From Candidatus Gastranaerophilales bacterium (GTDB taxonomy: Bacteria > Cyanobacteriota > Vampirovibrionia > Gastranaerophilales > Gastranaerophilaceae): DNA of 64,000 nucleotides. Shown here in pieces: positions 1 through 64,000 of this stretch. The stretch lies in NCBI GenBank assembly GCA_944324395.1, contig CALUWC010000006.1:62001-126000 (forward strand). The letters are read 5' to 3'. The notes below the pieces were generated by a model. That model had not been told where the DNA came from, made no database searches, and saw only the letters and a program-made list of their open reading frames with translations. Positions within the stretch are counted from its first letter, which is position 1. Every line of letters begins with the position of its first letter. Made by a program: the position numbers and the translations under genes.

Positions 1-324
1 AAGCCTACACTTTCTCAGGCTCACAGAGTCCGCACTGTTATGCAAAATAAATACTTTGCAGACAGAGGCGGCTATGAAATTACTCCTGATGGAAAAATTC
101 ATGTAAATATAGATAAAGTAGTTCCTATAGCCAAAGAAATGCTTGCCGAAATCATAAGAATCCAAATAGACGGAGATTTTAATAAAGCTGAAAAGTATGT
201 AAAAGATAACTTTATCTGGACAGATAATATGGAACTTATCGCTCAGAAACTTCAAAAAGTTTCAAAAGCTCTCAATGGAACTCTTGAAACAGAACTTGCG
301 AATAAACTTCTGACAGAAGAATAA
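1..324 (+). CDS. C-terminal fragment of a peptidase M49-like protein (5' end outside window)
   Basis: The frame is open from base 1, so the gene starts outside the window and only its last 107 codons are visible; the ATG at 40 is probably internal. The visible part is mostly helical. It contains an 'AKEMLAEIIRIQIDGDF' segment that resembles the C-terminal part of bacterial dipeptidyl-peptidase III-like (family M49) proteins, where a similar LriQ..GDy stretch closes the domain. The catalytic zinc motif would lie upstream and cannot be checked, so the family call is tentative. The gene converges on the phosphatase-like gene at 329-817, with only 4 bases between the stops. Confidence 0.5.
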   Translation, partial: KPTLSQAHRVRTVMQNKYFADRGGYEITPDGKIHVNIDKVVPIAKEMLAEIIRIQIDGDFNKAEKYVKDNFIWTDNMELIAQKLQKVSKALNGTLETELANKLLTEE

Positions 325-346
325 AAACTTATTTTATATAAGTTTT
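324..346. terminator. Weak AT-rich hairpin between convergent genes
   Basis: Inverted repeat aaaactta (324-331) / taagtttt (339-346) with a 7-base loop. It sits exactly where the genes ending at 324 and 329 converge. It has no G+C clamp, so it would be a weak terminator. Confidence 0.3.
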
Positions 347-817
347 AACAAACTTTTTAGCCCAGTTGATTAAATCAGGGTATTTATCAAGATGAAGTCC
401 TCTTGCAATCCACTCGGAAATATTTTCAGACTGAGTGCCGATATGTTTGTATTCTTTATAAATAAAAGAATACATGCCAGTTCTGTCAGCACCCTGTTTG
501 CAATGGATATGGAGCTTTCCGTTCCGGGCAGATATTTTATCTGCAACCGACAGAAAATCAAAAACTTTTTGCTCCTGCGGATACTTTGAAATTGAAGGAA
601 TACTATGATATTTCATTCCAAGCGATCTCACAAGTTCAGCCTCATCAAAATCAATATCAGGAACAGACATTGTCCTGAAATTTACAATATCTGTAACTCC
701 ATGATTTTTGAGCCATACAAAATCATCTTTCTTTGGCTGGGCGGAACGAGATACATAATTATCTATTTTTGCATAATTTTCAGGAATTCCCGTAAAACAA
801 ATATTCTGAACTTTCAT
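329..817 (-). CDS. Protein tyrosine / dual-specificity phosphatase-like protein with N-terminal FTG motif
   Basis: A 162-residue protein with the cysteine-phosphatase signature HC(X5)RTG: HCKQGADRTG, with nucleophile Cys106 and phosphate-binding Arg112. The upstream stretch 'YVSRSAQPKKDDFVWLK' is typical of the atypical dual-specificity family (SiW14/DSP type), so it should remove phosphate from protein tyrosines or small phospho-ligands. There is no signal peptide. The extreme N-terminus reads MKVQNICFTG and carries the FTG motif seen in several other proteins here. No Shine-Dalgarno precedes the ATG at 817; instead TATTAT lies 6 bases upstream, suggesting a leaderless mRNA. The substrate is unknown. 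Confidence 0.8.
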   Translation of the reverse strand: MKVQNICFTGIPENYAKIDNYVSRSAQPKKDDFVWLKNHGVTDIVNFRTMSVPDIDFDEAELVRSLGMKYHSIPSISKYPQEQKVFDFLSVADKISARNGKLHIHCKQGADRTGMYSFIYKEYKHIGTQSENISEWIARGLHLDKYPDLINWAKKFVKTYIK

Positions 818-819
818 AG

Positions 820-1470
820 ATGAATAATAGCATGCTAAAAACCCTAAACTTAAATTTCAACTGTTCAAAGTTACAAAATGTAACCTCAAAAAATAAAATA
901 ACGCAATTTTCTGCTAAAAAAATACTTTATAAAACTAAGGGGATAAATACAGAGGAAAAAATTATGCCGGACATAAATACAAAAGTTTCAGCCTGGACAT
1001 TCCAGCAGTGCGATGGTACAAATTTTTCAACAGCAGGAATTGAAGCGGGAGTAAATATCGGAAAAGGAAGTTTAGGCGGTTATGCCGGAGTCGGAACATC
1101 CTTTACAGAAGGTTCAACAGGTGCCGTTATTGATGTAAAGGGTTCAATGCCTTATGGAAATTCTGCATTTTCAGGAGGATTCAGAGTAAGACACAATCTC
1201 AATCCGAATTCTCAATCTGTTCAATTCAGGGTGCAGCCTTGCACTGTAACCATTCCTATTACAGATAAAACAAGCATTTATACAACACCCTATGTTGCAA
1301 CAAAAGTAACTTACGGCAAAAGCGGAGCTGATACGACAGTGGGAAACTTTACCGGGATTTCAACAAAAATCGGGAAAGCAAGCGTATTTGTTGAAGGACA
1401 AATTTATGATGTAAGCAAAATTGACCCTTCAACCACAAGTGTTAATGTAGGAGTATCCATACCGTTGTAA
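820..1470 (+). CDS. Hypothetical beta-strand-rich protein, possibly a small beta-barrel
   Basis: A 216-residue protein not recognised as any named family. The C-terminal 170 residues alternate Gly, Ser and Thr with hydrophobic residues in repeated strands (for example AGVNIGKGSLGGYAGVGTSF) and end in a hydrophobic strand (VGVSIPL), as in small beta-barrels. The start is uncertain. ATG 820 gives an N-terminal polar lead ending in TQFSAKK, reminiscent of the FTG-type leads. ATG 964 has a good Shine-Dalgarno (agagga, 8 bases away) and would make a 168-residue protein. The 820 start lies 2 bases from the divergent phosphatase gene and overlaps its putative promoter. No signal peptide is seen from either start. 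Confidence 0.6.
   Translation: MNNSMLKTLNLNFNCSKLQNVTSKNKITQFSAKKILYKTKGINTEEKIMPDINTKVSAWTFQQCDGTNFSTAGIEAGVNIGKGSLGGYAGVGTSFTEGSTGAVIDVKGSMPYGNSAFSGGFRVRHNLNPNSQSVQFRVQPCTVTIPITDKTSIYTTPYVATKVTYGKSGADTTVGNFTGISTKIGKASVFVEGQIYDVSKIDPSTTSVNVGVSIPL
824..829 (-). promoter_or_regulatory. -10 element, probably leaderless start of the phosphatase-like gene
   Basis: On the minus strand TATTAT lies exactly 6 bases before the ATG at 817. A poor -35 candidate (TTAAGT, plus-strand 848-853) lies 18 bases upstream. No ribosome-binding site is present. The spacing matches the stronger examples listed for radA and mnmE. Confidence 0.4.
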
Positions 1471-1500
1471 GAAAATATAATAATTGTCTTTTAAATATAT

Positions 1501-2292
1501 TTAATAATCTATTCCTTTAAATTCCTTTTGATAAGCCCAGGCGGAATGATTATGAATACTTTCCATAGCTTCACAGTCAACCTCAAAAGAATTTATAACA
1601 GGATTATTACGCAGTTTCACAACAACCTCTCTTAAAACATCCTCAACAAACCTCGGATTATCCCAGGCATGCTCTGTCACGAATTTTTCATCCTGACGTT
1701 TTAATAAAGGATACACCGGACAAGACGCACAGGATTCAATCAAATCTATCAAATCTTCCAGCCAGACATGCTCTTTTTCCTCATAAGAAACCTTAACGGA
1801 AATTATTGCCCTCTGATTATGAGCCCCGTTATCGGATATCTCCTTTGAGCAGGGACACAATGTTGTTACGGGAACTTTTACTCCCAGTATAAATTTGTAA
1901 CTGTCATCATCCATTATCCCCTCAAAAGAACAATCATAGCACATTGGAGCCGAAAATCCTGTTACCGGAGCCTTTTTATCAACAAAATACTTAAAATTAA
2001 ATTCCAATTCTCCGCTTTGTGCATGAAGTTTTTTTATAATTTTTTCAAGACAGCCCTTAATATCAACACCCAAAAGATTTTTTGTCCGCCATTCGTTTAG
2101 AACTTCGACAAACCTGCTCATATGGGTTCCTTTATAATCTCTGGGCAAGGAAACACAAGTTCTGGCGGTTGCATATACAACCTTGTCCGACTTATTTTTC
2201 CTCTGAATTATAAGCGGAAGCTCTATATGCTTTATTCCTACTTTTTGAATATCTACATTTCTGGTATCTTGAGTGTTTTGTACGTCTTTCAT
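1501..2292 (-). CDS. folE2: GTP cyclohydrolase FolE2 (type IB)
   Basis: A 263-residue protein matching the COG1469/GCYH-IB family along its length: N-terminal 'DVQNTQDTRNVDIQKVGIK', the central 'GFSAPMCYDCSFEG' and 'VPVTTLCPCSKEISDNGAHNQR' segments, and the C-terminal AMESIHNHSAWAY. The enzyme converts GTP to 7,8-dihydroneopterin triphosphate, the first step of folate and of queuosine precursor synthesis. The type IB form can use metals other than zinc. It is the second gene after mazG (23-base gap), and both are nucleotide-handling enzymes. A queuosine gene (queC) lies at 36.5 kb. No strong ribosome-binding site precedes the ATG. Confidence 0.95.
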   Translation of the reverse strand: MKDVQNTQDTRNVDIQKVGIKHIELPLIIQRKNKSDKVVYATARTCVSLPRDYKGTHMSRFVEVLNEWRTKNLLGVDIKGCLEKIIKKLHAQSGELEFNFKYFVDKKAPVTGFSAPMCYDCSFEGIMDDDSYKFILGVKVPVTTLCPCSKEISDNGAHNQRAIISVKVSYEEKEHVWLEDLIDLIESCASCPVYPLLKRQDEKFVTEHAWDNPRFVEDVLREVVVKLRNNPVINSFEVDCEAMESIHNHSAWAYQKEFKGIDY

Positions 2293-2315
2293 ATTTAAAT
2301 CAAACCCGTTATATA

Positions 2316-3092
2316 TTATTTACCGCTTGTTATTTCTTTTTTAGCCTGTCTCCACAATTTGTCAAACTCTTCAAACGAATATTCATTCAAAGGTTTAACC
2401 GCAAGTTCTTCCATTTTTCTAAAACGCTTTTCAAACTTTTTATTAGCCTTTAACAAAGCCTGCTCTGCATCAATCTTATTCCATCTTGCAAGATTAACAG
2501 TTGCAAATAAAATATCACCGAACTCCTCTTCCATGTGAGCTTTATTACCTTCTCGCTCAGCTTGTTTAAATTCTTCAAACTCTGAATATATACAATCATA
2601 CAAAGAATCTTCATTTGGCCACTCAAATCCTGTTTTCACAGCCTTTTTAGAAATTTTCTGGGCTGAAATCAAAGCCGCCTGACTTCTTGAAATCCCATCC
2701 ATTGCTGATTTTCTATGAGTTTTTTCTTCAGCTTTAAGTTTTTCCCAGGCATCAACGACCCCATCCGGGGAATCAATCTTTTCATCCCCAAAGACATGAG
2801 GATGACGATGAATCAACTTTTCTTTTAATTCTTTTGCTACATCTTCTATATCAAAAGCACCTTCTTCTTTTGCAATTTGAGAATGCAGTAATACCTGCAA
2901 TAAAACATCGCCAAGTTCTTCTCTCAGGTGAGGCATATCATTATCATCAATTGCATCAACAGCCTCGTAAGCTTCTTCTATCATATTTGGACGTAAAGAA
3001 GAATGAGTCTGTTCTCTATCCCAAGGACACCCGTCAGGAGCCCTTAGCCGCCTTATAACTTCTATCAATTCTTCCAGATTTTTATAATTCAT
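2316..3092 (-). CDS. mazG: Nucleoside triphosphate pyrophosphohydrolase MazG
   Basis: A 258-residue protein of normal length for two-domain MazG. The first domain has 'RLRAPDGCPWDREQTHSSLRP' followed by the metal-binding EEAYEA...EELGD helix pair. The second repeats the pattern (EFEEF...EEEFGD). It hydrolyses nucleoside triphosphates to monophosphate and pyrophosphate as house-cleaning. It is first in an operon with folE2. There is no Shine-Dalgarno; an extended -10 (TGTTAAAAT) lies 6 bases before the ATG, so the message is probably leaderless. Confidence 0.95.
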   Translation of the reverse strand: MNYKNLEELIEVIRRLRAPDGCPWDREQTHSSLRPNMIEEAYEAVDAIDDNDMPHLREELGDVLLQVLLHSQIAKEEGAFDIEDVAKELKEKLIHRHPHVFGDEKIDSPDGVVDAWEKLKAEEKTHRKSAMDGISRSQAALISAQKISKKAVKTGFEWPNEDSLYDCIYSEFEEFKQAEREGNKAHMEEEFGDILFATVNLARWNKIDAEQALLKANKKFEKRFRKMEELAVKPLNEYSFEEFDKLWRQAKKEITSGK

Positions 3093-3098
3093 ATTAGT

Positions 3099-3107
3099 AT
3101 TTTAACA
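3099..3107 (-). promoter_or_regulatory. Extended -10 promoter of mazG, leaderless spacing
   Basis: The minus strand reads TGTTAAAAT, a TG-N-TAAAAT extended -10. Its hexamer ends 6 bases before the mazG ATG at 3092. No convincing -35 is present, as expected when an extended -10 compensates. No ribosome-binding site lies between it and the ATG. Confidence 0.45.
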
Positions 3108-3188
3108 CAAATCATTCAAAAGGTGGATTTAATATCTGCATACTATGATAGACTAGGTACGTGGATAATCCAGAAAGAGGTTTAATAT

Positions 3189-3719
3189 ATGTCAGCAATC
3201 GAAAAAATTAATCAATTAAGCCATCGTATATTTAATACGAGCGTAACAGAACAGAACGTTGCCAGATCAAGCAACCCTTTTGCCGCTTCAAATTTCCAAA
3301 AAAATATCTTAACTGAAGATGTTTTTGAATCAAGCAATGAAAAAGAAAAAAACAAAAAAGATGTCAGCTTTACAGGTAATTTGACAGCCAGCTCAAAAAG
3401 AATTTACTCAACATTTGTAGGTTCATTAACAGATTTTGGCAACAAATTCTATGAAGGTATTGAAGCTATCAAAGCTTTCGGTTCTAAAATGAAAGATGGA
3501 ATCGTAACTGCCTGGAACAAAATTAATGAATTAGGAAACAAAGAGGTTTCATTTGACGGAGCAAAAGAAGTTTTGACTAGAGATATTACTTCATTCTTCG
3601 TAAGCGGACGGAACAGAGAAATTGCTAAAATGTCCAAAATGGACCCTCACACAGAAATTAAACCAATGTTAACAGAAAGCTTAGCTGCATTAGAAGCAGA
3701 CATGGCAGCAGCTGCATAA
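3189..3719 (+). CDS. Hypothetical protein with FTG motif, first gene of a two-gene operon
   Basis: A 176-residue protein of unknown family. Residues 1-58 are polar and Asn/Ser/Lys-rich. The motif DVSFTGN follows (FTG at 61-63), and the rest is a helical domain rich in Lys/Glu and small residues, ending in EADMAAAA. There is no signal peptide or membrane segment. Shine-Dalgarno agagg lies about 8 bases before ATG 3189. The next gene starts 11 bases after the stop with its own Shine-Dalgarno (aaggagg), so the two are cotranscribed. The polar lead plus FTG recurs in the proteins at 329, 38403 and 39278. Confidence 0.8.
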   Translation: MSAIEKINQLSHRIFNTSVTEQNVARSSNPFAASNFQKNILTEDVFESSNEKEKNKKDVSFTGNLTASSKRIYSTFVGSLTDFGNKFYEGIEAIKAFGSKMKDGIVTAWNKINELGNKEVSFDGAKEVLTRDITSFFVSGRNREIAKMSKMDPHTEIKPMLTESLAALEADMAAAA

Positions 3720-3730
3720 GGAGGATTTGA

Positions 3731-4117
3731 ATGGATAACAACATTAAAAATAACAAAAACTTTAACAAAGTAAGTAATATTATTGAATCACTTACAATCA
3801 ATCCAAATCCTGAATCAGTAGCCGTACTTGAAGAAATCGGTACAAATTCTTCTATTGATGAAGTTAGAGAATTAACTTCAAGAGCATTAGTTAAAAGAAA
3901 TGAACCAAATTCATTACACGTAGTTATTGCAAACAGAGGAAAAGGTATCAACGATATGTCTACAGTCGTTGCAATGAGTACTATCAATGAATTGTTATCT
4001 CTGGAAAATAAAGAAGAAGCAATGAAAGTATTAGATAGTACTATTTCTTCAGAAGGTTTCGATGAAGAAGTTAAAGAAAACGCACGTTCTGTAAAAGCTT
4101 TAATGGCTCTAAGTTAA
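3731..4117 (+). CDS. Hypothetical all-helical protein
   Basis: A 128-residue acidic protein not recognised as a named family. It is a run of amphipathic helices (ESVAVLEEIG, VRELTSRALVKR, ATINELLSL-like and VKENARSVKALMAL-type stretches) that resembles HEAT/ARM-type solenoid packing but is too short to assign. It lacks a signal peptide, membrane segment and the FTG motif. It follows the FTG protein by 11 bases with a strong Shine-Dalgarno (aaggagg) and is followed by a terminator, so the two proteins may act together. Confidence 0.75.
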   Translation: MDNNIKNNKNFNKVSNIIESLTINPNPESVAVLEEIGTNSSIDEVRELTSRALVKRNEPNSLHVVIANRGKGINDMSTVVAMSTINELLSLENKEEAMKVLDSTISSEGFDEEVKENARSVKALMALS

Positions 4118-4150
4118 TTATAAAAATAATAAATAAATATATCATAATAC

Positions 4151-4182
4151 AAGGTTCCGACAGTAATAATCGGAACCTTTGT
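4151..4182. terminator. Rho-independent terminator after the 3189-4117 operon
   Basis: Perfect 10-base stem aaggttccga (4151-4160) / tcggaacctt (4170-4179) with a 9-base loop. The T run after it is short (ttt). It lies between two convergent units and may serve both. Confidence 0.7.
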
Positions 4183-4192
4183 CGATTAATCT

Positions 4193-4906
4193 TTATGCTT
4201 CATCAAGTTTTGCAATCTTTACACCGAAAAGTTCTTCAAGATTTAATTCATTCAAAATATCCGAAATCAAAACTCCCGGATCCAGCAAAGATATCTCCCC
4301 ATAATCAGGCAGACAACCCAAAACTTTTATTCCGGAAAGCTCTTTTACTATCTGCGGGAAATATTTGATTTCGGTATTCTCAGACATTTCTTCATACTTA
4401 TTTATAATAACACCGAGCAGCGGAATTTTATTAGCTTTTATATAAGAAAGAGCCATTAAAACTTCATCAACAGAATTTTTGCAAGGGTTAACAACAAATA
4501 CCAGCGGAATATTTAATACTTTAACTATATCAACCTCTGATAAATCTTGAGCAATCGGAGAAGAAATACTGTTGCCCCCTTCTACAAAACAGCAATCAAG
4601 CTTATCAGAAAAAAGTCGATACTCCGAATAAATTTCATTTATATCAATTGTAACATTATCCTCATAAGCCCCGACAAATGGAGATACAGGATTTGAAAGG
4701 GAATATAAAACTTTTGCCGCAATATGTGGGTCACATTTTTTTATCAAATTAATCCCAGAAGTATTCTCAGATAAAACAGTACCCGTTCTTATCGGTTTAA
4801 AAACACCGGTTGAATACGATAAACTCTGCATTGTTGCAGCTAAACCCGCAGTTATTAAAGATTTTCCTGAACCTTTGGACAAACCTGATATAAATACCCT
4901 TAACAT
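4193..4906 (-). CDS. bioD: BioD-like dethiobiotin synthetase family ATPase
   Basis: A 237-residue P-loop protein. The ATP loop is GLSKGSGKS (residues 8-16), followed by the BioD-type 'FKPIRTG' and 'CFVEGGNS' segments that correspond to KPvqTG and vEGaGG in dethiobiotin synthetases. This family carboxylates 7,8-diaminopelargonic acid to dethiobiotin in biotin synthesis. The P-loop differs from the usual GTDTdvGKT form, and no other biotin gene is nearby, so a related role (such as another amidoligase/CobQ-type ATPase) remains possible. It follows the xer gene by 12 bases in a three-gene operon with dgt. Confidence 0.7.
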   Translation of the reverse strand: MLRVFISGLSKGSGKSLITAGLAATMQSLSYSTGVFKPIRTGTVLSENTSGINLIKKCDPHIAAKVLYSLSNPVSPFVGAYEDNVTIDINEIYSEYRLFSDKLDCCFVEGGNSISSPIAQDLSEVDIVKVLNIPLVFVVNPCKNSVDEVLMALSYIKANKIPLLGVIINKYEEMSENTEIKYFPQIVKELSGIKVLGCLPDYGEISLLDPGVLISDILNELNLEELFGVKIAKLDEA

Positions 4907-4918
4907 AGCCTCATATTA

Positions 4919-5797
4919 TCACGAGTCATTATTTATTGCAAAATAAACTTCTTTCAATCGTTTTTTAGTAATATGGGTATATAATTGAGTAGTAGAAACG
5001 TCGCTATGGCCTAAAAGCTCCTGAACAACTCTTAAATCAGCACCATTTTCAAGCAAGTGTGTTGCAAAACTATGTCTTAAAGTATGGGGAGAAATGTGTT
5101 TATGTATTTTTTCACCCTGTTTTTTTATAAAATTATAAACGTCCTGTCTTGAAATCTGTTTACCGTCAGATTTAATAAATAAAAATTTTGTATCAGGTAA
5201 TTTATTTTGTAAAATCAAAAAATCTCTATATTTTAAATATTTTTTTAATGCCGCTTTTGCTTTTTCGCCAAAAGGAACTATCCTTTCTTTTGAACCTTTG
5301 CCGTAACATTGAATATATTTTGCATTTATATCAATATTGCTCAATTTTAAATCAACAAGTTCGGATACACGCAGTCCACACCCGTACAAAAGTTCAACAA
5401 TCAAACTTTCTTCAATATTTAAATTTGAATTAAGAATAGAATTCAACTCTTCAACTGTCATCACTTTTGGCAATCTCTTCGGTAACTTCGGAAGTTCAAG
5501 AGTCTGTGCTGGATTACTTGTGCCGTATTCATTTGCACAAAACCATTTGAAAAACCCACGCAAAGATGCTATTTTTCTTGTAACACTGGAAGGGGCATAA
5601 TGACCCTCTCTTAATTTTAGAATAAAGGAATTTAAATCTGAGCGTTTTATATTTTTTATTTGTGAAATACCTTTCAATGCACAAAAATCTATAAAAGACA
5701 TCAAATCTCTTCTATATGCCCCGGTTGTATTACCGGATAAGCCTTTTTCTATTTCAAGATATTCTAAATATTCGGATACATACTGTATATCGTCCAT
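4919..5797 (-). CDS. Tyrosine recombinase XerC/XerD
   Basis: A 292-residue protein, normal length for Xer. The N-terminal SAM-like core-binding domain (residues 1-90) is followed by the catalytic domain with the full set: Arg in GCGLRVSEL, Lys in YGKGSKER, His-x-x-Arg in HTLRHSFATH, His in LGHSD and the nucleophile Tyr in TTQLYTH. It resolves chromosome dimers at dif. I cannot tell XerC from XerD from sequence alone. No phage or integron genes surround it, and it is flanked by dgt and the bioD-like gene, which supports the housekeeping role. Confidence 0.9.
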   Translation of the reverse strand: MDDIQYVSEYLEYLEIEKGLSGNTTGAYRRDLMSFIDFCALKGISQIKNIKRSDLNSFILKLREGHYAPSSVTRKIASLRGFFKWFCANEYGTSNPAQTLELPKLPKRLPKVMTVEELNSILNSNLNIEESLIVELLYGCGLRVSELVDLKLSNIDINAKYIQCYGKGSKERIVPFGEKAKAALKKYLKYRDFLILQNKLPDTKFLFIKSDGKQISRQDVYNFIKKQGEKIHKHISPHTLRHSFATHLLENGADLRVVQELLGHSDVSTTQLYTHITKKRLKEVYFAINNDS

Positions 5798-5815
5798 ATT
5801 TCAACACTTCCGGAT

Positions 5816-6844
5816 TTAATCTACAGGATTGGCTGCCAATTTGAATAAAAAATCATCTCTTGAACTGCACTTTATCCCAACTGGAATAAAATTATCTTTG
5901 AAACGTTCAACAGCATACCGGTCTGTCATGCCTGATATATAGTCGGTAACAACTCTAACTATTCTTTCGGGAGGACACACCGGTTTTAACATGTTTACAT
6001 ATAAATAAAATAACTCTTTTATAACCCGTTTTGCTTTCGTTTCTTCTAATTTTGCCATTGATTCATCATCGTAAACATGTTCAAACATCCAGCTTCTGAG
6101 TTTTGTTGTATATCCCCAGGCTTCTTCACTCATAGAAATTTCCGGTTTACCCATTGAATTGGTAACAATTTCAGATATCATTTTATTTAAACGCTTGCTT
6201 TGATTTGATGAAAAATATTGAATACAGTCTTTTGGCAAGTCACTTTCAGATATCACACCGGCTCTTATAGAATCTTCAATATCATGATTTATGTAAGCAA
6301 TTTTATCGGCAAGCTGAACAACTTTTCCTTCAGGAGTTGTAGGCTCATACCCCCAAGAATGAGTTCTGATACCTTCTATAGTTTCCTGACACAAGTTTAA
6401 ATTTTCAAGGACTTCAACAACCCTCACACTCTGAAGATTATGATGAAATCCGCCTTCAACAAGTTCATTTAAGACACCTTCTCCGCAATGTCCAAAAGGA
6501 GTATGCCCCAAATCATGCCCTAAAGATATTGCTTCAACTAAATCTTCATTTAAGTCCAATGCTCTTGCTATAGTTCTGCCTATTTGAGATACTTCAAGAG
6601 TATGTGTCAAACGTGTTCTGAAATGATCATCAAACGGAGATAAGAAAACTTGAGTCTTATGTTTTAATCTTCTGAAAGCTTTTGAATGCAAAATTCTATC
6701 TCTGTCACGCTGGAATTCCGTACGCATATCAGAAGGTTCTTCCGGAATTTTTCTTCCTTTAGTATTAACAGATTTGGTTGCATATTCGCTTAAATATTCC
6801 AATTCTCTTTTTTCTATTTTTTCTTTTACGGTTAATGTAGACAT
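5816..6844 (-). CDS. dgt: Deoxyguanosinetriphosphate triphosphohydrolase-like protein (HD superfamily)
   Basis: A 342-residue HD-domain protein. N-terminal 'DRDRILHSKAFRRLKHKTQVF' and the metal-binding residues in TRLTHTLEVSQ and GHDLGHTPFGHCGE are characteristic of the dNTPase (Dgt/SAMHD1-related) family, shorter 'type 2' subfamily. The enzyme releases triphosphate from dNTPs and controls nucleotide pools. The Shine-Dalgarno aggggag lies 6 bases before ATG 6844. It is first in an operon with xer (18-base gap) and the bioD-like gene. Confidence 0.93.
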   Translation of the reverse strand: MSTLTVKEKIEKRELEYLSEYATKSVNTKGRKIPEEPSDMRTEFQRDRDRILHSKAFRRLKHKTQVFLSPFDDHFRTRLTHTLEVSQIGRTIARALDLNEDLVEAISLGHDLGHTPFGHCGEGVLNELVEGGFHHNLQSVRVVEVLENLNLCQETIEGIRTHSWGYEPTTPEGKVVQLADKIAYINHDIEDSIRAGVISESDLPKDCIQYFSSNQSKRLNKMISEIVTNSMGKPEISMSEEAWGYTTKLRSWMFEHVYDDESMAKLEETKAKRVIKELFYLYVNMLKPVCPPERIVRVVTDYISGMTDRYAVERFKDNFIPVGIKCSSRDDFLFKLAANPVD

Positions 6845-6888
6845 AATTCTCCCCTCTGTTGTGATTTTAACAGAAATTTAAAATAAAA

Positions 6889-8667
6889 CTATACAGTTTT
6901 TGGTGGATTTTGAGTAAGATTCTCCGCTTTAGGGTTTCCCTGCGGAGAATCTGTATTGGCTTGTGATTTTTGATTTTCTCTATATCTTTGGAGCATTTCA
7001 TCAGCCCAAACTCCGATTTTATTAACAACTAAAGATGATAAAGTACCTATAACCAAAGATTTTGTACCGGCATACAACTTAGCATTACAATACAGAGAAA
7101 TACCGATACCGGCAAGAGCAGGAATACCATACTTCAAGGAGATTGACATTCTTTGGTCTTTATCGTCTGATTTGCCGAGCTGATAACCCAATACTCCTAA
7201 AGATCCAAGGATTGTTAAAATATCAGTAGGGGCAGAACCCAGAACTAAATCTCTTAATTTGCTGACAAATTCTTCAGTTTCAAGTCTTATGGATTTATCT
7301 AATGATTTTATTGTTCCTTTATATGCTTTTGCTAGATTTGTATATTCATCTTCGGGGAGAAGTTTTCTGTAAATATCCAAAATATCTTCAACCTGGCCTT
7401 GTTTAAAATATAAGAATTTGTCTTTCAATTCTGACAGGCTTATAAGTATATCATTTGCGACTTCTTTACTCATTGATTTTTCAGATACAGCTTTCCAAAT
7501 TTCTGCAGACAAATAATTTATGTCCCTGAGAATATTATCCTTAAGTTCAAAATCCCCCGGCTTCTTCGCATAACGTTTAAGATTAGCTCTTATATTGCGA
7601 AGTTTGCTGATTTTATCAACATCTTTATAACTTATCTGTTCTGTCATTTTCATAATAAGTTCATCAGAGTCTTTTGCCATATCAGCCAAAGAATAAGACA
7701 ACTCTAACCTGTTAGAATGAACAACTTTTTGAATTGCTTTCTTTTCTTTCACAACTGCAGATTCAGCTATAAAGGTTCTCCACAAATCTTTTGTCCAGAA
7801 AACTTTCCAGTTTGAAAATATAGATTTTAAACCTTCAACTGATTTTTTGAATTTATAATACCTTGCCTGAAGAGGTTTTTCACTAAAATGACTGTCATAA
7901 CTTTCAGCAAGTTTTTTATTCATTTCGTTAACCTGTGCAAGCCATTGAGCTTTTGTCTTTCTTATCCCGTTTATTTCTACAACTTCAAAAGAATTACCTC
8001 TCATAACAGATTCCGAAGCTTCTACAGCTAACGCTCTGGTTGTTTTCATTCGGGACATAGTATTTTTATAGGCATTAACAACAGACTGCCGTCCTATTTT
8101 TTCAAACATTCTTGTTATTGAATCGTGAATAGGCCCTGTAAATTTGCCGGTAAAACGGTTAAACATCAATTCTTTAAATGCCAGATCTTTTATGGTTGCA
8201 AAGTTATTTACAGCTTCAAATTTATTTAGAAAATAATCCAGCCCTTTTACCATATAAATATACATTCTATTCATGGTAGAAACTTCGCCTTTATTATCTA
8301 ATTTTGAAGACTGAACTTTTTTATCAAAGAAATCTCTTAATTTTTGAAAATTTTTAGATAATCCTTTAGTTCCGCCTTTCAACAAGAAAAATATAGCAGC
8401 AGCCGTTAAAACGGTAACACTGGCAATTGAGATACCGATAAGCTTGGTATTATTGGTTTGACGGGCTTCATCAGGAGTGATAAATTTTAACTTTTGCTCC
8501 TTGTCATTGACTATTTGCTCTTCTTTATTATCTTCATTCGATATCGTAACCGTATCCGGCTGAGAATTTTGAACAAGCATCCAGTACTCATTCGGTTTAT
8601 TTTTAAATGTAACTGAACCGAATGAATTAATTTTACCGGATTCAATTGTCTGAATTGAATTTGTCAT
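6889..8667 (-). CDS. Large hypothetical membrane protein with C-terminal D-x-D-x-R hairpin
   Basis: A 592-residue protein of unknown family. The polar N-terminus holds INSFGSVTFKNKP (about residues 13-25), a variant of the FTG lead. A hydrophobic segment (ISIASVTVLTAAAIFFLL, about 77-94) comes next, then about 380 residues of charged helix, a hydrophobic stretch, the loop DDKDQR (501-506), and more hydrophobic helices (GIPALAGIGISLY, LVIGTLSSLVV). The tail is polar and Asn/Pro-rich. The hydrophobic-DxDxR-hydrophobic unit is also found in the proteins at 38403 and 39278. No clear Shine-Dalgarno. It is transcribed alone. Confidence 0.75.
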   Translation of the reverse strand: MTNSIQTIESGKINSFGSVTFKNKPNEYWMLVQNSQPDTVTISNEDNKEEQIVNDKEQKLKFITPDEARQTNNTKLIGISIASVTVLTAAAIFFLLKGGTKGLSKNFQKLRDFFDKKVQSSKLDNKGEVSTMNRMYIYMVKGLDYFLNKFEAVNNFATIKDLAFKELMFNRFTGKFTGPIHDSITRMFEKIGRQSVVNAYKNTMSRMKTTRALAVEASESVMRGNSFEVVEINGIRKTKAQWLAQVNEMNKKLAESYDSHFSEKPLQARYYKFKKSVEGLKSIFSNWKVFWTKDLWRTFIAESAVVKEKKAIQKVVHSNRLELSYSLADMAKDSDELIMKMTEQISYKDVDKISKLRNIRANLKRYAKKPGDFELKDNILRDINYLSAEIWKAVSEKSMSKEVANDILISLSELKDKFLYFKQGQVEDILDIYRKLLPEDEYTNLAKAYKGTIKSLDKSIRLETEEFVSKLRDLVLGSAPTDILTILGSLGVLGYQLGKSDDKDQRMSISLKYGIPALAGIGISLYCNAKLYAGTKSLVIGTLSSLVVNKIGVWADEMLQRYRENQKSQANTDSPQGNPKAENLTQNPPKTV

Positions 8668-8746
8668 AAAATCACTAGCCTACATATATATAAAAGACCA
8701 AAATAAAATAAAATTGCGTATTTTACATACTTCATTTGAAGATATG

Positions 8747-9871
8747 TTACGAAAACAATTCCATATCAATAATCTTTGCTACTTCTAAGGCTGAATTCTT
8801 ATTAGACAACATTTCCCTAACCTTGCCCAGTTCGTTGATAGTTTCTTCACGTTTGACCTGATTATACAACAAATCCTCAATTTCAAAAGTTATATTAGCA
8901 GGATTAGCATCTTTCATAAGCAATTCCGGAACAATAGACTCGCCGGCAATAATATTAGGAAGAGAAACTTTTTTAATACATCTGACAAGCAAATAAATCC
9001 AGTAAAATAATTTTGGACCCTTATATGCGATAACCATAGGAACCTTGTATAAACATGCTTCCAATGCTACAGTTCCAGAAGCCAAAATCAATGCATCTGA
9101 AACACTCAATAATGCCTGATTTTCACCTTTAATAACTTTTACATCAAAATCGCCTAAATATTTTTTATAAACTTCGTCAGACAAATTCGGAGCCTGAGAA
9201 AAACAAAACTGGACATCAAGATGTCTGTGTTTCAATTTTTCAACAGAAGCTTTAAAAACATTCATAAGCTCTCTTAACTCAAACACCCTTGAGCCTGGGA
9301 AAACAGAAATCAATTTTTTATTTAAATCCAATCCGTATTTTTCAAAAAATTCGACTCGGCTTGCTGCAGGCGGGAGCTGAGCTACCAGAGGATGTCCGCA
9401 ATAATGGGCATCTATGCCGTATTGTGCATACAAAGGTTTTTCAAACGGGAATATACACAACACCTTATCCACATATTTGTTAATAAGATTTATCCTGTAT
9501 TTACGACTTGCCCAAACCTGCGGAGGAATGTAATAAAAAATTTTCATTCCCGCTTTTTTCAAAAATCTTGCAACAGAAAGATTAAATGCTCCATAATCTA
9601 TAAGCAGCACTAAATCCGGCTTATAAACTTCCTTCAAATATTCAACAACTTCTTTTCCTATTTTATAATGGTCAATAAAAATTTTGGGAGAAATTCCGAC
9701 AGCAGACATCTTATCCTGATTTGCAAACAATTTAACTCCAGCATTAAACATATTCATGCCGCCAATGCCTTCATATTCTAAATCGCAATTCAAAGCCTTT
9801 AACTGTTTAACAACGTTTGCCGCATGAATATCGCCCGAATATTCTCCAGTAATAATAAATATTTTTTTCAT
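8747..9871 (-). CDS. lpxB: Lipid-A-disaccharide synthase LpxB
   Basis: A 374-residue protein of the usual LpxB length. The N-terminus 'FIITGEYSGDIHAANVVKQL' and EYEGIGGMNM are family hallmarks. C-terminal FPGSRVFELREL and the SGTVALEACLYKVPMVIAYK acceptor-domain segments confirm a GT-B glycosyltransferase of family GT19. It condenses UDP-2,3-diacylglucosamine with lipid X in lipid A synthesis at the inner membrane. The ATG directly follows the lpxI stop (gtaaATG), so translation is coupled. Last gene of the envelope operon starting at 14982. Confidence 0.97.
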   Translation of the reverse strand: MKKIFIITGEYSGDIHAANVVKQLKALNCDLEYEGIGGMNMFNAGVKLFANQDKMSAVGISPKIFIDHYKIGKEVVEYLKEVYKPDLVLLIDYGAFNLSVARFLKKAGMKIFYYIPPQVWASRKYRINLINKYVDKVLCIFPFEKPLYAQYGIDAHYCGHPLVAQLPPAASRVEFFEKYGLDLNKKLISVFPGSRVFELRELMNVFKASVEKLKHRHLDVQFCFSQAPNLSDEVYKKYLGDFDVKVIKGENQALLSVSDALILASGTVALEACLYKVPMVIAYKGPKLFYWIYLLVRCIKKVSLPNIIAGESIVPELLMKDANPANITFEIEDLLYNQVKREETINELGKVREMLSNKNSALEVAKIIDMELFS

Positions 9872-10687
9872 TTACACCGCCATTATAACAATATCATGTT
9901 CATCAGCATATTTGATAACTTTTTCCTGATCAACAATTATTGTTTCATTTGCCTCCACTGCAATTAAATCTGCATGATAATGATGCATTGTTCTTAATGT
10001 TTTCATTCCGATTGCAGGAATATCAAAACGTTTGTCCTGTTTAGGTTTCGCAACTTTTACAATTACAGCACCGCCTTTTGCTAATTTTGCACCTCGCTTT
10101 ATACAAACATCAGTACCTTCAATAGCTTCAACAGCCATTATCATCTTATCTTTTATAACAACAGACTGTCCGACATCAAGCTTGCCCATTTCTTTTGCCA
10201 GCCAAAAACCGTAATTTACATCATTCATTTGAGCTTCGGTAGGCTTATGTTTACCAAGCACCCCGGCAGGAATCATCAAATTCTTAATAAAAATTGTTTG
10301 ATCCAGAACTTCAACACCAATTTTTTGTAATTCCTGAACAATCATGAGCATAACCTGGTCATCATTAAGTCTTGAAGCTTCTTTTATCAAATCCACAGCT
10401 CTTTTATCAAATTTATGCAGCTGTAATAAAACTTTTTTATGTACTTTACCAAGAAAAGTAATTTGTTTTAACTCTTCCTCTTTTAAAATATTTTCAATTT
10501 TATTAACTTCACCAGGATGGCAAGGATAAACTTTTGTACAGTATTTCTTCAAATCTCTAACATTATCTTTTGCCAGAGAAATACATACAACATCAAGTCC
10601 GTTTTCTTTTGCATACTGAGCCATACGCACCGGTAAAATACCATCGCCAGCTATCAATCCTTGTTTTTTTTCTAAAATTATTGACAC
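9872..10687 (-). CDS. lpxI: UDP-2,3-diacylglucosamine pyrophosphatase LpxI
   Basis: A 271-residue protein of the LpxI (DUF1009) family: 'KKQGLIAGDGILPVRMAQYA' at the N-terminus, FLGKVHKK in the middle, and 'AIGMKTLRTMHHYHADLIAVEA' near the C-terminus. It hydrolyses UDP-diacylglucosamine to lipid X, the step before LpxB. It replaces LpxH in many non-proteobacterial diderms. The start is GTG at 10687 with Shine-Dalgarno gaggaa. The gene order lpxI-lpxB directly reflects the order of the reactions. Confidence 0.96.
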   Translation of the reverse strand: MSIILEKKQGLIAGDGILPVRMAQYAKENGLDVVCISLAKDNVRDLKKYCTKVYPCHPGEVNKIENILKEEELKQITFLGKVHKKVLLQLHKFDKRAVDLIKEASRLNDDQVMLMIVQELQKIGVEVLDQTIFIKNLMIPAGVLGKHKPTEAQMNDVNYGFWLAKEMGKLDVGQSVVIKDKMIMAVEAIEGTDVCIKRGAKLAKGGAVIVKVAKPKQDKRFDIPAIGMKTLRTMHHYHADLIAVEANETIIVDQEKVIKYADEHDIVIMAV

Positions 10688-10708
10688 AATTATTTTCCTC
10701 TTTTTCAG

Positions 10709-11326
10709 TTATTTTAATAAATGTATTTTTTCTACTTCCTCTTTTGGTAATATTTTAGCACCACCAAGCAATTTTGTAAAAAGCAATGTTTTTGCATAAG
10801 CTTCAGCAAGTTCAACCTTTAAATAAGTCTGCTTAATATTACTTCCGCCGGCAATAACACCATGATTTGCCATAAGAATCATATCATAATCTTTAAAATA
10901 TACGGAAGTTTTTTCAACAAGTTCTACCGAACCCGGAATTGCATATTCTGCCAACGGAATATTATCGAAACAATACACAATCTCTGGCAGTACAGCTTCG
11001 GATAAACCGCAGCCGGAAGAAGCAAATGCCGTTAAATAAGGACTATGAAAATGCAAAACAGAATTTACATCCTGTCTTTGTTTATAATACTCTATATGCA
11101 AAAATCTTTCGCTTGACGGTTTTTTATCTCCTTCAATTTTATTCCCGTCAAAATCAATAACTACAAGATCAGAAATATCCAAATAGCCACTGGCAGAACC
11201 TGAAGATGTTATAACAATTTTATCCCCGCATCTTACGGACATGTTGCCTGAAATTCCGGGAGTCAAATCTTTAATTCCGGAAAGTCTGCCATATTCAATT
11301 AATTCATTTTTTATATCTTCTAACAT
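10709..11326 (-). CDS. Class II aldolase/adducin family protein (fuculose-phosphate aldolase type)
   Basis: A 205-residue protein with the class II aldolase zinc ligands in HFHSPYLTAFASSG and the ANHGVIAGG segment, plus the N-terminal 'GISGNMSVR' phosphate-binding loop (TPGNSGNxS type). Such enzymes cleave or epimerise sugar phosphates (L-fuculose-1-P, L-ribulose-5-P) or dehydrate methylthioribulose-1-P. The substrate cannot be read from the sequence. It lies between lptD and lpxI, so a role in an envelope sugar precursor is possible but unproven. Confidence 0.88.
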   Translation of the reverse strand: MLEDIKNELIEYGRLSGIKDLTPGISGNMSVRCGDKIVITSSGSASGYLDISDLVVIDFDGNKIEGDKKPSSERFLHIEYYKQRQDVNSVLHFHSPYLTAFASSGCGLSEAVLPEIVYCFDNIPLAEYAIPGSVELVEKTSVYFKDYDMILMANHGVIAGGSNIKQTYLKVELAEAYAKTLLFTKLLGGAKILPKEEVEKIHLLK

Positions 11327-11328
11327 TA

Positions 11329-13686
11329 TTACTGAATAGTTTCCTTATTCGGGTCTTCAATATCTATTATTTGTGCATGGTCAAGAACTTTTGGTTTTAC
11401 TTTAGGTTTTGGTCTTTTAAACAAAAATCCTTGACTTTCATTTTCTTCTTCAAGCTCTTGAGGCTGCTGTTTTGCGGGAGCAAAAGCCAGCTGTCTTTCG
11501 TCCTTTTTCTCTTTCTGTCCCAATCGTTCAGGATTCTTTATTTCCATTCTGCCGTATGTAATTGAAGTGCCTTTTGTATCAAATGCAACATCAAAACCAA
11601 AGTATGTAGTTTGTCTTACAAAGTCATATCCAAGACGAACTTTTAAATCATCCGGACCAACCGCAACAACAAAACGATTTTCCTGGAACATTTTACCATT
11701 TGGAGAATCATCGCTCAAGTTGATATTTCCTGACCAGCCAACTGATAAATATTTTGTAAGTCTGAAAATTTCAGAAATATACAAACAAGAATGACCATAT
11801 CTGTACATATCATACCTTGGAATAGGTGATTCATCAGAGTAGCCTGATTGGAAATATCCGATATCCTGCATCCAGTTTTTATATTGAATATGTGCTCTTG
11901 GACCGATTCTGGCAACAAATTGAGTATCGCCTGTACCATATACAGCTGCAGATCCCTGCATTGCAATACCTAAATTAAAATAGAAATGGTTTTCAGGATT
12001 TTCATAAGAATACAAACTCTGCTTAATCTCAGCCATATATCTCAATCTCGAAGTTGAAATCTGGTTTGAATTAATTTTTTCGCCGTAATAGTTTCTGTCA
12101 TTATCTTCCATAAAACCAAAACCTATTCTATGACGAAAAGTTAAATCCTTGCCTTCCAGAAGGAAATCTCTTTTTCTATATCCTTTGTCATAGTAGATTT
12201 CTGCCATATATTTAGGCATTCTGGCACCCATAAACCATTCATCCATATATGAATTGGCAGCATATTGCAGGAATAAGTTATCATCTAACCTTTGAATACC
12301 TTTTAAAAAGAAGATATCAGCAGCAGAACCGTAACCCAACTCTGTAGAGTTATAAGTATTCCTGTATTTTAAAGCTCCACCGAATCCAAAATCTCCATGC
12401 TGGTAATTCAAAAACGGAATCACTTTCATTACCGATCCGCCAGGTCCGCCAAATACAAATCCGGGACCAATAAACATACCCAGCTTTCTTTTTGAACCTA
12501 ATTCAGGATAATTTGCTTCAAAATAATCTCTGTCTTTATTTGTATAAGCAGTCAAACTCGGCCAAGTAAACCAATATTTGCCTTTTCTTCTGACTTCAAT
12601 ATTTTTCATAGTAAAGACATCATGGTTTTTTCGGCCTTCAACATATATTTTTTCAACATTAAAATGAAGTTTGTTTCCAGTAGGGTCACCGAAGAATAAT
12701 GATTTAGCTTCATCATCAATAATCATACTGCTGAATCTCGGACCTATCATTCTTGAAGATAATCTGTATATCTGAGATTCATCAGAATGAAAATTACCAT
12801 CAGTCAATATGATTAAAGAATTTTTCTGAACGGCATGTTTTGCTTCCATTATCATTGTATTTGTTTTAGAACGAACATTTTCCATTATCATGGATTCTTC
12901 ATTCATATCAACTTCCATGTAATCCGCTTTTGTCGGCATACCGTTTTTTATAATATAAACATTGCCGATTCCTTTAAGTATATTGGAATCTTCATTATAA
13001 GTCATTTTATCCGCAACAACTTTAGTTTCCTGAGGCGGAATATACAATACCGGTCTGCCTGTTGCAACTATATCACCGGTTTCCTCATCAAAATTAATAA
13101 ATTCACTGTCTAATTGTAATTCTTTTTCAGTAACTTGCTCATTTACACCGCCTTCCAGAGCAATTGTATTCGGATCAGGAGCAAAAGAACTTGTTTCATC
13201 ATGGATAGACTCCGCTATAGAACCTTCTTCAGGTATAAATGCGACATCACCGTTTTCTGAGCTGGTAACTGCCGGCTCTTTTTCCCAGAACTTTACCTTC
13301 TCCCAAACATCAGAAAATTTTAACGGAGCAGAAGATTTTCTCCTAGCTTCAGATTTTGCAGCCCTGCCCCTTAACTTATTACCGGCCATCAATCTCATTT
13401 GTTTAAAAAACGGCATATTGTCAGGGTCAATTTCAGAATATTCTCTTGCATAAGCATCAAACCCGTAATCATCAAAATTAGATATAGAATCAGATTTAGA
13501 ACCGGAAACAGAAGATGCACCCGGAGTAACATCTCTAATATCAGGCATCCGCATAGGAGATTTGAAGAATGTTTCACTACCATCTAAATCTGCAGGGGTA
13601 ACAGCAGGCATATACTGCTCATCAATTGCGTATGCTGCATTTGTAAAAAATAATATAAAAAATGTTATAAATAAAAACTTTTTCAA
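11329..13686 (-). CDS. lptD: LptD/OstA-like outer-membrane LPS assembly protein
   Basis: A 785-residue exported protein with a signal peptide (residues 1-20, cleavage after AYA). After a low-complexity Ser/Glu-rich region comes an OstA/LptA-like beta-jellyroll (about 225-330: VADKMTYNEDSNILKGIGNV and DYMEVDMNEESMIMENV). A long C-terminal part, rich in Tyr/Phe/Gly strands, has barrel character. In the known pathway LptD inserts LPS into the outer leaflet. Co-occurrence with lpxI and lpxB supports this, though the barrel is divergent. The start codon is TTG (13686) with Shine-Dalgarno aaggga. The charged C-terminal tail (PKPKVKPKV) is unusual for an outer-membrane barrel. Confidence 0.8.
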   Translation of the reverse strand: MKKFLFITFFILFFTNAAYAIDEQYMPAVTPADLDGSETFFKSPMRMPDIRDVTPGASSVSGSKSDSISNFDDYGFDAYAREYSEIDPDNMPFFKQMRLMAGNKLRGRAAKSEARRKSSAPLKFSDVWEKVKFWEKEPAVTSSENGDVAFIPEEGSIAESIHDETSSFAPDPNTIALEGGVNEQVTEKELQLDSEFINFDEETGDIVATGRPVLYIPPQETKVVADKMTYNEDSNILKGIGNVYIIKNGMPTKADYMEVDMNEESMIMENVRSKTNTMIMEAKHAVQKNSLIILTDGNFHSDESQIYRLSSRMIGPRFSSMIIDDEAKSLFFGDPTGNKLHFNVEKIYVEGRKNHDVFTMKNIEVRRKGKYWFTWPSLTAYTNKDRDYFEANYPELGSKRKLGMFIGPGFVFGGPGGSVMKVIPFLNYQHGDFGFGGALKYRNTYNSTELGYGSAADIFFLKGIQRLDDNLFLQYAANSYMDEWFMGARMPKYMAEIYYDKGYRKRDFLLEGKDLTFRHRIGFGFMEDNDRNYYGEKINSNQISTSRLRYMAEIKQSLYSYENPENHFYFNLGIAMQGSAAVYGTGDTQFVARIGPRAHIQYKNWMQDIGYFQSGYSDESPIPRYDMYRYGHSCLYISEIFRLTKYLSVGWSGNINLSDDSPNGKMFQENRFVVAVGPDDLKVRLGYDFVRQTTYFGFDVAFDTKGTSITYGRMEIKNPERLGQKEKKDERQLAFAPAKQQPQELEEENESQGFLFKRPKPKVKPKVLDHAQIIDIEDPNKETIQ

Positions 13687-13703
13687 ACTGCTTTCCCTTA
13701 TTA

Positions 13704-14870
13704 TTAAATGTAATTTAACGGATTTGTAGGTTTACCATTTACACGAACCTCAAAGTGACAGTGAGGACCTGTACTGTATCCCGTTGAGCCTTCTCTGCCA
13801 ACAGGCTGACCTTTTTTTACAAACTGCCCGTTATGAACATTGATTGCTGACATGTGACCATATAAGGTTGTTATAGGTTTACCGTTTATGACACCATGAT
13901 CCAAAATTACGACTTTGCCGTATCCGCCGTACCAGCCTGAGTATATAACTTTCCCGTCATTAGAAGCTTTGATAGCTCCGCCGTTAGGTCCGGCAATATC
14001 AATACCTGAATGGAAAATTCTGCTCTTGAATATCGGGTGAACTCTCCAGCCGAAAGGAGAAGTAATCCTTCCTGAAATAGGATAAATAAATCCTGTTGAA
14101 GAAACCTTAACCTGAGATGAACCGGATGAAGCATTCTTTCTGGTCAACTGTTCAATCATATTTTGAATACTTGCAGATTGTCTTGCCAACTCTTTTTCGG
14201 AACGCTCATAATAACTTTTATCCTTTTGAAGTCTCACAATCATGGATTTATTTTCAGCAATTGAACCTTGAATAGTTGCCCTCTGATTGTTAATATCCCT
14301 TATTGAAGCTTCAACCATGCGTTTTTGATTTTCAACTTGAGTTTTCAACATGGCAATCTCGTTTGCTTTCTCTTTAACCTGCTGCATTCTTCTGTAATCA
14401 TCCTGGATAACAATTTTTTCAAAATAAAACATATCCATAAGATTATTTAAATCAGTCGCAGATAAAATCAATTCAAACATGCCCGTTCTTTGGTGCTTAT
14501 AAACCTGACGGATACGAGCCTTCATCGCAGCATCAATACTTTTAAATTCTTCTACGGCAGCAGAAAGCTGGCGTTCCATCGTTGTCAAATTTGAAACAAG
14601 AGCATTGTAACGTTGAGTAGTTGTTCTAAGCTCTGATTGTGCTTTTTCAAGTTTCTGCTGGTTATTACTTAGCTTGTTTCTTTCTGAACGAAGTCGCAAA
14701 TCAGCCTGCTTTTTCTTTTGCAAGAAGTAATTACGCTTGCTGTTTGTCTGATTCAACTTCTGAGTCAGAGAAGACTTTGTAGCAGAAAGTACAGGTCCCC
14801 CGCTCACACATAAAGCCCCGCACAATATCCAGCTTATAAGTAAATATTTTAAAAACTTTTTATCTTCCAT
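13704..14870 (-). CDS. EnvC-like murein hydrolase activator, coiled coil plus M23 peptidase domain
   Basis: A 388-residue exported protein. An N-terminal hydrophobic signal or anchor (about 8-30) is followed by about 220 residues of coiled coil (QKLNQTNSKRNYFLQKKKQ onward), then a LytM/M23 domain at about 270-388. M23 ligands are present: HSGIDIAGPNG, the YGHMS segment and GPHCHFEVR. The zinc set H...D, HxH looks complete, so it may be an active endopeptidase and not only an activator. It acts on periplasmic peptidoglycan during division or remodelling. Second gene of the envelope operon; lptD follows 17 bases downstream. Confidence 0.92.
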   Translation of the reverse strand: MEDKKFLKYLLISWILCGALCVSGGPVLSATKSSLTQKLNQTNSKRNYFLQKKKQADLRLRSERNKLSNNQQKLEKAQSELRTTTQRYNALVSNLTTMERQLSAAVEEFKSIDAAMKARIRQVYKHQRTGMFELILSATDLNNLMDMFYFEKIVIQDDYRRMQQVKEKANEIAMLKTQVENQKRMVEASIRDINNQRATIQGSIAENKSMIVRLQKDKSYYERSEKELARQSASIQNMIEQLTRKNASSGSSQVKVSSTGFIYPISGRITSPFGWRVHPIFKSRIFHSGIDIAGPNGGAIKASNDGKVIYSGWYGGYGKVVILDHGVINGKPITTLYGHMSAINVHNGQFVKKGQPVGREGSTGYSTGPHCHFEVRVNGKPTNPLNYI

Positions 14871-14877
14871 TTTTATA

Positions 14878-14982
14878 TTATTTTACAAATAACGGCAACA
14901 TCATCAGCCCTACAGACCAGGCTATAAAAGTAACTGCAATTATGGCAAATATTACCTTGCGATGTTTTCTGAAAAATTCCAT
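14878..14982 (-). CDS. 34-residue single-pass membrane protein
   Basis: A short ORF with an excellent Shine-Dalgarno (aggggag, 6 bases before the ATG at 14982) and a stop 7 bases before the M23 gene. It encodes a positively charged start (MEFFRKHRKV), one hydrophobic helix (IFAIIAVTFIAWSVGLMML) and PLFVK. The beginning resembles the N-terminal anchor of PpiD/SurA-type foldases, but no foldase follows, so it is either a genuine small membrane protein or the remnant of one. Position and ribosome site make it the first gene of the envelope operon. Confidence 0.65.
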   Translation of the reverse strand: MEFFRKHRKVIFAIIAVTFIAWSVGLMMLPLFVK

Positions 14983-15130
14983 AAATTCTCCCCTTATATG
15001 ATAGACATTGTACTATCAAAAAAAAGTTTGTGCAAGAATGTATCATATATTCTTTACGTAATAAAATAAAGCATCCGATAAAATTGGAACCCGTTAAATA
15101 TGTTACAAAAAAATAATGTTTGTAAAAAAT

Positions 15131-15154
15131 GAACTTTTTTAGTATAAAATCGTT
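15131..15154 (+). promoter_or_regulatory. Putative ECF-sigma promoter of the anti-sigma/sigma operon
   Basis: GAAC at 15131-15134, 16 bases, then CGTT at 15151-15154. This matches the GAAC-N16-CGT pattern of many ECF (sigma-E/sigma-W type) promoters. It lies 24 bases before the anti-sigma ATG at 15178, which would make the operon autoregulated. Inferred from pattern only. Confidence 0.5.
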
Positions 15155-15177
15155 ATAAGGGTATAGAGGTTGATAAA

Positions 15178-15522
15178 ATGAACGATAAATGCACAAAATA
15201 TGAAGCTCTCTTTACTTTTAGAGATGAAAACGAGTTAAACGAACATATTCAAAACTGCCCTGATTGCAGACTTGAACACGAAAAAATGACTCGAGTTTCT
15301 GAATTAATACAGGAAGCCAAACCTTACTATATGGAAAAACGCAAAAACTCAGTTAAAGTAAGAGCGGCTTGTGCTTTATTCATGCTTATGGTCTGCGGAA
15401 CCACTCTCGGTGTGGTAAACTTCAATACAGATATCTCTGACACCCTTAAATACGGTACAACTTTAAGTGCAGAAGATTTAAATTTTCCTGTAGATTCTTA
15501 CGGGTTAATTTCTCTGGAATAG
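15178..15522 (+). CDS. Zinc-finger anti-sigma factor, membrane-anchored
   Basis: A 114-residue protein with the zf-HC2 signature in its N-terminal half (HIQNCPDC, an H-X3-C-X2-C zinc site). A linker and one transmembrane helix (about residues 62-80, ACALFMLMVCGTTLGVV) follow, with a short outer tail. This is the layout of ZAS-domain anti-sigma factors, which hold an ECF sigma factor at the membrane. It lies directly before the ECF gene (9-base gap), the reverse of the more common sigma-first order. Shine-Dalgarno gaggt precedes the ATG. The outer tail is short (about 35 residues), leaving little room for a sensor domain. Confidence 0.85.
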   Translation: MNDKCTKYEALFTFRDENELNEHIQNCPDCRLEHEKMTRVSELIQEAKPYYMEKRKNSVKVRAACALFMLMVCGTTLGVVNFNTDISDTLKYGTTLSAEDLNFPVDSYGLISLE

Positions 15523-15531
15523 AGAAGGTAA

Positions 15532-16029
15532 ATGAATTTTAAAGAAGTAATCAATTCTAACAAACAAAATATCAAAAATATTATAAGACTGATTACCAAA
15601 GAAGATAATGAAGATTTGGAACAAGAGGTCTATTTAAAAATCTGGAAAAACTCCGATAAATACAAAGAAAACGGTTCTTTAAAAAGCTGGATAAGTTCTA
15701 TTGCAAAAAATACCTCTCTTGATTATCTAAAGTCTTCATATCATAAAGTTTCACAAACTTCGACTTCTGATGAATTTGTTTTATATAATATTACAGATAA
15801 AAAAACTACACCGGATTCAAAAGCAGTACAAAAAGAACGCCAGAAAAAAATTGTTAATGCTATTAACCGGCTGAAACCTAAATTTAAAGAAGTTATAATA
15901 ATGTGCGAAATCAACGGATATTCATACGAAGAATGTGCTCAAAGATTAAAATGTCCTTTAGGCACTATAAAATCAAGATTATATAACGCTAAAAAAGAAT
16001 TAGCGGAAGAATTGAAAGATTTATTATAA
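15532..16029 (+). CDS. ECF-type RNA polymerase sigma factor
   Basis: A 165-residue sigma-70 family protein with only regions 2 and 4. Region 2 contains NEDLEQEVYLKIW and the -10-recognition stretch SLKSWISSIAKNTSLDYL. Region 4 holds the helix-turn-helix 'YSYEECAQRLKCPLGTIKSR'. It directs RNA polymerase to stress promoters when released by the preceding anti-sigma. With the Spy/CpxP-like gene downstream it probably controls an envelope-stress response. A candidate cognate promoter lies at 15131-15154. Confidence 0.93.
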   Translation: MNFKEVINSNKQNIKNIIRLITKEDNEDLEQEVYLKIWKNSDKYKENGSLKSWISSIAKNTSLDYLKSSYHKVSQTSTSDEFVLYNITDKKTTPDSKAVQKERQKKIVNAINRLKPKFKEVIIMCEINGYSYEECAQRLKCPLGTIKSRLYNAKKELAEELKDLL

Positions 16030-16046
16030 TAATAAGAAAGGATTAT

Positions 16047-16625
16047 ATGAAAAAAACATTCTCATTATTATTTATAGCAGTGGTATTGTCACTGAACACA
16101 GGATATGCACAGCAAAATCAAACTCAGCCTCCTGTAGAAAATGCAACCGTAAAATACCCTGCACAACCGCCAAAACCAAATAAAGAAGAATTAAAACGTC
16201 AATTTGAACAAAGATTACAATTAACAGACAAACAAAAAGAACAAGCAAAAGTTATTCATCAAAAAGGCAGAGAAAAAATGAAACCTGTCATGATGCAAAT
16301 TGATTACAAACGTCAGGAAATTGAAATGATTAAACTTTCAAGAATGTCTGAACGTATGCAAAAAGAAAAAACAGACCAGTTAATGCTGGAAATCAAAGAC
16401 CTTGAAAAACAGGCTGATACAATTAGAAAAGAAAATACTCAGGAATTTGAAAAAATTCTTACAAAAAAACAAAAAGCAGAGCTTGTAAAAATGAAAGCAG
16501 AAGGAAGAGCAAGATTTGCTAAAAATCATCCTCCACGTCCGCCTTTTCAGGGACTTGGAACTCCGGGATTCTTACTTAGACCGCTGCTTCCCCCGCCTGC
16601 TCATGATAACAACATTTGGAAATAA
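16047..16625 (+). CDS. Spy/CpxP-like periplasmic protein
   Basis: A 192-residue exported protein with a clear signal peptide (1-21, cleavage after GYA). It has a Pro/Gln-rich linker, then a long helical domain with the LTxxQ signature (QLTDKQKEQAKVI and LTKKQKAELVKM). This is the fold of Spy/CpxP/ZraP proteins, ATP-independent periplasmic chaperones or stress sensors. The C-terminus is proline-rich (HPPRPPF... LPPPAHD). It is cotranscribed with the ECF sigma factor (17-base gap), so it is likely both target and modulator of that response. Confidence 0.85.
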   Translation: MKKTFSLLFIAVVLSLNTGYAQQNQTQPPVENATVKYPAQPPKPNKEELKRQFEQRLQLTDKQKEQAKVIHQKGREKMKPVMMQIDYKRQEIEMIKLSRMSERMQKEKTDQLMLEIKDLEKQADTIRKENTQEFEKILTKKQKAELVKMKAEGRARFAKNHPPRPPFQGLGTPGFLLRPLLPPPAHDNNIWK

Positions 16626-16655
16626 AAAGAAGGATTTAAAATCCTTCTTTTTTAA
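16624..16655. terminator. Bidirectional Rho-independent terminator
   Basis: Inverted repeat aaagaaggattt / aaatccttcttt followed by a T run on both strands. It ends the sigma operon on the plus strand. On the minus strand it overlaps the end of the gene at 16652. Confidence 0.8.
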
Positions 16656-16990
16656 TTATCTAAAGATTTTTTACGATTTTCTTCTTCTTTTATAAAATTA
16701 CAAAGCTCTTCAAGACGTTTATCTTCCATTGCATCAATAAGATTCTGGATATCTTTAAACTTTCCAAGAGCGAAACCGGTTTCCGCAATCAATACACAGT
16801 CGTTGCATAATCTATATTGACCGTATTGAATTGAACCGGCAAGACATTTATTTTTCCCGCAGCAGTCACAATCAAAAAATTCATTTGCACAATCAGGATT
16901 TTCATCTAAATCGTCTTGAACCATTTGATTTGCAACAAGCTGCATTTCCTGAATTATTTCTTCTTGAGATTTATCTGCTGTCATAACCAT
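16652..16990 (-). CDS. Hypothetical Cys-rich (probable zinc-binding) protein
   Basis: A 112-residue acidic protein of unknown family. The centre holds CDCCGKNKC (about residues 45-53) and a later CNDC, together four or more cysteines spaced like a treble-clef or zinc-ribbon site; the rest is helical. No signal peptide. It lies 9 bases after pdxJ in the murT-pdxJ operon. ATG 16984 is an equally possible start two codons later. Confidence 0.75.
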   Translation of the reverse strand: MVMTADKSQEEIIQEMQLVANQMVQDDLDENPDCANEFFDCDCCGKNKCLAGSIQYGQYRLCNDCVLIAETGFALGKFKDIQNLIDAMEDKRLEELCNFIKEEENRKKSLDN

Positions 16991-16999
16991 TATTCCAAT

Positions 17000-17710
17000 C
17001 TACTTAATCAAGTCTGCCATTTCTCTCACTGCTTTACCTAAACCTGTAAATACAGCCTGCGAAATTATACTATGACCGATATTTAATTCATACAGACCGT
17101 CAATTTCATGCATTCTGCCGACATTGTGATAATTTAAACCATGACCGGCATTAACTCTCAATCCAAGAGTCTGAGCTAATTCTGCAGCCTCTTTTAAATC
17201 AGAGAAAGCATCCTCTTCTTCTAAAGTTCCGTAAACCAAAGAATAATGCCCAGTATGCAGCTCTACAAACTGAGCACCTGTTTTTGAACTGGCTACGACC
17301 TGCTCTCTTGTCGGATCAATAAATAAACTGACAAGAATACCCGCTTCTTTCAACGGTTGAATAAAATTTGTTATTTTTGTCAATTGACCTTTCACATCAA
17401 GGCCGCCTTCTGTTGTAACCTCATGCCTTTTTTCAGGAACAAGACATACTGAATGCGGTTTTATTTCCAGTGCAATTTTCTGCATTTCTTCCGTCACAGC
17501 CATTTCCAGATTTAAATTTGTTTTTAAAACCTTAATTAAAGCTCTGACATCTTTATCCATAATATGACGTCTGTCTTCTCTTAAGTGTGTAGTAATGGAA
17601 GAAGCACCATTCTCCTCGCAGACTTCAGCCGCCTTAATCGGATCCGGTTCACTTCCGCCTCTTGCATTTCTGATTGTCGCAATATGATCAATATTAACAC
17701 CTAGAAGCAT
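17000..17710 (-). CDS. pdxJ: Pyridoxine 5'-phosphate synthase PdxJ
   Basis: A 236-residue TIM-barrel protein. Family hallmarks are GVNIDHIATIRNARG at the start, 'GASSITTHLREDRRHI', CLVPEKRHEVTTEGGLDV and the C-terminal NIGHSIISQAVFTGL. It makes pyridoxine 5'-phosphate from deoxyxylulose 5-phosphate and 3-amino-2-oxopropyl phosphate. Second in an operon behind murT (4-base gap). Shine-Dalgarno aagga is present. Confidence 0.97.
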   Translation of the reverse strand: MLLGVNIDHIATIRNARGGSEPDPIKAAEVCEENGASSITTHLREDRRHIMDKDVRALIKVLKTNLNLEMAVTEEMQKIALEIKPHSVCLVPEKRHEVTTEGGLDVKGQLTKITNFIQPLKEAGILVSLFIDPTREQVVASSKTGAQFVELHTGHYSLVYGTLEEEDAFSDLKEAAELAQTLGLRVNAGHGLNYHNVGRMHEIDGLYELNIGHSIISQAVFTGLGKAVREMADLIK

Positions 17711-17714
17711 AATT

Positions 17715-19067
17715 TTATCCTTTCTTAAATTTCATTTTACTAATTTTTAACAGTGCCGTATATGACGGAAGAATAGTAATTTTTTCATTCTTATCTTCAG
17801 ATTCCGAAGCCTGTTCAATTGCAGATTTTATATCTTCCTGCACAATAATCCTATCTTGCGGAATCCCTGCATATTTCAACCTTACAGCCATATCTTTAGC
17901 TCTGATGCCTGAAGTTATTACAAGCTTTCGAGCATCTTTTAACTGTTCAAAATCACTGTCCCAAAGCCAGGAAATATCTCTGCCGTCTGCATAATTATCA
18001 TTTATTGCAATAACAATATTAGAAGATAAATCCACTGTTTTTAAAACCTCGCTTGCTCCTGTCGGATTTTTTATCAGTTGAATCAAAGTTTCATGACCGT
18101 TTATAATACGTTTTTCAGTTCTTCCAAAAATCGAATGGTAAGAAGCAACAGCTTCTTTTATAACAGAATATTCAATCCCCATAGTCATTGCACAAGATAT
18201 TGCTGCCAGAGCATTGTAAGCATTATATAATCCCACAAGATTTATCCTGAAATCAAATGACTTTCCTGACAACTTCTCAACAATTTTCAAATCAGAATAA
18301 TCAGAATATATCTTTACATACCCTTTATAATCAGGCTCAGGTCGTTTAAAATCACACTCTTCGCAAGCATAATGCCCCTGCTGGGCAAAAAAACGTTTTC
18401 CGTATTTTAAAGGCTTACCGCAAACACAGTTAAATACTTCTGTCGGAGCATTTGAATCGGTATTATGGACATCAGAACAAAATTCAACTTCTTCAAATCC
18501 ATAATAAAAAGCTTCCCTATTTTTTCCAAAATTTGCAACCAGCGGATCATCCGCATTTAATACAAGAAGCATACCGGATACTTTATCAATTCCGTTTTGA
18601 ATAAAACTTGCAGTTGTAGAAAGTTCTCCGTATCTATCAAGCTGATCCCTGAATAAATTGGTGACAACAAGAAAATCCGGACAAAAATAATCATACAATT
18701 TTGTTAAATAAGCTTCATCTGATTCTATAACGGCATAATTAAACTTTTTAAACGGAGCAAGATTTAAAGCAAAAACATTCGCAACCCCTGTCAGCATATT
18801 AGCACCCTTGACATTATGGATAACCGAATTATTATCAGTTTCCAAAATATGGGCAAGCAAACCGGAAGTTGTTGTTTTGCCGTTTGTACCTGTAACAGTA
18901 ACAGCAGAACTTGTTATATAACTTCTGCAATAAGACAAAAAATCAGGACAAAATTTTAAAGTCATCATTCCCGCAAAAGATGTTCCGGAAGATTTACCCA
19001 GAAGTTTTATAGACATATAAAGCAATCTCGCTAATATTAATGATGTGTAAAATCTGACTTTATTCAT
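17715..19067 (-). CDS. murT: Lipid II isoglutaminyl synthase subunit MurT (Mur ligase family)
   Basis: A 450-residue protein. The Mur ligase ATP loop TGTNGKTTT (60-67) and central domain are followed by a four-Cys zinc ribbon insertion (CVCGKPL...YACEEC) that is specific to MurT. The C-terminal domain (formerly DUF1727) has NDNYADGRD (356-364) containing the catalytic Asp of MurT. With GatD it amidates the D-glutamate of lipid II to isoglutamine. No gatD lies on either side here, which is unusual because the two are normally adjacent. Shine-Dalgarno aaagga precedes the ATG. Confidence 0.93.
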   Translation of the reverse strand: MNKVRFYTSLILARLLYMSIKLLGKSSGTSFAGMMTLKFCPDFLSYCRSYITSSAVTVTGTNGKTTTSGLLAHILETDNNSVIHNVKGANMLTGVANVFALNLAPFKKFNYAVIESDEAYLTKLYDYFCPDFLVVTNLFRDQLDRYGELSTTASFIQNGIDKVSGMLLVLNADDPLVANFGKNREAFYYGFEEVEFCSDVHNTDSNAPTEVFNCVCGKPLKYGKRFFAQQGHYACEECDFKRPEPDYKGYVKIYSDYSDLKIVEKLSGKSFDFRINLVGLYNAYNALAAISCAMTMGIEYSVIKEAVASYHSIFGRTEKRIINGHETLIQLIKNPTGASEVLKTVDLSSNIVIAINDNYADGRDISWLWDSDFEQLKDARKLVITSGIRAKDMAVRLKYAGIPQDRIIVQEDIKSAIEQASESEDKNEKITILPSYTALLKISKMKFKKG

Positions 19068-19153
19068 AAAATAGTCCTTTAGACGTATTCCAAAAACGGG
19101 AATAATAATATATTATTTCTTATAATATAATACAAAATAAGAAAAGATTAAAG

Positions 19154-19519
19154 ATGTTAACTCTATTTTTTATAATAATATTTTTGGCAGAACTAATAAT
19201 TACAAGCTGGATAGTATCAGGACTGAGAAAAGCCGATGCTATTGTTTGTGAAATGAGTCTGCAGGTAACAAAATCAAGAGAAGAATTAAAAGAAAAATTA
19301 AACAAAACAAAAGCTGTAATCAATCTCGCAAAACTAAGCCTTGATTATCTGATTACATTTGTAAAAGAAAAGAAAACAAATTTTGAGCACTTTTTCAAAA
19401 AAAATCTTTTAACAACCATACTATTCCTGATTTTAAGAATACCCGAAAAGAAAATTACCAGATATATTGATATTTTTGTAATACTAAAACAGGCTTATAA
19501 TAAAATCTTTGCAAAATAA
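19154..19519 (+). CDS. Hypothetical small membrane protein
   Basis: A 121-residue basic protein of unknown family. It has one N-terminal hydrophobic helix (LTLFFIIIFLAELIITSWIV), then a Lys/Glu-rich amphipathic helix (REELKEKLNKTKAVINLAKL), a second weaker hydrophobic stretch (LLTTILFLIL) and a basic tail. The layout resembles DUF948-type envelope proteins. The Shine-Dalgarno is poor. It sits between divergent murT and a shared terminator. Confidence 0.65.
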   Translation: MLTLFFIIIFLAELIITSWIVSGLRKADAIVCEMSLQVTKSREELKEKLNKTKAVINLAKLSLDYLITFVKEKKTNFEHFFKKNLLTTILFLILRIPEKKITRYIDIFVILKQAYNKIFAK

Positions 19520-19545
19520 AAACAGATCTTTCGATCTGTTTTTAT
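19517..19545. terminator. Bidirectional Rho-independent terminator
   Basis: Stem aaaacagatc (19519-19528) / gatctgtttt (19533-19542) with a tetraloop and T runs on both strands. It lies between the small membrane protein gene and the convergent pilin-like gene. Confidence 0.85.
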
Positions 19546-19568
19546 TTGTTATTAAGAATCCCAAAGGT

Positions 19569-20831
19569 TTAGTGATATTTAAGCGACCAGTTAACACCAT
19601 TATATACGTAATTCTTATAAATCCCTGACTGTGTATATACAACAGAAGATTTTGAAGATTTTATACCCTCACCGGATTGATATCCGCAGGTCGGATTCTT
19701 TATCTGAGACATACAACCTATTAACCCGTTGCAAGAAGCATGAGTTATAGTAAAGAGATACTTTTGAGATGAATTATTAGACTGTATAGCAGAAGCTAAA
19801 GTAGTACCAGGCATATACCCTACATAACGCCCGCTGCAAAACAGGTATATACTCGGAGGGTTTTTAGGCAGCTGAGTAATTGTTTTACCGTTTTGTGTTG
19901 CAGTAGTACCGCTGGCAAGAATATAAGGAGCGGGATTACATTTACTATAACCAGTTGTAGCTCTATGTAATCGGCAAGTTGACGGATACATGTTAACATT
20001 TATAGAAATATCACTTGCACAAGCATCAATTTGAGAAGCTACAGCAGGATTATTACAACATGCATGATCGGGACCTGTTACTGCACCCTTTTTAGCTTTA
20101 TATAAACAGCATTCTTCTGAATAATCATCAACACCGCAAGGACTTTCTTCATCAGGGACAATATTTATATGATCTTCAGTAATAACCTTGGAAGGAGTTG
20201 AAGCGAGCAAATTCGTTTCTGCATCAGTAAACTCAACAGCCGACAAAACAAGAACCCTGTAATCTTTATTTAAAACATTAGGTCCTTTTTTACCGTTCAT
20301 ATCTATAATACCTTTAGCCGGATCTGCCCCGACCTGAGGTTTTAAACATATAGAAGCACCGTTTTTCAAAATTGCACAAGCACCTGATACATCCGGAGTA
20401 AATTCTTTTCTTGATTTCCCGGCAGATGAAGACCCATCATCATTATCAAAACTATAATAAGTATCGGCGAAAGCATCTTTAGCCTCTGCTGAAGCTCCAT
20501 CACCCAAATATTTGCTGACTCTCAAATATTTCTTTAAAAACATACCTGAAGTCGTTTCATACGAAGGTGTTGCATCTGCAGAAACCCACATTGAAGTTTT
20601 ACCAAAATTTGATTTATTTTCGGTGACAGCAAGTCCTCTTAAAGAATCTTCCAAAGTCTGTTCTATTCTTGAATACTCATGATTCATTGCCTCTGTTTGA
20701 TAATAAGATATAGCCTTTGGCATAACCAAAGCGGCAATAACACCTACAATTCCTACAGCTATCAAAACCTCCGTTAAAGTAAAGCCAGTCCTAACCCTGA
20801 AGGGCAGCTGAATGCCTTTGCATAATTTCAT
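19569..20831 (-). CDS. Type IV pilin-like / pseudopilin protein, large and Cys-rich
   Basis: Start set at ATG 20831, which has Shine-Dalgarno aaggag; this gives 420 residues. The N-terminus has a basic leader and the prepilin peptidase motif TG|FTLTEVLIAVGIVGVIAAL (G at -1, F at +1, E at +5), then the long hydrophobic helix shared by type IV pilins and type II secretion pseudopilins. The rest is a large extracellular domain with about 15 cysteines, including the CCLYKAKKG and HACCNNP regions, probably disulphide-bonded. At about 400 residues it is much larger than a major pilin, so it may be a minor pilin or adhesin. No other pilus genes lie nearby. Confidence 0.88.
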   Translation of the reverse strand: MKLCKGIQLPFRVRTGFTLTEVLIAVGIVGVIAALVMPKAISYYQTEAMNHEYSRIEQTLEDSLRGLAVTENKSNFGKTSMWVSADATPSYETTSGMFLKKYLRVSKYLGDGASAEAKDAFADTYYSFDNDDGSSSAGKSRKEFTPDVSGACAILKNGASICLKPQVGADPAKGIIDMNGKKGPNVLNKDYRVLVLSAVEFTDAETNLLASTPSKVITEDHINIVPDEESPCGVDDYSEECCLYKAKKGAVTGPDHACCNNPAVASQIDACASDISINVNMYPSTCRLHRATTGYSKCNPAPYILASGTTATQNGKTITQLPKNPPSIYLFCSGRYVGYMPGTTLASAIQSNNSSQKYLFTITHASCNGLIGCMSQIKNPTCGYQSGEGIKSSKSSVVYTQSGIYKNYVYNGVNWSLKYH

Positions 20832-20965
20832 TAAGTAACTCCTTTTATCCTCGTAACAAATACATCTATTATACATATTATAACAGTAAAACCCATGATT
20901 TGCAATAAATAAGGGATAATGAACAGAATAAAATTAAAAACATTCTCTCAGATGAGAATTTCATC

Positions 20966-20994
20966 TTGAAATCACGAAAAAAATATGTTACAAT
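20966..20994 (+). promoter_or_regulatory. Promoter of the YtxH operon
   Basis: TTGAAA at 20966-20971, 17 bases, TACAAT at 20989-20994, preceded by TGT (extended -10 TGTTACAAT). The ATG is 34 bases downstream of the -10 with Shine-Dalgarno gaggt. Confidence 0.55.
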
Positions 20995-21027
20995 TATGAA
21001 GAAAAATTAAAAACGAGGTTTACAACT

Positions 21028-21360
21028 ATGAGCAAAAACAACAAAGCATTTATGTTTTCAATGGGGCTTATTGCGGGTGTCGTTGGAGGCATCGTAGCAG
21101 GTGTACTTTACGCTCCTAAATCCGGAGAAGAATCAAGAAAAGAGCTTCAAGACACTGTATGCGACTTTTATGACAAACACGCTCCTCAAATTGAAGAAGC
21201 AAAAAAACAGGCAATGGAATCTATTGACCTTATGAAATACAAAATGGAAAGACAGTTCAGAAAACTGAACAATTCAGTAAAATCTAAAAAAATGCAAAAG
21301 GCCAAAGCTTTAGAAGATTCCGAAGCTGGCAGTGAAAATGAAAACGAATTTGATTACTAA
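21028..21360 (+). CDS. YtxH domain-containing protein
   Basis: A 110-residue protein with the YtxH signature: an N-terminal Gly-rich hydrophobic helix (FSMGLIAGVVGGIVAGVLYAP) directly followed by KSGEESRKEL, then a charged helical tail. YtxH proteins are small membrane-anchored helical proteins tied to envelope or general stress. Their mechanism is not established. First of three genes (21028, 21385, 21820) with short gaps. A second YtxH gene closes the operon. Confidence 0.85.
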   Translation: MSKNNKAFMFSMGLIAGVVGGIVAGVLYAPKSGEESRKELQDTVCDFYDKHAPQIEEAKKQAMESIDLMKYKMERQFRKLNNSVKSKKMQKAKALEDSEAGSENENEFDY

Positions 21361-21384
21361 AAATAAAAGAAAAGGAATAAAATA

Positions 21385-21750
21385 ATGAGTATAGAAGTTT
21401 CACAAATTGTACTAAATAACGGTTTGACTTTCCTGGCCCTTACAACAGCTGTATTTTTAATTGTTGTAGGCTATTTCCTTGTCAAACTGCTCAGAGATCT
21501 TTCTGAATTAACTAAAAATACAAATGAAACATCTTTAATGCTTAACACTGAACTCAAACCGGCATTAAAAGAATTAAATGAAACAATACGTTCACTTAAT
21601 TCCATTATTCAAAATACAGATGAAGGTGTAGGAAGCGTTAAAATCGGTATTGAAAATGCTATTACAAAAACAAAAGCATTTTCAGAAAGTCTGCTTGGCG
21701 GATTTTTAAAAGGATTTTTAACAGTATTTTCATTATTCAGAAAAAAATAA
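21385..21750 (+). CDS. DUF948-like small membrane protein
   Basis: A 121-residue protein with one N-terminal transmembrane helix (about 13-36, LTFLALTTAVFLIVVGYFLV). A helical domain (LRDLSELTKNTNETSLMLN) follows, with heptad-like spacing and a Lys-rich C-terminus. This is the layout of DUF948 proteins, which commonly accompany YtxH genes. It stands between two YtxH genes with its own Shine-Dalgarno (aaagga). Function unknown. Confidence 0.75.
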   Translation: MSIEVSQIVLNNGLTFLALTTAVFLIVVGYFLVKLLRDLSELTKNTNETSLMLNTELKPALKELNETIRSLNSIIQNTDEGVGSVKIGIENAITKTKAFSESLLGGFLKGFLTVFSLFRKK

Positions 21751-21819
21751 AACTTTCAGGCAATGAAATATTCCCTGAACAGATTTACAATTATGTCATA
21801 TAAAAAAGGAGAATAAAAT

Positions 21820-22152
21820 ATGTCAGTATCAAGATTTATTGCAGGTTTCATAGTCGGCGGTGCAATCGGAGCAGTTGCCGGTATACTGTTAGCCCCAAAA
21901 TCAGGAGCAGAAACCAGAAAAATATTAGCAGATACAGCTCAGGATATGGCAAAAAGAGCCGATGAAACTGCAAGACAAATTCAGGTAAAAGCAGATGATG
22001 CAGTATCTGATCTTCAGAAAAAAGGTGAAGAAATTAAAGAAAAACTTCAAGACCTTATCAGCAAACAAAAAGAAGGCAAAGAAACAAAAGAAGAAAAACC
22101 TGCTGAAACACCGGAAACACCTTCTGAAGGAACACCTGAAGAAAACAAATAA
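21820..22152 (+). CDS. YtxH domain-containing protein (second copy)
   Basis: A 110-residue paralogue of the gene at 21028. It has a Gly-rich hydrophobic helix (FIAGFIVGGAIGAVAGILLAP), then KSGAETRKIL, a long Ala/Lys/Asp amphipathic helix and a Glu/Pro/Thr-rich tail. Shine-Dalgarno aaaggag precedes the ATG. It is followed by a strong terminator, so it ends the operon. Confidence 0.88.
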   Translation: MSVSRFIAGFIVGGAIGAVAGILLAPKSGAETRKILADTAQDMAKRADETARQIQVKADDAVSDLQKKGEEIKEKLQDLISKQKEGKETKEEKPAETPETPSEGTPEENK

Positions 22153-22176
22153 AATTATATAAAAGATTATCTAAGG

Positions 22177-22203
22177 AGAGGTCGCTTATGCGGCCTCTTT
22201 TTA
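22177..22203 (+). terminator. Rho-independent terminator of the YtxH operon
   Basis: Nine-base stem agaggtcgc / gcggcctct (one G-U pair) with a four-base loop, followed by five T. Confidence 0.9.
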
Positions 22204-22271
22204 GTATCTAATAATAAGCAGCCCTGAGATTTCAACAGCAGCTTTTACATTCTTCCCTACTTGAAAAAATT

Positions 22272-22299
22272 TTGCCAGTGGATAAAATTGATATATAAT
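22272..22299 (+). promoter_or_regulatory. Promoter of the pgpH-ybeY-dgkA operon
   Basis: TTGCCA at 22272-22277, 16 bases, TATAAT at 22294-22299. The predicted transcript start is about 22 bases before the pgpH ATG, leaving room for the Shine-Dalgarno agga. Confidence 0.6.
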
Positions 22300-22327
22300 T
22301 ATTAAAACATTAAAATAGGAATTTTAT

Positions 22328-24580
22328 ATGATAAAAAATGAATATTTAGATAAGTTGAGAGAATTTTTTACATCTTCAAAAGTTGTAAAACTAACATATT
22401 TATTAGTTTTCACAATAATGATTACAACAATAGTCGCTTCCCAAAATTTCTTTTTCCAAACGATTATAGAAAACGGAATAAGTAAAAAAGATATTATTGC
22501 TCAAAAAACACTTACGGTTGTAGATGTAAAAAGAACAGAACAACACAAAAGAGAAGTCGCACAGAAAGTTGAACCTATTTTAGTTCCGGCAGAAGACGAC
22601 TTTATAAAATCTAATCTTGAGACTATCGAAAATTCAGTTTTACAAATCAGAAAAAAAGATTCCTCTGAAAAAGAAAAAATAGACGAATTAAATGTACTAT
22701 TTGATTTATCCGACAATCCAAAAAAGAATTTTATACTGGACTTCTTGTTACACGTAGATGAAGCAAGTTTAAGAGAAGCATTTGACAAAGCATCTTTATC
22801 TTTAGTAAATATACTGCAAGTCGGAATAACAGAACAAGACTATGATAAAGGAAACATAACAACACTTATTCAGAACAATCTGGTAACTAATGTATCCAAA
22901 CGACAAGTTTCAGTTATTACAGCACTATTGGAACAAGTTATAGTTCCCAACTTGGTAATTGATGATGCTGCAACTGAAATTGCAAAAATGAATGCACAGG
23001 ATTCTGTAAAACCATATAAAGTAACCTTCCAGAAGGGTGAAAAAATCGTTTTCGAAGGAGAACCTGTTACACGTTTAAAACGAGATGCATTAAGAGAAGC
23101 CGGTTACAACGTTTATGAACTCAACTGGCAGGGTATATTGTCTATATACATCCTAGTGCTGCTTGTTTCTCTGATATTTATAGCTTATCTTAAAGTATTT
23201 GAAAAGAATTTTATCGAACCTCGATATATGGCACTGACAGGAATGCTTGTTGCTCTAACCTGTATAACCGCTGTCGTCCTTCCAACAGGTTTTTCGCCGT
23301 ATATATTACCTATACCGGGTGTTATAATAATTTCCGCAATATTCCTTAACCCCAGAATTTCATATCTTTTGACAACATTACTGCTTGTTATTTTAACAGT
23401 AGGTATGCAGTATGATGCACAGTTTATAATTGTATTTACAATACTTTCACTAATCGGAATGATTACAATCTCAAAAATTCGCTATTCCAGAAGATTTGAT
23501 TTAATAAAAGTAGGCTTTAACCTTGGGGTTGCAGGTGTTTTAATTCTGCTGAGCTTATATTTTATAGATAAATGCCTGATTGATGTAAGCAATTATATGA
23601 TATTAAAAAACTGTATTTATATATTTATCAACGGTATATTAAATTCAATTATCGTGCTTGGAGCATCACCGCTGCTGGAAAGCACATTCCATATAATAAC
23701 ACCTTATGGATTGGCAGAGCTTGGTGATCACAATCAGCCGCTATTAAAAAGATTACAGATGGAAGCCCCCGGAACATATCATCACAGCTTAATGGTATCA
23801 ACCCTTTGTGAAGCTGCTGCAGAAGCAATAGGAGCAAATCCGATTTTAGCACGAGTAGGTGCATTTTACCACGATATAGGAAAATTAAAAAGACCTTTAT
23901 TCTTTGTTGAAAACCAATCCTACTTCAGTATAGAAAATCCCCATAACAAGCTTAATCCAAGATTAAGCAAAATGGTGATTACAGCTCATCCGAAAGATGG
24001 TCTTGAAATTGCGAAAAAGAACGGATTACCGAATGTAATATGCGATTTCATAATGCAGCATCATGGAGAGGGACTTGCAAAATATTTCTATAATCAGGCT
24101 GTTCAAGAAGAAGGTGCTGAAAACGTAAAAGAAGAACAATTCCGCTATACAGGACCAAAACCAAACACCAAAGAAACCGCTATTCTAATGCTTGCCGATG
24201 CGGTTGAATCAGCTGTAAGAGCTATGAAAGGTGCTACATCAGAAGAAATTGAAGCTATCATTGATAAAATTATAGTAGAAAGATTAAATGACGGACAGCT
24301 TGCAGACAGCCCATTGACTATTAAAGATTTAAAAATCATAGCTACAACCTTCAGCAGAATTTTAAGAGGTATGCAGCACAACAGAATTAAATATCAGGAA
24401 AACATAGCAGAAGAATTTGCAAAAAACAAAATCGAAATGCCAAACAAAATTCTTGATGAAGATTTGGAAAAGAAAATCAAAGAACTGGAAGAATCAAAAG
24501 GAACATCACCCAAGGATGAAGAAAATTCCGAAAAACCGCAAAACAACGGGTGGTCAAACAACAATAATAAAGATTTGTAA
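22328..24580 (+). CDS. pgpH: PgpH-like 7TM-HD phosphodiesterase
   Basis: A 750-residue protein. It has an N-terminal membrane helix (about 20-42), an extracytoplasmic 7TMR-HDED domain (about 45-260), seven membrane helices (about 265-465), and a C-terminal HD domain with HHSLMVSTLCEAAAEA and FYHDIGKLKRP, plus the later HHGEG. Known homologues (PgpH) hydrolyse cyclic di-AMP. The low-complexity tail is polar and Asn-rich. Its stop overlaps the ybeY start (taATG). The pgpH-ybeY-dgkA order is conserved in many bacteria, which supports the assignment. Confidence 0.94.
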   Translation: MIKNEYLDKLREFFTSSKVVKLTYLLVFTIMITTIVASQNFFFQTIIENGISKKDIIAQKTLTVVDVKRTEQHKREVAQKVEPILVPAEDDFIKSNLETIENSVLQIRKKDSSEKEKIDELNVLFDLSDNPKKNFILDFLLHVDEASLREAFDKASLSLVNILQVGITEQDYDKGNITTLIQNNLVTNVSKRQVSVITALLEQVIVPNLVIDDAATEIAKMNAQDSVKPYKVTFQKGEKIVFEGEPVTRLKRDALREAGYNVYELNWQGILSIYILVLLVSLIFIAYLKVFEKNFIEPRYMALTGMLVALTCITAVVLPTGFSPYILPIPGVIIISAIFLNPRISYLLTTLLLVILTVGMQYDAQFIIVFTILSLIGMITISKIRYSRRFDLIKVGFNLGVAGVLILLSLYFIDKCLIDVSNYMILKNCIYIFINGILNSIIVLGASPLLESTFHIITPYGLAELGDHNQPLLKRLQMEAPGTYHHSLMVSTLCEAAAEAIGANPILARVGAFYHDIGKLKRPLFFVENQSYFSIENPHNKLNPRLSKMVITAHPKDGLEIAKKNGLPNVICDFIMQHHGEGLAKYFYNQAVQEEGAENVKEEQFRYTGPKPNTKETAILMLADAVESAVRAMKGATSEEIEAIIDKIIVERLNDGQLADSPLTIKDLKIIATTFSRILRGMQHNRIKYQENIAEEFAKNKIEMPNKILDEDLEKKIKELEESKGTSPKDEENSEKPQNNGWSNNNNKDL

Positions 24581-25098
24581 TGAAAAAGTTTAATTTATAC
24601 ATTGAAAATCAATATCAGGATTGGAATATTGATACAGACAAATACCTAAAAATAACACAGGACATATTTGACTTTTATATGAGCTGCCCTGAAATAAAAG
24701 ATTACTGCTGTCTGAAAAAATACGACTATGACACAATATCCTTTGATATATTATTTACAGACAGCCAAGCTACACATGAAATAAACAAAGAATACAGAAA
24801 TAAAGATTATCCGGCTGATATTATAACATTTGCAGTATTTGCAGATTCTCCGGAAGAAGAAAGATTTATTCTTGATATGGAAATTAATTTGGGAGAGATT
24901 ATAATAGGATTAGATAGGATTATTGAGGAAGCTGCAAAAAAAGAAATCTCAAAAGAAACGGAACTAATATTTATGATTAGCCATGGAATACTTCATTTAC
25001 TTGGATTTGATCATCAAACAGAAGAAGATTTTGAATTTGTTGTAACTCATCAAAAACTGGCACTTAAAAGTATGGGAATAGAATATGACAAAATATAA
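24580..25098 (+). CDS. ybeY: Endoribonuclease YbeY
   Basis: A 172-residue protein with the family zinc site H-X3-H-X5-H in SHGILHLLGFDH. Upstream is the conserved stretch 'EINKEYRNKDYPADIITFA' (N-E-x-R..D.PTDVLSF type). YbeY acts in 16S rRNA 3'-end maturation and ribosome quality control. The ATG overlaps the pgpH stop by one base, so translation is coupled. The dgkA start lies 14 bases inside its 3' end. Confidence 0.95.
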   Translation: MKKFNLYIENQYQDWNIDTDKYLKITQDIFDFYMSCPEIKDYCCLKKYDYDTISFDILFTDSQATHEINKEYRNKDYPADIITFAVFADSPEEERFILDMEINLGEIIIGLDRIIEEAAKKEISKETELIFMISHGILHLLGFDHQTEEDFEFVVTHQKLALKSMGIEYDKI

Positions 25099-25465
25099 AA
25101 GACAAAATTTTGCCAACACATTCAAAAATGCACGAAAAGGAATGCGTCTTACTATAAAAAGCGAACGCAACATCAGAGTCCATTTTTTCACAGCTGCACT
25201 TGTTTTAGTAACAGCATACTGTCTGCAATTTTCAATAGAACAATTTTGCATACTTATATTAACAATCGCTGCAGTGATTTCTGCCGAAATGTTTAATTCA
25301 GCAATAGAATTTTCACTCGATGCAATATTTCACAACAGATATTCAAGAATGGTCGGAATGGCAAAAGATATAGCCGCCGGAGCTGTTATGGTTGTAACTA
25401 TAAGTGCTGTACTTATTGGAGTTTTACTATTTGCACCGCCAGTAATACATATTCTCACACATTAA
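25085..25465 (+). CDS. dgkA: Diacylglycerol/undecaprenol kinase DgkA
   Basis: A 126-residue integral membrane kinase with three membrane helices and the family active-site segment EMFNSAIEFSLDAI (E-x-x-N-[ST]-A-I-E). The N-terminus has ARKGMRLTIKSERNIRVH, typical of the Gram-positive-type undecaprenol kinase branch. It phosphorylates undecaprenol or diacylglycerol to recycle lipid carrier. The gene overlaps the ybeY end. Confidence 0.95.
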   Translation: MTKYKRQNFANTFKNARKGMRLTIKSERNIRVHFFTAALVLVTAYCLQFSIEQFCILILTIAAVISAEMFNSAIEFSLDAIFHNRYSRMVGMAKDIAAGAVMVVTISAVLIGVLLFAPPVIHILTH

Positions 25466-25469
25466 CCTA

Positions 25470-25500
25470 CAAAAAGGGCTCTTGCCCGAAACAAGAACCC
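25470..25500 (-). terminator. Rho-independent terminator of the 67-residue protein gene
   Basis: On the minus strand gggttcttg / caagagccc (one G-U pair) with a 7-base loop, followed by TTTTT. It lies 37 bases after the stop at 25537. On the plus strand it has no T run. Confidence 0.75.
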
Positions 25501-25536
25501 AGACCTTTTACCAAATAAACTTTATATAAACAAGAA

Positions 25537-25740
25537 TTAATTGTTACTTAATACCAAACGGAAAGTCGCAAGATTTTTAATGGACAGCATAGTATGCTTA
25601 TTATGCTGTTCTTCTGAAATATCAAAAATTCTTATAATTCTTTGAATTTCAGCTAAATCTTTGTATGATTCAATCTTATACACATTTTCGATTGGATCTG
25701 AGATTACTGACATTAAGGTATTTAATTCTTGTTCTTTCAT
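25537..25740 (-). CDS. Hypothetical 67-residue protein
   Basis: Small acidic soluble protein with helical character (MKEQELNTLMSVI, YKDLAEIQRIIRIFD) and no recognised family. It has a good Shine-Dalgarno (agagga, 8 bases before the ATG) and its own downstream terminator, which supports a real single-gene unit. Confidence 0.65.
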   Translation of the reverse strand: MKEQELNTLMSVISDPIENVYKIESYKDLAEIQRIIRIFDISEEQHNKHTMLSIKNLATFRLVLSNN

Positions 25741-25854
25741 TACCGTATCCTCTTTCCTATATACTCTTATATAAAGTATTTTTTTTTATGAGAATTGCTT
25801 TTTCGGTGTTATTTTTATTAACAAATCTTAATATTATAAAAACAATAACCGTTA

Positions 25855-26109
25855 TTAGGCAAGAACATCAATATTATTAGCAACATAATCTGTTGTAGAA
25901 TTCGGATGCAAAAGGTTGTAAGGTCCATCACCATAGATAGCTTGAGCAAAACCGGTAGATTGAGTATTATAGCCGGAGGCATTTACAGTCAAAGGATTTG
26001 GTGAATGCAGCCGATACAAAGCAACGGCTTTTGACGGATTTGTGTTATTGTAATCCGTAACTTTACCTATAGGTGCAGTTGTGTTCGATCCGGAGTAAAT
26101 TATTCCCAT
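25855..26109 (-). CDS. Hypothetical 84-residue Asn/Ser/Thr-rich protein
   Basis: Short protein rich in Asn, Thr, Ser, Gly and Tyr (for example NTTAPIGKVTDYNNTNPS and STTDYVANNIDVLA), with no signal peptide and no recognised family. A weak Shine-Dalgarno (aagga / aggga) precedes ATG 26109. It could be a genuine small protein or the remains of a larger one. Codon use looks like its neighbours. Confidence 0.45.
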   Translation of the reverse strand: MGIIYSGSNTTAPIGKVTDYNNTNPSKAVALYRLHSPNPLTVNASGYNTQSTGFAQAIYGDGPYNLLHPNSTTDYVANNIDVLA

Positions 26110-26171
26110 ATCCCTAAATCCTTATATTAATATTATAACTCATGTTGAAATAAAATATAACCCCCGCACAA

Positions 26172-26203
26172 AAAAAGATTACCAAAAATTTGATAATCTT
26201 TTT
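26172..26203 (-). terminator. Rho-independent terminator of surE
   Basis: Stem aaaaagatta / taatcttttt around a 12-base loop. On the minus strand it is followed by a T run and lies 28 bases after the surE stop. Confidence 0.75.
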
Positions 26204-26231
26204 CATTTTAAAATAAATATTAAATATTATT

Positions 26232-27029
26232 TTATTCATACCAGTTGCAATAACCGCTGCCGCATAGAATTTTATCCAAATCTTCCATAATTTCTGTTCT
26301 TGTCATTTCATAAGTAACCGGTGTTATTGAAATCTTATTGTTACGTACTGCAGCAAGATCAGTTTTGGCATCATCAGGTTCAGTAATAAGTTCACCTGCC
26401 ATCCAGTAATATACCTTACCTCTGGGATCAACTCTTTTTTCATAGGCATCTGTAAACATTTTTCTGCCAAGCTCAGTAATCGCAACACCTGCAATATCTT
26501 CAGCATCAAGCTTTGGAACATTAACATTTAAAATACATTTCGGCGGAAATTTAAAATCTTTGAGTCTTTCCAGCAACGAATTTACAAACCTTGCAGTAAA
26601 TTTAAAATCTTCATAGTCGGCACTCATACTTGCCAAAGATACGGCAATACTCGGAACTCCAAGCATTGCACCTTCCATTGCACAACTGACAGTTCCGGAA
26701 TACAAAATATCAGCACCTAAATTCGGGCCATGATTTATACCAGAAATAACAAGATCCGGCTGCTCTTCAGGAGTTAATATTGCATTTATACCAATTTTCA
26801 CACAATCACCGGGGGTACCTGTTGTAACCCAGGTTCTTTTAGCTCCGTTCTTTCCACCGTCTAACTCTTCAACTCTTAAAGGAGTATGCAATGTCAAAGA
26901 ATGACCAGCAGCACTTCGTTCTCTATCCGGTGCTATTACATATACATTATGATTTTTAGATAACTCTTCCGTTAAAGCTCTTATTCCATTAGCCGCAATC
27001 CCATCATCATTCGAAATTAAAATATTCAT
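26232..27029 (-). CDS. surE: 5'-nucleotidase SurE
   Basis: A 265-residue protein starting with the metal-binding ISNDDGI motif. It continues with 'VYVIAPDRERSAAGHSLT', GTPGDCVKIG, and SGINHGPNLGADILYSGTVSCAMEG across two segments, all diagnostic of SurE. It dephosphorylates nucleoside monophosphates and related substrates. Shine-Dalgarno aaaggga precedes the ATG. Single-gene unit with a terminator. Confidence 0.97.
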   Translation of the reverse strand: MNILISNDDGIAANGIRALTEELSKNHNVYVIAPDRERSAAGHSLTLHTPLRVEELDGGKNGAKRTWVTTGTPGDCVKIGINAILTPEEQPDLVISGINHGPNLGADILYSGTVSCAMEGAMLGVPSIAVSLASMSADYEDFKFTARFVNSLLERLKDFKFPPKCILNVNVPKLDAEDIAGVAITELGRKMFTDAYEKRVDPRGKVYYWMAGELITEPDDAKTDLAAVRNNKISITPVTYEMTRTEIMEDLDKILCGSGYCNWYE

Positions 27030-27169
27030 ATACTCTATCCCTTTCTAACTAATAATATATTTATCTATAGTATAAATCACATAATAAAGATTTTCAGCAT
27101 ATTAAGAAATATTAAACAATAATAAAAAAATATAGCAATTTTATATATAAAAAATACTTTATATATATG

Positions 27170-27298
27170 TAAACACGAGGAGTGCTTAAATTGAGGAATC
27201 TACAAAAGACTTAAGCACACACTTCACACTTCACTATTATTACGAGGAATGGTTCAATGTTTACATTCCAAGAGCTCTTCTTTAGAGCTCTTTTTTTT
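27170..27298 (+). ncRNA. Candidate small RNA with own promoter-like region and strong terminator
   Basis: No convincing ORF lies here, yet a strong plus-strand terminator ends the stretch with no gene upstream on that strand. Stem 1: gtgcttaa (27182-27189) / ttaagcac (27211-27218). Then an unpaired CU-rich linker (acacttcacacttcac). Stem 2: ggaatg (27246-27251) / cattcc (27264-27269). Then the terminator hairpin. A TATATA-rich -10 region lies at about 27160. Two similar segments, acgaggagtgcttaaa and acgaggaatggttcaa, occur about 70 bases apart. Two hairpins around a CU-rich linker recalls cyanobacterial Yfr1, but the Yfr1 core is not present exactly. Confidence 0.45.
27270..27298 (+). terminator. 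Strong Rho-independent terminator (orphan, ends candidate small RNA)
   Basis: Stem aagagctc (27270-27277) / gagctctt (27285-27292) with a 7-base loop, continuing into eight or more T. No plus-strand gene precedes it. Confidence 0.85.
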
Positions 27299-27306
27299 GG
27301 TATATA

Positions 27307-27453
27307 CTATTCAGACTTTTCAGTCAACAATACTTCAGCCAATTTACCCGAACGGTTATTCTTAAACCGTATAATCTTCTGTTCCGGAGTTTTCGGCTTA
27401 AATTCATCTTTTTGATATTCATACAAAAAACGCATAAATTCTTTGCTATACAT
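27307..27453 (-). CDS. Hypothetical 48-residue basic protein
   Basis: Start set at ATG 27453 because of Shine-Dalgarno aaaggtg 6 bases upstream; an in-frame upstream extension to 27516 has no ribosome site. The protein (MYSKEFMRFLYEY..., ending AEVLLTEKSE) is charged and helical and contains 'TPEQKIIRFKNNRSGKLAE'. Family unknown; no membrane segment in the short form. Confidence 0.55.
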   Translation of the reverse strand: MYSKEFMRFLYEYQKDEFKPKTPEQKIIRFKNNRSGKLAEVLLTEKSE

Positions 27454-27624
27454 ACGACACACCTTTACGCAATAAAACTTAAAACCTTCACATATATATA
27501 AAAACACAAAAAACAAAAATATTGCTAATTATAAAGAAATTGTTACAAAGATAGTAATTTAAATATTACCCGGTTGAATAAGTAGTTTTACTAATGTTTT
27601 AAAGCCTGTCAAAAGTACATAATC

Positions 27625-27633
27625 TGGTATAAG
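27625..27633 (+). promoter_or_regulatory. Extended -10 promoter of the SLH-protein gene
   Basis: TGGTATAAG (TG-N-TATAAG) with no clear -35. The leader that follows can fold: gtttgttttttaaataaaac (27633-27652) pairs imperfectly with gtttattttaaacaaaac (27657-27674), just before the Shine-Dalgarno aaggaggt at 27685-27692. Such a 5' hairpin could stabilise an abundant surface-protein message. Confidence 0.4.
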
Positions 27634-27696
27634 TTTGTTTTTTAAATAAAACTTTTGTTTATTTTAAACAAAACTCATAAAAACAAGGAGGTAAAA

Positions 27697-29724
27697 ATGT
27701 CAATTAAAAAACTAACTATGGCAGCTGCGATTGCCGTTGGAATAGCAACGTGTTCCTTGAATTCAGTAATGGCAGCTTGCCCGTGCAATACGAAAGCACC
27801 GGCAGAGCCGTTACCTGTAGTAACAGGAGCAGCTTGTCCATGCGATACTCCAAAAGCATCTACATGCAGCAAGTGCAAAAAAGCTTTACCGGATTGCGAT
27901 TGCAAAAAATCTCAGCCTTGTCCTGTTAAAAAGGACCCTTGCCCTGCTAAAAACGACTGCGGCTGTCCTGATGAAATAAGCTGCGACAAACCGCCTGTAC
28001 CATCATGTGCTCTTTGTCCTCAAACAGGCAAACCTGATAAGGCTGAAATGAAACAAGTTTACGGATATCCTCAAGCGATTTACGGTACAAATAACTACGT
28101 AGGACAACCGGCAAACTCTATTTTCTCAACCGAAACTGCTATGAGAGGAAGTGCAGCAAGCAGAATGTCTTCCAACATCAGCGGAGCTACAGTTGCAACA
28201 GACGGTCAAATTACCGGTGCTGCAACACAAATGCCATGTTTGAATGAATTACCAAACAAATACAACGGCATTACAATTGATAGAAATGAAAGAAAAATGG
28301 ACGGAAATTCATGCCCCATAGATGTACAATCTGCAAACTCAATCAATGCAGTGAAAAAAACTCTTATTCCATATGAAATTCCGCAACAAATTCAAAATAA
28401 TATAACCGGTGCCGCTGCACCCATGGGCGGCTGTATGTTTCCTGATGTTTCAAACAACCATTGGGCAGCTTGCGACATCGACAAACTTGCAATGAATGAT
28501 GTTGTTGTAGGTTATCCGAACGGATTATTCAAACCAAACCAGAATATTTCTCGTGCAGAATTTGCAACAATGTTAGTCAAAGGCTTCAATCTTGATTGCG
28601 ATTTAGATAATCAGGTATTATTCTCAGACGTTCCAAAAAACAACTGGGCCAATGCAGCTATTGCAAAAGCAGTAGATGAAGACTTATTAAAAGGGTATCC
28701 AAATAAACAGTTCAAACCGCAAAACCCTGTAACTCGAGTTGAAGCATTGACATCAATTGCCAAAGGTATGACTTGCGACATTGACAAATGTAAAGCCGAC
28801 GAAATATTGAGCCAATATGCAGACGGAAACAAAGTTCCCGGCTGGGCAAGAATACCTGTTGCAAAATCTCTGCAAAACGGAGCATTAAAAGATTCGCCAA
28901 CACCAAACATGATTCTGCCTAATAAAGATGCGACAAGAGCAGACGTTGCATCTATGATGCAAACAGTACGTGTAGCACTGGGTTATGATACTAACCCGAA
29001 AACAGCAAACAATATTTGTCCTGCTTGTCCTATAGACAAAAACGCACTTATTGAACATGAAGAAATTGTCAAAATTCCTACATTAAAACTATCAATGATA
29101 GACCAATTAACCGCAAAATCTTCCCATGTGGGTCAATACTTCAGAGCAAATACACTTGAAGATATAACTATCAACGGTGTAACATATCCTTGCGGTTCAA
29201 CCGTAACAGGTCAGGTTGTTGAAGTAATCAGACCTTCAGGCTGCGATAAAGGTGCTTTAAAATTAGCATTTACTGAAATTAAAAACGGTGATTGTAAAAC
29301 TAAATTACCGAAACAAATCTTACAAGCTCAGGTTAACAAATCCAAAAACGTTAATCCTGTAGCAAGACTTGTTGAGATGCCGTTTACCTGGGCAGGATCA
29401 TTAGTTGGTATTGTCGGAAGAACCGCAGGCGGTATATTAACTAACGTCGGTAATGCGGCAGAAAATATCTCTAATGATGCAGGTTATATGCTTGGCCATG
29501 CATTCCAGGGTCAATTTGGTGCAGCTGCAAGAAGTTTAGGCGACGGTTTATTCGAAACAGTTAAAGCTCCGATTGACGTAACAAGAACAGCTTTATCCGG
29601 TACTATGGGCTTGTTCCAAACTACAGGTGATGAATTTGCTTACCTTGTTGATCCTCGCGGATATAAAATATCTGCAGTAAATCCTAGGGAACACGTTACT
29701 ATTGCTTTTGGTTGTAACGAATAG
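27697..29724 (+). CDS. Secreted SLH-domain protein with Cys-rich N-terminal region
   Basis: Start set at ATG 27697, which follows a perfect Shine-Dalgarno (aaggaggt); 675 residues. Signal peptide 1-26 (cleavage after VMA). A Cys/Pro/Lys-rich segment at about 27-115 has repeated CPC, CDC and CxxC units. SLH domains follow at about 246-300 (FPDVSNNHWAACDID...GYPNGLFKP) and 308-365 (FSDVPKNNWAN...GYPNKQFKP), with a degenerate third at about 370-430. The C-terminal domain (about 480-675) has a beta part and a Gly/Ala-rich part like the TrbI-like proteins at 45284 and 60433. SLH domains bind cell-wall polymers, so this is probably an outer-envelope or peptidoglycan-linking protein. Confidence 0.9.
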   Translation: MSIKKLTMAAAIAVGIATCSLNSVMAACPCNTKAPAEPLPVVTGAACPCDTPKASTCSKCKKALPDCDCKKSQPCPVKKDPCPAKNDCGCPDEISCDKPPVPSCALCPQTGKPDKAEMKQVYGYPQAIYGTNNYVGQPANSIFSTETAMRGSAASRMSSNISGATVATDGQITGAATQMPCLNELPNKYNGITIDRNERKMDGNSCPIDVQSANSINAVKKTLIPYEIPQQIQNNITGAAAPMGGCMFPDVSNNHWAACDIDKLAMNDVVVGYPNGLFKPNQNISRAEFATMLVKGFNLDCDLDNQVLFSDVPKNNWANAAIAKAVDEDLLKGYPNKQFKPQNPVTRVEALTSIAKGMTCDIDKCKADEILSQYADGNKVPGWARIPVAKSLQNGALKDSPTPNMILPNKDATRADVASMMQTVRVALGYDTNPKTANNICPACPIDKNALIEHEEIVKIPTLKLSMIDQLTAKSSHVGQYFRANTLEDITINGVTYPCGSTVTGQVVEVIRPSGCDKGALKLAFTEIKNGDCKTKLPKQILQAQVNKSKNVNPVARLVEMPFTWAGSLVGIVGRTAGGILTNVGNAAENISNDAGYMLGHAFQGQFGAAARSLGDGLFETVKAPIDVTRTALSGTMGLFQTTGDEFAYLVDPRGYKISAVNPREHVTIAFGCNE

Positions 29725-29765
29725 ATTTACTTTATACCATTAGATTATAGTTGATTTCATCACCG

Positions 29766-29802
29766 AAGGACACCTCTTAATAAATAAGAGGTGTCCTTTT
29801 TT
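29766..29802 (+). terminator. Rho-independent terminator of the SLH-protein gene
   Basis: Perfect 14-base stem aaggacacctctta (29766-29779) / taagaggtgtcctt (29785-29798) followed by six T. Confidence 0.93.
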
Positions 29803-29808
29803 ACAGAT

Positions 29809-31149
29809 TTAATGCAAAAATCTAAAATATAAATATACTGAACTTAAAACAAGTGAAATAAATGTAATTATTGAACCATATTTCATAAACCGCATAAATG
29901 ATATCTTATAACCTTCTGCGGCAGCGGTTTCACTAACAATAACGTTAGCGGCAGCACCAACAATTGTAAGGTTACCGCCAAGACATGCACCAAGAGATAA
30001 TGCCCACCAAAGAGCGTGCGTATTTCCTGTTATAGCATGCGGATTTGCCGGATTTATGAGTTCTGAAATCAACGGTGCCATTGTTGCGGTATAAGGAATA
30101 TTATCAACTATTCCAGACAAAACTCCGGAAGCCCATAGTATTATCATAACAGCAGCATCCAAACTGCCGTTTGTTAAAACAATCAATTTATCTGCCAAAA
30201 ACTTTATACCGCCGTTTGACTCGAATGCTCCAATCAATATAAACAATCCTATAAAGAAAAATATTGTAAGCCATTCAACTTCTTTATATATTTCTTTGGG
30301 ATTTTCAAATAACAGCAAAAATGCAGCTCCGCCCAAAGCAAAAATAAATGCCGAAATGTGTGTAATATCATGTGTTACAAAACCTAAAATCACTATTAAA
30401 AGAGTAATAATCGACCTCATCATAAGCTTTCTATCCACAATCGTTTTTGAATTATCTAAATTTGCAATATATTTCATCTTCTCAGGAGTTCCAACAAGCT
30501 CTTTTCTAAACATATAAATTAACAAAGCCATAGATATAATAAAAATTATCGTTACTAAAGGAGTAAGTTCCTTTACAAAATCCATAAAACTAAGCCCAGC
30601 TCTGGAACCTATAATAATATTTGGCGGATCACCAATTAACGTTGCAGTCCCGCCGATATTAGAAGCCAAAACTTCAGTTATTAAAAAAGGAACAGGATCA
30701 ATCTCAAATTCTTTTGCTATTACAAAAGTAATCGGCATAATCAACACAACCGTTGTCACATTATCTAAAAAGGCAGAAGCTACCGCCGTAAAAAGAGCCA
30801 GTGCAAACATTACCATCATAGGATGACCTTTTGTTATTTTTAACAAATTTATAGCAATCCACTTATATATACCGCTACGACTCGATATATCTACAATAAT
30901 CATCATTCCTACAAGAAGAAAAATGACTTCAAAATCAACATACCCAAAAACACCCTTGATATATTCCATTTTTTGAGTATCGAAATAACCATGAACAGGA
31001 ACCAAACCCAAAAGAAGAACTATTGCAGCTCCGATTAAAGCTACTACTGATTTTTGGAATTTTTCACTTGCAATAAAAATATAAGCAACAAGAAATACCA
31101 ATCCTGAAATCAGCATTCCATGCGTCTGTATAAATTCTAACATTATCAT
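29809..31149 (-). CDS. ArsB/NhaD-type ion permease (ion transporter superfamily)
   Basis: A 446-residue integral membrane protein with 11-12 helices. It has the conserved segments of the ArsB/NhaD/P-permease group: 'FLLVGMMIIVDISSRSGIYK', ASAFLDNVTTVVLIMPITF, 'GGTATLIGDPPNIIIGSRAG' and SGIVDNIPYTATMAPL. Family members export arsenite or exchange sodium for protons; the sequence does not decide which ion. No arsenic genes are nearby, so a Na+/H+ or organic-anion role is at least as likely. It lies 55 bases downstream of rseP on the same strand. Confidence 0.9.
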   Translation of the reverse strand: MIMLEFIQTHGMLISGLVFLVAYIFIASEKFQKSVVALIGAAIVLLLGLVPVHGYFDTQKMEYIKGVFGYVDFEVIFLLVGMMIIVDISSRSGIYKWIAINLLKITKGHPMMVMFALALFTAVASAFLDNVTTVVLIMPITFVIAKEFEIDPVPFLITEVLASNIGGTATLIGDPPNIIIGSRAGLSFMDFVKELTPLVTIIFIISMALLIYMFRKELVGTPEKMKYIANLDNSKTIVDRKLMMRSIITLLIVILGFVTHDITHISAFIFALGGAAFLLLFENPKEIYKEVEWLTIFFFIGLFILIGAFESNGGIKFLADKLIVLTNGSLDAAVMIILWASGVLSGIVDNIPYTATMAPLISELINPANPHAITGNTHALWWALSLGACLGGNLTIVGAAANVIVSETAAAEGYKISFMRFMKYGSIITFISLVLSSVYLYFRFLH

Positions 31150-31204
31150 ATCCCCTTAATTACAGTATAGAAGCAATTATACCATAAACAAAGGAATATA
31201 TACA

Positions 31205-32572
31205 TTACAGCTTATGCACCATAAGAGCATATATATCATTAAATACAACAAATATCATAAATAAAATCAACAATAAGAAAAAGACTGAACTGATTTTATT
31301 TATGGTTTCTTCATTTAACGGCTTGCCCCTGAGTTTTTCTATTAACAAAAACATAAAATGTCCGCCGTCTAAAGCCGGAATAGGCAGGAAGTTAACCAGA
31401 GCCAGGTCAAGTGATATCATAGCAGTTAATAATAAACCCGAGAAAAATCCGCTGTTTTGGATTACATCTCCGCCGATTTTTGTAATAACAACAATACCAT
31501 GCAAATCTTTCATCGGAATATTACCGGTAAATAGCTGCCATAACCCGTAAACCAGCATATAAGTCTGTTCCCAAAGATATTTGAGAGAGCCGTCTATAGC
31601 TTCAGGAATACTATTTGTTGGAACAAGAACCTGTTTAGCTTCAAGCATAACACCAATCACACCTTTTTCATCAGAGTAAACGGTCTTTAAATTTACCTCT
31701 TTACCCTCTCTCAAAACGGTTAAATTTATCGGACGCTGACCGTCTGATAATGCCAATGCAAGATCTTTTAAAGTGGTTTTACCATCTGATTTATAAGAAG
31801 TCTTACCACCAAGAGCATCTCTTAATCTTATCTGGGTTTCAGATAATAAAATTTGTTCATCTTTATAAAATTTGTAGCCTTTTAAAGCCTCTTCATCAAT
31901 TTTTAATGCCGGTTCATCTACTTTTTCAGGCAGACGAACAAGAGCATTTTCTTTTATAACTTCACTTTCAGATAATGACGGATTTAATTTTTCTAATTTA
32001 GATAAATTCTCCTGCATAAATGCTTCATCAACTTTACCGTCATTTCTGGCACTGTTTTTTGCATACAAAGTCAAAGCATAAGTTGAATTTATATCAGTAC
32101 CGTTTATTTTGATAACTCTATCACCGCTTTTCAATCCGCTGTTCCATATAGCTTCACCTTTAGCTGCAACGATTTTATTTATATATACTTCATACTGTCC
32201 TGAAGGCAATTTTCCCCAGACAAAAGCTGTTATTAAAACAAAAACAAAAGCTATAATAACATTTGCAATAACTCCGGCTGAAATAACAATCATTCTCTGC
32301 CAAACAGGACGATTGATAAATCTTTCTTGAGAATCCACGGGAATATCACAGTCCTTTTCGTCATCTGGAAATGATACATAACCGCCAAGTAAAAATGCAT
32401 GCACCAAAACCTCGACATCACCAACTTTCTTACTCCACAGAGTGGGACCTATAGGCAAACCAAATCCAAACTTTGATACTTTTATACCAAGCATTTTTGC
32501 AGCATAAAAATGACCGGCTTCATGAATCAACACTAAAAAGCTGAGTAACAAAATCATTATAACTATAGACAT
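31205..32572 (-). CDS. rseP: RseP-type site-2 intramembrane metalloprotease
   Basis: A 455-residue membrane protein with the zinc motif HEAGH (residues 17-21) in the first helix and the third ligand in 'NFLPIPALDGGHF' near the C-terminus. A PDZ-like periplasmic region lies between, recognisable at SGLKSGDRVIKINGTDI and longer than usual. RseP cleaves anti-sigma factors and signal peptides inside the membrane. The anti-sigma at 15178 in this window is a possible substrate. Shine-Dalgarno gagga. Downstream of pheS in a long minus-strand series. Confidence 0.95.
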   Translation of the reverse strand: MSIVIMILLLSFLVLIHEAGHFYAAKMLGIKVSKFGFGLPIGPTLWSKKVGDVEVLVHAFLLGGYVSFPDDEKDCDIPVDSQERFINRPVWQRMIVISAGVIANVIIAFVFVLITAFVWGKLPSGQYEVYINKIVAAKGEAIWNSGLKSGDRVIKINGTDINSTYALTLYAKNSARNDGKVDEAFMQENLSKLEKLNPSLSESEVIKENALVRLPEKVDEPALKIDEEALKGYKFYKDEQILLSETQIRLRDALGGKTSYKSDGKTTLKDLALALSDGQRPINLTVLREGKEVNLKTVYSDEKGVIGVMLEAKQVLVPTNSIPEAIDGSLKYLWEQTYMLVYGLWQLFTGNIPMKDLHGIVVITKIGGDVIQNSGFFSGLLLTAMISLDLALVNFLPIPALDGGHFMFLLIEKLRGKPLNEETINKISSVFFLLLILFMIFVVFNDIYALMVHKL

Positions 32573-32650
32573 AAATATCCTCTATCTTCTATTATCAAAA
32601 TTCTCAATAACACCTTGTATACAACTGACGAGCAAAAGCAAAACTTTCTT

Positions 32651-33691
32651 TTACCCCTTAAATTGTTCCAAAAATCTCACATCATTATTAAAGAACAATC
32701 TGATATCATCAATTGCATATTTAAGCATAGCAAGTCTTTCAACCCCCATACCGAAAGCAAAACCTGAATATACATCCGGATCAATACCGACTCCTTTTAA
32801 TACGTTAGGATCAACCATACCTGCACCTAAGATTTCTAACCAGCCGGTACCTGAACATGTCCTGCAGCCCTTGCCTTCACACATAATACATTGAACATCA
32901 ATTTCTGCAGACGGTTCAGTAAACGGGAAAAAGCTGCTTCTGAAACGTGTCGGACGGCTTGCACCAAAATAAATTCTGATAAACTCATTCAATACACCTT
33001 TCAAATCGCCAAAAGTTATATCTTTATCCACGTATAAACCTTCTATTTGATGGAAGAAATTATTTTTGCGAGAATTAATATTTTCGTTACGGTAAACTCT
33101 TCCGGGGGCGATTATTCTTATTGGAGGTTTCTGGTTTTCCATAACATGAATTTGTGCACCTGAAGTCTGGCTTCTTAATATAATATTCGGAGCTACATTA
33201 GTATAAAATGTATCCTGCATATCTCGAGCCGGATGATCTTTCGGAACATTCAGCATATCAAAATTAAAATATTCGGTTTCTACCTCAGGAGATTCTTCAT
33301 TGGGAGCCACAGAAAAACCTAAACTCTGAAATATTGAAACTATTTCATTTGTCGTTGAAGTCAGCGGGTGAACATGCCCTCTTGGGATATATTGACCCGG
33401 CAAAGTTACATCAATTCGCTCTTTTGATAACTTTTCATTAAGTTCCTGCTCATAAAACACTCTGAATTTTTCCTGAATTGATGATTCCAATTTTTGAGTA
33501 ATATCATTTGCCAATGAGCCGATAATTCTTTTATCGTCAACAGATAAATCCTTTAAACCTTTTTTTATTTCGTTAAATTCGCCTTTTCTGCTTAAATATT
33601 TAGACTTGATATCTTCCAAATCTTTTACTGAAGAAGCTTTATTTATATCTTCAACCGCATTAGAATAAATACGCTCTAACTGTTCTTTCAT
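32651..33691 (-). CDS. pheS: Phenylalanyl-tRNA synthetase alpha subunit PheS
   Basis: A 346-residue class II synthetase subunit. It has an N-terminal coiled coil (1-90), the PRGHVHPLTSTTNEIVSIF segment, motif 2 (GRVYRNENIN), a Cys cluster (CIMCEGKGCRTCSGTGWLE) common in PheS, and motif 3 (FAFGMGVERLAML). It charges tRNA-Phe as an alpha2-beta2 enzyme. pheT is not adjacent, since rseP follows. Shine-Dalgarno agaggt precedes ATG 33691. Confidence 0.98.
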   Translation of the reverse strand: MKEQLERIYSNAVEDINKASSVKDLEDIKSKYLSRKGEFNEIKKGLKDLSVDDKRIIGSLANDITQKLESSIQEKFRVFYEQELNEKLSKERIDVTLPGQYIPRGHVHPLTSTTNEIVSIFQSLGFSVAPNEESPEVETEYFNFDMLNVPKDHPARDMQDTFYTNVAPNIILRSQTSGAQIHVMENQKPPIRIIAPGRVYRNENINSRKNNFFHQIEGLYVDKDITFGDLKGVLNEFIRIYFGASRPTRFRSSFFPFTEPSAEIDVQCIMCEGKGCRTCSGTGWLEILGAGMVDPNVLKGVGIDPDVYSGFAFGMGVERLAMLKYAIDDIRLFFNNDVRFLEQFKG

Positions 33692-33701
33692 TTTTATACC
33701 T

Positions 33702-34328
33702 CTACAAATTTACAATTTCATTATACTTTTTTTCATATCCGATAGATGTTTTAGGTCCATGTCCGGGATAAACGACAACAGCATCAGGTAGACCAAACAA
33801 TTTATTTTTAATACTCTCAGTAATTTGTTTAAAATCTCCATCAAGCAAATCACATCGACCAACACTACCTTGAAACAGGGTATCACCCGAAAACAAACTG
33901 TTGCCCGTAAAATAGCATATTCCGCCTTGGGTATGTCCCGGAGTTGCAATAGCTTTAATTTTAGTTTTTCCGATAAAAAATTCATCACCATCTGCAACGA
34001 AATTATTTATATCTGAAATATTAACAGGCACCATACCTGCAAACATCTGCATCATATCAGGAACCAGTTTTACCTGAGATAAATCCTCTTTTGATACATA
34101 AACATCTGTTCCAAAAACTTTTTTAAATTTATCAACACCCAGAACATGATCAAAATGACCATGAGTTAACAAAATATATTTTAAATTAACACCGGATTGT
34201 TTAATTTCGTTAATATAACTTTCCTCAGCAGATGAACAATCAATCAAAACAGCTTCATTGGTTTCTTCATCAACTAAAAGATAATTATTAGCATCAATAG
34301 GGCCTTTTACAAAAGTTGTTATTTTCAT
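33702..34328 (-). CDS. Metallo-beta-lactamase-fold hydrolase (glyoxalase II-like)
   Basis: A 208-residue MBL-fold protein with the metal motif THGHFDHVLG (H-x-H-x-D-H), then GHTQGGICYF, SGDTLFQGSVGR and the C-terminal YPGHGPKTSIG. This matches the short glyoxalase II-like/YcbL group, which hydrolyses thioesters such as hydroxyacylglutathione analogues. The substrate is not certain. Its ATG overlaps the kdsA stop (TGATG), so the two are translationally coupled. Confidence 0.92.
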   Translation of the reverse strand: MKITTFVKGPIDANNYLLVDEETNEAVLIDCSSAEESYINEIKQSGVNLKYILLTHGHFDHVLGVDKFKKVFGTDVYVSKEDLSQVKLVPDMMQMFAGMVPVNISDINNFVADGDEFFIGKTKIKAIATPGHTQGGICYFTGNSLFSGDTLFQGSVGRCDLLDGDFKQITESIKNKLFGLPDAVVVYPGHGPKTSIGYEKKYNEIVNL

Positions 34329-35152
34329 CAGCTTTGAACTACCTCAAATATTTTCTTACAAGTGGCAAACAAATCTTTTGCATCTTTCAAAGCTACCATA
34401 TTAGGCCCATCACAAAGAGCCTTATCAGGATCCGGATGAATTTCAAAAAACAACACTCTTGCCCCAGCAGCCATTGCAGCTTTAGCAAGAACCGGAACAA
34501 ATCTTCTATCACCGCCCGAACAAACACCATTTGCACCTGGCAATTGGACACTATGCGTAGCATCAAATACCACAGGAAAACCCAATGAATGCATAATAGG
34601 TATTCCCCTGAAATCAACAACCAGATTATTATATCCGAACGAAGTACCTCTATCTGTTAATAAAATATTAGAATTTCCTGAATCTTCAACTTTTTTAATC
34701 AACGATCCCATCTGCTCAGGTGCCAAAAACTGACCTTTTTTAATATTCACAATTTTACCAGTTTTAGCTGCTGCCACAAGCAAATCCGTTTGACGGCACA
34801 AAAATGCAGGAATTTGCAAAATATCAGCCACCTTAGAAACAGGCTCCGCCTGATCCGGAGTATGAATATCAGTTACAATTGGTAAATCATACTTATCTTT
34901 AACCTTTTGAAGCATTTGCAGCCCTTTTTCCATTCCCGGACCTCTGAATGAAGTTATAGAAGAACGGTTAGCTTTGTCAAAAGATGATTTAAATACAAAA
35001 TTTATATCCAGCTCTTTTGTAATTTCTTTTAAGCCGGCAGCTGTTTCGTCTAAAATTTCCTGGCTTTCAATTGCACAAGGACCGGCTAAGATAGTTAACT
35101 TATCTCCCCCGATCTCAAAATCCCTTAATTTAATTCTCTTAATATTTTCCAT
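34328..35152 (-). CDS. kdsA: 3-deoxy-8-phosphooctulonate (KDO-8-phosphate) synthase KdsA
   Basis: A 274-residue TIM-barrel aldolase. Hallmarks are LTILAGPCAIES, 'FKSSFDKANRSSITSFRGPG', DIHTPDQAEPV, LLTDRGTSFGYNNLVVDFRG and 'FDATHSVQLPG', with a final HPDPDKALCDGPNM. It condenses phosphoenolpyruvate with arabinose 5-phosphate to KDO-8-phosphate for the LPS core. This confirms KDO-containing LPS alongside lpxB, lpxI and lptD. No Shine-Dalgarno; a promoter places the transcript start on the ATG itself. Confidence 0.97.
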   Translation of the reverse strand: MENIKRIKLRDFEIGGDKLTILAGPCAIESQEILDETAAGLKEITKELDINFVFKSSFDKANRSSITSFRGPGMEKGLQMLQKVKDKYDLPIVTDIHTPDQAEPVSKVADILQIPAFLCRQTDLLVAAAKTGKIVNIKKGQFLAPEQMGSLIKKVEDSGNSNILLTDRGTSFGYNNLVVDFRGIPIMHSLGFPVVFDATHSVQLPGANGVCSGGDRRFVPVLAKAAMAAGARVLFFEIHPDPDKALCDGPNMVALKDAKDLFATCKKIFEVVQS

Positions 35153-35158
35153 ACTAAA

Positions 35159-35187
35159 ATTATATGAAAAATAAAACTAAAACACAA
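35159..35187 (-). promoter_or_regulatory. Leaderless-type promoter of kdsA
   Basis: Minus strand: TTGTGT, 17 bases, TATAAT, 6 bases, then the kdsA ATG at 35152. It is an internal promoter in the long minus-strand gene series, separating kdsA-MBL-pheS from the upstream HEAT-queC-DUF366-SPOR block. Confidence 0.6.
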
Positions 35188-35214
35188 GCAAATATTACTA
35201 ATCAAAAAGATTTA

Positions 35215-35988
35215 TTATTCAATTATGACTCTTGCAGGGAAATTGCTTTTTAATAAATTGTTAGCAGCCTGCTGAGCTTTTTCTCGAGATGAATACGAAC
35301 CAACCTGCAGAGTATAATATCCGCCAAGATTCTTAACAATAGGAGTAACACCTAAACCGGCATCTTGAATTATTGATTTCGCAACTTCTGCCTGCTTATC
35401 TGTTGCATAATAACCCACAACAACTTTCGCATTTACAATTTGATCCGTAACAGGAGCCGGAGCCGCTGTCTGCTGAGAATGAACAGGAGAAGCAGTATCA
35501 TGCCGCAGTTGAGGTGATTCATGAGATTGAATGGATTTAGCAAAAGCATCCGCTTCTTTTTCCTGTTTTTTAGTTTCATTCATCATTTCAACAGCTTTTT
35601 CCGCTTCCATCTGACCTACAGTCTTTTTATGCTGGGTTGGGAGAACAACTTTTTCATCTAATTCCGGAGAAAACATTTCTTCATCACCTTCAGCTTTTCC
35701 TTCATCTTCCATCTGAATACGGCGAAGTCTTTCATCAATGGCCATAGGAGAAGGGTTATTATCTTCCACAGAATCCTCTACGGACGAAATTTCTTCATCA
35801 TCAACATTAATCCCTACATCAACATTAGGGGACAGTATTTTGGCAAAACCAAGTATTATAAGAAGCCCTATAATAAATACGGATAAGAAAACCATCAAAT
35901 CACTGTTTGGAGATTTCTTTACCTTTTTTTTATATTCATTGTAAGAAAAATGAGAGGAAGTCTCATATTTATCCGCATTTTTTAACAT
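35215..35988 (-). CDS. SPOR-domain membrane protein
   Basis: Start taken as ATG 35988, which overlaps the DUF366 stop (TGATG); a TTG one codon upstream is an alternative. 257 residues. The cytoplasmic N-terminus is followed by one membrane helix (about 32-52, LMVFLSVFIIGLLIILGFA), an acidic low-complexity periplasmic linker, and a C-terminal SPOR domain (about 185-257: KVVVGYYATDKQAEVAKSII, GYYTLQVGSYSSREKAQQA). SPOR domains bind denuded glycan strands at the division septum, so a role in division or wall remodelling is likely. Confidence 0.9.
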   Translation of the reverse strand: MLKNADKYETSSHFSYNEYKKKVKKSPNSDLMVFLSVFIIGLLIILGFAKILSPNVDVGINVDDEEISSVEDSVEDNNPSPMAIDERLRRIQMEDEGKAEGDEEMFSPELDEKVVLPTQHKKTVGQMEAEKAVEMMNETKKQEKEADAFAKSIQSHESPQLRHDTASPVHSQQTAAPAPVTDQIVNAKVVVGYYATDKQAEVAKSIIQDAGLGVTPIVKNLGGYYTLQVGSYSSREKAQQAANNLLKSNFPARVIIE

Positions 35989-36542
35989 CAAACACCTCTA
36001 ACTTTTGTACTTGCCAAAACTATATCATCAATTTCTTCACTGTAATTCTTCATAACTTCAAGTGCAAAATCTTTTATATCACTAATTGCCAAATCACTTT
36101 GCAAACCGGAAACAGAAATCGGTGCACCTTCTGATAAAATATTTACACCGGTATGAATAAGCACAGAAGTTAAAGACTTTGTTGCAATAGAAACAGAAAG
36201 CTTCCTATTATTAACAAATAAATCATCGCCGCTTCTGAACACAGCAAAACCGCGTTTTTCCAGAGCCTCTTTTATACAGCAAATCAGAAGTCTTTGTCTG
36301 AAAACTCCTTCAACCAGATTTACATTAAATTGCTCGGTTATAAAACTGAGCATGTATTTGCTATATATTGGTTCGTTATTTATAACATCTTCAATATCAA
36401 CCATTTCAGTCAACTTAACTTCGCATTCACCACAAAACGCAACGATTACATCACCCTGTATTTTAAAGTTTTTATAAATCCAGTGAGGTGCTAATTGAGA
36501 ACCGATATATTTTATTTCGTCATCAATAAATAATGTTTTCAT
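35988..36542 (-). CDS. DUF366 family protein
   Basis: A 184-residue protein matching what I know of DUF366: N-terminal 'IKYIGSQLAPHWIYKNF', then GDVIVAFCGECEVKLTEMVD and the central IYSKYMLSFITEQFNVN. Its function is not established. It lies 4 bases after queC and overlaps the SPOR gene, so a link to 7-deazaguanine chemistry is suggested by position only. It has no membrane segment. Confidence 0.8.
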   Translation of the reverse strand: MKTLFIDDEIKYIGSQLAPHWIYKNFKIQGDVIVAFCGECEVKLTEMVDIEDVINNEPIYSKYMLSFITEQFNVNLVEGVFRQRLLICCIKEALEKRGFAVFRSGDDLFVNNRKLSVSIATKSLTSVLIHTGVNILSEGAPISVSGLQSDLAISDIKDFALEVMKNYSEEIDDIVLASTKVRGV

Positions 36543-36546
36543 CTTC

Positions 36547-37215
36547 TTATTTAAAAAGAACCTTTATATATTTAGTATCATGATTAGCTTCAAGAGCTTT
36601 TTTAAGCCTTGTACATGATTCACATATCCCGCAATGTCCTTTGCCGCCCTGATAACAACTCATAGTTAAATCCAGAGGTATGTTATTTTTCAGTGCTAAC
36701 ATGACTATATCATTTTTTACATAATTTATCAAGGGTGCAACAACCTTAGAATGCTTTTGAGTCGAGTACACAAATTCTTTATTAACAGCATCCACAAACT
36801 CTGTAGTATTGTCAGAAAACGTCTGAGCTTCTTCTTTATTTGCCCCTATAATTATATAATCATACCCGAAAGAATCTGCAAAACTGGCTGCAATATTCAA
36901 AAACAAACCGTTTCTATTCGGCACCCAGACAGATTTTGCAGAAGCTTCTGCATCAGATAACTCAGAACCTGTAGGGATATCGTCACTTGAAACAAGAGAG
37001 GTTTTTGTTATATTTTTAAGCCAGTCAAGCTTTATAACATCAAGTTTTATATTATAATACCTGCAAATATTTTCTGAAGCTTCTATTTCCTTTTTTACCG
37101 ATTTCTGACCGTAATCAAAAGTCAAAGCATGAATAATATTTAATTCTTCCTTCTTCAGCCCTAAACTGACTAAAGAGTCTAATCCTCCTGAAAGTAAAAT
37201 TACAGATTTGACCAC
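36547..37215 (-). CDS. queC: 7-cyano-7-deazaguanine synthase QueC
   Basis: A 222-residue PP-loop ATPase with SGGLDS (residues 9-14). The C-terminal zinc site is C-x8-C-x2-C-x2-C (CYQGGKGHCGICESC). It converts 7-carboxy-7-deazaguanine to preQ0 on the queuosine pathway. GTG start at 37215, 3 bases after the HEAT gene stop. queD and queE are not in this window; folE2 at 1501 can supply the first intermediate. Confidence 0.95.
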   Translation of the reverse strand: MVKSVILLSGGLDSLVSLGLKKEELNIIHALTFDYGQKSVKKEIEASENICRYYNIKLDVIKLDWLKNITKTSLVSSDDIPTGSELSDAEASAKSVWVPNRNGLFLNIAASFADSFGYDYIIIGANKEEAQTFSDNTTEFVDAVNKEFVYSTQKHSKVVAPLINYVKNDIVMLALKNNIPLDLTMSCYQGGKGHCGICESCTRLKKALEANHDTKYIKVLFK

Positions 37216-37218
37216 AGA

Positions 37219-38181
37219 CTAACCTTCTTCCTCATCATTTTCATACTCCTCAAGTATCGAAACAGCTTCCATTTTCAAACTATCAGAATAATCCGGAGAT
37301 TTTATAATTTCATCTAGAATAGTTCTATCAGACATATTATATAATGCAATCATAGCATTTTTCTTAACTTCGGCATCAGGATCTGTTTCCAGACATTTTT
37401 TTATAGTTTCAAAGGCTTTAGGATGATCACTATCCATCAAAGCTTCAATTGCGTTAATTCTTACCTGAACAGACTCATCGGCCAGTGAATTTTTTAAAGC
37501 TCTGTAAACTCTTTCATTATCACAAAATCCCATTTTTATAAGAGCCTCAATTGCACGCTCTTTCAAAAATGAAAATTTATCCATAATACCCTGTTTTGTT
37601 TCAAGAATACTAACTAAAGGATCAACAGCCCTGGAATCCCCCAATAACCCGAGAGCGGACACAGCAGATTCCTTCAGATAAACTGATTTTTCGTTTTCAT
37701 CTTTAACTACTTCAACCAGGGGAGCAACAGCAAATCTATCGCCTATTCTGCCTAATGCATCTGCACATGCCAGCCGTACTCTGTAATGTTCGTCTTTATT
37801 ATTCAAACAGTATAACAAAGAAGAAACAACTTCCGTATTTTTCTGGTTAGCTATTGCTTTAGCACACATGACTCTGACATTTGTATACTTTTCTTTTGTT
37901 TCTTCATCTGCAGAAGATGCATTTTTCAACAATAAAATATCAACCAGATACTCCAAGCTTGAAGAATCTCTATATTTATCTACACATCTGATTAAATGCA
38001 TAATAACATCAGGTTCCTGAGCATGAACAAGCATATAATTATATATATTTATAAGATCTTTTTCTAAATATTTATCAGACAATTTATCAATATTGTCGAT
38101 AACAACACCGGCATCAGTTTTAGAAAATAATCCGCAATCTTCCGCAATCAATTTTAAATCTAAATTTGTGCCGTTGTTCAC
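37219..38181 (-). CDS. HEAT-repeat protein
   Basis: Start set at GTG 38181 (Shine-Dalgarno gagga 6 bases away); TTG 38187 is the upstream alternative. About 320 residues, almost entirely helical. It contains PBS-lyase-type HEAT repeats such as RLACADALGRIGDRFAVAPL, KESAVSALGLLGDSRAVDPL and VRINAIEALMDSDHPKAFE. Such solenoids bind partner proteins. No catalytic domain or signal peptide is seen. First gene of the block with queC. Confidence 0.88.
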   Translation of the reverse strand: MNNGTNLDLKLIAEDCGLFSKTDAGVVIDNIDKLSDKYLEKDLINIYNYMLVHAQEPDVIMHLIRCVDKYRDSSSLEYLVDILLLKNASSADEETKEKYTNVRVMCAKAIANQKNTEVVSSLLYCLNNKDEHYRVRLACADALGRIGDRFAVAPLVEVVKDENEKSVYLKESAVSALGLLGDSRAVDPLVSILETKQGIMDKFSFLKERAIEALIKMGFCDNERVYRALKNSLADESVQVRINAIEALMDSDHPKAFETIKKCLETDPDAEVKKNAMIALYNMSDRTILDEIIKSPDYSDSLKMEAVSILEEYENDEEEG

Positions 38182-38402
38182 TACCAATCCTCATCCCTCA
38201 ATTGAAGTAAAACATCGCTGTTATATCCTGCATTAACTTTATACTATAACAAACAGCCATGCAATTCAAGAAATTGACCATTATTTAACAAAAATAGCGA
38301 ATTTTAAAAATTTATTGTAACATTTCGTAATTATCTAACAAAAAAAATTTTTCTTTGATTTAAAATACATGTACAACAGTTATTAACTTTATATGGTGTG
38401 AA

Positions 38403-39278
38403 ATGAATATAGACTCAATTAAAAATTATCCCGCAGGCACTCTGGCCAAGCAAAGACATAAGGGCATGCTTGAGTATAGACAGAAGAGTGCGGGTTTGTG
38501 CGAGAGCAAAAGTGTGAAGAAGAATAATAACTACAACGGCAGTTTTACGGGTTTAAACGTAGCTGCCGTTGCTGGTTCTATAAACACTGAAAAAAGTGCA
38601 ACAATGCTTGATAAAATTCTTACTCTTTGTGACAAGCACACAGTTATTGCTCAAAACTTAGTTGCCCTATTCTTAGCAGCCGGCTTAAGACCTCTGGCAA
38701 TCATGTCACTGCCCGGACAGAAAAAAGACAAAGATGATAAAATTTACGCTTCCGGACACTCAATAGCATCAGGGCTTATCGGATTTGCTTTCTCAAGTAT
38801 TGTAATGTATCCGCTGGGAAGAGCCGTAGAAAAAACTAAAGGAGCCGTCAAAGATGCTAATGCTGCTATTGAATTAATGAAAGACAGCAGTAAATTAACA
38901 AAAGAACAAATGGAAGCAATTGACAGTTTGAAGAAAAAATACAAACTCAATAACATTCTTGACATTGAAAATGTAAAAATCTTCAAAAAACTCAAAGAAA
39001 CATACAATGTAAAAACACTCGGAGATCTTGAACATTCTAAAGCCTTCAAGAACGTAACCAAAATTCTTGATATGGCTCCGGATGTATTTATCTTTGGTGT
39101 ATTAAAAGCAATGCTTACAGTTGCGTTAATACCGCCGATTTTAAAATATGTATTCGGAATTGAAAAGAAAAAAGCTCCTCAGACCCCGAAACCTGAGGTA
39201 AGTAGTAATAATACGACAACACCGCCTCCGGCTATTCCTAAACCGGAAATAGAAAAATTTGCAGGAGGGCTAAAATAA
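38403..39278 (+). CDS. Hypothetical membrane protein with FTG lead and DxDxK hairpin (tandem copy 1)
   Basis: A 291-residue protein of unknown family. The polar, Lys/Asn-rich N-terminus (1-47) ends in GSFTG (FTG 48-50). A hydrophobic stretch (NLVALFLAAGLRPLAIMSL) leads to the loop KKDKDDK (109-113 core) and a second hydrophobic segment (IASGLIGFAFSSIVM). Then come a charged helical region and a third hydrophobic segment (FIFGVLKAMLTVALIPPIL). The tail is Pro/Thr-rich. The next gene begins on the stop codon (ATG overlaps TAATG) and shares the plan, so the two look like ancient tandem duplicates. Confidence 0.82.
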   Translation: MNIDSIKNYPAGTLAKQRHKGMLEYRQKSAGLCESKSVKKNNNYNGSFTGLNVAAVAGSINTEKSATMLDKILTLCDKHTVIAQNLVALFLAAGLRPLAIMSLPGQKKDKDDKIYASGHSIASGLIGFAFSSIVMYPLGRAVEKTKGAVKDANAAIELMKDSSKLTKEQMEAIDSLKKKYKLNNILDIENVKIFKKLKETYNVKTLGDLEHSKAFKNVTKILDMAPDVFIFGVLKAMLTVALIPPILKYVFGIEKKKAPQTPKPEVSSNNTTTPPPAIPKPEIEKFAGGLK

Positions 39279-40126
39279 TGAATATCACATTACAAACAAA
39301 TAATTTTAACTCTCAATACAAATACAATACCTATAACACAAAATCAAAGAGAAATAATTTACCTTTATATTCTCAGCAAAGTTTTACGGGTATTGAAGAT
39401 ATTCCTGCAAAATCAAATCTTTTAAATCCGTTTAAAAGAGCATTCGACAAATTCACAACTTGGCTTTCAAACAATTACACCTCTAAATTGTATACTTCAA
39501 AGCTGGCAAAATTTCTAGCCGGACATACTGAAAAATTGGATAGTGTAGTTGACCACATGCAAGTTGCAGGTTCAATAATTATCTCAGGAATGTACATGAC
39601 GCAAACTTTGAGAAACCAGCAGTTAGATGAAGATAGAAGAAGGACTCTTGCGGTTAACCAGGGATTAACATTCCTATTATCCACTATTGGTTCTTATACT
39701 ATCGACAGAAGCCTCGACAACTGGTGGGAAAAAGTTACTGCAAAATATGCCCAAAAGCAAACCGGAGATGATAAAATTCTCGAAAAGATAACAAATATTA
39801 ACAATGATATAATCAAAAAAGCAGAAGAAGAGTTTAAAATGCCGTGGAAGAAAATTCCTAAAAAGCAAAAACCTAAACTCATGACAACATTAAAATATGT
39901 TGAAGATAATCTGCCAAACACATCACTGGAATCAAAACTAAAAGGTATGGGAGTATTGAAAAAACTGATTGTATTCGGTACTGTCTACAGATTCTTGGCT
40001 CCGGTTGCAGTTACTCCGTTTGCAACAATGATTGGAAACAAACTTGCAAGCGGCAATAAAAAACAAGATGATGTACAAAATAAAGTTGTACACACAAAAG
40101 AAACCATACAAAAAGAAGAAAAATAA
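39278..40126 (+). CDS. Hypothetical membrane protein with FTG lead and DxDxR hairpin (tandem copy 2)
   Basis: A 282-residue protein of unknown family. The Asn/Tyr-rich lead ends in QQSFTGIED (FTG 36-38). A hydrophobic helix (QVAGSIIISGMYMTQTL) leads into QLDEDRRR (117-121 core) and then GLTFLLSTIGSYTI. A charged helical region and a C-terminal hydrophobic segment (FGTVYRFLAPVAVTPFATMI) follow. Organisation matches the preceding gene segment by segment although identity is low. The two genes overlap and share one terminator. Confidence 0.82.
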   Translation: MNITLQTNNFNSQYKYNTYNTKSKRNNLPLYSQQSFTGIEDIPAKSNLLNPFKRAFDKFTTWLSNNYTSKLYTSKLAKFLAGHTEKLDSVVDHMQVAGSIIISGMYMTQTLRNQQLDEDRRRTLAVNQGLTFLLSTIGSYTIDRSLDNWWEKVTAKYAQKQTGDDKILEKITNINNDIIKKAEEEFKMPWKKIPKKQKPKLMTTLKYVEDNLPNTSLESKLKGMGVLKKLIVFGTVYRFLAPVAVTPFATMIGNKLASGNKKQDDVQNKVVHTKETIQKEEK

Positions 40127-40144
40127 TAATATAAATTGCAAACT

Positions 40145-40175
40145 AAAAGAGGTACATTAAAATGTACCTCTTTTT
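40145..40175. terminator. Bidirectional Rho-independent terminator
   Basis: Stem aaaagaggtacatt / aatgtacctctttt with a T run on both strands. It lies between the tandem FTG genes and the convergent gene at 40200. Confidence 0.88.
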
Positions 40176-40199
40176 ATAAACTAAATACTTCAAACAAAA

Positions 40200-40685
40200 C
40201 TAAGGTGTAATTTTTTTCGGAACGCAAAAATAAGGATTATTTTGGTATTTTGACCAGGTAATAAATGCCTTGTTACCTTTTATAATAGTAGTTCCTACGC
40301 TGACATATTTTTTCTGTCCCGTCTTTTGATCTGTCTGCTGAACAAAATTTTCCAGTTCATATCTTTCAATTTCTTTTGAACGTGATTTCATTGAATTATA
40401 CAATTCGTCTACTTGAAGATTTGTAAAAGAACAATCCAGCTGATATTCAGTATCCGGAGATTTTATATTCTCCTGATATTTGCAAAATCCGTTCTTCCAA
40501 CCGTAAATCTGGCGTTTAGTAACAAAGTTTTGACCTTCAAATTCAGATGTAGTTGTTTCTTCGTATTTGTCACAATCTTTAAAATGTTTTACAAAGTTAG
40601 AAGAAAATTTTGTATATTCGGCCGCAAAAACACTACTCCCTACAGCAAGCACACCAATTAAAGTTATTATAGATATCTTTTTCAT
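40200..40685 (-). CDS. Hypothetical secreted protein
   Basis: A 161-residue protein with a signal peptide (1-21, cleavage after FAA). The mature part is mixed alpha/beta with four cysteines (CDKYEETT, CKYQENI, LDCSF, YFCVP), which could form two disulphides in the periplasm. Family not recognised. Shine-Dalgarno aagg upstream. Transcribed alone. Confidence 0.75.
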   Translation of the reverse strand: MKKISIITLIGVLAVGSSVFAAEYTKFSSNFVKHFKDCDKYEETTTSEFEGQNFVTKRQIYGWKNGFCKYQENIKSPDTEYQLDCSFTNLQVDELYNSMKSRSKEIERYELENFVQQTDQKTGQKKYVSVGTTIIKGNKAFITWSKYQNNPYFCVPKKITP

Positions 40686-40845
40686 TTCCTTCCCCTTTCT
40701 TTAAATTTCTTTCCTGTATTATAGCAGATTTTTTATTTTTAGAAAAGAAATAAAAATTTTTCAAATTTGAAATAAAATTTTAAATCTCATTATTTTGTAT
40801 GATTACAATAAAAAATAAAATGCTAACATAACAATATACTCCTTA

Positions 40846-40907
40846 GAGACTAAGATACACATATCCCTAATCAACAGCTATGCACCTCAGTACATAGCTT
40901 TTTTTTA
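40846..40907 (+). ncRNA. Candidate small RNA between 40.7 and 41.0 kb
   Basis: The 324-base gap from 40686 to 41009 holds no ORF. It does contain a -10-like TATACT (40835-40840) and, about 40 bases later, a strong terminator at 40876-40907. No plus-strand gene without its own terminator lies upstream, so a short transcript of about 60 bases is likely. No -35 is obvious. The mnmE promoter follows at 40975. Confidence 0.35.
40876..40907 (+). terminator. Orphan Rho-independent terminator
   Basis: Stem agctatg (40876-40882) / catagct (40893-40899) with a 10-base loop, followed by eight T. Plus strand only. Confidence 0.75.
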
Positions 40908-40974
40908 TACATAAATAATTATAAAAATTCTACCTGTTACAACTAAAGGGTAAGAAGAATTCATAAATTATTTT

Positions 40975-41003
40975 TTAGAATATTATATCTTTTATTGTAT
41001 AAT
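40975..41003 (+). promoter_or_regulatory. Leaderless-type promoter of mnmE
   Basis: TTAGAA (40975-40980), 17 bases, TATAAT (40998-41003), then 6 bases to the ATG at 41010. No ribosome-binding site. Confidence 0.65.
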
Positions 41004-41009
41004 TATTTT

Positions 41010-42353
41010 ATGAATATCATTCAGGAATTTGAAACAATTGCAGCAATTTCGACACCGCTTGGTACAGGCGGAGTCGGGGTTATCAGAATTTCTGGCGACA
41101 AAAGTTTTGAAATCGCAAAAAAAATTCTGGACATTAAAAATCTGACACCCGGAAAAATTTGCCATGGGTGGGTTGTTGATGGAAATACAAAAATCGATGA
41201 AGTTATAATTCTGCCTTTTAAAAACCCAAACAGTTATACAGGAGAAGATGTTATAGAAATTCAATGCCACGGGGGAGTTAATGTTGTCAAAAATATTCTT
41301 GATTTAACATTAAAAAACGGAGCAAGAATTGCTGAAAGAGGAGAATTTACCAAAAGAGCTTTTCTGAATAAAAAATTAGACTTATCACAAGCAGAAGCTG
41401 TAGATGACTTAATCCACGCAAAAACCTCAAATTTTGCTATTCAATCAGCTAGAAATTTATCAGGAGTACTGGCAAAAAAAATAAAAGAAATAAAAGACGG
41501 ACTTTTTGAAACAGCATCAAGAATTGTTGCAGGAATAGATTTTCCTGAAGATGTTCCGGAACCTGAATACTCTTATTTGATTGAACGATTTAACAATACC
41601 ATCAAAGAAATTGACAGTATTCTGGATTGTGCAAAATCTTCTGATATCTTAAGACAGGGAATTAAAGTTGCAATTGTCGGACGCCCAAATGTCGGTAAAT
41701 CTTCATTATTTAATGCTTTATTGAATATTGACAGAGCAATCGTTACAGATATTGCAGGCACAACACGTGATGTAATAAAAGAAAGCCTTGATCTTGGAGT
41801 TGCAGCAACACTTATCGACACCGCAGGAATAAGAGAAGAAGGCAATATTGATAAAGTAGAAGAAATCGGTATTGAATATTCAAAACAGTCAGTTAAAGAA
41901 GCTGATTTTATTTTATTTCTTTATGATGCTAAAGAAGGATTAACAAAAGATGATAAAGAAATTTTTGAAATAATAAAAAACAAACCGCATCTTGTTATTG
42001 CAAACAAAATAGACTTAGCAAATGATTTTATGGAAGAACTTTCAAACACCATTAAAATTTCAACAACTACGAAAGAAGGTCTAAAACTACTTCAGGAAAC
42101 TCTAAAAAATAACATCTGTAATTTTACACCTGAAGAAACAGAATTTATAACAAACAAACGTCAGCAACACTGTCTTGAAAGAAGCAGAGAAAGTCTTGAA
42201 AGAGCATTACATGCTGCTAAAGCAGAAGAACTTCAGGACATGATATATATTGATGTAAAATCAGCACTTCTTTCGCTTGAGGAAATCACAGGCGAAGTAA
42301 TCAATGACGATATTTTAAATAATATCTTTGATCATTTTTGTATAGGAAAATAA
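41010..42353 (+). CDS. mnmE: tRNA modification GTPase MnmE
   Basis: Start set at ATG 41010 (MNIIQEFETIAAIST); the ATG at 40995 would lie inside the promoter. 447 residues. It has an N-terminal tetrahydrofolate-binding domain, a G domain with GRPNVGKSSLFNALL, DTAGIREE and NKID, and the C-terminal FCIGK motif that completes the active site. With MnmG it installs the 5-carboxymethylaminomethyl group at U34 of certain tRNAs. It converges with the EF-hand gene at a 6-base gap. Confidence 0.97.
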   Translation: MNIIQEFETIAAISTPLGTGGVGVIRISGDKSFEIAKKILDIKNLTPGKICHGWVVDGNTKIDEVIILPFKNPNSYTGEDVIEIQCHGGVNVVKNILDLTLKNGARIAERGEFTKRAFLNKKLDLSQAEAVDDLIHAKTSNFAIQSARNLSGVLAKKIKEIKDGLFETASRIVAGIDFPEDVPEPEYSYLIERFNNTIKEIDSILDCAKSSDILRQGIKVAIVGRPNVGKSSLFNALLNIDRAIVTDIAGTTRDVIKESLDLGVAATLIDTAGIREEGNIDKVEEIGIEYSKQSVKEADFILFLYDAKEGLTKDDKEIFEIIKNKPHLVIANKIDLANDFMEELSNTIKISTTTKEGLKLLQETLKNNICNFTPEETEFITNKRQQHCLERSRESLERALHAAKAEELQDMIYIDVKSALLSLEEITGEVINDDILNNIFDHFCIGK

Positions 42354-42359
42354 AAATTC

Positions 42360-42911
42360 TTACGAATTAAAATTTTTGTATTTGTAACTTAAAATGCTGT
42401 AGCTTGAAACATCAACAGATGAATCATCATCACCGTAAAAGACCGACGTGCCGGTAGCTTTTCTGTAATTTTCTTCGTCCAATTTTTCCTGTTTGCTGCA
42501 ATCATAAGAAAATGCAGAAATTTCAGCACTGGTGACACGACCATCATGATTTGAATCAATTTCATCAAAATGATCCATAATTTTACTTATCATTTCACCT
42601 GAATAGGCTCCTGAAGCTGCTAATTGAGTAAGTTCGTTACGGGAAACTCCGGCTGAAGCTATGGTATTTGTCAATTTAGACATCTCATCAGCACCAATAA
42701 CTCCGTCACCATCTTTATCCAGCATTGCAAAATTATTCTGTAAATAAGAAGCAAATGACTGATTCAAGGTCAAATAATTTGAATTATCATTCCTTGCCTT
42801 TGTTATATTTTCATAAGTTACACCGTCCTCCGGATACAATGCAGCCAAATATGAGTATGTATTTGCCAAGTTTGAAGAAATACTTGTAATAATAGACGAA
42901 CCTGATGCCAT
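42360..42911 (-). CDS. EF-hand calcium-binding protein
   Basis: A 183-residue protein with two canonical EF-hand loops. Loop 1 is DKDGDGVIGADE (65-76) and loop 2 is DSNHDGRVTSAE (119-130), both with acidic residues at positions 1, 3, 5 and 12. No signal peptide is apparent, although the Ser/Ala-rich start is hydrophobic. Shine-Dalgarno aagga. Such proteins are rare in bacteria and their roles vary; calcium binding is the only claim supported. Confidence 0.88.
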   Translation of the reverse strand: MASGSSIITSISSNLANTYSYLAALYPEDGVTYENITKARNDNSNYLTLNQSFASYLQNNFAMLDKDGDGVIGADEMSKLTNTIASAGVSRNELTQLAASGAYSGEMISKIMDHFDEIDSNHDGRVTSAEISAFSYDCSKQEKLDEENYRKATGTSVFYGDDDSSVDVSSYSILSYKYKNFNS

Positions 42912-43038
42912 AATATAAATCCTTCTTATTTTTCTACCTTATCTTTATAATAATAATCTTTCAAAAAAAATCAACCTTTTTCAAAACTGATACAAAAATA
43001 TTTACATGGTAAAATACCGGTATAACTATGAGGGAAGT

Positions 43039-43623
43039 ATGTTAAAAAATAAAAATGAAATTGTTGAAGTATTAAATAACGGCGGAGTAATAACCTATGT
43101 AACAGACACTGTCTGGGGTTTGGGTTGTCTGCCGACTAATGAAAAAGCCGTAAAAAAAATCTATGAAATAAAAAAACGAGAAGCTCAAAAACCGTTAATT
43201 TTAATGTCTAATGAAATTTATCATTTGTTAAATTATGTAAAACCAATACCTAAAATAGGTCAACAGCTGATAAAAAAATATTTTCCGGGTGCATTAACTA
43301 TCGTTACCGATAAAAATGAAAATACTCCGGATTATATCACCTCAGGTATGGAAACTGTAGGAATAAGAGTTCCTGACAATAAAATTTTCCAAGAAATCTG
43401 CGAAATTATACCGGGTCATGTTCTTGCAACTACCAGTGCCAATCTATCGCATCAGCCGTCAGCTAAAACTTATGAACAGGCTCTTGAAAATATGACAGGT
43501 TTGGCGGATTTAATAATTGAAGATTACGGCTACAGGGCAAAGGGTCTTGAATCAACAGTCGCAGGAGTAATGAATAATGAACTCCGCATCTTCAGGCAGG
43601 GAGAAATTCGTATAGAAATCTAA
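43039..43623 (+). CDS. Sua5/YciO/YrdC family L-threonylcarbamoyladenylate synthase
   Basis: Start set at ATG 43039 because of Shine-Dalgarno gaggg 5 bases upstream; the in-frame ATG 43006 overlaps a -10-like sequence. 194 residues. Family segments are TYVTDTVWGLGCLPTNEKAV, IYEIKKREAQKPLI, the 'FPGALTIV' strand and TTSANLSHQPSAKT. It makes the threonylcarbamoyl-AMP used for t6A37 in tRNA. The length matches TsaC (YrdC-only), without the Sua5 C-terminal domain. Confidence 0.92.
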   Translation: MLKNKNEIVEVLNNGGVITYVTDTVWGLGCLPTNEKAVKKIYEIKKREAQKPLILMSNEIYHLLNYVKPIPKIGQQLIKKYFPGALTIVTDKNENTPDYITSGMETVGIRVPDNKIFQEICEIIPGHVLATTSANLSHQPSAKTYEQALENMTGLADLIIEDYGYRAKGLESTVAGVMNNELRIFRQGEIRIEI

Positions 43624-43680
43624 ATAATTTGATATTTATTTAATTTTTTAATAAAATTTATAAATAATGAGGAAAAATTT

Positions 43681-45246
43681 ATGGAATTTATTTTATACAT
43701 CATCTATCTATATATCTTAATTTACACTTTGTATATGTTCGTTCTTTCGGTTCGAAATCTTAAAGATAAGCCTTTTTCTATTGAAAAAAAGTATTCAAGA
43801 TATGATGATATAAAAAATAATTTTGCTCTGATTATATACAGCCACAATCATAAGGAATGCCTGCAAGAACTTATTGAACAAATAAAAATGCAGGATTATC
43901 CGCTTGCAAACTTTAAAGTTTATGCAATTCTGGATGATTGCAATGACGGCTCAGAAAGACTATTTGAATATGATAACTTTGTACACGTTATGAATATTCA
44001 TGACGTCGGAACATTAGGAAAAAATAAAGCCATTGCAATGCTTTTAGAGGAAATAAAAAAAGATTCCTCTATTGATGCTTATATTTTTATAGACAGCATA
44101 AGAAAAATCGAGCCTGATTTTCTGACTCTGGCAAATGCCGCCTTGCGAAAAGCAGATGCCATAACAGGAGAAGTTCATATTAATCGTGATAATTTAGATA
44201 TTGTTGATAAAATTAAAGCTGTTTATAAAAAATATCAGGCAAACTTCTTTAAACAGGCAAGATCCTTGCTTGGGCTGGCTACTCAGGTTGATTCCGGATT
44301 ATTCATTATTAAAAAATCGGCACTTGAAGATATAAAGAGTATAAATTTCAAAGATGTAAATTCTGAGTTAGAATTCAGCCTTTTATTGTCAAAATCAGGA
44401 CATAAATGTGTTTACAATCCAAATATTCAATCTTATATACTCGGACAGGACTGTTCATTCCGGAAACCACGTCTGACCAAGAGATTAAACCTTTTGAAAA
44501 ATAATTTTAGAAATTTAAAAACCATAAATTTAGCATTTGTAGAACATGTATGTTCTCTGCTTAATCCGAATATATGGTTTATTGTTGCGGCTTATGCTAT
44601 TTTAATCGGATATTCATACAATTATCCGTTTATCGTAAAATGCAATGTTGTTATATTTACCGCAATACTTATGCTTGCAATATTTGGAATCAGCTTGGTC
44701 AACGCAAAATTAAATGCAAAAGAAGTATTTTTATTATTCCTATATCCAATATATTCTATATGTCACATAATAAAAAACTTCCCTCCGGTTAGATATTTAC
44801 TCAAAGCAATCGGAGCGAATACAGATAAAGAAGTTGATAAATTGGTTATAGATGTACTAGTCCAAACAAAACATGGAGACAGAAGCTGTAAACTTGAATT
44901 TATATCTACAGAAAATGAGCTTTCTAAAATAAGATTTATATATAAAAATAAAAAATACACAACATCATCTCATCTAAGAATGATTGATGCACTTCAGCAA
45001 TTAAAATCAAAAATGGAAGATTATGGTCTGATATTAAAGATATGCAGCTGCTGTGCAAATTTCACTTCCTGTGCAGACGGATCAACAAATATGCTCAAAG
45101 GACAATGCCACAATGAATATCCAAGCCCATTGCTAAACGAGCCGCGTCCAACTTTGATATGGAATTCATGCTCAAGCTTTGAACCTGCAAAAACCAATAA
45201 TATTATTGAAGAAATGGCACAAGAAGTTGAAAATCAAAATAATTAA
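43681..45246 (+). CDS. Family 2 glycosyltransferase with a C-terminal Cys-rich domain
   Basis: A 521-residue protein. It has an N-terminal membrane helix (1-22), a GT-A domain of GT2 type (about 45-270: NFALIIYSHNHKECLQELIEQ, YAILDDCNDGS, then YIFIDSIRKIEPDFL), and two or three membrane helices (about 300-370). The C-terminal region from about 400 ends in a cysteine cluster (Cys455, 457, 458, 464, 476, 497) with an IWNSCSSFEP ending. The cluster resembles small zinc or Fe-S modules rather than anything usual in a glycosyltransferase. Probable role: polymerising or transferring an envelope sugar at the inner membrane. Confidence 0.85.
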   Translation: MEFILYIIYLYILIYTLYMFVLSVRNLKDKPFSIEKKYSRYDDIKNNFALIIYSHNHKECLQELIEQIKMQDYPLANFKVYAILDDCNDGSERLFEYDNFVHVMNIHDVGTLGKNKAIAMLLEEIKKDSSIDAYIFIDSIRKIEPDFLTLANAALRKADAITGEVHINRDNLDIVDKIKAVYKKYQANFFKQARSLLGLATQVDSGLFIIKKSALEDIKSINFKDVNSELEFSLLLSKSGHKCVYNPNIQSYILGQDCSFRKPRLTKRLNLLKNNFRNLKTINLAFVEHVCSLLNPNIWFIVAAYAILIGYSYNYPFIVKCNVVIFTAILMLAIFGISLVNAKLNAKEVFLLFLYPIYSICHIIKNFPPVRYLLKAIGANTDKEVDKLVIDVLVQTKHGDRSCKLEFISTENELSKIRFIYKNKKYTTSSHLRMIDALQQLKSKMEDYGLILKICSCCANFTSCADGSTNMLKGQCHNEYPSPLLNEPRPTLIWNSCSSFEPAKTNNIIEEMAQEVENQNN

Positions 45247-45247
45247 T

Positions 45248-45277
45248 TTGAAAACCTTTAAACTTGGGAAATATAAT
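45248..45277 (+). promoter_or_regulatory. Leaderless-type promoter of the TrbI-like gene
   Basis: TTGAAA (45248-45253), 18 bases, TATAAT (45272-45277), then 6 bases to the ATG at 45284. No Shine-Dalgarno at a usable distance. It overlaps the end of the glycosyltransferase gene. Confidence 0.65.
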
Positions 45278-45283
45278 ATAAAT

Positions 45284-46444
45284 ATGAAAAAATTCTTTAG
45301 CTTTATATTAATAATTATGTTCTTATTTTCAAATACAGCAATTCTTCAAGCGGCAGAGCCTCTAAAAGGATCAGTTACCGAAACTGAAGAATTTAAAAAT
45401 ACCGCTGATGAAATGTTTACTGGGAAAGTAGAAACTTTAAACAGAAAAGAAATAATAAATATGACAGTTTCTCAAGTTTTAGATTCATCATATTCAATAG
45501 AAGGCGATGAATTTTTTGCAGAAGTAACTGATGATGTCTACGGCGATAAAGGGATTATTATTCCCAAAGGGACACTTGCTCATGGAAAACTGACAAATAC
45601 AACAGAACCGGGAAGACTAGGAAAAGAAGCAACAATGGATTTAGCATTTGATTACCTTGTAACTCCTGACGGCAGAGAAATTCCAATAGAAGGTAAAATG
45701 ACAACAAAACTTCATCCGGTTACACAAGGTGCAAAAATTGTAGCTCAAGATTTAGGCTATACAGTTGCAGGAGGAGCAGTTGGAGGCTTAATGGCACTTA
45801 ACTGGCTGGGCCTGGGAGCGGCAATAGCCTCTCAAGGCTATACACTTGCTGGAGGAGCTGCAATTGGCGGAGTTGCAGGACTTGGAGTTGCTCTTATAAG
45901 GAAAGGCAACCACGTTTTAATAGCCCCGGGCGATGAAATTAAAGTAAAAATAAATACAGCTATTGACTTACCAGTATATAAAGAAGAAGCTCTCAGACAG
46001 GAAGAAATCACGTACGAAGGACTTGATATAAGTATAAATGATGTACGTCATGAAAAAGATCCGTTCGGAGAAGTTAATACAATTACTTTGACAGTCTTGA
46101 TTTCGAATATGTCAGATAAAACATTATCCGGATTTGATATGGCTCTGGTTAATGATTATAACGTAAAATTCAGCCCGTCAATTTTCGGAGATACAAAACT
46201 AATGTTCCGTCAGATAAGACCGGGAGACAAATTGGTCGAAAACGTTTCTTTTGCGGTAGATAATATAAACAGAAAATTCTGGCTCACATTTTATGACAGA
46301 AAAAACAGCCAGATAATTGCAAAAGTTTCAGTTGATAATGCATATAGAGAATTACCGGAAAAAATTAAAAAGAAAAATAAAAAAATAAGATCTAAAAAAC
46401 AAAACTTTAAAAAAGACGAAGACCTGATAGAGAAGTACTTATAG
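45284..46444 (+). CDS. Secreted protein with a TrbI/VirB10-like domain
   Basis: Start set at ATG 45284, giving 386 residues and a clear signal peptide (1-23). Residues 64-225 resemble the C-terminal beta domain of TrbI/VirB10: FFAEVTDDVYGDKGIIIPKGT, 'YLVTPDGREIPIEG', then a Gly/Ala-rich hydrophobic segment (158-207) and VLIAPGDEIKVKINT. A second beta domain follows (about 240-350) and a Lys-rich tail. No other conjugation or type IV secretion genes are nearby, so it is more likely an envelope structural protein. Similar domains occur at 27697 and 60433. Confidence 0.7.
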   Translation: MKKFFSFILIIMFLFSNTAILQAAEPLKGSVTETEEFKNTADEMFTGKVETLNRKEIINMTVSQVLDSSYSIEGDEFFAEVTDDVYGDKGIIIPKGTLAHGKLTNTTEPGRLGKEATMDLAFDYLVTPDGREIPIEGKMTTKLHPVTQGAKIVAQDLGYTVAGGAVGGLMALNWLGLGAAIASQGYTLAGGAAIGGVAGLGVALIRKGNHVLIAPGDEIKVKINTAIDLPVYKEEALRQEEITYEGLDISINDVRHEKDPFGEVNTITLTVLISNMSDKTLSGFDMALVNDYNVKFSPSIFGDTKLMFRQIRPGDKLVENVSFAVDNINRKFWLTFYDRKNSQIIAKVSVDNAYRELPEKIKKKNKKIRSKKQNFKKDEDLIEKYL

Positions 46445-46529
46445 GATTGTAAAGATTTTATAAAAGTACTTGTAAAAAAAATATTTTATATTACAATTAT
46501 AGTAATTTAATAGTAAATAGGAGGAAAAT

Positions 46530-46874
46530 ATGGCTTGCGGATCTCTTGAAATCGAAATCTTGAATACCTTTTGGAACTTAACTGCAAATGACGAAGATAT
46601 CGATATATCAATCCAGGATATCGTTGATGAACTATCAAAAAACGGTACTGAAAGAGCTTATACAACCATCAAAACAGTTATGGACAGACTTGTTACCAAG
46701 AGCATTTTAGTAAGATACAAAGTTGGCAAAAAGTTTTTCTATAAAGTTACAATGGATAAAAGAGAGATGGCATTAGATATGCTTAAAGAATTTACCGATG
46801 ATTTCTTTAATGGAAATTACGCTGAGATGATGCATTTTGTAGAACGTGAAATGAGCGAAATGCTTGTAAAATAA
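46530..46874 (+). CDS. BlaI/MecI-family winged-helix transcriptional repressor
   Basis: A 114-residue protein with the BlaI/MecI winged-helix layout: SLEIEILNTFWNL at the start, 'RAYTTIKTVMDRLVTKSILV' as recognition region, and RYKVGKKFFYKV as wing. A C-terminal dimerisation helix pair follows. BlaI repressors are normally released by a BlaR-type sensor protease. None is encoded next to this gene, so it may be controlled otherwise. Strong Shine-Dalgarno (aggagg). First gene of a three-gene unit. Confidence 0.87.
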   Translation: MACGSLEIEILNTFWNLTANDEDIDISIQDIVDELSKNGTERAYTTIKTVMDRLVTKSILVRYKVGKKFFYKVTMDKREMALDMLKEFTDDFFNGNYAEMMHFVEREMSEMLVK

Positions 46875-46883
46875 TTATTAGCT

Positions 46884-47273
46884 ATGCCGGAAAATAATAT
46901 AACGGACAGAAAATTTGTCGCAAATTTACTGCGTAATGTTCGCATAGGAAATTGTAGTGTCAGAGAAGCATTGATGGCATATCCAAAAGACACCGAAGAT
47001 GAGAGTCTTGTTGCAGCATATCATGCGTTGATTCATTATGAAGCAGATGAAGATATTAGACGCAGGGATACTTTATACAAAGAAGAACAAGATGACTATA
47101 TTGAATTTTTAGCGTATACTTTAGATAATGGAGAAGATCTTCCGGAAAATATCATAAATAACTACAAAAAATTTTATGATAATGCTCCGATACTTCACCA
47201 AAACAATTTTCAGGGATTTTTAAAAGGTTTCTGGAAAACATTGAATACAGGATTTAGAAGGAGAAAGGAATGA
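46884..47273 (+). CDS. Hypothetical soluble helical protein
   Basis: A 129-residue acidic helical protein of unknown family (RKFVANLLRNVRIGNCSVREAL, then a repeat of short helices such as YIEFLAYTLDNGEDLPENI). The basic end is FRRRKE. It starts 9 bases after the BlaI-like gene and overlaps the next gene by 4 bases (ATGA), so it is part of that operon. No signal peptide. Confidence 0.75.
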   Translation: MPENNITDRKFVANLLRNVRIGNCSVREALMAYPKDTEDESLVAAYHALIHYEADEDIRRRDTLYKEEQDDYIEFLAYTLDNGEDLPENIINNYKKFYDNAPILHQNNFQGFLKGFWKTLNTGFRRRKE

Positions 47274-48316
47274 AAAAGTTACTAATTGGTCTTGCAATAC
47301 TATTTGCAGCATCTGCAGGATTTTCAACAACAGCAATTGCGGAAGAAACACAAGCAATCGATGTACTTCCTACAATGAATTGGACAAGCTCTGCTCCGAA
47401 CAGAATTTGGGTCGGAACATTCCAAATTGTATGGAATGAATTTATGGACAATATTGTTAAAAAGAAAATTAAATTTGTTGATTATGATTCTCAAGTTGCA
47501 AAAGCTCTTAATAAAAAAGAATTTAAGAAAAATGATATAAGTGAAGATGCGTATTATACAAAATATGGTACAGTATCTCCTGAATTAAAAACCGCAATTG
47601 AAGAAGGCATTAAAGAAAAATTCAATGAAACAAGCGATATCTTAGATACAATGGATTGGACATACAATCCTGAAAAAATTCTGGTTTACGCTATGCTTAA
47701 AAAAGATTTTAAATTTTTAAAAGCATTTGATAAACTACAGTCAGGAATGTTTGCTCAAAATTCCGCACCGGTTGAGTATTTTGGAATAAATAGCGACAGC
47801 AATAAAAAGTTGGATAAAAATTTAAAAGTTTTATTCTATAACAATGAAAATGATTTTGCAGTAAAAGTCTACACTCAGGATAACGATATGGTTCTGTTAT
47901 ACAGAACAAATGATGATGTAACCTTTGACAAATACTACAAAGATATTGAGAAAAAAACAAAAAAATATAAAGGCGACAAAGACTTTAAAGCTGAAGATGA
48001 GTTAAAAATTCCAAATATCAACTTATATAAAGAAACAAGCTTTAAAGATGTAGAAGGTCATCAAATTAAAGGAACTGATTTTAAAATCGACAGAACAATA
48101 GAAACAATTGATTTTAAAATGGATAATGAAGGTGTAGAATTAAAAAGCGAAGCTGCTATTATAGCAAAAATGTGTGCATTACCTATAATGGACGGCCGCA
48201 GATTCTATTTTACAGATAACTTTGTATTATTCCTTATTGAAAAAGGAGAAAACAAGCCTTATTATGCAATGAAAGTTTCTGATGTTGAAACATTGAATAA
48301 AACAGGCAGAAAATAA
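47270..48316 (+). CDS. Hypothetical secreted protein
   Basis: A 348-residue protein with a signal peptide (1-25, cleavage after IAE/AIA). The mature protein has repeated Lys/Asp-rich strands and helices and no recognised catalytic motif. A repeated 'WT...P.k' element (MNWTSSAPNRIWVGTF and MDWTYNPEKILVYAML) suggests two related halves. It overlaps the preceding gene by 4 bases. A strong terminator follows. Third gene of the BlaI-like operon and probably its main product. Confidence 0.8.
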   Translation: MKKLLIGLAILFAASAGFSTTAIAEETQAIDVLPTMNWTSSAPNRIWVGTFQIVWNEFMDNIVKKKIKFVDYDSQVAKALNKKEFKKNDISEDAYYTKYGTVSPELKTAIEEGIKEKFNETSDILDTMDWTYNPEKILVYAMLKKDFKFLKAFDKLQSGMFAQNSAPVEYFGINSDSNKKLDKNLKVLFYNNENDFAVKVYTQDNDMVLLYRTNDDVTFDKYYKDIEKKTKKYKGDKDFKAEDELKIPNINLYKETSFKDVEGHQIKGTDFKIDRTIETIDFKMDNEGVELKSEAAIIAKMCALPIMDGRRFYFTDNFVLFLIEKGENKPYYAMKVSDVETLNKTGRK

Positions 48317-48334
48317 TTCAAATAAAATTCAAAT

Positions 48335-48374
48335 AAAAAAGACAGGATAAAAAATATAAATCCTGTCTTTTTTA
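48335..48374 (+). terminator. Rho-independent terminator of the BlaI-like operon
   Basis: Stem aaaaaagacagga / tcctgtctttttt (48335-48347 and 48361-48373) with a 12-base AT loop and a T run. It ends immediately before the radA -35 element. Confidence 0.85.
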
Positions 48375-48403
48375 TTGACCGTAAAAACTTTAATGATTAT
48401 AAT
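48375..48403 (+). promoter_or_regulatory. Leaderless-type promoter of radA
   Basis: TTGACC (48375-48380), 17 bases, TATAAT (48398-48403), then 6 bases to the ATG at 48410. The sequence between promoter and ATG holds no ribosome-binding site. This is the clearest of the series. Confidence 0.75.
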
Positions 48404-48409
48404 TAGAAT

Positions 48410-49780
48410 ATGGCAAAAGTTAAATCAAAATGGGTATGTCAGCAATGCGGCTACGAAACGGCAGGATATCTTGGCAAATGTCCTGAATGCGGATCATGGG
48501 GAAGTTTTACGGAAGAAATTTCGACCAACAACAAACCTCAGAACATATCTCCGCAGGGAATAGTAAATGATGTAAAACCTGAACTTATCAACGACATACA
48601 TATAGGAGAAGAAGTCAGAATAAGTACAAATATCTCTGAATTTGACAGAATACTTGGAGGCGGATTAGTTCAAGGCTCATTAGTTTTAATAGCCGGAGAC
48701 CCTGGCATCGGAAAATCTACAATACTATTGCAGACAAGCGGAGAATTATCAAAAAACGGACAAAAAATACTCTATGTTTCCGCCGAAGAATCAGCAAGCC
48801 AATTAAAACTAAGAGCAGACAGACTAGGAATTTCATCTGACAATCTCTATATATACCCGCAGACAAATCTTGAAGCTATACACCAGCAAATTGATGAATT
48901 AAAACCTGATACTGTTGTTATTGACAGTATTCAAGCAATATATTCGCAATCGATATCCAGTTCCGCCGGCAGCGTATCACAAATTAGAGAATGTTGTAAT
49001 ATTCTAATGCAGATAGCAAAAACACAAAATATTACAATAATTGTAATCGGACACGTCACAAAAGACGGGAATATTGCAGGCCCGAAAATTCTTGAACACA
49101 TGGTAGACACCGTAATATATTTTGAAGGTGACAAATACAAATCATACAGAATGCTGCGTTCAATGAAAAATCGTTTTGGAAACACCTCAGAAGTCGGAAT
49201 ATTTGAAATGCAGTCAAAAGGACTTGTCGAAGTTAAAAATCCAAACGAATTATTTTTAAATGAACGCTCTCAGGATGCAATTCCCGGAAGTGCAATCGTT
49301 GTAACAAATGAAGGAACAAGACCTCTGCTTGTCGAAATTCAAGCACTGGTCGGCACGACACCATACCCTTCCCCAAGAAGAGTCACAAACGGAGTTGATT
49401 CAAGCAGAGTCCTTCAAATTCTTGCTGTTCTTGAAAAAAGAGTCGGCTTAAACTTATCAAAACAAGATGTTTATGTTAACGTAATGGGCGGAATTGATGT
49501 AGATGAGCCCAGTGCAGATTTAGGTATCGCAATAGCAATTGCAACCTGTGCAAGAGATGTTGTGGTAGACCCGCAAACTGTAATTATCGGAGAAATTGGG
49601 CTGTCAGGAGAAATTCATCCGGTAAATAATATTGATAAAAGATTAACTGAAGCAGTAACATCCGGATTCAAAAAAGCAATTATCCCGTACGCAAACAGAT
49701 CTGTACAAAATGATAAAATTAAAATAGTTCCGGTAAAAAGGCTTATTGATGCAATCTCAGCCTGCATTACCCCGGGATAA
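48410..49780 (+). CDS. radA: DNA repair protein RadA
   Basis: A 456-residue protein. N-terminal zinc finger C10-x2-C13...C24-x2-C27 (CQQCGYETAGYLGKCPEC), RecA-like core with Walker A GDPGIGKS (96-103), the RadA-specific KNRFG motif (MKNRFGNTSE) and a C-terminal Lon-protease-like domain (VYVNVMGGIDVDEPSADLG). RadA is a branch-migration helicase in recombination. Preceded by a consensus promoter at leaderless distance. Confidence 0.97.
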   Translation: MAKVKSKWVCQQCGYETAGYLGKCPECGSWGSFTEEISTNNKPQNISPQGIVNDVKPELINDIHIGEEVRISTNISEFDRILGGGLVQGSLVLIAGDPGIGKSTILLQTSGELSKNGQKILYVSAEESASQLKLRADRLGISSDNLYIYPQTNLEAIHQQIDELKPDTVVIDSIQAIYSQSISSSAGSVSQIRECCNILMQIAKTQNITIIVIGHVTKDGNIAGPKILEHMVDTVIYFEGDKYKSYRMLRSMKNRFGNTSEVGIFEMQSKGLVEVKNPNELFLNERSQDAIPGSAIVVTNEGTRPLLVEIQALVGTTPYPSPRRVTNGVDSSRVLQILAVLEKRVGLNLSKQDVYVNVMGGIDVDEPSADLGIAIAIATCARDVVVDPQTVIIGEIGLSGEIHPVNNIDKRLTEAVTSGFKKAIIPYANRSVQNDKIKIVPVKRLIDAISACITPG

Positions 49781-49857
49781 AATTAAACATGTAGAGAATC
49801 TATATTTAAATCTTTTAAAGTAAAATTAAAATAAATAAGAAATAAAGAAAGAATATT

Positions 49858-50346
49858 ATGAAACCGGAAGAAGAACTCGGAAAAATTTTAACAGAAAATA
49901 AATTAACAATATCAACAGCGGAATCTTGTACCGGAGGTCTGATAAGTTCAAAATTGACTGATATTTCAGGAAGTTCAGAATACGTAAAATTAAACTTTGT
50001 TACTTACGCAAATGAAGTAAAACACAGCGTTTTAGGAGTTGATTGGGAAATATTAAATACCTATGGAGCAGTGAGTGAACAATGTGCTTATGCTATGGCT
50101 GAAGGGTTAAATAAAATAACAAACTGTGATGTTGCACTTTGTACCACAGGGATTGCAGGTCCGACAGGCGGAACAAAAGAAAAACCCGTCGGATTAGTTT
50201 ATATTTCAATAAAATACAACGGTATTATAACAATTAAAGAAGTAAAACTGCCGCCAAATACTCCAAGAATTCAAATGAAAGAAGAATTTGCAAAACAGGC
50301 ACTCAAATTTGCAATATCAATACTATCCGGCAACAAACTTTGCTAA
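49858..50346 (+). CDS. pncC: CinA C-terminal domain / nicotinamide-nucleotide amidase PncC
   Basis: A 162-residue protein containing only the CinA C-terminal domain: STAESCTGGLISSKLTDI (catalytic Ser in ESCTGG), FVTYANEVKHSVLGV, GAVSEQCAYAMAEG and 'TTGIAGPTGGTKEKPVGLVYI'. It deamidates NMN to nicotinic acid mononucleotide in pyridine nucleotide salvage. The N-terminal MoaB-like domain of CinA is absent, as in stand-alone PncC. Its 3' end overlaps the convergent 50323 gene by 24 bases. Confidence 0.93.
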   Translation: MKPEEELGKILTENKLTISTAESCTGGLISSKLTDISGSSEYVKLNFVTYANEVKHSVLGVDWEILNTYGAVSEQCAYAMAEGLNKITNCDVALCTTGIAGPTGGTKEKPVGLVYISIKYNGIITIKEVKLPPNTPRIQMKEEFAKQALKFAISILSGNKLC

Positions 50347-51228
50347 CAACTCAGGAAATCTGTTTATTAAAGCATCTGCAAATTTTTCTGTATCAATCTG
50401 AGTTGTAACAATGGCAAGCAAATCCTGCGGGAGTTCATTTACCATACCTTGCAAATATTCAGGCTTTATGACACCCATAGATTTTATCATCTGCTCTTTA
50501 TTTCTTTCAACATTTATCATATGAGTATAAGCTTCCGTATCAAAAATTTGATAATACTTATTCTGCTCGTTAGTTAACATAAAAGTTAACTGCCTTTTTT
50601 GAGTAGGCTCCAAATTCATTATTGCATTTTTGTAATTCAAATCTCCAAGCTGGCTGATTTGCTGAACAAGTTCAGTATTATTACCCTGAGCTTCCTGTCC
50701 TGTTACACTTTCCAAAATTTGCTGCAAATACATCTCAGGAATTGATTTCAAATTTTGCAAAAGCATTTCCTTATCCATTTCAAAACTTGTTAGAAGTCTG
50801 TCCAATTCACGTTCAGGCATATGTTCAACAACTTCAGACTCGGAAAACATCTGAAAAACAGCCTTCAATAGTTCCTCTTTAGGAATATCTTTCAACATAT
50901 CAAGCAGACTGTCCTGCGTAAAATACTGTAATCCCTGAATTAAATCATCTTCCTCCAGCATAGGAACTAATTTTTCTAACTGAGATGAGGTCATTTCTTT
51001 CATTATTGTCAATTTATTCTGCGGGTCGGCAAGCTGAAATAACTCAATTAAAATACTTGAATCCGTAAACATATCGGCAGCTAACTGAATAGCAGCCTGA
51101 TTACCGGAAGCAGCTTCCGCTTCCAGAATTTCCTCCACAGTCTTGTCCTTGTATATTTCCATTTTGGAATCGGAAATATTCAACTTCGACTGAATATATG
51201 CTAAATCTGTATCGATTTTAATTGACAT
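50323..51228 (-). CDS. MgtE_N-like all-helical protein
   Basis: Start set at ATG 51228, since Shine-Dalgarno gaggt precedes it; a TTG start at 51240 is less likely. 301 residues, entirely helical. About ten repeats follow the pattern 'L...L....k..il..m....l..ll' (for example LFQLADPQNKLTIMKEM, LVPMLEEDDLIQGLQYF and LNELPQDLLAIV-like). This resembles the N-terminal superhelix of MgtE magnesium transporters and related FliG-type repeats, but no CBS or membrane domain follows. Function unknown; a scaffold is possible. The 24-base 3' overlap with pncC is real. Confidence 0.8.
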   Translation of the reverse strand: MSIKIDTDLAYIQSKLNISDSKMEIYKDKTVEEILEAEAASGNQAAIQLAADMFTDSSILIELFQLADPQNKLTIMKEMTSSQLEKLVPMLEEDDLIQGLQYFTQDSLLDMLKDIPKEELLKAVFQMFSESEVVEHMPERELDRLLTSFEMDKEMLLQNLKSIPEMYLQQILESVTGQEAQGNNTELVQQISQLGDLNYKNAIMNLEPTQKRQLTFMLTNEQNKYYQIFDTEAYTHMINVERNKEQMIKSMGVIKPEYLQGMVNELPQDLLAIVTTQIDTEKFADALINRFPELLAKFVAG

Positions 51229-51370
51229 GCCTGACCTCAAAATCTCTCTTGTATATATTAACGGATTATTTTTTATGGATTTTCAATAAACAAAAACATT
51301 TGTTACAATAGTTAACAAAGATAAAAAGTCAAGTGTACACTTAATTTTAGACCAAAATAATTGTTAAGTT

Positions 51371-51399
51371 ATGTAACAATTTTAGATATTATGTAACAA
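51371..51399. promoter_or_regulatory. Pair of ATGTAACAA direct repeats 20 bases apart
   Basis: ATGTAACAA at 51371 and 51391, exactly 20 bases apart (about two helical turns). They lie upstream of AT-rich -10-like sequences for the gene at 51456. A third copy in opposite orientation (TGTTACA) is at 51301. They could be regulator-binding sites or minus-strand -10 elements. Confidence 0.35.
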
Positions 51400-51455
51400 A
51401 ACTTTATACTTTTTATACTTTATATATATAGGGAAAAAGATAAGGAATTGGAACA

Positions 51456-51713
51456 ATGAGTTTCGATGTAAATATCGGCAGATCAGAACCTATAATAAAA
51501 GCGGCAGCTAACATGAATAATGATGGAGGCTCCGGGGGAAATACAGGTTACATGATGCGCGGGAAACGGAAAAATAAAGAAAATTACAAAAGTCTTTTTG
51601 ACAGCGATAATGAAATCGATTCATTTGAAATGGCTTCCAAACTGCCTAAAAAGCCGGATGAAGGATATAAAAATTCCTGGTTTGAAAATATTGTAGAAAA
51701 GTTCATCAAATAA
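51456..51713 (+). CDS. Hypothetical 85-residue protein
   Basis: Short protein rich in Asn, Gly and Lys (NNDGGSGGNTGYMM, RGKRKNKENYKSLF), ending in an amphipathic helix (WFENIVEKFIK). No family recognised, no signal peptide or membrane segment. Shine-Dalgarno aagg at 13-14 bases is weak. It has its own terminator. Confidence 0.6.
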   Translation: MSFDVNIGRSEPIIKAAANMNNDGGSGGNTGYMMRGKRKNKENYKSLFDSDNEIDSFEMASKLPKKPDEGYKNSWFENIVEKFIK

Positions 51714-51718
51714 AATTC

Positions 51719-51750
51719 AGGGTGTTTTTGAAAAATTCAAGACACCCTTG
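51719..51750 (+). terminator. Terminator of the 85-residue protein gene
   Basis: Stem agggtgtttt / aagacaccct (51719-51728 and 51739-51748, one G-U pair), with a short, interrupted T run (tgttgttt). Confidence 0.65.
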
Positions 51751-51814
51751 TTGTTTATAAAACTTTTATTTTTGGGACTTATGTAACAAATTCCACTAAA
51801 AATTTTCAAAACAG

Positions 51815-51881
51815 CGTCATACTGAGCGTTAGCAAAATATCTCAAGAAAAAGCTTTTCGGACTATAGTCCCCAGAATGACG
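51815..51881. repeat. Imperfect palindromic repeat of the GTCATTCTGAG type
   Basis: The segment starts cgtcatactgagcg and ends ccagaatgacg, so its ends are inverted copies of cgtcatTCTGag. The inside contains a 12-base perfect palindrome, ggactatagtcc (51859-51870). Sequences with this GTCATTCTGAGCG...CAGAATGAC layout occur as interspersed intergenic repeats in many bacteria. Only this one copy is in the window, immediately upstream of tRNA-Gly. Confidence 0.55.
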
Positions 51882-51986
51882 GGCTTTTATAGTATCTGTA
51901 GAATTTGCTATATAAGTTCCTTATTTTTAATCTTGATTTTACAGAATGTTTATTGTACTATTTTTTTGTGAAAATTAAATATCAAT

Positions 51987-52062
51987 GCGGAAGTAGCTCA
52001 GTTGGTAGAGCGTCTGCCTTCCAAGCAGGCTGTCGCGAGTTCGAGTCTCGTCTTCCGCTCCA
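51987..52062 (+). tRNA. tRNA-Gly (anticodon TCC)
   Basis: A complete cloverleaf. Acceptor stem gcggaag (51987-51993) / cttccgc (52052-52058), D arm around agctcagttggtagagc, anticodon arm tctgc-cttccaa-gcagg with anticodon TCC at 52020-52022, and T arm gcgag-ttcgagt-ctcgt. The discriminator T is followed by an encoded CCA (52060-52062). It decodes GGA and GGG. A terminator hairpin follows at 52079. Confidence 0.97.
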
Positions 52063-52078
52063 TTTAAAAAGCAGTAAT

Positions 52079-52117
52079 ATCGGACTTTTTACGGAATTGT
52101 AAAATGTTCGATTTTTT
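52079..52117 (+). terminator. Rho-independent terminator of tRNA-Gly
   Basis: Stem atcggactttttac (52079-52092) / gtaaaatgttcgat (52099-52112), with one G-U pair and one mismatch, followed by six T. Confidence 0.7.
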
Positions 52118-52245
52118 GTTTTCAGGAAAGCTCCGCTGAAAATCCCATTAATCCTTAAGTAGTAGTAAAAATTATCAATAAAAATTTTAAAAAATTTATT
52201 CTCCAGAATGGTGAAAAGAAATGCCATGACAGTTTATTATATATA

Positions 52246-52371
52246 TGTAAGTTCGAAACGACCAGGCACTTTTTTCGGGGTTGCGACAAGATTTTTTCTT
52301 TTTGCGGTTTGGTTTAAAACGCTTTGAACTTACACTTTACTTCAGAAAGTTTTTCATGTTTTATAACTTCC
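52246..52371 (+). ncRNA. Candidate structured RNA between tRNA-Gly and ppiC
   Basis: No ORF with a ribosome site exists between 52063 and 52454. Two 15-base arms, tgtaagttcgaaacg (52246-52260) and cgctttgaacttaca (52320-52334), are inverted repeats with two mismatches (an exact 8-base core). They enclose about 59 bases. A terminator at 52372 follows and a TATATA-rich -10 region precedes. It may be an independent structured transcript or part of the ppiC leader; the ppiC promoter starts inside the terminator, which favours a separate unit. Not matched to any known RNA family. Confidence 0.3.
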
Positions 52372-52408
52372 GGTTTGTGTTGTAGTAGTTGCAAGACAAA
52401 CCTTTTTA
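52372..52408 (+). terminator. Terminator-like hairpin upstream of ppiC
   Basis: Stem ggtttgt (52372-52378) / acaaacc (52396-52402), 17-base loop, then five T. It overlaps the ppiC promoter and would close the candidate RNA at 52246. Confidence 0.55.
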
Positions 52409-52417
52409 TTTTATAAT
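52389..52417 (+). promoter_or_regulatory. Promoter of the ppiC-pepP-spoU operon
   Basis: TTGCAA (52389-52394), 17 bases, TATAAT (52412-52417). The predicted transcript start is near 52424, leaving a 30-base leader with Shine-Dalgarno taggag. Unlike the leaderless group, this gene has a normal ribosome-binding site. Confidence 0.65.
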
Positions 52418-52454
52418 CGCTCCTGTAGAGAACAGCTATATAGGAGTATATTTT

Positions 52455-52739
52455 ATGACAACTGAAATCAGAGCAAGCCACATCTTAGTTAAAACAGAAA
52501 AAGAAGCACAGGATTTATATAACGAGATTAAAAACGGAAAAGATTTTGCACAGGCAGCACAAGAAAATTCTCTTTGCCCGTCAGGACAAAACGGCGGAGA
52601 TTTAGGTTATTTTGGCAAAGGCATGATGGTTAGACCATTCGAAGATGCTGCATTTGCACTTGAAAATATCGGAGAAATTTCTCAACCTGTTGAAACACAA
52701 TTTGGCTGGCATCTAATACAGCTTACAGGCAAAAACTAA
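52455..52739 (+). CDS. ppiC: Parvulin-type peptidyl-prolyl isomerase (PpiC)
   Basis: Start set at ATG 52455 (Shine-Dalgarno taggag 8 bases away); 94 residues, the size of stand-alone parvulin. It starts TTEIRASHILVKTEKEA and contains 'ENSLCPSGQNGGDLGYFGKG', MVRPFEDAAFAL and the C-terminal PVETQFGWHLIQL, all family hallmarks. It isomerises prolyl bonds in the cytoplasm (no signal peptide). The stop is followed directly by the ATG of the next gene. Confidence 0.96.
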   Translation: MTTEIRASHILVKTEKEAQDLYNEIKNGKDFAQAAQENSLCPSGQNGGDLGYFGKGMMVRPFEDAAFALENIGEISQPVETQFGWHLIQLTGKN

Positions 52740-54311
52740 ATGGACAGTCTAGCTGTAATAAGAGAATTTATGGTTAACTCTCAAGTTAACTATCTTCTGG
52801 TTAATTCAACCAATGAATTTTTGGTTGAATATAATACTTTGGAAGAAAATTCCAGATATAAAATAACAAACTTTTCAGGTTCAACAGGTGAGGCTCTTGT
52901 TACACCTCAAACAGTCTATCTATTTGTTGACGGAAGATACCACATTCAAGCAGATCAAGAAGTTGACCATCGTAAAGTTACAGTAGTTAAACTCAAAACC
53001 GGTCAAAAATTTATTGATGAACTTATAAATAAAATTCCCCAAAATGAAACATTAGGAATATTTTCAAAAAAAATATCGCAAAAAAAATTAGAAGAAATAT
53101 CAAACTGCAGACAAATTAAATTATTTGATAATGATCCTCTTGATACAAAAAATGAAATAAATTTATCAGAAAATATATCTCTTGATAGAAATTTAACAGG
53201 ACTGACAACAGAAGAAAAAATCGCAAAAATTTCCAATAATTTATCAGAAAATGAAGCTCTTTATCTAACAGACCTTGACGAAGTTTCCTACCTGTTTAAT
53301 ATGCGGAATTTTTCACAAAAATTTTCCGCAAAAATTAAAGCAAAAGCAGTTATACTGAAAGATAATTCTATTTTATTTACTCCTGACAAAATAAACAGCC
53401 TTGAGGAATTTTTAAAAGCGACAACCAAAACTGTTCTGGTTGACAAATCTTCAATAAATGCTTACGAATACAATCTGTTAGGAGATAAAGCAGAGGAAAT
53501 ATCCGAGAATCCTGTAAAATTAATGAAATCAAGAAAAAATGACACCGAACTTGAACATCTCAAAATTGCTTTTCAAAAAACTGATAAGGCCGTTCGTGCA
53601 ATTAGAGATTTTATAAATCAAAATGACAACATTTCAGAACACGATATAGCAGCACAACTTGAAAAAGAATTCAAAAAACAAGGTGCTCTCGGTTTGAGTT
53701 TTAATTCTATAGTTGCAAAAGATAAAAACTCCGCACTTGCACACTATTCAAAATCTTCAAAAGATGAAATTATAACTGAGGGATCGCTTATATTAATCGA
53801 TTGCGGAGCGTATTTTGAAGGCGGACTGGCTACAGATATCACAAGAGTTTTTGTAAAAGGTTCCCCTGATAAGCTTCAAAAAAAGATTTATACAACTGTA
53901 CTAAAAGCTTTCCTGCGTGCATTTAATTACGCAAAAACTACTACAAAAAGACCGATTTCCGGGTTTGAAATAGATAAATCAATACATGAATTTTTCAATA
54001 GCACAGATACCGAAGGATTTGTTTTCAATCATGGCTTAGGCCATGGAATAGGAATAAATGTTCACGAATACCCGCCAAATCTCAGCACCGGAGAGATCGC
54101 AAAAACGCCTATACTTGAAGGCATGTGCTTTTCCATAGAACCGGGGTTGTATAAAGAAGGTTTCTTTGGTGTAAGACTTGAAAATTCATGCTATTTTAAA
54201 AATAACAATATCCATTCTTTTGTTCACATGAACTATGAGCAAAAACTTATAAATTATGATATGCTGACAGAACAGGAAAAAAAATGGCTCAACGAATTTG
54301 AGGTTTTATAA
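52740..54311 (+). CDS. Xaa-Pro aminopeptidase, family M24B
   Basis: A 523-residue two-part protein. N-terminal creatinase-like domain (1-290, NFSGSTGEALV and LFVDGRYHIQADQEV), then the M24 pita-bread domain with metal ligands in DCGAYFEGGLATDITR, HGLGHGIGINVHE, SIEPGLY and GVRLENS. It removes N-terminal residues before proline. It starts immediately after the ppiC stop and overlaps the next gene by one base, so translation is coupled. No signal peptide. Confidence 0.94.
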   Translation: MDSLAVIREFMVNSQVNYLLVNSTNEFLVEYNTLEENSRYKITNFSGSTGEALVTPQTVYLFVDGRYHIQADQEVDHRKVTVVKLKTGQKFIDELINKIPQNETLGIFSKKISQKKLEEISNCRQIKLFDNDPLDTKNEINLSENISLDRNLTGLTTEEKIAKISNNLSENEALYLTDLDEVSYLFNMRNFSQKFSAKIKAKAVILKDNSILFTPDKINSLEEFLKATTKTVLVDKSSINAYEYNLLGDKAEEISENPVKLMKSRKNDTELEHLKIAFQKTDKAVRAIRDFINQNDNISEHDIAAQLEKEFKKQGALGLSFNSIVAKDKNSALAHYSKSSKDEIITEGSLILIDCGAYFEGGLATDITRVFVKGSPDKLQKKIYTTVLKAFLRAFNYAKTTTKRPISGFEIDKSIHEFFNSTDTEGFVFNHGLGHGIGINVHEYPPNLSTGEIAKTPILEGMCFSIEPGLYKEGFFGVRLENSCYFKNNNIHSFVHMNYEQKLINYDMLTEQEKKWLNEFEVL

Positions 54312-55066
54312 TGGAAATAATTAGCGTTAATAACGATTTAGTAAAAGAAACCGTAAAACTTCAGCAGAAAAAATACCGCACTCAAACCGGAAAATTTCTA
54401 CTTGAAGGTTATAAAGCAATAAAAGAGGCTTTTGACTCCGATATCCAACTTGAATATATTTTTGTTAACGAAAAACATACGGAAGAATATTCTTTTGCTA
54501 AAAATATTCTAATAATTACAAATGATAGTGTTTTAAAAAAAATCTCAACTACAGACAGTGCCCCTGCTGCAATAGCAATAGGCATTCAAAAAAGCTATGA
54601 TATAAATATTTTAAAAGATAAGAAAAAAGTAGTCCTGCTTGAAAATATAAAAGATTTGGGAAATTTAGGGACTATAATAAGAAGTTCTTTGGCGTTCGGT
54701 GCTGATGCCATTGTTTTGTACGGCGGAGAAACTGTTGATATATATAATCCAAAATGCGTAAGAGCAACTGTTGGCAACCTCTGGAAAATCCCGGTTTTAA
54801 ATATAAAAGATTTTGAAGACTTAGAAAAGCTATTTAAAAATTTTAACAGGATAGCAACATTGCCGAGAGCCGTAAAAAATTTAAAAACATTTTCAACAAA
54901 ATTACCTGTACTTGTGATGTTTGGTTCGGAAGCTGACGGATTATCAGAAGAACTTATAAAATTTTCAACGGAATCAGTAAAAATAGAAATGGCAAAAACT
55001 GTCGAATCACTAAATCTAGCTTCGTCTGTTTCTGTAATTTTATACAAATTATTTATGGAAGGATAA
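54311..55066 (+). CDS. SpoU/TrmH-family RNA 2'-O-methyltransferase
   Basis: A 251-residue SPOUT protein. N-terminal substrate-binding domain (1-95) and the three family motifs: 'LGNLGTIIRSSLAFGAD', VMFGSEADGLSEEL and SLNLASSVSVILYKL. The TrmH/RlmB-type layout suggests ribose methylation of 23S rRNA or tRNA; the target is not decidable from sequence. Overlaps the end of the peptidase gene by one base. Confidence 0.93.
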   Translation: MEIISVNNDLVKETVKLQQKKYRTQTGKFLLEGYKAIKEAFDSDIQLEYIFVNEKHTEEYSFAKNILIITNDSVLKKISTTDSAPAAIAIGIQKSYDINILKDKKKVVLLENIKDLGNLGTIIRSSLAFGADAIVLYGGETVDIYNPKCVRATVGNLWKIPVLNIKDFEDLEKLFKNFNRIATLPRAVKNLKTFSTKLPVLVMFGSEADGLSEELIKFSTESVKIEMAKTVESLNLASSVSVILYKLFMEG

Positions 55067-55068
55067 AA

Positions 55069-55530
55069 ATGACACAAAAAGATAAATTAGCCAGAGAATA
55101 TTTCAAAAGCGGCTACAACTGTGCACAGTCTGTATTTCTGGCTTATGCTCAGAATTATGGAATAGATAAAGAAACCGCATTAAAGCTTTCTTCCTCTTTC
55201 GGAGGGGGAATGGGCAGGCTTCGAGAAGTCTGCGGAGCAGTAAGTGCTATGTTTATGATAGCAGGACTTGAATTCGGCTACACCGAAAAAAATAATGACA
55301 TTGCAAAAGCCCGCCATTATGAATTAATTCAAAACCTTGCAAATGAATTTAAAAAAAAGAACAAATCCATTATTTGCAGAGAATTATTAGGACTGGAAGA
55401 AAATGTTTCCTCTCCCGTACCGTCAGAGCGTACCGAACAATATTACAAAGAACGACCTTGCGAAAATCTCATCGGCGATGCCTGCATAATTCTGAATAAA
55501 TATCTATCAAACAAAAAAGCGGCTGAATAA
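55069..55530 (+). CDS. C_GCAxxG_C_C family protein
   Basis: A 153-residue protein with the signature cysteines: SGYNCAQSVF, REVCGAVSAMF (C-GA-x-x-A variant of GCAxxG), then KSIICRELLG and CENLIGDACIIL. The family is thought to be redox-active or metal-binding. Its role is not defined. It lies 2 bases after the methyltransferase stop. Its own stop codon lies inside the terminator hairpin. Confidence 0.9.
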   Translation: MTQKDKLAREYFKSGYNCAQSVFLAYAQNYGIDKETALKLSSSFGGGMGRLREVCGAVSAMFMIAGLEFGYTEKNNDIAKARHYELIQNLANEFKKKNKSIICRELLGLEENVSSPVPSERTEQYYKERPCENLIGDACIILNKYLSNKKAAE

Positions 55531-55541
55531 CAGCCGCTTTT
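55515..55541. terminator. Bidirectional Rho-independent terminator
   Basis: Stem aaaagcggctg (55515-55525) / cagccgctttt (55531-55541) with a 5-base loop. T runs on both strands serve the ppiC operon and the convergent 55556 gene. Confidence 0.93.
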
Positions 55542-55555
55542 CATATATACCCTTT

Positions 55556-56809
55556 TTACGGAAGCGACGGATGATTATTAAATTTATATCCTGATTCCAG
55601 AATTTTATATAATTTTTTCAAATCTTTTGATGTTTTTAAATTATTCAAAATTTCTTCATATTGAGGACGCTCTATATGATACTGTGCGAGCAGTTCATTA
55701 TTAAATGAACTGTATATTCTCGTCTTATTTGCAATCTCAATATATCTGCGAATTTTATCTTTATTGAATTTATCTTTTGCCGCTGATTCTTTAACAGCAG
55801 AATTATTTTCTCCTGATTCTTTATTTTCCTTTATTATTACATAATTTACTGCGGTCTTAAAAGTAGAAGCCCTTGTAAAAAATGATTCCTCATCCCAGAC
55901 GGACGGATTTACAAAAAATTTATTTTCCTCTTTGGATAATTCAATTTTAGAAAATGTACTTTCTACAATAGCCTCCTCATTTGAAGTAATAAAAGTATCA
56001 AACTTTTTGGCAAATGCCGGACTGGCTTTCATATATTTAGCAATTCCAACAGTTACAACAACAAATGAAAATAACATACAGCCTACAATTATGAATGGAG
56101 CAGCAATACTGAAAATTGCAGCCTCAGCTGCCTGTTTTTTATGGAAATTTTCAGGAATTTGATCTTCTTCTTTTTTGCGATTATAAGCCCATTCATTTCC
56201 TTTTAGCCCGCAAATTATCATAAACGGGAGAATTCCAAGAGTAAAAACAAGAGGAATTGCAAACAACGTGATTGGAACTTTGTTTACTATACCCCATATC
56301 CATGTTCCCCAAAAAGCTCCCCAGTTGAACTTTATAATATCGCTTTTTGGTTTTTGAGATGTAATCTTGCCTTCCCAGCACATCATAAATAAAAATACAA
56401 AGATAACAAGCCATTTGCCTAAAAACAAATATCCAACAGGAGTATAAGCAATATAACAAATTACAGAAAGCACCGAAGAAACAAGATAAACTCTGTTATC
56501 ATCTTCTTCTCCCAAAATATCACGAACTCTGCGGACTATACTTGAAAAATACAACGGAACAATCAATAGACCAAGAATTGCTAATCCCAAAACCACAACA
56601 AAAGGTTGGTTAGCAGGTATAGACAAGGCAGAATTCAATAATTTTGATAAAAATCCGGGTTTAAAAAATACAGAAATTCCCAGTGGAATTGACCATAATA
56701 AAACCTCGATCAACTCAATAATAAAATAATTAACTATAAAATCTCTTCGGCCAATGACACCCTTAAGGCCTAAGAATTTTCTGTTTTCTTGAAAATAATT
56801 TTCACTCAT
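55556..56809 (-). CDS. DUF805/DUF2628-like multi-pass membrane protein
   Basis: A 417-residue protein. The N-terminal part (1-150) resembles DUF805: FLGLKGVIGRRDFIVNYFII at the start, RRVRDI in the middle, and several membrane helices. A second membrane unit (about 155-260), FNWGAFWGTWIWGIV...GLKGNEWAYNRK, resembles DUF2628. The C-terminal 170 residues are soluble, charged and helical. No enzymatic motif. Shares an operon with rmuC (17-base gap). Confidence 0.72.
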   Translation of the reverse strand: MSENYFQENRKFLGLKGVIGRRDFIVNYFIIELIEVLLWSIPLGISVFFKPGFLSKLLNSALSIPANQPFVVVLGLAILGLLIVPLYFSSIVRRVRDILGEEDDNRVYLVSSVLSVICYIAYTPVGYLFLGKWLVIFVFLFMMCWEGKITSQKPKSDIIKFNWGAFWGTWIWGIVNKVPITLFAIPLVFTLGILPFMIICGLKGNEWAYNRKKEEDQIPENFHKKQAAEAAIFSIAAPFIIVGCMLFSFVVVTVGIAKYMKASPAFAKKFDTFITSNEEAIVESTFSKIELSKEENKFFVNPSVWDEESFFTRASTFKTAVNYVIIKENKESGENNSAVKESAAKDKFNKDKIRRYIEIANKTRIYSSFNNELLAQYHIERPQYEEILNNLKTSKDLKKLYKILESGYKFNNHPSLP

Positions 56810-56826
56810 AAACTTTCCTGCTCCTT

Positions 56827-58014
56827 TTAATTACTAGCTGTATTAGTTTGTTCATCTTGCAAAAATTCTTGAGGAATTCTATTTTCAAGAATTTTTTTAC
56901 CGGATTTTATTTCTTTTGATGAAATACCAAATTGTATTAACTTTTCAGCTTCCTTAAATATACTACCGTTATTTCTTGATGTAAATCTATTAAGTTCAGT
57001 TTGAATACTTTTTGAAGCTTTATCAATAGATTGCTGTATATTTTGAAGATTTTGTGCATGCAGTGCTATATAGTTATATAAATTTTCTCCAACTTTAATA
57101 ATATTTTGCATATTATTATACTGAATTTGAGATGCCCATAAATGATTAACCAAACGCAAAGTAACCAGCAAAGATGATGTCCCTGCAATAATTATATTTC
57201 TTGAATTAGCAAGCTCAATTACTTTTCTGAAATCAAAATCCGTATATATTAAATTCACACAGGTTTCAACAGGAATATACATCAATATAAATCCCGGCTG
57301 GTTTAATTTTTCTATTTCCTCATAATTTTTTACAGAAAGAGAAGTTATACAATTTGTTAAATCATTTATAAAAGCTTTCTTCAATGATTCATCTTCACTC
57401 TGCATGTATTCAATAAAGTTTTTCAAAATAACCTTCGAATCAATAATAATATGCTTATCATCAGGAAGATTGACAACAAAATCAGGCTTTGCACCATCAG
57501 ACACAAACTGTTTAGTATAATGAATATTCTCCTGTAAATTTGCAAATTTTAAAATCTGCTCCAGCCAATCTTCTCCGAATTCGCCTTTCGAATTTTGACT
57601 GGTAGTTAAAGCCTTGGCATATTTTTCTGCAGTTGCAATCGCATTTTTAATTTCAACAGATTCTTCAAAATGAGCTTTCTGATAATTTTCTATAGCTTGC
57701 TTAAACTCTTTCAACAAATTATTGACAGGAGTAAGTTCTTCCGCTTTGAATAATTCCATTTTTGATTTCAAATTTCTTGAATGCTCTAAAATCAAAGCTT
57801 CCTGCTGATTTTTTAAAGAATCCTGTGCAATTTGCGAAAAGGCAAGCTTTACTTCGCTGACAATATTTTCATTTAACCCTGCCCGAGTTTTCAAATTAAG
57901 ATTTTCTTCTTTTAATAAATCAATCGATTTTTTATAATGGATAGAGGACAAAACCCAGACGGTTAACGCTGTAACAGCAACAGACAAAACCAAAACTACA
58001 ATTTCAAGAACCAT
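56827..58014 (-). CDS. rmuC: RmuC family DNA recombination protein
   Basis: A 395-residue protein. It has an N-terminal membrane anchor (1-26), a coiled coil (about 35-140), then the RmuC core (about 145-340): 'SKGEFGEDWLEQILKFANLQ', KPDFVVNLPDDKHIIIDSKV and YIPVETCVNLI. The core belongs to the restriction-endonuclease-like fold. RmuC limits rearrangements at inverted repeats, by an unclear mechanism. First gene of a two-gene unit. Confidence 0.93.
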   Translation of the reverse strand: MVLEIVVLVLSVAVTALTVWVLSSIHYKKSIDLLKEENLNLKTRAGLNENIVSEVKLAFSQIAQDSLKNQQEALILEHSRNLKSKMELFKAEELTPVNNLLKEFKQAIENYQKAHFEESVEIKNAIATAEKYAKALTTSQNSKGEFGEDWLEQILKFANLQENIHYTKQFVSDGAKPDFVVNLPDDKHIIIDSKVILKNFIEYMQSEDESLKKAFINDLTNCITSLSVKNYEEIEKLNQPGFILMYIPVETCVNLIYTDFDFRKVIELANSRNIIIAGTSSLLVTLRLVNHLWASQIQYNNMQNIIKVGENLYNYIALHAQNLQNIQQSIDKASKSIQTELNRFTSRNNGSIFKEAEKLIQFGISSKEIKSGKKILENRIPQEFLQDEQTNTASN

Positions 58015-58106
58015 ATCCTGCTCCTAATAATAAAATATTACTGCAATAATAACATAAACTATTCGCAAAACAAATATTTATAATATGCAATATTTCCCCT
58101 TCCTAC

Positions 58107-58135
58107 TTGCACTGTACATATTTTTTAATTAGAAT
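58107..58135 (+). promoter_or_regulatory. Promoter of the GltD-like operon
   Basis: TTGCAC (58107-58112), 17 bases, TAGAAT (58130-58135). The predicted start near 58142 leaves a leader of about 36 bases with Shine-Dalgarno aaggga. Confidence 0.55.
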
Positions 58136-58177
58136 GTAATTAACTAATTTAATTTATATATAAGAAGGGATAGAACA

Positions 58178-59554
58178 ATGGCTGTAGAAAGACAACATGT
58201 TAAAGAACAAGATAAAATCGAAAGACGCTCAAATTTTGAAGCTGTAGAAAGCAACTTAACTCCGGAACAAGTAAAACTGGAAGCATCCAGATGCCTGCAC
58301 TGCAAAAACCCGAGATGCGTACAAGGATGTCCGGTTAACATTAAAATTCCGGAATTTATTGATGCATTAAAGCATGATAATCTTGATGAAGCTGGTAAAA
58401 TAATCAGAGAAACGAGCATGCTGCCATCAGTCTGCGGTCGAGTCTGCCCTCAAGAAAGACAATGTGAAGGTAATTGTATTCTGGGTATTAAAGGCGAATC
58501 AGTAGCTATCGGAGCACTGGAAAGATATGTCGGAGACAATACAAAAGCTGACATGCCAGAAATTAAACCTACAGGCAAAAAAGTGGCCATTGTCGGTTCT
58601 GGCTGTGCCGGAATTACTGCAGCTGCTGACCTTAGAAAAGCAGGTCATGAAGTTGTTGTATTTGAAGCCTTACATAAATTAGGCGGGGTATTACGTTACG
58701 GAATACCTCCTTTCAGACTGCCCAGAACTATCCTTGATAGAGAAATCACAAACCTCAAAGCTATGGGAGTGGAATTCCATACTAATGTTATTGTAGGAAA
58801 ATCTATAACGTTGAAACAATTAAAAGAAGACGGCTTTGATGCAATTTTTATCTGCTCAGGAGCCGGACTTCCAAAAATGATGCATATTCCTGGAGAAAAC
58901 TTGAACGGAGTATTCTCTGCAAACGAATTTTTAACTAGAGTAAATCTTATGGGTGCCGGAAGAGAAAAAGACTGCATTACTCCTTTAAGAATTGGTAAAA
59001 AAGTTGCAGTAATAGGCGGCGGCAACGTTGCAATGGATGCCGCCAGAACGGCTGTTCGTGTAGGATTTGAAGAAGTTTCAATACTATATAGAAGAACAGA
59101 AAAAGAACTGCCTGCTCGATTAGAAGAAATCAGACACGCAAAAGAAGAAGGTGTTCAATTTAAATTTTTACATGCACCTGTCGAAATTTTTGATAAAGAC
59201 GGCTATGTAGATGGCATGAAATTTGAAATTATGGAGCTTGGCGAACCAGATGCATCAGGCAGAAGAAGACCTGTCGGCACAGGTAAATATGTAACAGAAG
59301 ATGTTGATACTGTAATAGTAGCTCTAGGTACAGGACCTAACCCTATTATTCAAAAATCCGCAGAAGCTGAAGGTATTGATATAATTACAGACAAAAAAGG
59401 TTATATTGAAGTTGATCCTGAAAAACGCTCCACAAACATCCCGTTTATCTATGCAGGCGGAGATGTAGCTCCTGTTGGAGAATCAAACGCAATTAACGCT
59501 ATGGGAGCAGGTAAAAAAGCAGCTAAAGCAATTAACGAAATTCTTGCAAAATAA
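58178..59554 (+). CDS. NADPH-dependent glutamate synthase small-subunit-like oxidoreductase (GltA/GltD family)
   Basis: A 458-residue flavoprotein. The N-terminal part has two 4Fe-4S clusters (CLHCKNPRCVQGCP and CGRVCPQERQCEGNC). An FAD dinucleotide fold follows (AIVGSGCAGITAAADLRKAG), then the signature GGVLRYGIPPFRLP, an NADPH fold (VAVIGGGNVAMDAARTAVR) and a C-terminal FAD contact (YAGGDVAPVGES). This is the single-chain type called homotetrameric GltA or NfnB/SfrB-like. No large glutamate synthase subunit is adjacent, so the electron acceptor is uncertain. Confidence 0.92.
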   Translation: MAVERQHVKEQDKIERRSNFEAVESNLTPEQVKLEASRCLHCKNPRCVQGCPVNIKIPEFIDALKHDNLDEAGKIIRETSMLPSVCGRVCPQERQCEGNCILGIKGESVAIGALERYVGDNTKADMPEIKPTGKKVAIVGSGCAGITAAADLRKAGHEVVVFEALHKLGGVLRYGIPPFRLPRTILDREITNLKAMGVEFHTNVIVGKSITLKQLKEDGFDAIFICSGAGLPKMMHIPGENLNGVFSANEFLTRVNLMGAGREKDCITPLRIGKKVAVIGGGNVAMDAARTAVRVGFEEVSILYRRTEKELPARLEEIRHAKEEGVQFKFLHAPVEIFDKDGYVDGMKFEIMELGEPDASGRRRPVGTGKYVTEDVDTVIVALGTGPNPIIQKSAEAEGIDIITDKKGYIEVDPEKRSTNIPFIYAGGDVAPVGESNAINAMGAGKKAAKAINEILAK

Positions 59555-59566
59555 AGGGAATAATAA

Positions 59567-60004
59567 ATGGAAGATGAAAACCAGATAATTGAACAATCTC
59601 AGGAAAATGAAGTAAAAGAAAGCTTTAACATATTTAAAGTTGACGGAGCTTTAAGCAGATCCGGTTTCTTTATAATGATTACCGTTTTATTTGCATATTC
59701 AATAGTTCTTTGTGCAATGATAATGTTTATTTATTTAAAACTTGACATAAATAGTTATATTATACCTTTTGTTTTTATAGTATTCTTCGGAGCTATATCC
59801 TGCACATACTTTTCGGCAGTGATATATGCCAAAAGGATCTATGATATTATAAAAAATAAACAAAAGGCTATATTATATACTGTTTTAATCATTCTCGGAC
59901 TTGGTGCAATGTCAATGATTCCGGTAATAAAATATATTGGAGCTATTCTTTCATTGTCAATATTAATAACATTACTTGCCAAAAAAGGTCAGCTTATAAA
60001 ATAA
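59567..60004 (+). CDS. DUF805-like membrane protein
   Basis: A 145-residue protein with a Glu/Gln-rich start, FNIFKVDGALSRSGFFIM (DUF805-like 'G..sR..ff' segment), and four membrane helices. A central AKRIYDIIKNKQ matches the conserved cytoplasmic loop. Function unknown. It lies 12 bases after the GltD-like gene and 16 before a related gene. Confidence 0.72.
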   Translation: MEDENQIIEQSQENEVKESFNIFKVDGALSRSGFFIMITVLFAYSIVLCAMIMFIYLKLDINSYIIPFVFIVFFGAISCTYFSAVIYAKRIYDIIKNKQKAILYTVLIILGLGAMSMIPVIKYIGAILSLSILITLLAKKGQLIK

Positions 60005-60020
60005 TCCGGAGAGTCATAAT

Positions 60021-60455
60021 ATGACAGACAATATCCCTAATGAAGATATATACGATGATACTTATTCAAGTTTATTAAAGATTGACATGCCTATAGGCAA
60101 AATGAAATTTTTCATAAATTCGATTATTATTTTTCTTATATCAATAATTGGAATAGTACTTTATTATGTATTTTATTTTTTAACAATAAGTTCTCAAGCA
60201 GTACTTATTTTAATCGGTTTATTTTTCATTTTCTTTGGATTGCCGCTTATATATCTTAATTTTGTTAATTACACCAAAAGAATTTGGGATTTAACCGGTA
60301 CAAAAAAACATGCAGTTATAATTACAATAATATTATTTTTTACTTCATTTATTTTTATGTTTATATTTCAAATAGCCATTTTGCTGATATATCTGTTCTT
60401 AATATTTTATCCGGGGAAACTAATTAACAAAAATGATAAAACTACAAATGTATAA
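60021..60455 (+). CDS. DUF805-like membrane protein (second copy)
   Basis: A 144-residue protein with four membrane helices and the same layout as the preceding gene: MKFFINSIIIFLISIIG, then TKRIWDLTGTKKH as the conserved loop, then two more helices. It lacks the sR segment at the N-terminus. Its 3' end overlaps the next ORF by 23 bases. Shine-Dalgarno ggag. Confidence 0.7.
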   Translation: MTDNIPNEDIYDDTYSSLLKIDMPIGKMKFFINSIIIFLISIIGIVLYYVFYFLTISSQAVLILIGLFFIFFGLPLIYLNFVNYTKRIWDLTGTKKHAVIITIILFFTSFIFMFIFQIAILLIYLFLIFYPGKLINKNDKTTNV

Positions 60456-61299
60456 AAATTTATTTATATTATTGTTGTGCATTTTATATACAGGATTACC
60501 TGCATTTTCGCTGGAACTGGACTTATCTGTAGATGAAGAAATAAAAAAGAAATATAACACATCTAAACTGGAAAACGATGTTCTCCCTGACCTGCCAAGT
60601 ACAATAAAATCTACAACAACATCACCTTCCGGCACGAATATTAATTCATCAACTCCGCCCAAAGCATTGCCTGAATTCACAAATACAACAGCACCCGTAA
60701 TCACAAAACCAGACAAGAAAAATGCAATAAAACTTTCAAGCTGGACAAAATTTCAAGTTAAATCTAACCAACTTGTTTCGGATTGGTCAAAAGAGGGAGC
60801 AACTGTAGCTTTTACTTCGACTGCTCCTGTAGTAAAAAAGAAAATTACAATTCCGGCAGGAGCAGTGCTGAAAGGAGAAGTCATACAAACTCATCGTCCG
60901 CAGATAACCGGAAACGGAGGGCTTATTATACTAAAAATCACAAGTATAACCTACAATGGTAAAACTTACCAAACCGAAGCAAAAGTAACCAAAGCAAATT
61001 CAAAAAAAATATTCTTTAACCGGATAAAAGGAGAAAGACAATACTGGAAAAATACGGCAAAACAAGTAGACAAAGGGGAAAAATTTTATAATAAAACAAG
61101 AAATGTATCTTCCAAAATGTCTGACAATCCGATATTATTAATATTATCACCAATCCCGACAATTGTCGGTGTTGCAGGTTATGCTTTGACCACAATAACA
61201 TCACCTGTTTTTGCTATTTTTATGAAGGGCGGAAACATTTCGATTCCTGCTGGAAGCCAGTTTGAATTAAAACTTACAGAAAGCACCTATGTATATTAA
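60433..61299 (+). CDS. Secreted protein with a TrbI-like beta domain
   Basis: A 288-residue protein (ATG 60433; ATG 60448 is an alternative and both keep the signal peptide, cleavage about 26). After a Thr/Ser/Pro linker (55-100), residues about 105-285 contain 'ITIPAGAVLKGEV', GLIILKITSITYNGKTYQT, a Gly/Ile/Pro-rich hydrophobic segment (LILSPIPTIVGVAGYALTTI) and 'ISIPAGSQFELKLTES'. The strand-hydrophobic insert-strand plan matches the proteins at 27697 and 45284. It overlaps the DUF805 gene, suggesting a common operon. No ribosome site is obvious. Confidence 0.75.
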   Translation: MIKLQMYKNLFILLLCILYTGLPAFSLELDLSVDEEIKKKYNTSKLENDVLPDLPSTIKSTTTSPSGTNINSSTPPKALPEFTNTTAPVITKPDKKNAIKLSSWTKFQVKSNQLVSDWSKEGATVAFTSTAPVVKKKITIPAGAVLKGEVIQTHRPQITGNGGLIILKITSITYNGKTYQTEAKVTKANSKKIFFNRIKGERQYWKNTAKQVDKGEKFYNKTRNVSSKMSDNPILLILSPIPTIVGVAGYALTTITSPVFAIFMKGGNISIPAGSQFELKLTESTYVY

Positions 61300-61658
61300 T
61301 GCTTTGGTCCTGGATAGGGATATAAAATATTAGGGTTATTTTTATCCCGAACATATAAAGGTCTGGAATATTTCTTTTCTTTAACAACCTCCTTAGATGC
61401 GGTTGATTGATAATAATAATTGTCATAATATTTTGCCGGAGGTTCTGCCAAAATACCGTTTGAAATATCTTCTTTTCCGTCTTCTACGGCCTCAATATAT
61501 CTATAAGTTGCATCAAGCCGTCTTTGGGGTTCAGATTTTATCTTTCGCAGTTCTGTTACGTAATCTTTTTCATATTTATCCAACGGAACAAGCGAAAGAA
61601 CACCCAGCAGGGTGAAAATCCAAAGAACAAGCCAAATACCTTTTAAAAAATCATGCAT
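61296..61658 (-). CDS. Hypothetical protein with N-terminal membrane anchor
   Basis: A 120-residue protein with one N-terminal membrane helix (IWLVLWIFTLLGVLSLV), then a charged helical region (YVTELRKIKSEPQRRLDATY), a Tyr-rich stretch and a Pro-rich end (YPYPGPKH). Function unknown. Its stop overlaps the convergent 60433 gene by 4 bases. There is no Shine-Dalgarno; a good promoter lies 6 bases before ATG 61658. It is divergent from hppA. Confidence 0.65.
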   Translation of the reverse strand: MHDFLKGIWLVLWIFTLLGVLSLVPLDKYEKDYVTELRKIKSEPQRRLDATYRYIEAVEDGKEDISNGILAEPPAKYYDNYYYQSTASKEVVKEKKYSRPLYVRDKNNPNILYPYPGPKH

Positions 61659-61664
61659 AATAAA

Positions 61665-61693
61665 ATAATAACATTTTTATCACTAAATGTTAA
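61665..61693 (-). promoter_or_regulatory. Leaderless-type promoter of the 61658 gene
   Basis: Minus strand: TTAACA, 17 bases, TATTAT, 6 bases, ATG at 61658. Its -35 lies 4 bases from the divergent hppA -35. Confidence 0.6.
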
Positions 61694-61697
61694 TAAA

Positions 61698-61725
61698 TTG
61701 TAAAAAATAATTTATTTAATATAAT
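61698..61725 (+). promoter_or_regulatory. Promoter of hppA
   Basis: TTGTAA (61698-61703), 16 bases, TATAAT (61720-61725). It leaves a leader of about 33 bases with Shine-Dalgarno aaggaga. It is back to back with the minus-strand promoter. Confidence 0.6.
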
Positions 61726-61764
61726 AAAAGAGGGGAAAAAACTTTTAAAAAAGGAGAGAACAAA

Positions 61765-64000
61765 ATGTTTAAAAAGTTTACTTCACCAATGGCATTATTT
61801 GCAATATTTGCCGTAATGCTTCTTGGTATCTCGCCTGTATTGGCAAGTGAAGCCGATTTAGTTGTTCCAAGTATCCACTCAATTTCACCTTGTAGTTACA
61901 AGTTATTATTGGTAGGACTTGGAATTTCTGTTATCGGACTAATTTTCGGGTTAATAGAATTCCTGAAAATCAAAAAATTGGAAGTCCACAAAGCTATGGA
62001 CGATGTCGGTAATACTATTTTTGAAACCTGTAAAACTTATCTGGTACAACAGGGCAAATTTCTTGTTGTCTTAGAAATTTTAATCGGTTTATGTATTGCT
62101 TTTTATTTCGGATACCTTCAGCACATGGGAGCCAAAGGTGTTTTAACAATTCTTGCATGGTCTGTTATTGGTATTTTGGGTTCTTACTCAGTTGCCTGGT
62201 TTGGAATCAGAATGAATACTTTAGCAAATTCAAGAACAGCTTTTGCATCATTAAAAGGTAAACCGCTGGATATTATGAATATTCCGTTAAAAGCAGGAAT
62301 GAGCATCGGAGTATTATTAGTATCTGTTGAATTAATTATGATGCTGATAATTCTTTTATTCGTACCCGGAGATATTGCAGGGGCATGTTTCATCGGTTTT
62401 GCAATCGGTGAAAGTTTAGGTGCTTCAGCACTTCGTGTTGCCGGCGGTATTTTCACAAAAATTGCAGATATCGGTTCTGACCTGATGAAAATTCAATTCG
62501 GAATAAAAGAAGATGATCCTAGAAACCCCGGTGTTATTGCAGACTGTACAGGAGATAACGCAGGCGATTCAATAGGACCTACAGCAGACGGATTTGAAAC
62601 ATACGGTGTAACCGGTGTTGCTTTAGTAAGTTTCATACTTCTGGCTGTTATGGGTCAAGAAAATCAGGTACAATTATTGGCCTGGATTTTCGTTATGAGA
62701 TTTTTAATGATTGTAACTTCAGTAGTTGCATACTGGATTAACAGCATTTGGGATAAATTTTTCTACGCTCCTAACGTAGAAAAATTTGATTTTGAAGCTC
62801 CATTAACAAGACTTGTTTGGATTACTTCAATATTATCTATTTGTATGACATTCGGAGTAAGCCACTGGCTATTAAGCTCTATGGGTAATCATATCTGGTT
62901 AGTATTGTCATGCATTATTTCTTGCGGAACATTAGGTGCCGCATTGATTCCTGAATTTACAAAGATATTCACTTCTCCAAAAGCTAAACATACTGAAGAA
63001 GTTGTTACAGCTTCAAAAGAAGGCGGAGCTTCTTTAACAATACTTTCAGGTATCGTTTCAGGAAACTTCTCCGGTTTCTGGATTGGCATGATTATTGTAT
63101 TATTGATGGCACTGGCATACGTTGCAAGTACATACATTCCGTCAGGCGAAGAAGGCCTGATGATTTATCCTTCAGTATTTGCATTCGGTCTTGTTGCTTT
63201 TGGTTTCTTAGGCATGGGACCTGTAACCATTGCGGTTGACTCATACGGTCCGGTTACAGATAATGCTCAATCAGTTTACGAATTATCTCTGATTGAAGAA
63301 ATTCCGAATGTTAAAGATGAAATCAAAAACGAATTCAATTTCGATGCGGATTTTGATAATGCAAAACAGTATCTTGAAGAAAACGATGGTGCAGGTAATA
63401 CATTTAAAGCAACATCTAAACCTGTATTAATCGGAACAGCTGTTGTTGGTGCTACCACAATGATTTTCTCATTGATTCTGGTTATCAAAAATACATTAGG
63501 CATTCAGCCTGAAATGATATTAAATCTGTTAAATCCTTATACTTTGTTAGGATTGTTAACAGGCGGTGCAGTAATTTACTGGTTCAGCGGAGCTTCAATG
63601 CAAGCTGTTACAACAGGAGCTTATCGTGCGGTTGAATACATCAGAGAAAATATCAAATTAGGCGAAGCAGATGAAAAGAGTGCAAATTTGGCTAACTCTA
63701 AAGAAGTTGTAAAAATTTGTACACAATATGCTCAAAAAGGTATGGTAAATATCTTCATCGCATTATTTACATTTGCATTAGCTCTCGCCTGCTTATCAGC
63801 TCCAAGCTGCAAAACTCAGCTGGCAGTTTCATTCTTTGTAAGCTACCTGATTGCAATTGCAGTATTTGGTTTGTTCCAGGCTGTATTTATGGCAAATGCC
63901 GGCGGATGCTGGGATAATGCTAAGAAAATTGTTGAAGTTGATTTGAAAGAAAAAGGAACACCATTACATGAAGCTACAGTTGTTGGTGATACTGTAGGTG
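61765..64000 (+). CDS. hppA: Membrane-bound ion-translocating pyrophosphatase HppA (3' end outside window)
   Basis: The frame is open from ATG 61765 (Shine-Dalgarno aaggaga) to the window end, 745 codons so far. It has an N-terminal signal-like helix ending VLASEADL, many membrane helices, and the substrate-site segments 'DDPRNPGVIADCTGDNAGDS', GPTADGFETYGVTG and VTIAVDSYGPVTDNAQSV. It couples hydrolysis of pyrophosphate to H+ or Na+ export. The ADCTGDNAGDS form belongs to a branch seen in Bacteroidetes-type pumps. Residue 548 in GNTFKATSK is Lys, the position that in K+-independent pumps replaces Ala, so this one is probably K+-independent. Confidence 0.95.
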   Translation, partial: MFKKFTSPMALFAIFAVMLLGISPVLASEADLVVPSIHSISPCSYKLLLVGLGISVIGLIFGLIEFLKIKKLEVHKAMDDVGNTIFETCKTYLVQQGKFLVVLEILIGLCIAFYFGYLQHMGAKGVLTILAWSVIGILGSYSVAWFGIRMNTLANSRTAFASLKGKPLDIMNIPLKAGMSIGVLLVSVELIMMLIILLFVPGDIAGACFIGFAIGESLGASALRVAGGIFTKIADIGSDLMKIQFGIKEDDPRNPGVIADCTGDNAGDSIGPTADGFETYGVTGVALVSFILLAVMGQENQVQLLAWIFVMRFLMIVTSVVAYWINSIWDKFFYAPNVEKFDFEAPLTRLVWITSILSICMTFGVSHWLLSSMGNHIWLVLSCIISCGTLGAALIPEFTKIFTSPKAKHTEEVVTASKEGGASLTILSGIVSGNFSGFWIGMIIVLLMALAYVASTYIPSGEEGLMIYPSVFAFGLVAFGFLGMGPVTIAVDSYGPVTDNAQSVYELSLIEEIPNVKDEIKNEFNFDADFDNAKQYLEENDGAGNTFKATSKPVLIGTAVVGATTMIFSLILVIKNTLGIQPEMILNLLNPYTLLGLLTGGAVIYWFSGASMQAVTTGAYRAVEYIRENIKLGEADEKSANLANSKEVVKICTQYAQKGMVNIFIALFTFALALACLSAPSCKTQLAVSFFVSYLIAIAVFGLFQAVFMANAGGCWDNAKKIVEVDLKEKGTPLHEATVVGDTVG

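What the first reader, a model, noticed from the sequence alone, without database searches (positions are those of the whole stretch)
3189..3719. Recurrent N-terminal FTG motif in unrelated proteins
Four proteins carry an exact Phe-Thr-Gly after a short polar or basic lead: DVSFTGN in the 3189 gene (61-63), NICFTG in the phosphatase-like protein (8-10), GSFTG at 38403 (48-50) and QQSFTG at 39278 (36-38). The 6889 protein has SVTFKN and the 820 protein TQFSAK at comparable places. The downstream domains differ. A shared short lead on different proteins suggests a targeting, anchoring or partner-binding tag, perhaps for a compartment or surface. I know of no described motif of this kind. A FTG tripeptide occurs elsewhere by chance (as in the 45284 protein), so the lead and position matter.
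Basis: partly seen in the sequence, partly recalled or inferred. Interest (0 to 1): 0.78.

Follow-up and report, generated by a model that had tools for sequence, protein, structure and literature searches.

The report
N-terminal F-x-G tag on unrelated proteins
In a group of gut bacteria related to cyanobacteria, many otherwise unrelated proteins begin with a floppy leader ending in a short conserved motif (such as V-S-F-T-G); it looks like a delivery label, possibly for a protein-export machine resembling a flagellum without a filament, but what reads it is unknown.

Summary
The genome belongs to the Gastranaerophilales (non-photosynthetic gut Cyanobacteria). In 1,489 proteins outside the window the tag occurs 53 times in the first 80 residues against 26.9 in shuffled N-termini (0/300 reach it), and at background rate elsewhere. 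E. coli and a genome of another order show no excess. In 30 orthologues of the 39278 protein the tag Phe is the only invariant leader residue besides Met1. It sits on about 40 unrelated families, mostly without Pfam domains (8/45 against 15/20 untagged). Phosphatase homologues carry either a Sec-like signal or the tag. I read it as an N-terminal targeting signal. The best candidate machine is a divergent flagellum-like type III export apparatus kept by relatives that nearly all lack flagellin and hook-sized proteins. That link is circumstantial, and the window's own assembly lacks two core genes of it. The motif is well supported; its function is not shown.

The parts
3189..3719 (+). Tagged protein of the finding, 176 aa, helical, no Pfam match; long conserved leader
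   Evidence: orthologues in nearly all genomes of the genus
3363..3377 (+). Tag VSFTG (residues 59-63) of the 3189 protein
   Evidence: kept as [VI][SNT]FTG in most of 29 aligned orthologues, lost in a few
329..817 (-). Tagged DSP/PTP-type phosphatase, 162 aa
   Evidence: Pfam PF22785, PF22741, PF13350 above cut-off
788..802 (-). Tag ICFTG (residues 6-10) of the phosphatase
   Evidence: orthologues ISFQG, VSFCG
38403..39278 (+). Tagged protein with hydrophobic segments, 291 aa; adjacent to the next tagged gene
38538..38552 (+). Tag GSFTG (residues 46-50)
   Evidence: orthologues SFTG, VSFGS, VTFGS
39278..40126 (+). Tagged helical protein with hydrophobic segments, 282 aa
39377..39391 (+). Tag QSFTG (residues 34-38); Phe36 invariant in 30 orthologues
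6889..8667 (-). Probable tagged protein, 592 aa, with a hydrophobic segment about 50 residues after the tag
   Evidence: no Pfam match above cut-off
8599..8613 (-). Tag form VTFKN (residues 19-23)
820..1470 (+). Possible tagged protein, 216 aa, Gly-rich
   Evidence: no Pfam match
901..915 (+). Possible tag form TQFSA (residues 28-32); outside the core pattern
   Evidence: orthologues not examined

Best explanation
A lineage-specific N-terminal targeting tag: a disordered polar leader (often Met-Lys-Ile/Val..., N/Q/S/P-rich) ending in [LIVP]-[STNA]-F-[TKQGN]-[GSA]. It marks proteins that lack a Sec signal for a dedicated destination. SHOWN: the motif exceeds chance in N-termini only, is conserved in place while the leader diverges, and sits on about 40 unrelated families. 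INFERRED: it is a sorting signal. INFERRED, weaker: what reads it is the divergent flagellum-like type III export apparatus (FliE, FliF, FliH, FlhA/SctV; FliM/N, FliO, P, Q, R; rod proteins) that the genus keeps while nearly all its genomes lack flagellin and hook-sized proteins, so that tagged proteins would be its cargo.
For: N-terminal excess over shuffles, background rate in the middle and C-terminus, none in E. coli or the f8 sample. Invariant Phe in diverging leaders. Leader predicted disordered in 39278. Phosphatase homologues have either a Sec-like N-terminus (L127, L131, L132, L137) or a tag leader (L112-L114, L120, L123, L125, L128, L130, L138). Tagged proteins are mostly orphans, 8/45 families with Pfam against 15/20 untagged; the rest include phosphatase, ankyrin, HEAT, CheR-like and M3-like proteins. 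The second FlhA/SctV type is present in almost every genome of the family, and the genus lacks flagellin and listed hook-sized PF06429 proteins. The sampled gate-less genome G058 (f8) shows no tag excess.
Against: No experiment. The own assembly has no FliF match and no full FlhA/SctV, though this may be an assembly gap. Known type III signals have no shared sequence motif (general knowledge). Some tagged proteins look like ordinary cytoplasmic enzymes (GH77, DHH) or have several hydrophobic segments. The f8 sample is small (96 proteins), and f3 and f6 samples show no excess despite having the apparatus. The distance from the start varies from 5 to 68 residues.
Confidence: 0.33

Rival explanations
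1. An intracellular docking motif: a cytoplasmic or membrane-bound adaptor binds the Phe-containing peptide and gathers tagged enzymes and membrane proteins at one site, with no export.
For: Short motif with one invariant Phe in a disordered tail is typical of peptide docking; several tagged proteins have hydrophobic segments or are enzymes usually cytoplasmic.
Against: Such motifs usually also occur in C-terminal tails and linkers; here the middle and C-terminal rates are at background. The Sec-like alternative in the phosphatase family points outward.
Confidence: 0.3
2. Another export or envelope-anchoring route (not type III) reads the tag, for example an unknown inner-membrane translocase or anchoring protein.
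For: Same N-terminal restriction and Sec-like alternative; does not need the export genes missing from the own assembly.
Against: No candidate machine was found; only a contractile-sheath family (absent) and type III families were searched.
Confidence: 0.17
3. A processing site: a protease trims the leader at or near Phe-x-Gly.
For: Leader diverges freely up to the motif; small residue at +2.
Against: No cleavage data and no candidate protease; many leaders are only 2-12 residues long, leaving little to remove.
Confidence: 0.1
4. Chance plus composition: Asn/Ser/Phe-rich disordered N-termini of AT-rich genes, with inheritance inside a few families.
For: FTG alone is only modestly enriched with many chance hits. 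A few 3189 orthologues lost it. Small f3 and f6 samples show no excess.
Against: Shuffles that keep each N-terminus's composition give about half the observed count or less. Phe is invariant amid diverging leaders. About 40 families not linked by BLAST.
Confidence: 0.08

Closest known systems
Type III secretion N-terminal signals (flagellar and injectisome substrates)
   Same: N-terminal, uncleaved, disordered, polar leaders on unrelated proteins without a Sec signal
   Different: Known signals have no common sequence motif (general knowledge); here a Phe-centred pentapeptide is shared. Export not shown.
N-terminal host-targeting or sorting motifs of eukaryotic parasites (PEXEL, RXLR)
   Same: A short motif downstream of the start, on many unrelated lineage-specific proteins
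   Different: Those follow a Sec signal peptide and have other sequences; here there is no Sec signal. General knowledge, not tested.
Encapsulation and docking peptides (microcompartments, encapsulins)
   Same: Short peptide on a disordered tail of unrelated enzymes
   Different: Far more and more varied carriers here; no shell protein searched for or found.
Buchnera flagellar basal bodies without filaments (PMC8109811)
   Same: Basal-body and type III export genes retained by a host-associated lineage without a working flagellum
   Different: Here it is a second, divergent export set found across the order beside true flagella in other families.

Membership tests
Type III secretion substrates | N-terminal disordered signal without a Sec signal peptide | tested here: met
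   Leader of 39278 pLDDT about 30; polar leads (the list was filtered for this)
Type III secretion substrates | Exported through a type III gate | not testable with these tools
   No export data
Type III secretion substrates | Gate present in the same genome | tested here: inconclusive
   FliP, Q, R present, FliF and full FlhA/SctV not found in the own assembly; present in nearly all relatives
Sec/lipoprotein signal peptides | Positive start, hydrophobic core, cleavage site | tested here: not met
   Core-motif leads were defined as lacking a hydrophobic stretch, and the excess lies there; sequences
Flagellum (the second export set in this genus) | Flagellin and hook | tested here: not met
   No flagellin in the genus except one hit in G014, a bin with 6% contamination; PF06429 hits listed for the genus are rod-sized, 147-242 aa
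Non-flagellar type III secretion (injectisome) | SctV, SctJ, SctQ-R-S-T scoring above their models' cut-offs | tested here: not met
   SctV 589 vs 692, SctJ 48 vs 162, SctQ 45 vs 101, SctS 55 vs 76.5, SctT 119 vs 163 bits, SctR 194 vs 209; FlhA, FliF, FliN, FliQ and FliR models are also below cut-off, FliE and FliP above
Non-flagellar type III secretion (injectisome) | Secretin and needle | not tested
   -

The most novel reading that the evidence does not exclude
A previously undescribed type III-like secretion system, related to the flagellum and spread across the Gastranaerophilales, exports dozens of lineage-specific proteins that are recognised by a readable N-terminal sequence code rather than by the motif-free signals known elsewhere.
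Probability: 0.22. Interest if true: 0.9.

Novelty: new variant of a known kind. Interest (0 to 1): 0.64.

Why it matters
If the tag is a targeting code, it gives at once a list of proteins, mostly of unknown function, that this common and largely uncultured gut order sends to one place. If that place is outside the cell through a flagellum-like exporter, it would explain why non-motile members keep 'incomplete' flagellar genes, and would name candidate molecules by which gut melainabacteria act on their surroundings. My few searches of the held open-access literature found no description of the motif.

Tried and rejected
FTG as the definition: too narrow and noisy. First-pass tripeptide enrichment did not show it, hydrophobic tripeptides being more prominent in N-termini; restricting to polar leads helped. 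A common downstream domain: rejected (33 tagged proteins share 8% mean column identity). Contractile injection sheath PF04984: absent. Phage origin of 3189: no match in phage records. Structure: 3189 model unusable (pLDDT 53); 39278 gave no significant PDB match. The known flagellar gate-recognition idea (Phe followed four residues on by a hydrophobic residue, from memory) does not fit: position +4 is not consistently hydrophobic. Leader composition is partly circular, because the tag list was filtered for polar, non-acidic leads.

Full report
WHAT WAS CHECKED. The window is G000:C6:62001-126000 of a 1.89-Mb, 25-contig genome with about 34% G+C. Of eight relatives found in a named collection, two are titled 'Candidatus Melainabacteria' and 'Candidatus Gastranaerophilales', the rest only 'bacterium'. 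I therefore place it in the Gastranaerophilales, the non-photosynthetic gut relatives of Cyanobacteria.

IS IT MORE THAN CHANCE. I read two further 400-kb samples of the same genome, one 400-kb sample of a same-genus genome (G006), some 50 kb more of contig C9 of the own genome, and samples of six other families. The general form [LIVP][STNA]F[TKQGNRE][GSA] occurs 53 times against 26.9 shuffled (0/300). Its rate is 0.44 per 1,000 residues in the first 80, 0.17 in the middle and 0.14 in the last 80. E. coli K-12 (169 proteins) gives 0 against 2.9, and a genome of another order (f8, 96 proteins) 2 against 2.1. Restricted to polar N-terminal leads the excess is sharper: 16 against 5.2 in the own genome outside the window, 10 against 2.5 in G006, 4 against 0.6 in f2, 3 against 0.6 in f4, 4 against 1.2 in f7, and nothing in the small f3, f6 and f8 samples. 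The form was generalised after seeing orthologue N-termini and hits in these samples, so these are not fully blind tests.

WHAT THE TAG IS. Orthologues show which positions matter. In 30 sequences of the 39278 family the leader changes length and sequence, yet one Phe is always there: QSFTG, PSFKG, PAFKG, PSFQG, PSFTA, PTFTA, PSFNA, PNFGS, TSFGK, PVFNG, TSFEG, PQFTG. Besides Met1 it is the only invariant residue before the folded part. The 38403 family alternates SFTG, VSFGS and VTFGS. The 3189 family keeps VSFTG, ISFTG, VNFTG or VTFTG in most members and loses it in a few (L033, L044, L046, L047). Over 41 families selected for a polar leader, position -2 is V/L/I/P, -1 is S/T/N/A, +1 mostly T/K/G and +2 G/S/N/A (these classes were partly imposed by the search pattern). 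Leaders are rich in N, Q, S, P and poor in acidic and hydrophobic residues (partly imposed); the third residue is I or V in 20 of 41 (not imposed). AlphaFold gives the leader of 39278 pLDDT of about 30. Examples outside the window: L208:6630 (...KPQNN-INFTG), L183:14348 (...NNGSK-VAFQA), L193:15316 (...TAPSR-VAFKA), L200:3460 (...NYNST-VNFTG), L219:15311 (...YCVKNT-PTFGA), L176:10590 (...NRYL-VSFTG). By eye I count about 23 in a little under 1 Mb of the own genome, so roughly 40-50 per genome (inference).

WHO CARRIES IT. BLAST clustering gives 61 groups, of which about 40 look like clean tags (my judgement). Only 8 of 45 scanned families have a convincing Pfam domain, against 15 of 20 randomly chosen untagged proteins. 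The annotated ones are a DSP/PTP-type phosphatase, a GH77-like protein whose sequence ends in a hydrophobic stretch, HEAT and ankyrin repeat proteins, a CheR-like methyltransferase, an M3/M32-like metallopeptidase, a DHH protein and DUF6829. Several others have hydrophobic segments downstream of the tag. In the phosphatase family, homologues have either a hydrophobic, Sec-like N-terminus (L127, L131, L132, L137) or a tag leader (L123, L125, L128, L130, L138 and part of the own clade); some have neither. That is the best single hint that the tag does the work of an export signal.

A CANDIDATE READER. The genome has a FliM/N-like, FliO, FliP, extended FliQ (162 aa) and FliR cluster at G000:C9:74.5-78.3 kb. 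Across the order there are two full FlhA/SctV types. One scores about 850-890 bits against FHIPEP and sits in a classical FliP-Q-R-FlhB-FlhA operon (G045 L238, G046 L241). The second scores about 670-735 bits and sits with FliE, FliF, an unassigned 335-aa protein and FliH (G006 L234, G009 L236, G018 L244), in G046 also with rod-like proteins. The genus of the window keeps only the second type, has no flagellin (one hit, in a bin with 6% contamination) and, among the matches listed, only rod-sized PF06429 proteins. The components match flagellar and non-flagellar type III models alike and mostly fall below both cut-offs. Earlier work noted that some Gastranaerophilales have only a subset of flagellar genes, read as loss of function (PMC4040986; see also PMC5877343). 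Its retention in nearly all of dozens of genomes of this family argues for a use. Gate-less families f8 and f13 exist, and the f8 sample shows no tag excess, but that sample is small.

THE WEAK POINT. The window's own assembly has no FliF match and no full FlhA/SctV, only a protein with the C-terminal half of FHIPEP (C4:54260) and a partial one (C7:90421-91014). In the close relative G018 these genes lie on a block of about 26 kb. Of its 27 predicted proteins only three have matches, all distant, in the roughly 1 Mb I read of the own genome, and conserved order breaks off inside a response-regulator gene at L195:12000. A missing piece of assembly and a true deletion are both possible; the second would count against the export reading for this strain.

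VERDICT. Motif: real, found in several families of the order, new in the sources searched. Function: an N-terminal targeting signal is more likely than not. Type III-like export is the leading specific guess at about one in three, with intracellular docking close behind.

Noticed in passing
G000:C9:74500-78300 (L223:14531-18290); L236:11072-16992; L234:16070-19971; L244:14033-19932: A divergent flagellum-like type III export gene set kept by a genus in which nearly all genomes lack flagellin and listed hook-sized proteins; a second set beside the true flagellar one in other families of the order.
   Followed up: partly
G000:C4:54260-55294 (in L016, ORF 14227-15708), one similar protein in most relatives: A protein of about 495 aa that matches only the C-terminal (cytoplasmic) half of FlhA/SctV, present besides the full-length gene across the order.
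   Followed up: no
38403-39278 and some orthologues of 39278-40126 (e.g. L070-L073, L079, L080): Several proteins of these two tagged families also end in a similar short C-terminus (KPExxKFxxx-like: PEIEKFAGGLK, PEMAKFLGK, PEISKFISR), a possible second tag.
   Followed up: no
L195:12000 (G000:C5, about 32 kb): Conserved gene order with G018 stops inside a response-regulator gene and different sequence follows: a rearrangement or a misassembly of the window's genome.
   Followed up: partly
3189-3719, residues about 117-122: A second motif-like stretch (EVSFDG) inside the helical part of the 3189 protein; not conserved in its orthologues.
   Followed up: partly
L219:15311-19215, L176:8042-13583, L217:930-7475, window 329-3719: Tagged genes tend to lie in small clusters (three or four within 4-7 kb), suggesting accessory islands; not tested statistically.
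   Followed up: no
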